The notes under the pieces were generated by a model. It saw nothing but the letters and a program-made list of their open reading frames with translations, ran no database searches and was not told the DNA's origin. The position numbers and the translations under genes were made by a program. 37,908 nucleotides of DNA from Clostridiales bacterium (GTDB lineage: Bacteria > Bacillota > Clostridia > Oscillospirales > Acutalibacteraceae), in contig JAAYKB010000093.1 in NCBI GenBank assembly GCA_012522615.1, positions 1 through 37,908 of the forward strand, in the 5' to 3' direction. Shown one piece after another: positions 1 through 37,908 of the stretch (within the stretch, counting starts at the first letter, position 1; each line of letters begins with the position of its first letter).

Positions 1-33
1 ACAGCCAAAATAGCGCAGAGAATTAAAAAACAG

Positions 34-62
34 TTGCATTATTTGGCTTTTCGTGATAATAT
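34..62 (+). promoter_or_regulatory. Putative sigma-A promoter of rpsT
   Basis: TTGCAT (34-39), 17-nt spacer, TAATAT (57-62), upstream of the rpsT RBS. Confidence 0.6.
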
Positions 63-108
63 AACTTTTGCACTATAAGAAATCCGGTCCAGCAAGGGAG
101 GTGTGACC

Positions 109-372
109 ATGCCCAATATTAAATCAGCCAAAAAACGTGTCAAGGTTATTGCTACAAAATCCGCTATCAATCAGGCCAACCGCTCTGCCCTGAAGACGCA
201 GATTAAAAAGGCCAATATCGCAGTTGAAACCAACGCGGAAGATATGCAAGCAGAGGTTCAAAAAGCGGTTAAGAAGATTGACCAGGCTGTTGCCAAGGGA
301 CTCCTGCACAAGAATACCGCTGCTAGGAGAAAGTCCGCCCTTGCAAGGAAGATTAATATCGTCGGCGCATAA
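109..372 (+). CDS. rpsT: 30S ribosomal protein S20
   Basis: MPNIKSAKKRVKVIATKSAINQANRSALKTQIKKA...HKNTAARRKSALARKIN is typical S20; RBS gggaggtg upstream of ATG 109. Confidence 0.97.
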   Translation: MPNIKSAKKRVKVIATKSAINQANRSALKTQIKKANIAVETNAEDMQAEVQKAVKKIDQAVAKGLLHKNTAARRKSALARKINIVGA

Positions 373-462
373 TCTGCCCGCGAAACAGAATTATCTTGAA
401 AGCAATATGGCTTAAAGTCCTGCCTTTTGGCACGATGTTTTATTAAAAATATCTCTCCAGAA

Positions 463-508
463 AAAACACCATGCAGAAGCTTACATTCGAGCGCTGCATG
501 GTGTTTTT
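463..508. terminator. Bidirectional intrinsic terminator between rpsT and the convergent GT2 gene
   Basis: AAAAACACCATGCAG...CTGCATGGTGTTTTT long inverted repeat with A/T tracts on both sides. Confidence 0.85.
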
Positions 509-516
509 ATGACTTC

Positions 517-1452
517 TTAATCCTTATCGATAAAAGCCTTTCCGCGTTTCGATTTGATAAGATAACGCGGACGCGCCTTGACCTCGTCGTATATCTTGGA
601 TATATACAGCCCGATTATGCTGAGACTTATCATAATCGCGCTTCCGATAAAGAGCTGCAGAAGAATAACGGTAGAAAATCCGGGGTCTGCCTGATTGGAG
701 AAGAAATTATACAGCGTTTGGATTGTCATGATGACGGCGCCGATACCCATAATCACCCCGAGCCAAAAAACAATGAACAGTGGGGCGGCGGTATACGCCG
801 TAATGGAATTGACGGCCAGCCTCATAAGGGAACGCAAGGTCCATTTGGTATTGCCGCCTGCTCTTGGAGCGACTTCAAACGGCATGGCATAACGCTTATA
901 GCCCACCCATGCCGAAAGCCCGCGGAAGAAGGTGTTCTTTTCGGGTAGTTTTTTCCACGCCTCAACCACGCTTCTATCCAACAGCTTGAAGTCCGAGGCA
1001 ATGCCGATATCAATACCGGTTGTACGCTGGAATGTGCGGTAGAACAGCAGGGCGGCAAGCTTTGAACCGAAGGATTCACGTCCCCGGTCGGCCTTGATGC
1101 CCTCAACAACGTCATAACCCTCTTCACGCCACAAACGCACCATTTCCGGAATACGTTCGGGTGGGTGCTGCAAATCCGAATCCATGACAATTACTGCATC
1201 TCCCGAGGCGCTTTCAAGTCCGGCACAAAGCGCGGCCTCCTTTCCGAAATTGCGGGAAAGCCGGATAATCGAGACGTTTTGACGGTCGTTCGCAAGCCTG
1301 CAAAGCTCCGCCCAGCTTTTGTCGCGTGAGCCGTCGTCAACAAGCAGAAACTGGTGCTCGATTCCTTCCTTTTCAAGCAGTTGGTCTACAATTATTACAT
1401 TGTTATAAATATAATCTCCTTCGTTGTAAACCGGCATCAGGATGGTAACCAA
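517..1452 (-). CDS. Family 2 glycosyltransferase (GtrB/DPM1-like, C-terminal TM segments)
   Basis: VTILMPVYNEGDYI, VDDGSRDKSW, MDSDLQHPPE, and two C-terminal hydrophobic segments. Confidence 0.93.
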   Translation of the reverse strand: MVTILMPVYNEGDYIYNNVIIVDQLLEKEGIEHQFLLVDDGSRDKSWAELCRLANDRQNVSIIRLSRNFGKEAALCAGLESASGDAVIVMDSDLQHPPERIPEMVRLWREEGYDVVEGIKADRGRESFGSKLAALLFYRTFQRTTGIDIGIASDFKLLDRSVVEAWKKLPEKNTFFRGLSAWVGYKRYAMPFEVAPRAGGNTKWTLRSLMRLAVNSITAYTAAPLFIVFWLGVIMGIGAVIMTIQTLYNFFSNQADPGFSTVILLQLFIGSAIMISLSIIGLYISKIYDEVKARPRYLIKSKRGKAFIDKD

Positions 1453-1455
1453 CGG

Positions 1456-4452
1456 CTACGCCTCCCCGTCTTTATTATAATCATGCGATGCAAATCCGTC
1501 TTCTGAGGGCACCTCCGGCTGCTCAATATCGGCAGCGGACGGTTCCGAAATTTCCGACGTTTCGGCAAAAACCGATCTCGACTGGGGGGTCAACAGTCTT
1601 AAAAAGGCGGCAAATTCATTGTCTGACGGGTCTTGCGGATCCACCTTTTTCCGGCTGAATACCAGCAGACCGATAAGAAGCGCGAGAGAAGCAAGGCTTA
1701 TTAGAATTCCCGACATCAAGCCTTTTGGGAGGAAATTAAACTCAACCTTATGGACGCCTGCGCCGATATCAAAGGCAAGCATGGCGTCACATGCGGCAAA
1801 GGTCTCGACCTTTTTGCCGTCCACCTTGACCGCCCATCCCTCGTCAAAGGGAATCGAAGTGAATACCACGCCGCTTTTTTTAGCGTCAATACTGCCCGAA
1901 ATATGGGTATCCGAGAAGGAACTGACCTTAAGGGGGCTTGATGAAAGGGTTCCCAGAATCTGCTCATATAAGTCCTGATCGAGAGTCCCGACATAAATGT
2001 TGCCCGAACAGGTATCCTTCACATTGATTGTCACCGTAACCGTGTCGCCCGGAGCCAATGTTCCTGTATTTATGATATAGGGCTCGTGAGCGGGGACGCT
2101 CCAGGAAGAGCCGCCTGCAGAAACACTGATGCTCTCTGCGGCGCGGCAGTCGATATAGGTGTAGGTTTGGCCGGGCTTCGACACGGTCGCCGTAAGCCTT
2201 GCGCTATTGCTTCTGTCTGGCGAGTTGATAGTAAATGCAGTACTGCCGTTAATACTTGCGATACTCTCACTGCCCGATTCAACATCAACCGATGCCATAG
2301 TAAAGAGACTGATATTCTGATTTGTCAGCGCGCTATAAAGGGAGTTGATGGATTCAAACTGATCGTATTTTGACGGCCTCCAGTTGTCCCGGATAGAGCT
2401 GTCAACGAGATAACCCAAGGGCAGAGCCGTTTTATTTTCATAAATGGTATAGGAGACACCCTCGACCTTTATCTCTTCAATATTTCTAAGATATGGGTCA
2501 TTTGAGAGCCCGAATGAGGTGGATTTGTCCATAATCACGTATTTGATTCCGAGCAGAGAATCCACTATGGGAACAAAGCTTTTATAAAGATGGCTGTTGA
2601 CTCCGTTGACCGCATATCCGATATATCCCATAAACTTTGTGAGATTTTGCGGACTGCTTGATGCGAATACCGTAATGCCGCGATAGTCATACAAAGCGGT
2701 ATCTACCGTGGTGCGCCTTGGCAAGAACTCAAGACGGTAGAAATCGCCGTTTGCGGCGGCGTCCCCGATTTCCTCGGTACGATTTACCGCCTTGCGTATG
2801 GCTTTTGTAGTATCATTCGCCACATAATCGTCGCGTGCGGTAAAGTATTCCTTGGCCTGCATGGTTTTGAACGACGATCCGCCGTTAAACACCATTTCGA
2901 TTGTGACTACCAGCAGGAGAAGGATATATGCGGGGCGCACGCCTATTTTGCGGCGCGACGCAAGTCCGATAATCAACATATACACAAAAACAAGCAGCAG
3001 ACTGACATATATGGTAACGAAATCGTAATCGTCCCCGCCGAAATGCTCCTGAAGCATGATTAGACCTATGATACCGGCAAGGGAACCGCATATCTGCTTT
3101 AAATTAATCTTGCGAATATGCACAAGGGTTTCATACGCGATAAGCACCAGCACAAAACAATATAAAAATGAGAAGCGGTAGGGGAGATCGTTCGGCGCGT
3201 GAAGCCCGTGCCAGACAAGGTCAAACTGATTGATAACAAAGCTTATCGCGATGGTACCGAGCAATCCGAGATAGGCGATGCGCCGGCGCAGCCGTATGGA
3301 TTTCATGGTTGCAAATATGGGCAGCAAAATCACGGACAGCAATCCGCAGTATATATTCGGAAGATTGCCCGACCGGATGGTCGGAGTGGTGGCATATAAA
3401 TGCCGCCCGAAAAGGGCCAGCATCTCAAAATTGTTTTTCATATCGGGCAGGGTACTCCCTGCAGCCGAGGTGTGGGCGAGGGAAATATAAACCGGAACAA
3501 TCAAAAACATGGCCAGACCGCCGCCCAGCGCCGAACCTATCGAAAAGCGGGCAAAATTGCGCCCGAACGAATTCAGGGTATGCTCCTGCCGGATACACGA
3601 AAAGATAAAATACAAAACCATAAACAGGCAGAGCATAAACGCGATATAGTAATTGCTGTATAAGGCGTAGGCGAGCGATAATACATAAGGCAGATATCTG
3701 CCGGTCCGTATAAGCTTTTCAAAGCTCATCACGACAAGCGGCAGGAACATAACGCAGTCCAGCCACATGATATTCCACGAATATGCCAGCAGATACATCA
3801 TCATTGAATAGAGGATGGCAACAATCATCACCGAAATATCGCGCTTGCGGAATATATATTGTACGCAGAGCGCAAACAAACCGGCGGTCAGCATATTTTT
3901 CAAAAGAGTGATTACAAGAATACCCTCGTTGAGCATTGATTCGGGGAAGAGGGTCAAAAGCAGGTTAAAGGGGCTGGCGAGATAATAGCCGAACAAAGGT
4001 AAAAAGCTGGTGCCGAGTCCCACCTCAAACGAATAAAGCGGACTACCTCCGTTTATTATCATATCGCGAAACTGTGCAAGCAGGGGAGCGTACTGATGGT
4101 GCATGTCGACAATCATGACGCTTCGTTCACCAAGCGGCCACACCCCGAGATATGTGTATGCCAGCGACATACAGCAAAAGCCCAACAACGCCGACATCAG
4201 CGGATAAAACCACCACTTTTTCGGCGCGGGCGGAGCATCCTCAACATGGACGGTCAGTAGCAGGGTGGCAAGCCCCGCGAGCAGAGCCCCAAGCCCCAGT
4301 GAAAAAACACGGTTTTGGTTGATGTGAATCAACTGCTCGTCCTGCTTGAAACCAAAATAAAGCAGGCATGTGAGTGACAAAAACACAATGGCAAGAATAA
4401 TCGTTTTGAGTATCTTGGTCTGATTGGCAGACGGATTATTCACTGGCGTCAT
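1456..4452 (-). CDS. YfhO family multi-TM membrane protein
   Basis: 998 aa, multi-TM, GERSVMIVDMHHQYAPLLAQFRDMI, LGTSFLPLFGYYLASPFNLL and C-terminal FTSIPFDEGWAVKVDGKKV typical of YfhO; 3-nt gap to the GT2 gene. Confidence 0.92.
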   Translation of the reverse strand: MTPVNNPSANQTKILKTIILAIVFLSLTCLLYFGFKQDEQLIHINQNRVFSLGLGALLAGLATLLLTVHVEDAPPAPKKWWFYPLMSALLGFCCMSLAYTYLGVWPLGERSVMIVDMHHQYAPLLAQFRDMIINGGSPLYSFEVGLGTSFLPLFGYYLASPFNLLLTLFPESMLNEGILVITLLKNMLTAGLFALCVQYIFRKRDISVMIVAILYSMMMYLLAYSWNIMWLDCVMFLPLVVMSFEKLIRTGRYLPYVLSLAYALYSNYYIAFMLCLFMVLYFIFSCIRQEHTLNSFGRNFARFSIGSALGGGLAMFLIVPVYISLAHTSAAGSTLPDMKNNFEMLALFGRHLYATTPTIRSGNLPNIYCGLLSVILLPIFATMKSIRLRRRIAYLGLLGTIAISFVINQFDLVWHGLHAPNDLPYRFSFLYCFVLVLIAYETLVHIRKINLKQICGSLAGIIGLIMLQEHFGGDDYDFVTIYVSLLLVFVYMLIIGLASRRKIGVRPAYILLLLVVTIEMVFNGGSSFKTMQAKEYFTARDDYVANDTTKAIRKAVNRTEEIGDAAANGDFYRLEFLPRRTTVDTALYDYRGITVFASSSPQNLTKFMGYIGYAVNGVNSHLYKSFVPIVDSLLGIKYVIMDKSTSFGLSNDPYLRNIEEIKVEGVSYTIYENKTALPLGYLVDSSIRDNWRPSKYDQFESINSLYSALTNQNISLFTMASVDVESGSESIASINGSTAFTINSPDRSNSARLTATVSKPGQTYTYIDCRAAESISVSAGGSSWSVPAHEPYIINTGTLAPGDTVTVTINVKDTCSGNIYVGTLDQDLYEQILGTLSSSPLKVSSFSDTHISGSIDAKKSGVVFTSIPFDEGWAVKVDGKKVETFAACDAMLAFDIGAGVHKVEFNFLPKGLMSGILISLASLALLIGLLVFSRKKVDPQDPSDNEFAAFLRLLTPQSRSVFAETSEISEPSAADIEQPEVPSEDGFASHDYNKDGEA

Positions 4453-4586
4453 CCCTTGTCATGTAGATTTTGAAAAAATGAAAAACTTATGCAATACTGC
4501 TCCAAAGAATTTCATTAGAAATCAGTATAACATAAGTTTAACAATGGGGCAATATTGCCCGATATAATTTTATTGAATTTAAAAGA

Positions 4587-5456
4587 CTAGCGATGCTTGC
4601 CAATAAAGAATATGGCAAGGGTTCCGGGACCGGAATGAGATCCGATTACAGCGCCGACGTTTGAAATAATGATTTGCTTGATCCCGACGGTCTTTCTAAG
4701 CTTATCGGCAAGCATCTCGGCGTCTTCAAGACAATCTCCGTGACTTATGAATACCATCTGTTCAGCAATATCATCTTTTGCGGTTTCCTTTAACTTGTTT
4801 ACAAGCGCGTCGATAGCTGCGCCCCTTCCGCGCGCCTTTGCCTTTAGGATAAGATGCCCCTCGTTGTCAACATGCAGAATCGGCTTGATACCGAGGATAG
4901 AGCCCATAATGGCAGAGGCTTTTGAAACCCGACCGCCTCGGTGCAGATGCATCAAATCGTTGACGGTGAACCAGTGGCACAGATACAGCTTATTGTCTTC
5001 AATCCACGCAGCGTTTTCCTCGATAGACATGCCATTTTTGCGGTTTTCATCCGCATACCAGACCAGCAATCCCTCCCCCATGGAAGCGGACAGGCTGTCA
5101 ATAATAATCAGCTTGCGGTCGGGATATTTCTCAAGAAGCTCCTCCGCCCCGCGCTTGCAGGACTCGTAGGTTCCGCTTAACCCACTTGAAAACGAGATAT
5201 GGAGAACATCCTCGCCCGCAGCAAGGAACGGCTCGGCAAACTCTGTGAACTCATATGTGTTGACCTGCATGGTCGTAGATGTTTTGCCTGCCCTAAGCTG
5301 ATTATAAAATTCTTCTGTCGATATAGCGCTATCGGAACCTTCCTTATATTCCTGCCCGTCAATCAGGAACGAAAGACCGATTATTTTAATGTCACGCTCA
5401 ATGCAAAACTGTCTTGGCAGATCACAGGTTGAATCCGTTGTAATGCGATAGCTCAT
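4587..5456 (-). CDS. DegV family protein (fatty acid-binding)
   Basis: MSYRITTDSTCDLPRQF..., SGLSGTYESC, HRGGRVSKASAIMGSILGIKPIL; start set to 5456 on RBS AGAAAGGG. Confidence 0.95.
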   Translation of the reverse strand: MSYRITTDSTCDLPRQFCIERDIKIIGLSFLIDGQEYKEGSDSAISTEEFYNQLRAGKTSTTMQVNTYEFTEFAEPFLAAGEDVLHISFSSGLSGTYESCKRGAEELLEKYPDRKLIIIDSLSASMGEGLLVWYADENRKNGMSIEENAAWIEDNKLYLCHWFTVNDLMHLHRGGRVSKASAIMGSILGIKPILHVDNEGHLILKAKARGRGAAIDALVNKLKETAKDDIAEQMVFISHGDCLEDAEMLADKLRKTVGIKQIIISNVGAVIGSHSGPGTLAIFFIGKHR

Positions 5457-5657
5457 ATTTATATACCCTTTCTCTACTCGGGACAAACCCGATTAATTAT
5501 AATGAATATAATATATTATACCCGAGTTTCGGGGGAAAAATATCCATCTGGTTTTGAATACTATGTTACAGCATTTTGAACTGCATGTCAAGTGGAATTT
5601 GCCATAATATTTTATAAATTTTTTTAAAAGAGAACCATCTAAAATATCACAAAAATA

Positions 5658-5683
5658 CCGGCTTCACTTTTTTGTGAAACCGG
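5658..5683 (-). terminator. Intrinsic terminator after the O-antigen ligase-like gene
   Basis: CCGGCTTCAC/GTGAAACCGG stem with flanking T/A runs. Confidence 0.7.
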
Positions 5684-5697
5684 CGGATTTTTGGATG

Positions 5698-7050
5698 TCA
5701 TTTAGTGTTGTTTATGGTCGGATAGGTCAACCTCTCGCCCTTTCCGGTAATGGATTTATTTGTGATAATATCAAATAGCGCGGTTGTCTGTTTCTTAAGA
5801 TAAATACGGGCGGCGGCGTCCGATATCGAGATAACCGTAAGGAAGATTCCGACAAGCTTTGGAGTCATCAAAGGAAAATCGAATAGGCTGTTCGTGAGAA
5901 ATCCGAGGGAAAAGGCCATCAGCATAACGCCTATCATCCTCCCGCTCGAATTACGGATAAGCATCAAAACGCCGGAACTGAGATATTTCCAGCATATGAC
6001 GGCAAAGATTGCAATTGCGATTATCCCGCCCTCGACAGCCAGCTGCATTACCAGATTATGCATATGAGGAGCATTGATGCCCCTTGATAGAAGAAGGCTC
6101 CATGTGTTGCTGATGCCGGCTCCAACCCCGAAAATCGGATTGGTTTTCATAAAGGATACGCAGGAATGCCAGATGTTAAGTCTCTCGTTGATGGACCCGT
6201 CGGTTTCGGTAATCGTGAACAGCCTTGCCATAACCGAATCGGGAACAAGCAAAAGTCCCGAAATCAATGTTACAACCATGAGCACTATTTTTTTGATATT
6301 TGCGGCACAGAACACAAGAGCCGCCGCAATAAGCGCAAGATAGCTGCCTCTTGAGTATGAGAAGGCGATTCCTCCGGCGGCCGTCATCAGGCAGAAACGG
6401 CAGATAAGCTGATGCTTTTCACGCCTTCCGTAGAAAGAGTAATAACCGATTATCGGGATCAGCATTATCATAGCCTCGGAAAAGATGTTTGCATTATTAA
6501 ATGTCGATGAAACCCTTAGAACAAAGGGGGTTTCCTTAATTTCTATCGGCATGATATCAAGAATGATGTTGTCGATAAAGTTCCAGAATTCGAGAGGTAT
6601 CCTCAACCCGACTGCAGCCCGCAGCAGATACTGTACGCAGCCGATGAAACCGACCGCTCCGGCAACAAGGCTTATTACAAGCAAGGCCGAATCAAGACGG
6701 CGGCGGGTATTCAATACGGTGGTCATTGCAAGATAGACCATAAACATGGCAATCCACATGCCGAGCGTAGCCAGGGTCGACAAAAAGTTGGGCGAATATA
6801 ACAAGCCGAACGCCATATAAGCGATATAGACAAGCATAATCTTGCCGATAGTTCCGACCTGAAAGCCGGTTCCGGTATTTCTGATTTCGCTGCCGGCCGC
6901 CATAAGTGCTCCGGCGGCAAAAATGGGCGCAAAATATTCCGGGAAAAAGGGGATAAAGGCGACAAATAATACAGATATAACCCAAGGCTGTTTCAGCTTA
7001 TGCGCATACTCCGCGCAGATGCCGAGCATCTTCCTTTTCAAAGCCTTCAA
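5698..7050 (-). CDS. O-antigen ligase/polymerase (Wzy/WaaL-like) family membrane protein
   Basis: Multi-TM; FSYSRGSYLAL, GVGAGISNTWSLLLSRGINAPHMHNLVMQLAVEGGIIA typical of the Wzy_C/WaaL domain. Confidence 0.88.
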   Translation of the reverse strand: MKALKRKMLGICAEYAHKLKQPWVISVLFVAFIPFFPEYFAPIFAAGALMAAGSEIRNTGTGFQVGTIGKIMLVYIAYMAFGLLYSPNFLSTLATLGMWIAMFMVYLAMTTVLNTRRRLDSALLVISLVAGAVGFIGCVQYLLRAAVGLRIPLEFWNFIDNIILDIMPIEIKETPFVLRVSSTFNNANIFSEAMIMLIPIIGYYSFYGRREKHQLICRFCLMTAAGGIAFSYSRGSYLALIAAALVFCAANIKKIVLMVVTLISGLLLVPDSVMARLFTITETDGSINERLNIWHSCVSFMKTNPIFGVGAGISNTWSLLLSRGINAPHMHNLVMQLAVEGGIIAIAIFAVICWKYLSSGVLMLIRNSSGRMIGVMLMAFSLGFLTNSLFDFPLMTPKLVGIFLTVISISDAAARIYLKKQTTALFDIITNKSITGKGERLTYPTINNTK

Positions 7051-7249
7051 CCCTCCGTTTCCGCATTATTATTGTAAACTTATCGAGCTAAATATCCCGC
7101 AGTTTGCCGCGGCTTTGCTCCTGTACCCGCACTATAGCATATATTTCCGAAGGTTACAATTATTATTACAAACCTGTTATCATTTTTTAATAATGTATAG
7201 TGTATAGTACACAAAACGTCTTTTTGAATCTGTAAAAATCTCCGATAGA

Positions 7250-7300
7250 TTTATTATAGAACAAATGTTTGACAAATACGAAAATTTGTTCTATAATAAA
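7250..7300. promoter_or_regulatory. 17-bp perfect inverted repeat containing two putative LexA (SOS) boxes overlapping a consensus sigma-A promoter
   Basis: TTTATTATAGAACAAAT (7250-7266) and its exact reverse complement ATTTGTTCTATAATAAA (7284-7300); AGAACAAATGTTTG (7258-7271) matches CGAACRNRYGTTYG at 13/14; reverse complement of 7279-7292 (AGAACAAATTTTCG) at 12/14. Confidence 0.7.
7269..7297 (+). promoter_or_regulatory. Consensus sigma-A promoter for the radical SAM/DUF4130 operon
   Basis: TTGACA (7269-7274), 17 nt, TATAAT (7292-7297). Confidence 0.85.
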
Positions 7301-7340
7301 CATCATAATTATTATGTATCGTTTATGCTGGGATGATGAT

Positions 7341-8672
7341 ATGGATTTAATGGATAAGCTGAGCATCCTGACAGATTCCGCAAAATACGATGTCGCATGC
7401 ACTTCAAGCGGTTCTAACCGCTCCGGTGTCAAGGGCGCGATAGGAAGCACATGTCTTCCGGGTGTTTGCCACAGCTTTGCGGCTGACGGGAGATGCATCT
7501 CTCTGCTCAAGGTTTTGATGACCAACATCTGTGTTTACGACTGCCAGTACTGCGTAAACCGCCGCTCAAACGATGTGCCGCGGGCGGCATTTACGCCCGA
7601 AGAGCTGGCGCTGCTTACAATGGAATTTTACCAGCGCAACTATATCGAAGGGCTGTTTTTAAGCTCGGGCGTGATGCAAAGTCCGGATGCGTCAATGGAG
7701 CGGATGTGCCGTGTAATCGAGCTGCTCAGAACATCATATCGCTTTAACGGATATATTCATGCAAAGGCAATCCCGGGAAGTTCGCCCGAGCTTGTGAGAA
7801 AGCTGGGGCTGCTCTGCGACCGTATCAGCGTGAATATCGAGCTTCCGAGCGAGCAGAGTCTGCGTGCGCTTGCGCCGGACAAACCAAAGGAGAATATCCT
7901 TAGACCCATGACGGAAATCCGGGATGCGCTTACCCAGAATAAGCAGGAGCTTGCGGTTTATCGCCACGCCCCCGCCTTTGCGCCCGCCGGGCAGAGCACC
8001 CAGATGATTATAGGCGCCACACCCGATACCGACTGGCAGATCTTACGGCTTAGCGAGAGCCTTTATAAAAAGTATTCCTTAAAACGCGTTTTTTACTCGG
8101 CATATATTCCGGTCGGCAACCATGCCCTGCTGCCGCATGACCAGCCTCCTCCGCTCTTGCGGGAACATAGGCTTTATCAGGCCGACTGGCTGCTTAGGTT
8201 TTACGGCTTTAAGGCAAGCGAGCTGCTTGATGACAAACGGCCGTCGCTCGATCCCCTGCTTGACCCCAAATGCAATTGGGCGCTGGGGCATCTCGACATC
8301 TTTCCGGTCGAGGTCAACCTCGCGGATAAAGAGATGCTACTGCGGGTTCCCGGAATCGGACCCATGTCTGCCATGCGTATTCTGAAGGCGCGCAGAGCGG
8401 GAGCATTATCCTTCGACGATCTCAAAAAGATTGGTGTGGTGATGAAACGTGCGATGTACTTTATCACCTGCAAGGGGAAGATGTACCCGGGCGTCCGTCT
8501 GACACACTCGTTTATATATGAGAATCTTACCGCAGATGCCCGCCGCAACCCAAAAGGGCTGCCGTTTGCGCCCGAATCGGAACAGCTTTCCCTGTTCCCG
8601 GCACCTGCCGTCCCGCAGCTGTCCGCAGCCGATAAGGGAGGTGAAGCCGTATGGCAGAAATCCTTAATGTGA
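7341..8672 (+). CDS. Putative DNA modification/repair radical SAM protein (TIGR03916-like) with C-terminal helix-hairpin-helix
   Basis: MTNICVYDCQYCVNRRSND contains CxxxCxxC; extra N-terminal Cys; C-terminal VPGIGPMSAMRILKAR is HhH-like; start at 7341 because the ORF-track start lies in the -35 box. Confidence 0.9.
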   Translation: MDLMDKLSILTDSAKYDVACTSSGSNRSGVKGAIGSTCLPGVCHSFAADGRCISLLKVLMTNICVYDCQYCVNRRSNDVPRAAFTPEELALLTMEFYQRNYIEGLFLSSGVMQSPDASMERMCRVIELLRTSYRFNGYIHAKAIPGSSPELVRKLGLLCDRISVNIELPSEQSLRALAPDKPKENILRPMTEIRDALTQNKQELAVYRHAPAFAPAGQSTQMIIGATPDTDWQILRLSESLYKKYSLKRVFYSAYIPVGNHALLPHDQPPPLLREHRLYQADWLLRFYGFKASELLDDKRPSLDPLLDPKCNWALGHLDIFPVEVNLADKEMLLRVPGIGPMSAMRILKARRAGALSFDDLKKIGVVMKRAMYFITCKGKMYPGVRLTHSFIYENLTADARRNPKGLPFAPESEQLSLFPAPAVPQLSAADKGGEAVWQKSLM

Positions 8673-9592
8673 CGACCCCTCCTGACGATTATGCGATTTT
8701 ACATTATGATGACAGCTTTGAGGGGATGCTCACCGCCGTATTTGAATCGTATACCCGCAAGCCCGTGCCGATAAGTATTGTCGGACAGCAGCATCAAAAA
8801 CGACTGGACGTCCAGTATATCACAATAGAAACGGATTTTCGCAAATCGGAGAGGGTTATCGACGGTATCAACCGGATTATGGGAGGAGACGCATATGAAA
8901 GGGTGTGGACCGGCTTTCTCTCCTGCAATCCCGACAAGGAGGACATCATTTACAAGTATATAAGGTTTGGTATGAAGGTGGGACACAAGGTGCATTTTCA
9001 CCTGACCGATCGGCGGGTGATGAATATGGATAAGCTTGTGAAGCTGGTCGGAAGGGAATCGAGTCTGCAGATTGAGTTTGTTCGCTTTTCACGTATGGAG
9101 GGCGGGGTGTTTTACGGCAGGATTGAGCCTGATAACGATGTGCTCCCGCTGATGATGCCGTTTTTCGCCGACCGGTTTAACACACAGCCGTTTATCATCC
9201 ATGACACCCGCCGCCAGACCGCCGGATTATATGACACGCAGGAGTGGTACATCCGCTCCGCCGAAGGTATTACAATGCCGGAGTATTCGGATGACGAGAT
9301 GAAGTACCGCGCTCTTTGGAAGCGGTTTTACAATACCATTGCCATCAAAGAGAGAATAAACCCCAACCTGCGCCGCCAGCATATGCCAAAGAAATTCTGG
9401 AAAAATATTATCGAGATGAGTATGGTAGACGGCGCAAAGCCTACCGCCCTGCCGTCCGATATCAGCAGGTCAAAAGATGCCGAACGGTTTTTAAATCCCT
9501 CGCCGCTGCCCCAGGACAAGATTGGCACGTCCGCGGAAAGTCAGGAACTGCGCCTGCCTGCCGATACTGGAAGTCAAGCTGCAAAAAAATAA
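8651..9592 (+). CDS. TIGR03915-like / DUF4130 domain protein, probable DNA metabolism partner of the radical SAM protein
   Basis: Overlaps the upstream gene by 22 nt with RBS AAGGGAGGTG; FDDSFEGMLTAVFESY-like N-terminus (YDDSFEGMLTAVFESYTRKP), FMKVGHKVHFHLTD-like core (FGMKVGHKVHFHLTDRRV), RYAKMEGG-like motif (RFSRMEGGVFYGRIEPDNDVLPLMMPFFADRF). Confidence 0.88.
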   Translation: MAEILNVTTPPDDYAILHYDDSFEGMLTAVFESYTRKPVPISIVGQQHQKRLDVQYITIETDFRKSERVIDGINRIMGGDAYERVWTGFLSCNPDKEDIIYKYIRFGMKVGHKVHFHLTDRRVMNMDKLVKLVGRESSLQIEFVRFSRMEGGVFYGRIEPDNDVLPLMMPFFADRFNTQPFIIHDTRRQTAGLYDTQEWYIRSAEGITMPEYSDDEMKYRALWKRFYNTIAIKERINPNLRRQHMPKKFWKNIIEMSMVDGAKPTALPSDISRSKDAERFLNPSPLPQDKIGTSAESQELRLPADTGSQAAKK

Positions 9593-9626
9593 CCGCCAAC
9601 CGCTTACAATCGCAGGCTGACGGTTA
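9590..9626. terminator. Bidirectional terminator-like hairpin between convergent DUF4130 gene and metK
   Basis: TAACCGCCA...TGACGGTTA with one mismatch; on the minus strand followed by TTATTTTTTT. Confidence 0.55.
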
Positions 9627-9638
9627 ATCCGAATATTT

Positions 9639-10832
9639 TTATTTTAAACCAAGATATTCGCGAAGCTTAGCGGTTTTATCGGTTTTTTCCCATGCAACGT
9701 CCAAATCCTCGCGCCCGATATGCCCGTATGCCGAAAGCTGCCGGTAGATTGGGCGTCTTAGGTCAAGCTGCTCGATTATGGCCGCCGGACGGAAATCAAA
9801 CACAGCCGATACAGCTTTTGCAAGCTCATCATCCGGCACGATTCCGGTTCCCTCGGTATCTACCACAACCGATACGGGACGGGCAACACCTATGGCATAA
9901 GCAAGCTGGAGCTCACAGCGTTTCGCAAGTCCGGCTGCGACAACATTTTTGGCGGCATAACGCGCCATATAACTTGCCGAACGGTCAACCTTGGTCGGGT
10001 CCTTGCCCGAAAAAGCGCCGCCGCCGTGCCGCGCATACCCTCCGTAGGTATCAACAATAATCTTGCGTCCGGTAAGCCCGCTGTCGCCCTGCGGTCCCCC
10101 GATGACAAACCGACCGGTCGGATTGACAAAAACCTTGGTTGCATCGTCGTACAGTTGCTTTGGGATAATCGGCAGAATAACATGCTCGATGATGTCCTTG
10201 CGGATGGTATCGAGCGAGATATTGTCGCTGTGCTGTGTTGAGACCACTACGGTATCTATACGAACCGGTCTGTTACCGTCATATTCCACCGTGACCTGAG
10301 TTTTACCGTCTGGACGAAGATACGGAAGCTCCCCGTTTTTACGCAAATCCGCGAGCCTTTTCGCAAGCTTATGTGCAAGAGAGATAGGCAGAGGCATAAG
10401 CTCGGGCGTTTCATCACAGGCATAGCCGAACATCAGTCCCTGATCTCCCGCGCCGATGCGGTCATACTCAGAACCGTCCGGTGAATTGCCGCGTATCTCA
10501 AGCGCCTCGTTTACCCCCATGGCTATATCGGGCGACTGCTCGTCGATTGCGGTCAAAACCGCGCAGGTGTCGCCGTCAAACTTCTGTGCGGCGTTGTCGT
10601 AGCCTATATCCCGTATAACCTGCCGCGCAATCTTGGGTATATCGACATAACAGCAGGTCGAAATCTCACCGACAACAAGAACAAGACCGGTTGTGGCAAT
10701 ACATTCGCACGCGACATGAGCCGCCGGGTCCTGTTCGAGTATCGCATCGAGCACCGCATCGGAAATCTGGTCGCAGACCTTGTCGGGATGCCCTTCTGTG
10801 ACCGATTCGGAGGTAAAAAAGCGCTTTTCCAT
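9639..10832 (-). CDS. metK: S-adenosylmethionine synthetase
   Basis: [76 protein letters not shown]. Confidence 0.98.
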
Positions 10833-10989
10833 AAAAGTTTCATTCCTTTCGCGGGTCAATGTGCTTTAAGCCCGGCTCTATTGTTTATAAATCTCTATTT
10901 TACTATTCTGCCCGATATAACACAATTTTCATGGTGTAAAAAGTTTAACATAATCCTGTGTTTTGTCAATAAAAAATAATTTGCACCCT

Positions 10990-11550
10990 TTAACATGAAG
11001 AAATCCGCAATATATTTTTTCCGATTAACGGGGTGAGCAGGCGGTAGACGATAAGTGTTATGACGCAATTCAGCGCCCCTTTAAGCAGATTAAACGGGAT
11101 GATTGCAGGCAGAAGAAGCGCTATGACCGCGTCGCGCGGAACGCCCATAAACAGCGGTGTTAGGATAAGGTTCATGGGAATCATGACGGCCGTCATAGCC
11201 AGAGTGCCTGTTATAAGACCGAGCGCGGTTTTCCACCATTTCGGGTTGCAGGTATGGAAAATACCTACAAAAACCACCATCATTCCCGATGAAATAAAAT
11301 GCATGACAAAACCGACCCAGCCGTCGCCGCCCATAGCGAACGCCTGTATCAAGGCGGTGACAAGCAGCACCAGCAGCCCGGGTATAATACCGCCCAGCAT
11401 GGTACCGATAAGTACCGGAATACCTGCCATATCATAGATTAAAAACGGGGTGGCGGGGATGAGCGGGATTCGCACAAGTATCATCAATACGACAGCTATT
11501 GCAGACAGCATAGCCATAAATACAAGCTGAAACGTGCGACTTTTTTTCAT
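10990..11550 (-). CDS. ribU: Riboflavin ECF transporter substrate-binding (S) component, RibU-like
   Basis: Multi-TM ECF S-component pattern (AMLSAIAVVLMILVRIPLIPATPFLIYDMAGIPVLIGTMLGGIIPGLLVLLVTALIQAF) and an FMN riboswitch in its leader. Confidence 0.9.
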   Translation of the reverse strand: MKKSRTFQLVFMAMLSAIAVVLMILVRIPLIPATPFLIYDMAGIPVLIGTMLGGIIPGLLVLLVTALIQAFAMGGDGWVGFVMHFISSGMMVVFVGIFHTCNPKWWKTALGLITGTLAMTAVMIPMNLILTPLFMGVPRDAVIALLLPAIIPFNLLKGALNCVITLIVYRLLTPLIGKNILRISSC

Positions 11551-11631
11551 AATACATTACTCCTTTTTTGCTGCCCTGCGGTTATGTTGCAACCCGTGTT
11601 TGCCTGTAAATATCTTAATTACAGATAAAAA

Positions 11632-11654
11632 GCCCCGCGAAAGACCGCGGGGCA
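11632..11654 (-). terminator. Intrinsic terminator of the FMN riboswitch expression platform
   Basis: Minus strand GCCCCGCGGTCTTTCGCGGGGC followed by TTTTTATC, between aptamer and ribU. Confidence 0.85.
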
Positions 11655-11679
11655 TCAAAAACACAGCGTTATCTGCATC

Positions 11680-11800
11680 TTCTTTCATCCGGACTATACC
11701 GTCGGCTTTGGGATCCAACCAAAATCGGCTTTCGCTCGCGGGCTCGTCGGCAAAACGCCGCATTACCGCCGGTGGGGAATCACACCCCGCCCCGAAGACA
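11680..11800 (-). ncRNA. FMN riboswitch (RFN element) aptamer
   Basis: Minus strand TGTCTTCGGGGCGGGGTG...ATTCCCCACCGGCGGTAATGC...GCCGACGGTATAGTCCGGATGAAAGAAGA matches the conserved RFN core. Confidence 0.97.
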
Positions 11801-11840
11801 GCTATATAATTTTTCGGCCGACTTAAAATCGCCGTAGATT

Positions 11841-11869
11841 ATATTAACGCATATATATTGTAATGTCAA
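11841..11869 (-). promoter_or_regulatory. Sigma-A promoter for the riboswitch-ribU transcript
   Basis: Minus strand TTGACA (11869-11864), 17-nt spacer, TAATAT (11846-11841). Confidence 0.8.
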
Positions 11870-14259
11870 GACCGTTTATTGCCTGCGTTTGACCTGTATT
11901 GCCTGCGTTTGACCTGTATCGCCAGAACCGTAATGTCGTCCTCATGCTCTTCCTGCATCCGTCGTGCGGTGAGAGAGATATCCTCGACAAGGGTTCTGAG
12001 CGAATCCGATTTTGCGTTAAACGAACGCAGCCTTTCCTCCACCCATTCAACACCTCCGCTAAACACGCCGTCGCTGCACATCAACAGTATATCGTCGTCA
12101 ACCAGGGTATCCTCGCTTCTTTCGGCGCGGATATCACGAAGTATGCCGACGGGCAGAGACGACTTCTCGATACGCGAAACCCTGCCCATGCTGCACAAGA
12201 GCGAGGGGGATGCTCCGGCCTTGCGAAACTCTATCTTCCCGCTGAATAGGTCGAGCGAGAGAATATCAAGGGTAGCCAGGCTTTCATCTCCCGACTTGAC
12301 CATCAATGCCGAGTTGACCATGCGGATTACGCTGTCCGGACCGAATCCGGCCTGAATCAAACGTGAGGTCAGACCCGATGCCATAGCTCCGTCAACTGCC
12401 GCCCGCCCGCCGCTGCCCATCCCGTCGCTTAATACGGCATACCACCGCCCCGAACCGTCGGTAAATGTTTCATAGGCATCTCCGCAAAGCCTTTCTCCGG
12501 TACATTGGAGCTGGGCGCTGCCGGATGTGACGGTGAACATAGGCTTTTCGGTCATGGCAATTTTTATAAAATCGCCCAGCCTTGTAACCACAGGATGGTC
12601 AAGCTCCCGTCCGCAGGCGTCGCCTATTTCACGCTGCCATTTTTCACGGTTCAGCCTTATTCCGGTATCACAAGCCAGTATTTCAACCGTCATACGTCCG
12701 CCACGGCCCAGCATACAGACCGCATCCTGAACGGTCAGCCCGTTTTCTTCGCATACGGCGACAACACGTGTGGCGGCGTCGGAATCGACCCGCTCGGTTT
12801 TTGAAAAATCCTGTGATAGCTCGTCCAGCATATCCGACATACCGGCAAACTGGTCGGTAACCACGCCGCGGATTTCGGAAAGCCTGCGCCATGCTCCTTC
12901 CCGCACGGCATATTCGAGATAACCAGTGTTGATTTTGCGGAGGACCTCATCCATGCGTTTACAGCGATGCGCAAGGGCTTTGGGGACATCCTCCCGAACC
13001 GCAGCCCCCTTTTCACGCAATACCGGCGTCAACTCGTTAAAGGCCTGCATGGTATTGTTGAACTGGTTATCCCAGCACTGCATCCTAAGACCGCATACCC
13101 GGCATACGTCATCGGAAACGCTTCTGTAAACCGTACCGAGATCCGGCGCGCTCAGCCCCGCAAGCTTGCTTGAAACTGCGTCAACCGTCTGAGCTACCTC
13201 TTTCATGGCCTTTGAGGCGTAATCAAGGCGCATGACAACCGAGCGGCGCAACCCCTCCACCGCCGGGAGGTCTCGCGAGTGGACAAAAAACCTGTTTATC
13301 AGACGGTCGACAGATGCCGGCATCACAAGAAAGATAAGACAGGACGCCATCATCTCGTATGCTCCGATAATGACGGCGGTATCCTTGCCCGTGGTTATGA
13401 CGGATATCAGATTGGCGGCCATGAAGGCACCCGCCGAGGCAAACCGCCCGTAACGTGCGAAGATTCCCGCGACCAGCCCGCCGAACGAGAACGCGGCCGC
13501 CAGATATAAATACTCTGTTCCCGTCATCGCCATGGCAAGTCCCAGCACAATACCCGCGATGCTTCCGCCCTGCTCCTTGCTGCACCGTGCCAGAAGCAGA
13601 ATTATAACCCCCGCGGCAATCCTGCCCGGGGCAATCCCGCTGAACGAAAAGGCGGTTGCCGCCATCAGCACAATGGCGCCTGTCATTACTATACTTGCCT
13701 GCTGCTGGGCTGTAAGCATGCCGTGCGGCTCGTCGCTTGCAATCAGGGTAAGGGCGCTGCGGAAGAAATAGGCCGAGCCTCCCGCAAGCAATCCTTCGGC
13801 GGTTGTAAGAAAGATACTGTATGCATTAAGTCCGTTGACGGCGGACATTGCAAGTCCGGTAGCTTCAATTGACAAAAATGCGATTATCGGTGAGAACAGG
13901 GGATGTCTGGCGGCCGATTTTATGCCGCTCAACGACCACTTTATTCCCGCGACGGCGGCCAATGCCGCGGCATATCGCAGAGGAACAACCGCCCCTCCGG
14001 GCAGCAGATACCCCGCCATTGTAAATATGTACACCAAAGCGGCTCCCGCGCCCGGCACGGCGGCGGCAAAGCTGACCCCAAACGGCGCCATGCCCCCGTA
14101 AACGCTCGCCCTCGGCATAAAAAGGCCCACCAACGCCCACACAAGCATAAATACAAGCTGCTTTGCAATACTGTTTTCACTGTGATGCGCTTCCCGCGAG
14201 GCTATCTCCCTATCATGGGAATGCCCCTCCGCGCCTGCCAAAACCTTTTGCTTCAACAT
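11866..14259 (-). CDS. spoIIE: Stage II sporulation protein E (PP2C phosphatase)
   Basis: N-terminal multi-TM region; CGLRMQCWDNQFNNTMQAF cysteine motif; SGDAYETFTDGSGRWYAVLSDGMGSGGRAAVDGAMAS and MCSDGVFSGG PP2C motifs; start 14259 inferred from SD spacing. Confidence 0.95.
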   Translation of the reverse strand: MLKQKVLAGAEGHSHDREIASREAHHSENSIAKQLVFMLVWALVGLFMPRASVYGGMAPFGVSFAAAVPGAGAALVYIFTMAGYLLPGGAVVPLRYAAALAAVAGIKWSLSGIKSAARHPLFSPIIAFLSIEATGLAMSAVNGLNAYSIFLTTAEGLLAGGSAYFFRSALTLIASDEPHGMLTAQQQASIVMTGAIVLMAATAFSFSGIAPGRIAAGVIILLLARCSKEQGGSIAGIVLGLAMAMTGTEYLYLAAAFSFGGLVAGIFARYGRFASAGAFMAANLISVITTGKDTAVIIGAYEMMASCLIFLVMPASVDRLINRFFVHSRDLPAVEGLRRSVVMRLDYASKAMKEVAQTVDAVSSKLAGLSAPDLGTVYRSVSDDVCRVCGLRMQCWDNQFNNTMQAFNELTPVLREKGAAVREDVPKALAHRCKRMDEVLRKINTGYLEYAVREGAWRRLSEIRGVVTDQFAGMSDMLDELSQDFSKTERVDSDAATRVVAVCEENGLTVQDAVCMLGRGGRMTVEILACDTGIRLNREKWQREIGDACGRELDHPVVTRLGDFIKIAMTEKPMFTVTSGSAQLQCTGERLCGDAYETFTDGSGRWYAVLSDGMGSGGRAAVDGAMASGLTSRLIQAGFGPDSVIRMVNSALMVKSGDESLATLDILSLDLFSGKIEFRKAGASPSLLCSMGRVSRIEKSSLPVGILRDIRAERSEDTLVDDDILLMCSDGVFSGGVEWVEERLRSFNAKSDSLRTLVEDISLTARRMQEEHEDDITVLAIQVKRRQYRSNAGNKRS
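11877..11919. repeat. 20-bp tandem duplication at the 3' end of spoIIE
   Basis: TTGCCTGCGTTTGACCTGTA at 11879-11898 and 11899-11918, identical and adjacent. Confidence 0.98.
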
Positions 14260-14578
14260 CCTCACCATCCTAAAAATTAGACGTTCCGTTCCGTATGTAT
14301 GGCGCGAATTATGGTTTACGGCGGTTACCAACCGTTGAAAACCAAAAATTATTGCATAAACTATACAGCCGGTAGATACCATTATATGGCACCTATCGGC
14401 TGTAATTGTGTCGCATCAGGGCTTTATAAAATGTTTTTTTAAGGCGAAAGTTATATAACAAGTGAAGATTACTTGGGAAAATGACTGCCGTCGCTCAAAT
14501 AATGTTCGGTTTTTTGTGCAGTCGATATATTAACAGTCGGTAGAATTCCGATTCCATAGCGGAGGGCCTGACGGAGAA

Positions 14579-16201
14579 TTACCTTATGCCGTTTGTCTCC
14601 CGCAGGGTTTTAAGCATCGAAAGCTCATCACATATCTGCCTGAAGGTGGTAGCCGGCATTCCGCCCGAGCCTTCGTAATCCTCCGCCAGTACAACAATAA
14701 CATACTCGGGCTTTTCTGCCGGATAAAAGCCCGCATACCATCCCTGAACAACGGCTTCACCGTCTACAACCCACCCGGTTTGAGCGGTGCCGGTTTTACC
14801 CCCCGCTCCTCCGATTGACGGAGCGCCGTGGGTTCCCGTCCCGTTTTCAACCGCATAAATCATCATCTGCCGGAGCTTGTCGGCGGTGGCTTCCGAAAAG
14901 ACGGTCTGGACGGGTGCCGGAGCCTGCTCGGTCAAAACGCCCCTTGAATCCACCGTACCTCTAAGCAGGGTCGGACGTATTATATTGCCCCGGTTGACAA
15001 CCGATGATACAAGTTGGGCGATATGGACCGGGGATGCCATGAGAGAGCCCTGGCCGAAGGCAAGGTTGCCGACTGCGGCGGGAGATGCCAGCTCGGTATC
15101 CGACGGCAGCACCGCCCGCGCGGTTTTCCATCCCTCGGCAAGGATTATCGGCCTGTCAAAACCCAGCGCGGTCGACATGTCGTAAAGCTGCTGGCCCCCC
15201 GCTTGAAGGGCGAGCCGGATGAAATACGGATTGCAGGACTGGGCGAAGGCGTCGAGCATTCCAAGTGTGCCGTGTCCCAGACGGTTGTGGCAGTGGAATT
15301 TGACGTCGCCGATACTGTGACTGCCGGTGCATTCAAATCTTGTGGTTATCGGTATCCCCTTTTCAAGGGCGGCCGCAGCAGTGACAATCTTGAAGACCGA
15401 CCCGCAGTTGTAGTTGCTCAGGGCACGGTTAATCAGGGGGGAATCCTTGCTTTCCAAAGCTTGGTGAAGGCTGGCGGGCTGGAAATCCGGCAGACTGACA
15501 AGGGCAAGAATCCGTCCGGTGTCAGGTTCCATAATCACCACTGCGCCTTTTTTGAGGTTTTCTTTGGCCACCGATTCGGCAATAATCTGTATATCCTTAT
15601 CGATGGTAAGCGCGACTCCGGCCTTGGCGTTATCAAGGGTGTTTGTCACAACCGGCTCGATTCCCTGTAAAGGCTTTCCCACAGCGTCCACCGCAAAGTT
15701 TACGGAAAGCTTGCCGGAGCATCCGGCAAGCAGTTCATCAAAAACCAACTCTGCTCCGGTTGCCCCCTTAATCCCATCGCCGTCCATATATCCGACCACA
15801 TGCGGGGCAATCAGGTCGCCGGTATACCTTGACGGGATTTCATATACCGACAGCTCGGGTGTGGGGGAGGGTAGGGCATTAATAACCGACACAACCGGCC
15901 GGCCCGCCTGCAGGCGGGATGTCAGTTCCTTTAAGCTTTCCTTGTCAAGACATTCGGAAAGGGCGGCAATCGCCTGCGGACTTGGGGTTGCAACGGCACG
16001 AAACTCTGTACCGGAGTTGACGAGCGGGCGAAGATGGCAGTCGTAAATGGTTCCCCGAATGTTGGCAACCGTAACCGTCAGCCCCGCCTGTCGCTCGGCT
16101 GCTTGGCTAAACTGCTGCCCCGAAAGGTAGTATATACGAAGCATAAGCCCGCCCAGCAGACCAAGAATTATAAGAAAGGATATTACAGACCGCTTATGCA
16201 T
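14579..16201 (-). CDS. Penicillin-binding protein 2-type transpeptidase (PBP dimerisation + transpeptidase domains)
   Basis: SxxK (GSVFKIV), SxN (SCN) and KTG (GGKTGTAQTGW) motifs; N-terminal TM; RBS GGGGGA. Confidence 0.94.
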   Translation of the reverse strand: MHKRSVISFLIILGLLGGLMLRIYYLSGQQFSQAAERQAGLTVTVANIRGTIYDCHLRPLVNSGTEFRAVATPSPQAIAALSECLDKESLKELTSRLQAGRPVVSVINALPSPTPELSVYEIPSRYTGDLIAPHVVGYMDGDGIKGATGAELVFDELLAGCSGKLSVNFAVDAVGKPLQGIEPVVTNTLDNAKAGVALTIDKDIQIIAESVAKENLKKGAVVIMEPDTGRILALVSLPDFQPASLHQALESKDSPLINRALSNYNCGSVFKIVTAAAALEKGIPITTRFECTGSHSIGDVKFHCHNRLGHGTLGMLDAFAQSCNPYFIRLALQAGGQQLYDMSTALGFDRPIILAEGWKTARAVLPSDTELASPAAVGNLAFGQGSLMASPVHIAQLVSSVVNRGNIIRPTLLRGTVDSRGVLTEQAPAPVQTVFSEATADKLRQMMIYAVENGTGTHGAPSIGGAGGKTGTAQTGWVVDGEAVVQGWYAGFYPAEKPEYVIVVLAEDYEGSGGMPATTFRQICDELSMLKTLRETNGIR

Positions 16202-16457
16202 ATATTATCCCCCTTTTTATTAAATTCCCGAGGATACCAACGGCTCGATTACCTTTAAGTTTGCCCGTTTTATGTATGATTTAACCATTCCACCCCCACA
16301 TCGGTATTAATTCTTGCTTTTTTTATTATATAAGGATATAATGCATTCATAAAATTTACCTCAATAAAGGCATACTCCTATCGTCATGCGGGAATAATTG
16401 GAATCAAGCCAACTAACCGCAGTATTAAAATCGGCGACCGGAAAGGAATTGAAAGCC

Positions 16458-17171
16458 ATGTCGGACATAACCGAAAGCACAAAAAAAGCAGAGAAAACCG
16501 GGGAGAGGAAGCCTCGATTTACCACTGAAAACTGCTTGAACGGGATGCTTGCCGCCTCGGTGTTGCAGATTGTGCTCGCCCTGCTGCTCTATCTGCTGGC
16601 GTCGGTCAAGATGGAATTGCTCCTTATTGAAACGGCGGTTGGGGTTGCACTTACCCTGTCTGCATATTTTAAAGCTGACGAGCGTGTGCCATGTATCCTG
16701 CTTCGAGTAATTAATATATTTTTGCTATGCGGAGTTCTGGCGTTCGGCATCGGGATTATTGTTGCATCCTACTTTATGCTTGCGTCATCCGGCGAACCCA
16801 ATCTGCAAATCGAGTATTCACAGATTATTTGGATAATCCTGCCGTTTATCGTGCTGCCGCCGCTGCTTTTTCTGCAGACCGTGTTTGCAATTACGGCAAG
16901 ATACCGCAGAAGGTTTGACCTTGTGCTGGCGAGGATTAATGGGATCCTGGTTTTGGCTCTGTCGCTGATTCTCTGCTTTATTTCGCTGGAATATCGTCAG
17001 GGAGGCGAAAGGCTGATCCTTACCTCCTTTACCACGCCAAAGGTTTTTGGATATGATTTTACCATTGCTATTGATAATATCATTACACGCGCTGTTTTTT
17101 GTGTTTGCAGTATCGCATATGTGGTGTTTGCATTTAAGCTGCGCTCAATGCCTGACAAATCAAAAAAGTAA
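16458..17171 (+). CDS. Hypothetical multi-TM membrane protein
   Basis: MSDITESTKKAEKTGERKPRFTTENC..., several hydrophobic segments; RBS GGAAAGGAATT before ATG 16458; family not recognised. Confidence 0.75.
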   Translation: MSDITESTKKAEKTGERKPRFTTENCLNGMLAASVLQIVLALLLYLLASVKMELLLIETAVGVALTLSAYFKADERVPCILLRVINIFLLCGVLAFGIGIIVASYFMLASSGEPNLQIEYSQIIWIILPFIVLPPLLFLQTVFAITARYRRRFDLVLARINGILVLALSLILCFISLEYRQGGERLILTSFTTPKVFGYDFTIAIDNIITRAVFCVCSIAYVVFAFKLRSMPDKSKK

Positions 17172-17195
17172 AAAGAAAAAACCGTATAAAAAAAT

Positions 17196-17218
17196 CGCCC
17201 GAAAATTTATCGGGCGAA
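17196..17218. terminator. Bidirectional terminator between convergent membrane protein and XRE regulator genes
   Basis: TCGCCCGA AAATTTA TCGGGCGA with A-run upstream and T-run downstream. Confidence 0.85.
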
Positions 17219-17233
17219 TTTTTGCGTTTTATT

Positions 17234-17926
17234 TCAGTTGGGCTTTTCGGTCAGCCTTGTTTCGGCGGTTTTTAAAAGATTTAGCAGGGAGGACGCGAAA
17301 AGCGGGTAATCCTTCTCAATGCGGTCGGACGATAATATCGGCGCGTCGTCCAGTCCCTGCTCCCCGTTAATGCACCCTCCGGATGCCAGATGCCCGAGCG
17401 CAGCCGCTGTTCGGGCAAGCTCACCAGTGACCGCCGGCTGATAGAGATATTCGGGAAGTGAAAACAAAGCCTCGGGGTTTTTGGAGTTGGCTGAGTAAAT
17501 CTGGCGGAACACCGAATAAACGGTCAACATGATTGCCGCAGAAGCCTCTGCTGTCAGGGCTTTGTTATTGCACCGCTGAAGCAGATCAAACAGAATATGT
17601 AGAGAATTTATGATAAGCTTTTTATTAAGGGTGGGAAGCACGCTGCCTCGGAACTGGTTTTCCTTTACCGAAGGATCATTTTCCGGTATCTCATCCACAG
17701 CTATCATGGCTCCGGATTTATCAGGAGTCCGTCCAAGCAGGTAATCACACGAAACGTGATAATAATTTGCCACCCTGACCACAAACTCCAGTCCGCATTC
17801 TCTGATTCCCTTTTCGTAATGGGAGAGCAGAGCCTGAGATATATGAAGTTCCTGGGAGGCCTTTTTCTGGCTGATACCACGCTCCTTGCGTAAAAGCGTA
17901 AGTATTCTCGGGAAAGCGGTATTCAT
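17234..17926 (-). CDS. XRE-family helix-turn-helix transcriptional regulator
   Basis: ILTLLRKERGISQKKASQELHISQALLSHYEKGIRECGLEFVVRVANYYHVSCDYLLGRT is a canonical HTH_3 domain. Confidence 0.92.
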   Translation of the reverse strand: MNTAFPRILTLLRKERGISQKKASQELHISQALLSHYEKGIRECGLEFVVRVANYYHVSCDYLLGRTPDKSGAMIAVDEIPENDPSVKENQFRGSVLPTLNKKLIINSLHILFDLLQRCNNKALTAEASAAIMLTVYSVFRQIYSANSKNPEALFSLPEYLYQPAVTGELARTAAALGHLASGGCINGEQGLDDAPILSSDRIEKDYPLFASSLLNLLKTAETRLTEKPN

Positions 17927-17967
17927 ACTGCGAGCACCTCAAAACACATAATATTAGGACAAAAACG

Positions 17968-17995
17968 CCTTATTTCCCGCTTATGGGAAATAAGG
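17968..17995. promoter_or_regulatory. 11-bp perfect inverted repeat upstream of the XRE regulator, candidate operator
   Basis: CCTTATTTCCC gcttat GGGAAATAAGG. Confidence 0.5.
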
Positions 17996-18236
17996 TCCTA
18001 GGTCTGGGCTTAAGTGGGGGTGTCGGACTATTCTATACGGTTCCAAGTAAAACTCTAAGGATAGTCTATAAACAGATAAAATATACCGACTGTTTATCAT
18101 TATAACCTATCTACTGTTTGTTTGTAAATCGTCAATTTGCGATTTTTTTGGGGAAATTTTGATGAAAACATACAAAAATCATACCATCCGGCGTGGATTG
18201 ATAGAAAAAATGAGGTTATTCGAAAACCACAAAGCA

Positions 18237-18262
18237 ATCCGGGGCGTAATCTACGCCCCGGA
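18237..18262 (-). terminator. Terminator-like hairpin after the small protein gene
   Basis: ATCCGGGGCGTA/TACGCCCCGGAT, 12-bp stem and 3-nt loop; the U tract is weak. Confidence 0.5.
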
Positions 18263-18270
18263 TATGTCGA

Positions 18271-18450
18271 CTATTTGTCGCCCTGAACAATGTTTTCGGC
18301 GTACATCCGCATATCATGCTCGGAACGGATGTTGCTTCCGCGCGCCCTTATCATTTCCTGAACATAGGAGGGAAGCGTATCGAAGAATTTGCCGGCGTGC
18401 GCGTTTTTGCTTAACAAATCGTCAAGGTTGTTGTAGGTATCCTTATGCAT
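18271..18450 (-). CDS. Small conserved hypothetical protein, 59 aa
   Basis: MHKDTYNNLDDLLSKNAHAGKFFDTLPSYVQEMIRARGSNIRSEHDMRMYAENIVQGDK; RBS AAAGGA upstream of ATG 18450. Confidence 0.75.
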   Translation of the reverse strand: MHKDTYNNLDDLLSKNAHAGKFFDTLPSYVQEMIRARGSNIRSEHDMRMYAENIVQGDK

Positions 18451-18610
18451 TAACAGTATTCCTTTCAAAAATTTTATGAGCCTGAAACGCCCACAAATAT
18501 GTTATGCTTATTTTATATATCTATATACATAAATATATCAGGATATCAGGAATACATCGGGAAGGGCGTTTTTGTTGGGCGGTTATTGACAGGGATACCT
18601 ACTATTTGGA

Positions 18611-19327
18611 CTATGCAATCGGGTATTGCTTGCCTTTGATAATCTCGAGGGAAAACCTCTCGTATTGGTTAAGCCAGTCTTTCCCGAGTTTAGACTGTAT
18701 GACCGATTTCACCGCCTTTAAATCGTCGGGTTGTCTTGTTCCGACATTGTGGCAGTCGCTCCCGAACACAACGGTATGCCCGTCCTTAATCCATTTTATC
18801 ACGGCTTTTCTAAGCTTGCTTTCAAATAATGCCCGATAATTAACCTGTATAACAGCGTCGTCAAAATCAATTATTTCGTTGATTGCGTCTTGATTATATA
18901 TGGTGATATAGCGGTCAAGATGGGCAAATATCGGGGTGAGAGACTGGTTGATGCAAAGGTTATAAACCTCATCAATAAACCAGCTTTCGTATGCCGAATA
19001 AGGCAGCTCCACCAGAAGATAGTCGGTACCTTCAAAACATAGAGGACGAAGGTTAAGATTCTGCACGTCATGCTCTATATATACCTCGGCTGCCGGAATA
19101 ATAACCGGCATCCCTTCCCGCCTGCTGCCGTTTAATAAATCGAGCGAGTTTTGTCTTATCCTGAGAAAGTCGTCAAGTCCCTGCTTGTGGGGATAAAAAT
19201 GAGGAGTAGCGACCAGAATGCCCACACCCTGCTTTTCGAGCATGGACATCATCTCGAGCGACATTTCCAAATCCCTTGCGCCGTCGTCAATGCCGGGAAG
19301 GATGTGCGAATGAAAATCTACAAACAA
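18611..19327 (-). CDS. CpsB/CapC family PHP-type tyrosine-protein phosphatase
   Basis: MFVDFHSHILPGIDDGARDLEMSLEMMSMLEKQGVGILVATPHFYP; TTG start with RBS AGGAGG. Confidence 0.94.
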   Translation of the reverse strand: MFVDFHSHILPGIDDGARDLEMSLEMMSMLEKQGVGILVATPHFYPHKQGLDDFLRIRQNSLDLLNGSRREGMPVIIPAAEVYIEHDVQNLNLRPLCFEGTDYLLVELPYSAYESWFIDEVYNLCINQSLTPIFAHLDRYITIYNQDAINEIIDFDDAVIQVNYRALFESKLRKAVIKWIKDGHTVVFGSDCHNVGTRQPDDLKAVKSVIQSKLGKDWLNQYERFSLEIIKGKQYPIA

Positions 19328-19475
19328 ATGGAAGTCCTCCTTTTCTGATCCGCTGCAAAGGGAGAAGAGGAACAGAACGGGAAATCAAAAAAGTCTTTAT
19401 ACCGAAAAAACACATCTACATGCCATTCGGTATGAAAGACTTTTCGGCGAAACAATATGACTATACGGCTTTTTA

Positions 19476-20219
19476 CTATACTGAATCTTTGGAGTATTTA
19501 TAGTGCCCGTATCCGTAAAAATTAGTATTTACTGTTCTGGAATCATTGAAGATGACTCCAAGTATGTTTACTTCCGCAAATTCACAGCTTTCAATGGCCT
19601 TTTTAAGCTGGTCGTGGCGAGAACTCCCATGTCTTATGACAAGCAGGACTCCCGCGGTCTGTTTTGCAACAATGATTGCGTCGGATACAATATTTAACGG
19701 GGATGCGTCAAGAACAACATAATCATATGCTTTTTGAACGATTGCCAGCAGGTCGGACATACGGGTGGAACCGAGCAACTCCGAGGGGTTGGGAGACAGA
19801 GGACCTGCCGTAATAACATCAAGATTGGGGGCAACATTTTCATGCAGCGCGTCTTCAATCTTATCAATACCGCAGAGTATGCTTGTAAGACCTTTATTGG
19901 TCGGCAGCTTAAAGAACTGATGCACCGAAGGCTTGCGAAGGTCGCAATCCATCAGCAGAACCTGTGCGCCGGTCTGTGCCAACACCATAGCAAGATTGAC
20001 AGATGTTGTCGATTTGCCTTCGTTGGGCATGGCGCTTGCAACGACCACGGTCTTGCTGGTCTTGGTTGCAAGGGTGAATAAAAGATTGGTTCTTATAGTT
20101 TTAAATGCCTCTCGCACATGAAAGGGGGCCGATTCGTTTAACAGAATGCCGTCCGCAGGCTTTCTTCTTTTTGTGGAAGTAAAATCAACGACATTCTTTG
20201 CAGGCTTGGTTATGCTCAT
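19476..20219 (-). CDS. CpsD/CapB family BY-kinase (tyrosine-protein kinase)
   Basis: FHVREAFKTIRTNLLFT, ASAMPNEGKSTTSVNLAMVLAQTGAQVLLMDCDLRKPSVHQFF; C-terminal Tyr cluster YGYGHYKYSKDSV. Confidence 0.95.
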   Translation of the reverse strand: MSITKPAKNVVDFTSTKRRKPADGILLNESAPFHVREAFKTIRTNLLFTLATKTSKTVVVASAMPNEGKSTTSVNLAMVLAQTGAQVLLMDCDLRKPSVHQFFKLPTNKGLTSILCGIDKIEDALHENVAPNLDVITAGPLSPNPSELLGSTRMSDLLAIVQKAYDYVVLDASPLNIVSDAIIVAKQTAGVLLVIRHGSSRHDQLKKAIESCEFAEVNILGVIFNDSRTVNTNFYGYGHYKYSKDSV

Positions 20220-20222
20220 GAC

Positions 20223-20915
20223 CTAGTATCCTCCTTTTGTCTGAGAGTTCAATACCGGTATCGAACCAAGTACCGGTATGTTATACAACTTTTTTATCTC
20301 ATCTTCACCCTTTACACGCAAATCAAGCATGTCCCTAAGCACAATATACAATACCGATACGAAAAGCCCCAACATAATTCCGAATATACAATTCAGACTT
20401 AAATTCGGCGAAGAAGGTCTAGTAATAGGTTTGGCATAATCAATGACCTTGATAATACCGGTTTCTGTGAAGTCTTTAATAATATCGGGGGCGGTTCTTG
20501 CAATCGCGTTGACGATTTCCATGGATTTTTTCGGACTGTCGGAAGTAATCGAAATATTCATAATCTGCGTTTCCTGAGCAGTTGAGACTGACATCATTCT
20601 TCTAATCTGATTAGAGGTGTAGGGGAGATTATGATTAAGAACTACCTCATCGAGAACCCTGTCGCTCTTGATTAAACTTGTATATGTATTGACGACCTTC
20701 TGTGCGGTTATCACATCGTAATAGTCGCTGCTGCTGCTCGAGGATTTTTGAGAGCCCGAAACATACAGTTGGACAGTCGAAGTGTACATAGGCTTTAATA
20801 ACAGCTTGGTAATACCGAATGCGCCTAAAAGACCGATAAGACATGCAAGCAGAATCACCCAGATGTTTTTAAAAAGTAATCGGAAAAGCGCCAGTAAATC
20901 AAGAGAACCATGCAC
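20223..20915 (-). CDS. Wzz/YveK family polysaccharide chain-length regulator (BY-kinase modulator)
   Basis: N- and C-terminal TM segments; PMYTSTVQLYVSG; A-KPITRPSSPN proline-rich segment (YAKPITRPSSPNLSLN). Confidence 0.93.
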   Translation of the reverse strand: MHGSLDLLALFRLLFKNIWVILLACLIGLLGAFGITKLLLKPMYTSTVQLYVSGSQKSSSSSSDYYDVITAQKVVNTYTSLIKSDRVLDEVVLNHNLPYTSNQIRRMMSVSTAQETQIMNISITSDSPKKSMEIVNAIARTAPDIIKDFTETGIIKVIDYAKPITRPSSPNLSLNCIFGIMLGLFVSVLYIVLRDMLDLRVKGEDEIKKLYNIPVLGSIPVLNSQTKGGY

Positions 20916-21002
20916 AGTGTTGCCTCCTTGCTTTTTGAATCATAAATGATACAAATATTACCGAACTCTATAAAAGTCGGCGGCTTAACGCCATCTTGTC
21001 CC

Positions 21003-21011
21003 ATTATAGCA
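21003..21011 (-). promoter_or_regulatory. Possible extended -10 promoter for the wzz/BY-kinase/cpsB operon
   Basis: Minus strand TGCTATAAT about 90 nt upstream of the wzz start. Confidence 0.4.
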
Positions 21012-21350
21012 TAGAAGATTGTCAAATTAAATAGAACTTTAGAAAAAAATTTTTAACATTTACTTTATTGAATTTTTTAGAAATTTTCCGGATTAAACAC
21101 CCGCAGTCTGTAACAGGTAAAGTTGTTGGGTATAATCCGGTCTAAAGCACAAAATATTTATGATTTTAATTTTTGCATGCCTTTTGCATGTGTTATCATG
21201 TATTATAGCAATAAAAGTGCCAATAATCGTATATAATATACGTATAAATGGATACAGATAAAATAAAATTATAATATATTAGCTAAAAGTTATATGTCAA
21301 AATTTACAAAAAATTGCGATTAAAATAGAAAATAATTTAACATTTGGCAG

Positions 21351-21379
21351 TTGCCATTTTTTATATTATGATGTATAAT
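21351..21379 (+). promoter_or_regulatory. Sigma-A promoter of the sortase locus
   Basis: TTGCCA (21351-21356), 17 nt, TATAAT (21374-21379). Confidence 0.7.
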
Positions 21380-21441
21380 ACCGGTATGAGATGATTGTGA
21401 CTGGTATTGCGCATGGATTATCACGGAAAAGGAGTTTTATT

Positions 21442-21993
21442 ATGAAAAAGGTTTTCGCAACGATTATATGCTTTATCATTGCTACAGCGGTAGCGATAAG
21501 CGCGTCTGCTGCCGGACTTGATGCAAACAAACAGAAGGTCCTGGATGCCCTTAAAGAAAAGGTAACGGCAAACGGAAAAACCTACTCTGTGCCTGCCGAT
21601 CTTATTACACAGGCCGAAAATTATCTGAAGAGGGATGATGTTACCATCACCGCCGATCAGGCAGACGCTATTGTAGAGCAGATTGAGGCTGCGGCCGAGA
21701 TTGTCAAGAAAGCCGGGGTTTCCACCGCTGCCGAGCTGAGCGCAGCAGAAAAGACCGCTTTGCTTGAAAAAATCAATGCTGCCGCAGAGGTTGTTAACCT
21801 GACCGTTTCGGTAGATTCGGCCAAAGGGAAAATCACGGTTTTGTCCGGAAATGAGCTGGTTGCTTCCGACGAGGGTGCCATCAAATTTACAGGCGTTGAT
21901 GTCTCATATCTTGTGGTTCTGGCAGCTTCGGTAGTTGCGCTTCTTACCGGATGCTATGTTGCCGCCCGTAGGATGAGGCTGTTTTCCAGATGA
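21442..21993 (+). CDS. Putative secreted, sortase-anchored protein with non-LPXTG sorting signal
   Basis: Signal peptide MKKVFATIICFIIATAVAISASAAG; C-terminus IKFTGVDVSYLVVLAASVVALLTGCYVAARRMRLFSR (motif, hydrophobic stretch, basic tail); RBS AAAAGGAG. Confidence 0.75.
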   Translation: MKKVFATIICFIIATAVAISASAAGLDANKQKVLDALKEKVTANGKTYSVPADLITQAENYLKRDDVTITADQADAIVEQIEAAAEIVKKAGVSTAAELSAAEKTALLEKINAAAEVVNLTVSVDSAKGKITVLSGNELVASDEGAIKFTGVDVSYLVVLAASVVALLTGCYVAARRMRLFSR

Positions 21994-22670
21994 TTCGACG
22001 CAATTTTATAAAAAAGGGAGCAATGGTATATTTATATTTGCCATTGCTCCTTTGCACGATTGGATATATTATCATGTATATTGTGCTCTATCCCATTGTT
22101 CGACCCGTCCTATCATCCATGAACCTGATAATTTCCGAAAACAAACCCGATTACTCATCAAAGATTACTTCTATATTTAAGGATGAAGATGCGGGTTTTC
22201 TGGATTCGGAAACAGTGAATGAGAAGGACGTGGTTATGCCAACCTACGGCACCCATTATGCCCGCCTTGAAATCAGCTCGGTGTCGATTAAAACCGATCT
22301 GTATTTTGGGGACAGTACCGCCGTGCTTAAAAAGGGGGTAGGGCAATATATTGGGAGCTCTATACCGGGTTATGGAAAACCGTTGCTTATAGGCGGACAT
22401 AACATCAGCGCCTTCCGGGCGCTTCAGCATGTTAAAAAGGGAGATACTGTGGTAATAACGACAAACTACGGAGTATATAAATACGAGATTACCGGCACAA
22501 AGGTCGCTGATCATCGGGACAAAAAGGCATATGACCTTTCTCAGGAAAAGGAGCAGTTAATCCTTTATACATGCTATCCTTTCAACAAGCTCGGACTTAC
22601 CTCCAAGCGTTATTTTGTCTATGCCGATAAGGTTTCCGGGCCGAGAATAGTATCCGCTCCGGCAGTATAA
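21990..22670 (+). CDS. Sortase, class D-like
   Basis: N-terminal TM; catalytic His in IGGHNISAF, Cys in LILYTCYPFNKLG, Arg in SKRYFVYAD; ATGA overlap with the upstream gene. Confidence 0.9.
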   Translation: MIRRNFIKKGAMVYLYLPLLLCTIGYIIMYIVLYPIVRPVLSSMNLIISENKPDYSSKITSIFKDEDAGFLDSETVNEKDVVMPTYGTHYARLEISSVSIKTDLYFGDSTAVLKKGVGQYIGSSIPGYGKPLLIGGHNISAFRALQHVKKGDTVVITTNYGVYKYEITGTKVADHRDKKAYDLSQEKEQLILYTCYPFNKLGLTSKRYFVYADKVSGPRIVSAPAV

Positions 22671-22690
22671 AAGGAAAGGTCATAGATTTC

Positions 22691-23533
22691 ATGAATAAGT
22701 TCCTTGTTTCACAGGTCATCAGTGCTATACTGTCATTTTTAATGATGATTTGTATAACAGTGTTGGCAACCTCTATTTGTTTGTCACTGACATTTTTTCG
22801 CCCAGGTTTTATTACCGAACGGATGAATGACAAATACTACAATTTGGCGCTGGACTCTCTCAGACAAACCCTGAAAGATGAGATTGCGCCCCCCAGCCAT
22901 ATGCCGGAAGAGGTGTTCGGCGAGTTGTTTAACGTTTACCTTATTGAAGAGGACTCTCAGGAAAGTGTTCGGGCAATACTTGAAGGCATTGATTATTTTC
23001 ATGATTCCTCGCAGGTTCGTAAGATGGTTATGGACAGGTTTATTAAATATGCCGAGGAAAACAATATTGACCATGCCGAAACAAATCTCGAAGCACTTGC
23101 CGATATCTGCATCGAGGAATATAAACGTCAGATCAGCGTACCCTATTTAAAGAGCTTCGCGCCTATCAGGCATATGTTCCAGGAGGCATTCACATATATG
23201 ATTTTGATTCTTTCTTTTCTTTTGATTCTGTTGCTCTTCTTTTTGTTCGGAATCCACAGATTCAAGCACCGCGCGTTAAGATACTGTATTTACAGTCTTT
23301 TTGCATCGGCTTTGCTGATGATTCCTATTCCGCTCTTCTTATTAATCCAGGGCGCCTATAATAAAATCAACTTATCACCGGAGCATGTCAAGATGCTGTT
23401 CACATCAATGATAAGTTCAACATTACTGTCTTTAGTACTCTGCGGTGCTTTGATTGCCGCTGTCGGCGGAGGCTTGATTCTTGTGGTGCGGAGTATGAGA
23501 TACAAGGCTATCAGAGGCGGGAAAAAGTATTAA
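22691..23533 (+). CDS. Hypothetical membrane protein of the sortase locus
   Basis: N-terminal TM, ~130-aa predicted extracytoplasmic region, three C-terminal hydrophobic segments; RBS GGAAAGG. Confidence 0.78.
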   Translation: MNKFLVSQVISAILSFLMMICITVLATSICLSLTFFRPGFITERMNDKYYNLALDSLRQTLKDEIAPPSHMPEEVFGELFNVYLIEEDSQESVRAILEGIDYFHDSSQVRKMVMDRFIKYAEENNIDHAETNLEALADICIEEYKRQISVPYLKSFAPIRHMFQEAFTYMILILSFLLILLLFFLFGIHRFKHRALRYCIYSLFASALLMIPIPLFLLIQGAYNKINLSPEHVKMLFTSMISSTLLSLVLCGALIAAVGGGLILVVRSMRYKAIRGGKKY

Positions 23534-23600
23534 GCCTCTCTGAGACTAGGCTTGCGAATCCGATTATCAACCATCCAAGATACAATAACATAATGATGTA

Positions 23601-23641
23601 AAAAAGCCTGATGTTCAGCAAAAAGCTGTCGTCAGGCTTTT
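23601..23641 (+). terminator. Terminator of the sortase locus
   Basis: AAAAAGCCTGA...TCAGGCTTTTA inverted repeat. Confidence 0.75.
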
Positions 23642-23663
23642 ATCTGTCTGTTTATCAATAAGA

Positions 23664-24137
23664 TTAGTCGTCCAAATCGGCTATATCGTGCTTGGGCGGA
23701 TTACGCAAAAGCTGGCGTGCCTGCCGAATCTCGGCAAGACGCTGTGCGATGGTCTCCTCGGTACGGCGCAGCAGATCCTCGGAAAAATCGCTGGCGCCCT
23801 TTCGCATTTCCCGGGATTTCATCTGTGCCTGGGTCAAAATTTCGTTTGCCTTTTGCTGTGCCTGCTTCACAATCTCTTCCTGAGATACAAGACGGCGAGC
23901 GCGTTCCTCCGCATTGCGTATGATACCCTCGGCTTCCCGCTTGGCGGTCTCTACAATATCGCCACGGTCGGCAACGATTGCTTTGGCCTGGCGCACCTCG
24001 CTGGGCATATTCCCGCGGATATCATCCACAATATTGCGGAGCTGTTCGGCGTCAACAACACGCTTGCTTGACAGAGGAAGACTCCACGCTTTATCAAGCA
24101 TATCATCAATCTGTTCCAACAGTTCTTCAACCGTCAT
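23664..24137 (-). CDS. Coiled-coil protein, DivIVA/ATP-synthase-b-like conserved hypothetical
   Basis: MTVEELLEQIDDMLDKAWSLPLSSKRVVDAEQLRNIVDDIRGNMPSEVRQAKAIVADRGDIVETAKREAEGIIRNAEERARRLVSQ, Ala/Glu/Lys-rich coiled coil. Confidence 0.8.
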   Translation of the reverse strand: MTVEELLEQIDDMLDKAWSLPLSSKRVVDAEQLRNIVDDIRGNMPSEVRQAKAIVADRGDIVETAKREAEGIIRNAEERARRLVSQEEIVKQAQQKANEILTQAQMKSREMRKGASDFSEDLLRRTEETIAQRLAEIRQARQLLRNPPKHDIADLDD

Positions 24138-24172
24138 TTTCCAAGACCATCCTTTCTTTTTAAAAGCTGATA

Positions 24173-24688
24173 CTACATTTTCCCGCTTGCTGCCTTATCA
24201 GCATTTGTATGTTTAACCTTTTTTGTAATATCATCGATAATACATTCGGGAACAAAATCCGAAACATCCCCTCCGAGCCGTGCCACCTGCTTGACAAGGC
24301 TTGAAGAGAGATACATATACTCCGCCGTGGTGGTTAAAAAAACCGTCTCAACCTTTGGATTAATTTTGCGGTTGGTGAGGGCCATCTGAAACTCGTACTC
24401 AAAGTCGGACAGGGCGCGAAGCCCTTTAACGATAACCGAAGCACCCTTGAGCTTTGTATAATCCGCAAGCAGACCATCGTAGTATTCAACCTTGACATTG
24501 CCCAACCCTGCCGTCGCACGCTTAAGAAACTCAACGCGTTCCTCTTTTGTAAACATAGCCTGCTTTGCCGTATTGGTCATTACAACAACAATTACGTTAT
24601 CAAATAGTGAAGACGCCCGGCGGATTATATCCATATGTCCCTGCGTTACGGGATCAAAGCTGCCTGGGCAGACTGCTGTTTTTGCCAT
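24173..24688 (-). CDS. coaD: Phosphopantetheine adenylyltransferase
   Basis: AVCPGSFDPVTQGHMDIIRRASSLFDNVIV; IVKGLRALSDFEYEFQMALTNRKI. Confidence 0.97.
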   Translation of the reverse strand: MAKTAVCPGSFDPVTQGHMDIIRRASSLFDNVIVVVMTNTAKQAMFTKEERVEFLKRATAGLGNVKVEYYDGLLADYTKLKGASVIVKGLRALSDFEYEFQMALTNRKINPKVETVFLTTTAEYMYLSSSLVKQVARLGGDVSDFVPECIIDDITKKVKHTNADKAASGKM

Positions 24689-24739
24689 ATATATTCATAT
24701 CCTTTCAGGCATCGACGTTAACTAAGCCCTGCCTTATTC

Positions 24740-25297
24740 CTAGACATTTTCCCAACGGTAAAGCCGGATTCGCACCCTTCCGTAACTGTAAATACGGGAA
24801 AGGGTATATAAGCCCGCATGCTCGGGCATATAGGTGTCACTGTCGGATTCGCAGACAATAACACCACCCGGATTCATGTGGGGGTGAACCGCCTGTAACG
24901 CCGGTATAAGCAGTCCGGAGGAATAGGGAGGATCCAAAAATGCAATGTCATATTTATCACTTGACCGGGCAAGGTACGACAAGCCGTCTGTGTTGAGAAC
25001 CTGCGCCCTTTTTGGAATGTCGGGGTCCCTGCGAGCCATTCCGTTCAAATTTCTTCGGATAACGGCAACCGCGTCGGGGCTTTTATCAATAAAAACACAT
25101 CCGGCAGCACCCCGGCTGAGGGCTTCCAGTCCCATCTGACCCGAACCGGCGAACATATCAAGAACCTGACGACCCTCTATCTCAAACTGAAGCGCACTGA
25201 AAATACCCTCCTTGACCCTTTCGGCAGTGGGACGAGTATCATCGCCCGCAAGGGTTTCAAGACGAAAGCCGCGTGCGCTTCCGGTAATAATTCGCAA
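24740..25297 (-). CDS. rsmD: 16S rRNA (guanine(966)-N(2))-methyltransferase
   Basis: RIITGSARGFRLETLAGDDTRPTAERVKEGIFSALQ, DMFAGSGQMGLEALSRGA, FLDPPYSSG; TTG start at 25297 with RBS AAGGAGCGG. Confidence 0.95.
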   Translation of the reverse strand: MRIITGSARGFRLETLAGDDTRPTAERVKEGIFSALQFEIEGRQVLDMFAGSGQMGLEALSRGAAGCVFIDKSPDAVAVIRRNLNGMARRDPDIPKRAQVLNTDGLSYLARSSDKYDIAFLDPPYSSGLLIPALQAVHPHMNPGGVIVCESDSDTYMPEHAGLYTLSRIYSYGRVRIRLYRWENV

Positions 25298-25331
25298 ACC
25301 GTTCCGCTCCTTTTTAACATAGGCGGGATTT

Positions 25332-26126
25332 TTAAAGCTTTTTGTCTTTTTCAAAGCTCGCGCTTACGGCGGATATCACGGCGTCCTCAAAACCGTGCTC
25401 CTGGAGCGCGCAGACTCCCTCGATTGTTGTACCTCCCGGAGAGCAAACCTGATCGGCAAGATTGCGCGGGTGCTCGCCCGTTTCCTGCATAAGACGGGTG
25501 GTGCCTAGCACCGATTGGGCGGCAATTTTCAGGGCGGCCGATTTCGGGATACCGTACCTCACACCGGCCTGCGCCAAGGAGTCGATATACATAAGTGTAA
25601 AGGCGGGCGAACAACCCGCAATGGAGGTAAAGGCGGGAAAAAGATGCTCGTCCAGTTCAATTATCTGACCGACCGCCTCAAATATCATCCGCACGGTTTT
25701 TTTATGCGTATCGGTGACATGGCCATTGGCACAGAATGCCGCCATACCCTCCCCGACCCGGGCGGCTATGTTGGGCATGACGCGAACTAAAGGAACTCCG
25801 CCGCCGAGCAGTTCTTCAATCCACGAGATGGATTTACCGGCCGCAATGGAGATGACAAGGGGAGTACGGCGGGCAAGAATGGGCGAAAGGGCAGGAAGAA
25901 CCGAGGGCAGAATCTGGGGCTTAACCGCAAGTATCACGGTATCGGCCTGTTTTGCAACCTCCTCGGCCGAAGACGAAATAACAATTCCGCAGTCCTCAAA
26001 AAGCTGCATAAGTCTGGCCGAATCCCGGTCATAAACCAGAATATCCCCGCCGCGAAAACCTCCGGACACCAATCCGCGCAGGATGGCGCCCCCCATATTT
26101 CCCGCGCCGATAAAACCAATCTTCAT
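25332..26126 (-). CDS. proC: Pyrroline-5-carboxylate reductase
   Basis: MKIGFIGAGNMGGAILRGLVSGG; VRVMPNIAARVGEGM; CSPGGTTIEGVCALQEHGF. Confidence 0.97.
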   Translation of the reverse strand: MKIGFIGAGNMGGAILRGLVSGGFRGGDILVYDRDSARLMQLFEDCGIVISSSAEEVAKQADTVILAVKPQILPSVLPALSPILARRTPLVISIAAGKSISWIEELLGGGVPLVRVMPNIAARVGEGMAAFCANGHVTDTHKKTVRMIFEAVGQIIELDEHLFPAFTSIAGCSPAFTLMYIDSLAQAGVRYGIPKSAALKIAAQSVLGTTRLMQETGEHPRNLADQVCSPGGTTIEGVCALQEHGFEDAVISAVSASFEKDKKL

Positions 26127-26252
26127 ACCAATCCATGTCCTTTCAACACGATACCCAAAACCGTTTAGTTTATTCTACATTTTTACATGATATATGTCAA
26201 TAACGCTATAACAAGCCGACAAAATTAACATGCAGTCTGACCATGCCCGACT

Positions 26253-26951
26253 TTATTGCCGCTGCCTGCATTTTTTACTGCGCGAGAAATTTGCGGCGGC
26301 TCCCGAGCATCGGGCAGGAAGACGCAAAAATCTTTCAAACCATCGCTGCCGCAGGCGGTTGGACGCGTGGAAATAAAGGTTCACAACCCCCTCAAGGCCG
26401 GCGTCTTCAATCGAAGAAAAGCCGTAGCCTGCCGTATCATCCAGCAGCAAGATTTTTTTTAAGAGTTCAAAGCCCTCGTCGGGATGCTTCCGCGCCTTTA
26501 AAAAGGCCGAGGAAAGCTCGCGGATGGTTGAGTTCTCCCGCATAACCGAACGCCATCTGATGGCATGCCCGGGACAGCTTAGTCTTCCCGGAGGAAAGAG
26601 CCGCGTCTTTGGCGGTGTACAGAAGACGTCCTTTAAAACCCCGTCGCTGTAAAGCCGGAGGGAGAACCCGTTGCGGCATCCGACTACCCCGATAGCACGG
26701 GTGCACAGCTTTAAGGTCAGACAGCGCGAAAGGTCGTAAAAAGCCTTCAGCTCATTACGGTCTGCACAATCGTCAAATAATGCCCAGCCGTTGCCTGTTC
26801 GGACAAAAGCAACCGTGTGCTCCGCGCTTTCCTTGCGGCAAGGCACATATCCCTGTGCGTCCATATATGCGGTAACGAGATATATGATACGCTCCTGCGC
26901 CGCTTCAAAGCCTTGGTCAAGCAGGAGCTGCAGGCTGGCATATTCCTTCAT
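26253..26951 (-). CDS. Hypothetical protein, 232 aa
   Basis: Long ORF with plausible RBS (GGAATGACC) in the gap between proC and the P-type ATPase; family not recognised. Confidence 0.6.
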   Translation of the reverse strand: MKEYASLQLLLDQGFEAAQERIIYLVTAYMDAQGYVPCRKESAEHTVAFVRTGNGWALFDDCADRNELKAFYDLSRCLTLKLCTRAIGVVGCRNGFSLRLYSDGVLKDVFCTPPKTRLFPPGRLSCPGHAIRWRSVMRENSTIRELSSAFLKARKHPDEGFELLKKILLLDDTAGYGFSSIEDAGLEGVVNLYFHASNRLRQRWFERFLRLPARCSGAAANFSRSKKCRQRQ

Positions 26952-27017
26952 GGGGAGGTCATTCCTTTCCGCCGTACAGGCAAATACGTCAAATTAATTA
27001 TATTAAACCCGTCGCTG

Positions 27018-29672
<2,655 letters not shown>

Positions 29673-29813
29673 AGGTACCCCTAGTATTTTATATACCGCA
29701 GCATTTGGCTGCACGTTGTTATTATAATGTATTTATACTTAATATGGAAGAAAAAACGCAAAATTAATATTTAATTCATTTTACGACCGATAAAAGCGCC
29801 GACATACTCTTTC

Positions 29814-29842
29814 TTGTATTCGTGTATACTGTGCGGTATAAT
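29814..29842 (+). promoter_or_regulatory. Sigma-A promoter of the flavoprotein gene
   Basis: TTGTAT (29814-29819), 17 nt, TATAAT (29837-29842). Confidence 0.65.
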
Positions 29843-29883
29843 CGGAATTACAATAGACAGTCCGTCGGAAAGGGGCGACCACC

Positions 29884-31137
29884 TTGGCGGAAAACAGATA
29901 TGACATTGTTATAATCGGCGGAGGAGCCGCAGGGCTTGCCGCATCCATATTTGCCGCCCGCGGCGCAAAAGGGAGCTGTTCGGTTGCGATAGTTGAAAAG
30001 CAGCAGCGTGTGGGGCGCAAACTGCTGGCAACCGGAAACGGCACATGCAACCTCAGCAACAGCGGCGCGGATTTGAGCCGTTATCACGGGAACGACAGGG
30101 GCTTTGCCAGTGGGGTGCTGGAGGGATTCCCGGTTGAGAAGACGTGTGAGTTTTTTGCCTCAATCGGGGTTGAATGTACAGAGCGCGAAGACGGGCGTAT
30201 ATATCCCTTGTGCCTTCAGGCCGGAGCCGTGCTCGACTGTATGCGCCTTGAAGCCCGGTCGCTGGGGGTTGCCGAGCTTGTCAATATGCAGGTTACCGGC
30301 ATTGTATGCAATGACGGTTTCATCCTCGATACAACCGGCGGCAGGCTGTATGCGAAAAGGGTGCTCGTATGTACCGGCGGCGCCGCCTCTCCGTCGCTCG
30401 GCGGGTCGGCGGAGTCCTATTCGCTCCTGACCTCGCTTGGGCATACCCGCACCCCGCTTTTTCCCTCAATCGTGCAGGTTCGCACCGACACCCAATATAT
30501 AAAATCGGTCAAGGGTATACGTGTGGACGCGGTTATCTCGTTTGAGCTCGACGGGCGCACTCTGGCGTCCGAAAAGGGAGAGGTCCTGTTTACCGATTAC
30601 GGACTGTCCGGACCCGCCGTGATGCAGATTTCCCGTTTCGTATCCGACTGGGAGAGGCGCAGACAGGGCAGGATGACGGCCGTTCTCAATCTCCTTCCCG
30701 ATATGGGGCAAGAACAGATAATGGAATCGCTGAGACGCAGGATAGGGATGCAGGGGCGTACCATGGGAGATATGCTTACCGGACTGTTGCAAAACCGTCT
30801 GGGACAGACGGTTTTGCGCTCTGCGGGCTACCGGGATTTCAGCCGTCCGGCAGTTTCCCTTGATGAAGATGATTTGGAACGCATAGCCAAGGCCATAACA
30901 AGGTGGGAAACAGAGGTAACCGGAACTCAGGGCATGGGCGGCGCCCAGACTACTGCCGGCGGGATTGCCACCGGGGAGTTCGACCCGAACACAATGGAAT
31001 CGCGGATTGTGCCCGGACTGTATGCTGCCGGCGAGCTTCTGGATATCGATGGAGACTGCGGCGGGTTTAATCTTCAATGGGCATGGGCGTCGGCCTATGC
31101 CGCTTCAAGGGCGATAATAGACTCGCTTGACAGGTGA
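29884..31137 (+). CDS. HI0933/YhiN family NAD(P)/FAD-dependent oxidoreductase
   Basis: YDIVIIGGGAAGLAASIFAA, RVGRKLLATGNGTCNLSN, TAGGIATGEFDPNTMESRIVPGLYAAGELLDIDGDCGGFNLQWAWASAYAAS; TTG start. Confidence 0.96.
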   Translation: MAENRYDIVIIGGGAAGLAASIFAARGAKGSCSVAIVEKQQRVGRKLLATGNGTCNLSNSGADLSRYHGNDRGFASGVLEGFPVEKTCEFFASIGVECTEREDGRIYPLCLQAGAVLDCMRLEARSLGVAELVNMQVTGIVCNDGFILDTTGGRLYAKRVLVCTGGAASPSLGGSAESYSLLTSLGHTRTPLFPSIVQVRTDTQYIKSVKGIRVDAVISFELDGRTLASEKGEVLFTDYGLSGPAVMQISRFVSDWERRRQGRMTAVLNLLPDMGQEQIMESLRRRIGMQGRTMGDMLTGLLQNRLGQTVLRSAGYRDFSRPAVSLDEDDLERIAKAITRWETEVTGTQGMGGAQTTAGGIATGEFDPNTMESRIVPGLYAAGELLDIDGDCGGFNLQWAWASAYAASRAIIDSLDR

Positions 31138-31167
31138 TATAAGATTCGGAAGGGAAATGGGAGCTTT

Positions 31168-31518
31168 ATGAAGATAAAAAAGCTGTGGCTTGCTGCGGGC
31201 GGATTCGGGCTTGCCGCGGGATTTTATATCCTTCTTACGGTCTTCGGAATAGGATGTCCGATTCGCGCCGTTACGGGCATACCCTGCCCGGGCTGCGGGA
31301 TGACAAGGGCATATCTGTCGCTGCTCAAGCTTGATATTGCGTCTGCCTTCAGGTATCACCCGCTTTTCTGGATGCCGCCGCTTTTAATTCTATCCCTGTT
31401 TATCAAAAAAGAGCAGCTTGCCCGACCGATAAGAATAACCGTCCTGACTACTTTTGCCGTTTTGGCAGTAGGGGTATATCTTGTCCGGCTGCTTTTATAT
31501 AAGGACTTTCCCGTCTGA
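31168..31518 (+). CDS. DUF2752 domain membrane protein
   Basis: GIGCPIRAVTGIPCPGCGMTRAYLSLLKLDIASAFRYHPLFWMPPLLIL is the DUF2752 CPGCGMTRA signature. Confidence 0.93.
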   Translation: MKIKKLWLAAGGFGLAAGFYILLTVFGIGCPIRAVTGIPCPGCGMTRAYLSLLKLDIASAFRYHPLFWMPPLLILSLFIKKEQLARPIRITVLTTFAVLAVGVYLVRLLLYKDFPV

Positions 31519-31552
31519 TTCCAAGCCCCTTAAACTAAAAATATCAACGAAA

Positions 31553-31580
31553 GTGGCAGAGGGGGTCAGCCCTCTGCCAC
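31553..31580. terminator. Hairpin terminator between convergent DUF2752 and small-protein genes
   Basis: GTGGCAGAGGG ggtcag CCCTCTGCCAC, 11-bp stem. Confidence 0.6.
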
Positions 31581-31709
31581 GATGTCTTCCAGAACCTTGA
31601 TAAGATCGTTTAGATTGTTTAACCTGACGTTCCGTTCAAGTATGGCGTTTTTTAAATCCACCGACAGGGTTTCAAATTTATCTCTTATACTGGGATCGAC
31701 GTATGACAT
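31566..31709 (-). CDS. Small protein, 47 aa, absent from the supplied ORF track
   Basis: Translated by hand: MSYVDPSIRDKFETLSVDLKNAILERNVRLNNLNDLIKVLEDIVAEG*; RBS AAAGGAATAAAACCT upstream; aligns with the 18271-18450 product. Confidence 0.75.
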   Translation of the reverse strand: MSYVDPSIRDKFETLSVDLKNAILERNVRLNNLNDLIKVLEDIVAEG

Positions 31710-32029
31710 AGGTTTTATTCCTTTCTTTTCCGACTTAACAGGATAAAAATTTATTTATTTAAATCTATCTATAATTTCAAATTCCCCGTTTTATAATACT
31801 TTATTAATACGAAATAATGGAAAATCTATAATATATTTAACACAGACTCAAAACAGTACTTGTTTACCTAAAATGACGGAAAGTTTATTATATTTAATAA
31901 AAAACATAAAACAATATTGATTTATTAATCAAATAAGTATAATATGGATATATAGTATTTATCTAACACAACATCCCGAACTACTCATTTTAGAAATGTG
32001 AATGTATAAATTTTGCAGGAGGAGCAGGC

Positions 32030-33946
32030 TTGGAAAATTTAACATTTTCGGCTTATCAACCAATCCGGCAATATCACCTTATAATAATCATCATTGTACT
32101 TGTATTATTAGTCTTAGTATTAGGTTTAATATTCTTTGTGTTGCGCCGTAGATTCCGTCGTCTCAAATCAGAACATGATGATATTCATAAACTCTTTGCT
32201 TTATATAAGACATTTATTGATGCCGAGGATAATCTGGTCTACCTGAAGGACAGCGATCTTAAGTATGTCTTTGTAAACAAGGCGTTTACATATTTCTTTG
32301 AACTGAATGAAGACGAGGTAGCCGGACTTGACGACTATGATTTTATGGATGCCGAGATTGCGGAAAAAAACCGGGAAACCGATAGAAAGGTTTTCGAACA
32401 CAGAGCGGTAATCGTCGATGACTTTAAAATGAACAATCGCAACTACAGGGTAACAAAATTTCCGGTAACCCTGCTTAACGGCAGCATAGGAGTCGGCGCA
32501 CATATCAAGGATGTCACCGACGAACAGAGAAACATAAAGCAGCGGGAGATTTATTTCAAGACCCTGCTTTCAATCGGCGACGGCGTCATGGTTGTTGACC
32601 GAAACGGCATGGTGGAAATGATAAATAAGGAAGCCGAGAGGCTTACGGGCTGGAGCAACTCCGAGGCTGTGGGCAAACCATACCGAGAGGTTTTCCCGCT
32701 GGAATGCGGCGGGAACGATGCGCTTAATGACTCTGTTAAATGCGTTCTGGAAAAGGGATGTGTCAACGAGTTTAAAATAAATGCACGGCTTACCGCAAGG
32801 AACGACAAGGAATATTATATCGAGTACTGCGCCGCGCCGATAAAGGACGATATGGACAACGCAATCGGTGTTGTTGTGGTTTTCAGGGACGTGACCGAAA
32901 GAAAGCTGCAAAATGACAAAATCGAATATCTGAGCTACCATGATTCCCTCACCGGTCTTTATAACAGGCGGTTTTTCGAGGAGGAACTGCGCAGGCTGGA
33001 TACAGAGTCCAATCTTCCGATATCAATTGTTATGGGGGATATGAACGGCTTAAAGCTGACCAATGATATTTTCGGACATGTATTTGGCGACGCCCTGCTT
33101 GTCAAGATGGCAGAGGTGCTCAAAAGGGTGTGCAGGGAGCAGGATGTAATAGCCCGCTGGGGCGGTGACGAGTTTGTGATTCTTCTCCCGAAAACGTCAT
33201 GCGACCAGGCCACGGATATTATTAAGATAATAAAACATGAGTTTGCCGAAGAGAACATCAAGGCTATCAAGGGAAGCATCTCGATGGGCTGTGCCACCAA
33301 ACAGAAGCCATCCGATAATATAAAGCAGGTTCTCGAATACGCCGAGGATATGATGTATTCCGTCAAGACGCTCGAGAGGGACGATATACGCAATTCGGCG
33401 ATAGATTACATAATAACCTCTCTGCACGAAAACAGCGCCCGCGAGAGGGAGCATTCTATTCGTGTAAGCGAGCTGTGCTGCAAGATGGGCAAGGCGCTGG
33501 AGCTGTCCGAGGTCGAGGTCCGCAAGCTCAAGGAGGCGGGATACCTTCACGATATCGGCAAGATTGTGCTTGAACCCGGACTGATGAACAAAAACCATCT
33601 TCTGACCAACCGGGAATGGAACGAGGTAAAAAGACACTCGGTCATAGGTTATCGAATCCTGAATTCCTTTGATAATACCCTTGATTTAGCCGAATCGGTT
33701 CTTGCCCACCACGAACGTTGGAACGGGTCGGGTTACCCGAAAGGGCTGAAGGGGGACGAGATACCGCTGATTGCCCGAATTATTGCCATTGTCGAAGGCT
33801 ATGACAGAATGACCCATGATTCTGACAATATTAAGGCAATGAGCAAGGAGGAAGCGATAGGGGTGCTCAAAGAGAATGCCGGCGTGCTGTTCGACCCCGG
33901 GCTGGTGGATGTTTTCATAAAAACAATCCAGAACGAAGAAGATTAA
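32030..33946 (+). CDS. PAS-PAS-GGDEF-HD-GYP signalling protein (predicted c-di-GMP synthesis and hydrolysis domains)
   Basis: N-terminal TM; two PAS-like regions; ARWGGDEFVILL with upstream RxxD (REQD); HDIGKIVLEP, LAHHERWNGSGYPKGLKGDEIPLIARIIAI; TTG start with RBS AGGAGGAGC. Confidence 0.95.
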   Translation: MENLTFSAYQPIRQYHLIIIIIVLVLLVLVLGLIFFVLRRRFRRLKSEHDDIHKLFALYKTFIDAEDNLVYLKDSDLKYVFVNKAFTYFFELNEDEVAGLDDYDFMDAEIAEKNRETDRKVFEHRAVIVDDFKMNNRNYRVTKFPVTLLNGSIGVGAHIKDVTDEQRNIKQREIYFKTLLSIGDGVMVVDRNGMVEMINKEAERLTGWSNSEAVGKPYREVFPLECGGNDALNDSVKCVLEKGCVNEFKINARLTARNDKEYYIEYCAAPIKDDMDNAIGVVVVFRDVTERKLQNDKIEYLSYHDSLTGLYNRRFFEEELRRLDTESNLPISIVMGDMNGLKLTNDIFGHVFGDALLVKMAEVLKRVCREQDVIARWGGDEFVILLPKTSCDQATDIIKIIKHEFAEENIKAIKGSISMGCATKQKPSDNIKQVLEYAEDMMYSVKTLERDDIRNSAIDYIITSLHENSAREREHSIRVSELCCKMGKALELSEVEVRKLKEAGYLHDIGKIVLEPGLMNKNHLLTNREWNEVKRHSVIGYRILNSFDNTLDLAESVLAHHERWNGSGYPKGLKGDEIPLIARIIAIVEGYDRMTHDSDNIKAMSKEEAIGVLKENAGVLFDPGLVDVFIKTIQNEED

Positions 33947-33949
33947 CAA

Positions 33950-33986
33950 AAAATGCTTACCGATACAATAGTCGGTAAGCATTTTT
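33950..33986 (+). terminator. Intrinsic terminator of the GGDEF/HD-GYP gene
   Basis: AAAAAATGCTTACCGA...TCGGTAAGCATTTTTT. Confidence 0.9.
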
Positions 33987-33988
33987 TA

Positions 33989-34400
33989 CAGGCTTTAGCC
34001 TGTTTTGACGTGTCTTGTCCGCGTCAAAACCAGATAAAAGCTATGCCGGGGGAGGGAGCAGCTTTAACTTCAAGTTTTCTTTACGCTCATGCCGCGGGGC
34101 ACCCCATGTTCTACTCAGTCTTGCTAAAGCAAGCCCGGGCAGAAAGATGGCAAAGACCGCCGGGGAGGGTTTCGATTCCCTCCCCGGATTCCTCCGCAAA
34201 CGACCAAAGGCTGCCGCCTTTGGAATCCGCAGATTGTGATAAAGAGTAAGTGATACTCTTTTAAGAGTGGTAGGGCAAGAGGTGCAAAGTGGTGCAGTAG
34301 AAAGAATTTTCACTGCATCTTGAGATGCTTGCCAGTAATATGTCCTTTTAGGGTCTATGCAAGCTGCCGGCTAAGCCGCTGGCTTTGACTAAACCCTGTT
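33989..34400. other. Hairpin-rich non-coding region of unknown function (candidate structured RNA or dispersed repeat)
   Basis: At least seven inverted repeats in ~410 nt, including GTTTTGACG/CGTCAAAAC (34002-34030), CCGGGGAGGG/CCCTCCCCGG (34160-34187), CCAAAGGC/GCCTTTGG (34204-34223), ACTCTT/AAGAGT (34255-34268), GCATCT/AGATGC (34315-34328). Confidence 0.5.
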
Positions 34401-34404
34401 TTTG

Positions 34405-35682
34405 TCATGCCTGTATTACGGACGCAAGCAAAAGAAGCGGGAGGTTGTCGGCATAGATTGTATCAAACTGCGATATCGGCAGGGGATTTGTGCCGCGCCC
34501 CACCTCCACGGTATATCCGGGACGGCGGAAATCCTGAATAAACCAGTCCTTGTACCCAGCATAGGATGCAATCCCGACCGCCTCGTCAAGCGTATACCCG
34601 CTTACATTAGCCAAAGCCCTGCCGATTGCAAGGGCTTCGGGCGGGGCGAGATTTTGAAAATTCCAGTATATGACCTCGCCCTGACTGTGGTACGCAAGGA
34701 CAAGCCGAAAATCATGACCTCTCGTAAAAGCCACCATCGCCTGAACCTCGGGCTCTGATTCCGGATAGGGACCGGAATACCGCGTCGGACCGGGACCGGT
34801 AATCCCCGCGGCAGCCTCTGCCGCCTTGGATTCCTGCCACCCCGCGTTATAGTTATGATTGAGATCCACCCCGCGGTTGTTTGCCTGCCAGTTGTCTGAA
34901 AAGTCGGTGCTGCCGTTGTTCCACTGTATAAGCTGGCTGTAATTGGGATTATCGGGCGACAGACCGTTTAAAACAAGCTCAATCCCGTCGGGATTCACCA
35001 TGGGCACAATATATATGCTGCTGGCGTCCCAAACCTCGGAGATATCGTAGCCGCCGAGCGACCTGTTCTGAGCATACGCCGCCGAGACGTCCTCGATAAA
35101 TTTCATAAGCAGGGGGGAGGTGATCCATTCCAGCGAATGGTGTGCCCCGTTGTAAAACACCTGATTCGGTCCTCTGCCAAGCCGGATGTAATAAAGGTTC
35201 CTGCCAAGAGAGCTCTGTCCGGCGGAGCCTGTCTCAAGAAAGGGGTATCTTGCCCTAAGTCCGGCTATATCCCGTTCCATTATCTCATATGTATAGTCGA
35301 TGTTGGTGTCAACCACCGGAAAGCCATAGGGCACGACAATCCGCTGACCGACGCGCAGAAAGTCGGCCGACAGCCCCGGATTTGCGGCAAGTATAAGGGC
35401 GGGGGATGTGCCGTATCTGCCGGCAATCTCGTAAAGGGTGTCCGAACGCCTTATGGTGTAATTGTCATATCCCAGCAGATAGCGCTCCATGCTGCTGTAT
35501 GTTTCCGTCCCGATAACGCCGTCGGGAGTCAGCCCGTACCTTGTCTGGAACTCTATCACCGCCTGCCGGGTTTGGGGACCGAATATTCCGTCCAACGCCC
35601 CGCTGTAAAAACCGAGCTTGCTCAGGGTCGCCTGTATTTCCATAACGTCCGTGCCGGACATGCCTAAACCGAGCGTTCTCAT
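34405..35682 (-). CDS. Peptidoglycan-binding + LysM + M14 carboxypeptidase (gamma-D-glutamyl-diamino acid endopeptidase-like)
   Basis: N-terminal PG_binding_1 (GMSGTDVMEIQATLSKLGFYSGALDGIFGPQTRQAVIEFQ), LysM (YTIRRSDTLYEIAGRYGTSPALILAANPG), M14 (GAHHSLEW, NPDGIELVLNG, YTVEVGRG). Confidence 0.94.
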   Translation of the reverse strand: MRTLGLGMSGTDVMEIQATLSKLGFYSGALDGIFGPQTRQAVIEFQTRYGLTPDGVIGTETYSSMERYLLGYDNYTIRRSDTLYEIAGRYGTSPALILAANPGLSADFLRVGQRIVVPYGFPVVDTNIDYTYEIMERDIAGLRARYPFLETGSAGQSSLGRNLYYIRLGRGPNQVFYNGAHHSLEWITSPLLMKFIEDVSAAYAQNRSLGGYDISEVWDASSIYIVPMVNPDGIELVLNGLSPDNPNYSQLIQWNNGSTDFSDNWQANNRGVDLNHNYNAGWQESKAAEAAAGITGPGPTRYSGPYPESEPEVQAMVAFTRGHDFRLVLAYHSQGEVIYWNFQNLAPPEALAIGRALANVSGYTLDEAVGIASYAGYKDWFIQDFRRPGYTVEVGRGTNPLPISQFDTIYADNLPLLLLASVIQA

Positions 35683-35933
35683 TCAATCGCTCCCTTCTTT
35701 AATATCTTTAGTCATTATATTCAAAACAATTCCTCATTGTTCCGCCTTTGAGAACCATAATAAGCTAAAATCAATAATTGAAATGACCGAAAATGAATGG
35801 TATAATGCTTTAGTGTTATGGAAAATAACAAATTAACGCATAACTTTCAAAGACTGTTTACAATTTAGGACGCTCCATATAATACAATAAAAAGAGCGGT
35901 TTCTGAATAAAATTCAGGAGGGAAGGCAAAACC

Positions 35934-36899
35934 ATGATTGAAGTGCAAAACCTGTCGAAACGATATGGCAGTCATCAGGCTGTGAAGAATATCAGTTTCA
36001 GGGTAGAGGAAGGCGAAATCCTAGGTTTTCTCGGGCCGAACGGCGCGGGAAAAACCACCACGATGAACATTTTGACCGGCTATCTATCGGCCAGCAGCGG
36101 GGTCGCGAAAATCAAAGATTTTGACGTTCTGGAACAGCCGAATCAGGCAAAAATGAATATCGGCTATCTTCCGGAGCAGCCGCCATTGTATCTGGATATG
36201 ACGGTGCGGGAATACCTTGATTTTATGTATGACCTGAAAAAATGCAAGCTGCCAAGAAAGCAGCATATTGCCGAGATATGCAGGCTGGTTAAGATTGAAG
36301 GGGTTTACGGACGCCTTATCAAGAACCTGTCAAAGGGATATCGGCAGCGTGTCGGCTTTGCGCAGGCGCTTATCGGCAATCCGCCAGTTCTGATTCTCGA
36401 CGAGCCGACCGTAGGCCTTGACCCGAAGCAGATTCTCGAAATACGCAGCCTTATAAAAAGCCTAGGCAAGCATCATACGGTCATACTGTCGTCCCATATT
36501 CTGCAGGAGATTGAGGCGGTCTGCGACAGGATTATAATAATAAACAACGGCGAGCTGGTGGCAGACGATACCGCCGCTAACCTTGCAAAGAAATACTCGA
36601 ACGACCGCAGGCTGCTGGTTCGCGTCGCCGGCAGCCAGGAGGATGTACTGAACACCCTCAGCCGTGTGCCCGGGGTCGAAAGGATTGTCTCGCAGGGCGA
36701 GAAAGAGCCCGGCGTATTCGAGTTTTCGATTGAGCCCGAGGAGGGAGCCGATGTCCGCCGTGAGATTTCAGAGCGTATCGCGGCGCGTAACTGGGCAATC
36801 ATGGGCATGCAGTCTAAGGAAATGACGCTCGAGGAAGTCTTTATTGCACTGACGCGCGAGCAGCTTGGCACTACAAAGAAAGGGGGCCGTTCAAAATGA
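35934..36899 (+). CDS. ABC transporter ATP-binding protein (ABC-2 type)
   Basis: GPNGAGKTTTMNILTG Walker A, LSKGYRQRVGFAQAL signature, VLILDEPTVGLDP Walker B. Confidence 0.97.
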   Translation: MIEVQNLSKRYGSHQAVKNISFRVEEGEILGFLGPNGAGKTTTMNILTGYLSASSGVAKIKDFDVLEQPNQAKMNIGYLPEQPPLYLDMTVREYLDFMYDLKKCKLPRKQHIAEICRLVKIEGVYGRLIKNLSKGYRQRVGFAQALIGNPPVLILDEPTVGLDPKQILEIRSLIKSLGKHHTVILSSHILQEIEAVCDRIIIINNGELVADDTAANLAKKYSNDRRLLVRVAGSQEDVLNTLSRVPGVERIVSQGEKEPGVFEFSIEPEEGADVRREISERIAARNWAIMGMQSKEMTLEEVFIALTREQLGTTKKGGRSK

Positions 36900-37603
36900 G
36901 CGCTGTGTTCAAACGTGAATTCCGGTCGTTTTTCTCCTCTCCCGTCGGTTATATTGTAGTTGCAGCCATTGCGTTTTTTTCGGGTCTGTTCTTTTATTTC
37001 ATTAATATACTCGGATTCAACCCCGATTTGTCATATGTGTTCGGCAGTCTGTTCCCCTTTGTCCTGATAATCCTTCCGCTGGTTACCATGCGTCTGTTCA
37101 GCGACGAAAAGCGGCAGAAAACCGATCAGGCGCTGCTGACCTCTCCTGTCAGCATAACTGGGATTGTGATGGGCAAGTTCTTTGCAGCAATGCTGGTTTA
37201 TGTAATATCGCTTATGCTGATGATTGTCTTTGCCATGATAATCGCCTTTCAGGTAACGCCTGACTGGACAATCATTATCGGCAATTATATCGGCATTATC
37301 CTGCTCGGCGGTCTTATCATATCTATCGGTCTTTTAATATCAAGCCTTACGGAAAGCCAGCTTATCGCCGCCATAGGCACATTGGGAATATCCTTTTTGC
37401 TTATCCTTATGGACTCGTTTGCGGCACAGTTTTCAAACCTTACAATCCTGACCACCGTTGTGAACTTCCTGTCGGTTTCCCAGCGTTACGGTTCGTTTAC
37501 AAGCGGAATCATTGCTTACGACGATATAATCTTCTTCCTGAGCATGCAGGCGCTGTTCCTGTTCCTGACCGTCCGTGTGCTCGACCGAAAGAGATGGAGC
37601 TGA
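36896..37603 (+). CDS. ABC-2 type transporter permease (GldF-like)
   Basis: Multi-TM; FKREFRSFFSSPVGYIVVAAIAFFSGLFFY; PLVTMRLFSDEKRQKTDQALLTSPVS; 4-nt overlap with the ATPase gene. Confidence 0.93.
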   Translation: MSAVFKREFRSFFSSPVGYIVVAAIAFFSGLFFYFINILGFNPDLSYVFGSLFPFVLIILPLVTMRLFSDEKRQKTDQALLTSPVSITGIVMGKFFAAMLVYVISLMLMIVFAMIIAFQVTPDWTIIIGNYIGIILLGGLIISIGLLISSLTESQLIAAIGTLGISFLLILMDSFAAQFSNLTILTTVVNFLSVSQRYGSFTSGIIAYDDIIFFLSMQALFLFLTVRVLDRKRWS

Positions 37604-37647
37604 GTCCTGAATAATTCAGGCTAAAGCATTAGGAAAGGAGCAAGAAC

Positions 37648-37908
37648 ATGAAAAAGAATGAAAATCCGCAGAGTCAAGAGCTGCGTGAAGATATCGAGCA
37701 GGAAACCATAACCTCCGATACCCAAGAGCCCCGGTCTGATGAGACCTTGGCGGAAAATAACGAGAACGCGGAGGTTAACTCCGCGGAACAAGCGGACGCA
37801 AGCTCCGCGGACCCTGCGGACGATAACTCCACGGAACAAGCGGACGATAATTCCGTGGAACCTGCGGACGATAACTCCGTGGAACCTGCGGACGCTAATT
37901 CCGTGGAA
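37648..37908 (+). CDS. N-terminal fragment of a protein with an acidic octapeptide-repeat region, third gene of the ABC operon (runs off the window)
   Basis: RBS GGAAAGGAG, ATG 37648: MKKNENPQSQELREDIEQETITSDTQEPRSDETLAENNENAEVNSAEQADASSADPADDNSTEQADDNSVEPADDNSVEPADANSVE... Confidence 0.75.
   Translation, partial: MKKNENPQSQELREDIEQETITSDTQEPRSDETLAENNENAEVNSAEQADASSADPADDNSTEQADDNSVEPADDNSVEPADANSVE
37777..37908 (+). repeat. In-frame 24-bp tandem repeat (5.5 copies to the window edge)
   Basis: AACTCCGCGGAACAAGCGGACGCA and variants; encodes NS(A/T/V)E(Q/P)AD(A/D). Confidence 0.9.

Follow-up and report, generated by a model that had tools for sequence, protein, structure and literature searches.

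A class D-like sortase paired with a predicted [IVL]KxTG-tagged substrate and linked to capsule genes in Clostridia

The two overlapping genes at 21442 to 22670 most probably belong to a dedicated sortase subfamily that reads an [IVL]KxTG sorting signal, transfers its substrate to peptidoglycan and is linked to capsule genes; we put this reading at roughly 80%. On the sequence data, the pairing of a sortase with its substrate is well supported, and both conservation and covariation speak for a shift of specificity to lysine. The window, meaning the whole 37,908-nt stretch that was analysed, is one contig of a 1.92-Mb draft genome. The first-pass annotation of this DNA had described a sorting-signal-like end without the LPXTG proline and an ATGA overlap with a class D-like sortase gene, and its coordinates and sequence were right. 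Absent from it were lysine as the rule at P3, the third gene of the cassette, and the linkage to capsule genes.

Substrate gene and predicted sorting signal

The substrate gene (21442..21993, + strand) encodes a secreted protein of 183 aa with a signal peptide, a folded domain, and a KxTG sorting signal. The ORF begins with ATG at 21442 downstream of AAGGAG, its C-terminal end IKFTGVDVSYLVVLAASVVALLTGCYVAARRMRLFSR reaches 21990, and the stop codon occupies 21991-21993. The signal peptide, assigned from the sequence to residues 1-23 (21442..21510, +), has a KK n-region, a hydrophobic core, and an ASA cleavage site, and its residues 2-19 are helical in the AlphaFold model of the substrate. Residues ~28-142 form a folded alpha/beta domain. 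Beyond it lie IKFTG (residues 147-151; 21880..21894, +), the predicted sortase recognition pentapeptide, and the membrane anchor (21901..21990, +), composed of a transmembrane helix at residues 154-182 in the model and the basic tail ARRMRLFSR in the sequence. The protein thus combines a signal peptide with a C-terminal motif, transmembrane segment, and basic tail, which is the architecture of a cell wall sorting signal, and cleavage is expected after Thr150.

The pentapeptide was the only segment of the AlphaFold model with pLDDT <50. In an alignment of 35 substrate homologues, Thr150 was the only invariant column; Lys148 (31/35) and Gly151 (30/35) ranked next in conservation across the mature protein. 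A protein whose most conserved part lies in a disordered linker has the look of a protease or transpeptidase site.

Neither Pfam nor NCBIfam had a family matching the substrate by itself, and none was matched consistently across the 35 homologues. No curated LPXTG-anchor family was detected at E<=1 or among the families matched by these homologues; one homologue weakly matched a Streptomyces LAETG-protein model (0.001). Foldseek returned no fold match for the substrate (best E, 0.76).

Sortase gene and its relation to known classes

The sortase gene (21990..22670, +) starts at 21990 within the ATGA overlap and encodes a class D-like protein of 226 aa with an N-terminal transmembrane helix. It belongs to the sortase superfamily by its match to Pfam PF04203 (4e-22; 78.6 bits against a cut-off of 26.6). 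The catalytic residues His137 in GHN (22398..22400, +), Cys195 in LYTCYP (22572..22574, +), and Arg207 in SKRY (22608..22610, +) were all invariant in the 35-member sortase alignment. The AlphaFold model (pLDDT 89.7) had Clostridium perfringens SrtD (4d70) as its best structural match, and Bacillus anthracis SrtD (2ln7) was also among the PDB matches.

The NCBIfam class D models were the best curated matches but stayed under their cut-offs: the window sortase scored 102 of 165 bits with NF033746 and 110 of 140 bits with NF058671, and the 35 sortase members, with best E values of 8e-32 and 8e-33, still fell short. The LPXTA/LPXTG signal expected of class D was also largely missing, as proline occupied P3 in 3/125 pairs. 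For class E, NF033747 gave 40.5 against 160 bits, and alanine occupied P3 in 4/125 pairs. In its workings the system resembles those of classes D and E, yet it falls outside the curated definitions of both.

Class D, represented by B. anthracis SrtD (LPNTA) and C. perfringens SrtD (LPQTGS), provided the best sequence and fold matches and shares the triad and the small catalytic domain. A class D sortase encoded in an operon with its own substrate gene, as here, has been described (PMC4498605). Unlike class D, the present system has the [IVL]KxTG signal, a 'GD' (Asp108) where 2ln7 has 'GA', and genomic linkage to capsule rather than to sporulation genes. Class E, represented by Streptomyces coelicolor SrtE1 (LAXTG), likewise uses a signal without the P3 proline, but there P3 is Ala and the hosts are Actinobacteria, whereas P3 here is Lys. 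Class E with Ala at P3 is the best known exception to the P3 proline. About 90% of known sorting signals have proline at this position (PMC5148588). In Clostridioides difficile, SrtB is a clostridial sortase with a non-LPXTG signal, (S/P)PXTG, which it cuts between T and G (PMC4155245). It differs from the window sortase in being class B and in keeping the P3 proline, and NVQTG was not cleaved by SrtB.

Conservation of the KxTG motif

Homologues of both proteins were gathered from 300 same-family genomes, 291 same-class genomes, and a named genome collection (Ruminococcus bromii, Clostridium methylpentosum, [Clostridium] fimetarium, Anaerocolumna, Diplocloster, Anaerobium, Faecalimonas, Parasporobacterium, and many MAGs). 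This yielded 126 adjacent substrate-sortase pairs from Oscillospirales- and Lachnospiraceae-type Clostridia, with 86 substrates left below 60% identity. The motif was scored in 125 pairs, about a dozen positions being set by eye after the automatic finder. P4 was Ile (80), Val (28), or Leu (10) in 118/125; P3 was Lys in 108, Ala in 4, and Pro in 3; P2 could be any residue; and P1' was Gly in 114, Ala in 5, and Asp in 4. Thr occupied P1 in 125/125 scored pairs, a count that reflects the finder's requirement for Thr, so the 35-member alignment is the fairer test of this residue. The homologous pairs thus have a conserved TG adjoining the transmembrane segment, as had been anticipated from the single sequence. 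The novel specificity proposed at that time is supported, while the suggested motif form xKFTG/TGxD is not: the conserved form is [IVL]-K-x-T-G, with Lys specifically replacing Pro. Some pairs carry non-Lys motifs (FAVTA, IIQTG, VQVTG, and S-x-D-T-A), and P3 Lys is therefore a preference. No paper was found in the literature on IKTTG/KXTG together with sortase.

When searched with a profile of the sorting signal, the window's genome and 5 of 6 other genomes each had a single strong match; the next-best matches had E of about 0.002 and did not include the motif part. In the sixth genome (G132), the paired gene, whose motif is IAKTG, had a weak score. The earlier proposal of a one-substrate sortase agrees with one clear sorting signal in 6 of the 7 genomes. 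A bare DNA pattern, [hydrophobic]KxTG, was discarded as too unspecific, giving 166 matches compared with 86 in a reversed control.

Separately, two G132 proteins (L221 and L223) end in LPSTG and IPKTA signals, so several sorting signals coexist with the cassette in that genome.

Pairing of substrate and sortase

The intergenic distance was <=20 nt in 119/124 pairs. By a count of hit lists in the family sample of 300 genomes, a full-length substrate occurred in ~53 and a clade sortase in ~56, in almost the same genomes. Within the window's genus, members lacking the substrate also lacked the sortase, except for one genome (G001), whose sortase is close to the end of a contig. The close spacing and near-matching presence support the dedicated sortase-substrate pair suggested by the first-pass annotation.

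In one Clostridiales MAG (JAATEU010000276.1; L186:2081-3502), substrate and sortase form a single ORF of 474 aa with VIKNTG between them, a fusion that could conceivably stem from an assembly frameshift. Two substrate paralogues with no adjacent sortase, L018 (G028:C31) and L031 (G180:C182), kept the transmembrane segment and basic tail and lost the motif, which is replaced by VAVPVQPNGN and IVVPLKPDERL, respectively. These data bear on whether the TG-transmembrane-tail end is an ordinary C-terminal membrane anchor, its likeness to a sorting signal and the neighbouring sortase being unrelated. The lack of a match between the substrate and a curated LPXTG-anchor model would fit such an anchor. 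Against it stand the motif loss in sortase-less paralogues, the gene fusion, the gene pairing, the invariant Thr in a disordered linker, and the occurrence of LPFTG at the homologous site, and we regard it as highly improbable.

Some sortases of the clade have other neighbours. Upstream of L092:2280-3002 lies a different protein of 273 aa with LGTQTG, and residue 108 of this sortase is Thr, not Asp. Extra clade-like sortases were seen near the cassette, on the opposite strand and with no KxTG partner alongside (L134:10750-11520, L137 at 10676, and L127:7617-8288).

Lysine versus proline at P3

Same-family substrates with Pro at the homologous site were found as LPFTG in two related genomes (L198 and L199) and as LPPTG in a third locus (L036). 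In the sortase tree, the LPFTG/LPPTG pairs branched within the KxTG clade or at its base, a placement with rough support and some long branches, and the outgroup sortases paired with LPKTG or LAKTG proteins.

Sortase residues that could read P3 were sought by covariation. Position 120 (Tyr120; 22347..22349, +), where the beta3/beta4 loop begins, was chosen as the best of ~140 sortase columns tested; it was Tyr in 96/108 Lys-type pairs, Ser in 3/3 Pro-type pairs, and Phe in 6/13 other pairs. Among non-redundant pairs, Tyr120 occurred in 59/71 with a basic P3 and in 4/14 with another residue (Fisher p = 1e-4, a value that ignores shared ancestry). Counterexamples are INQTG with Tyr and IKATG with Phe. 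Tyr120 is thus a candidate P3 reader. In class E, a Tyr of the beta3/beta4 loop has been suggested to form a bond with the P3 amide, which is missing in proline (PMC5148588); Tyr120 is likened to this residue, Tyr229 of SrtE1, by loop position only. The second candidate partner of the P3 Lys, Asp108 in the beta2/H2 loop ('FGD'; 22311..22313, +), was acidic in 100/100 Lys-type pairs in a first count. A Lys-specific pocket at Asp108 became less likely when the LPFTG/LPPTG pairs also proved to have Asp there; being acidic in Pro-type pairs too, the position marks the clade and is a less convincing contact for the lysine.

The Pro-type pairs could suggest an ordinary LPXTG/LPXTA sortase of relaxed specificity that merely tolerates KxTG, with no special role for the P3 Lys. 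LPFTG, LPPTG, or FAVTA in some pairs of the clade would agree with this, as would the class D (LPxTATN-type) models being the nearest curated ones. We nevertheless consider it improbable: Lys is present in 108/125 pairs, K-type pairs run across the tree, the outgroups are of the LPKTG/LAKTG type, and the scores stay below the class D cut-offs. Retention of Lys across a deep clade argues that P3 is not drifting.

Proposed reaction of the sortase

In the reading that we prefer, a dedicated KxTG sortase, the 183-aa protein would be exported via its signal peptide, as its sequence indicates. According to the model, it would then fold outside the membrane, held by the C-terminal helix with the flexible IKFTG exposed. 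The sortase, held in place by an N-terminal helix of its own, would recognize [Ile/Val/Leu]-Lys-x-Thr-Gly in place of Leu-Pro-x-Thr-Gly. A P3 Lys would restore a free backbone NH and add a positive side chain, and it is probably recognized by Tyr120 and Asp108, as suggested by the covariation and by the class E Tyr for P3 Ala. Given the intact triad and the invariant Thr, Cys195 is predicted to attack the Thr150-Gly151 bond. From sortase biochemistry, the substrate would then be moved to a cell wall nucleophile, most likely a peptidoglycan precursor.

A large coherent clade with P3 Lys would bring protein ligation a new specificity, and it offers a natural data set on how sortases read P3. Searches confined to LPXTG overlook such predicted wall proteins in abundant gut bacteria, e.g., R. 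bromii.

Third gene and capsule neighbourhood

Directly downstream, a third cassette gene (22691..23533, +) encodes a membrane protein of 280 aa with an N-terminal transmembrane segment, an extracytoplasmic region of ~140 aa, and three C-terminal transmembrane segments. Of the 78 loci whose flanks were long enough, 65-68 have a homologue directly after the sortase gene, separated from it by a median of 13 nt. The product matched no Pfam family.

Divergent from the cassette are capsule/EPS genes for a Wzz-type chain-length protein (20223..20915, -; Pfam Wzz, 5e-18), a CpsD-like tyrosine kinase (19476..20219, -; Pfam AAA_31), and a CpsB/CapC phosphatase (18611..19327, -; Pfam CpsB_CapC, 1.4e-32). 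Capsule/EPS core genes (CpsB, CpsC/Wzz, CpsD, and sugar transferase) occurred within ~6 kb in 44/78 loci, mostly divergent from the cassette as in the window; in Diplocloster and Anaerobium, cpsB-cpsC-cpsD follow immediately after the cassette in the same orientation. The remaining 34/78 loci had no capsule core gene in the available flank, in some since the contig ends.

Upstream of the cassette, TTGCCA-17-TATAAT (21351..21379, +) resembles a promoter with 11/12 consensus positions, as a pattern match only. This site and another strong promoter-like one at 21271-21300 (-) lie back to back in the interval separating the capsule genes from the cassette, an arrangement that suggests joint regulation of the two.

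A sortase gene in a capsule cluster has been reported for Mediterraneibacter gnavus, where srtB4, locus RGna_12035, is needed for capsule presentation (PMC13121745). Its authors name the enzyme class B and suspect unique signals (PMC13121745). We liken the two systems by the capsule-cluster setting and the published description, not by sequence, and thus take srtB4 as a precedent for a capsule role rather than as evidence of clade membership. Why capsule display needs a sortase, the puzzle posed by M. gnavus, becomes directly testable through the linkage described here.

The capsule linkage and the srtB4 precedent would also accord with a sortase that acts as a hydrolase or uses an acceptor other than peptidoglycan (polysaccharide, a lipid carrier, or another subunit), giving a released or polymer-linked protein. 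We judge this unlikely, as the substrate alignment shows no obvious conserved pilin-like motif with a Lys, and sortases other than pilin sortases attach their substrates to peptidoglycan by default. It departs from the KxTG-sortase reading in the acceptor only, and the confidences in the two overlap.

With transfer to peptidoglycan as the preferred outcome, the cassette, including the third membrane protein, would work beside capsule/EPS synthesis. It is quite possible, judging from the linkage, that the cassette helps the wall hold or present polysaccharide. More speculatively, the sortase may represent an unrecognized class whose tagged partner forms, with the third membrane protein, a wall-side capsule tether or organizer in gut and anaerobic Clostridia. 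Such a tether, if real, would be a Gram-positive counterpart of the sorting systems tied to exopolysaccharide.

Two further observations were made in this genome. A second sortase (L015; G000:C71:3220-3690) resembles class B and has a long, charged N-terminal region in the cytoplasm. In the window, a 257-aa ORF at 16398-17171 (+), with no Pfam match, lies near genes for SpoIIE and a penicillin-binding protein.
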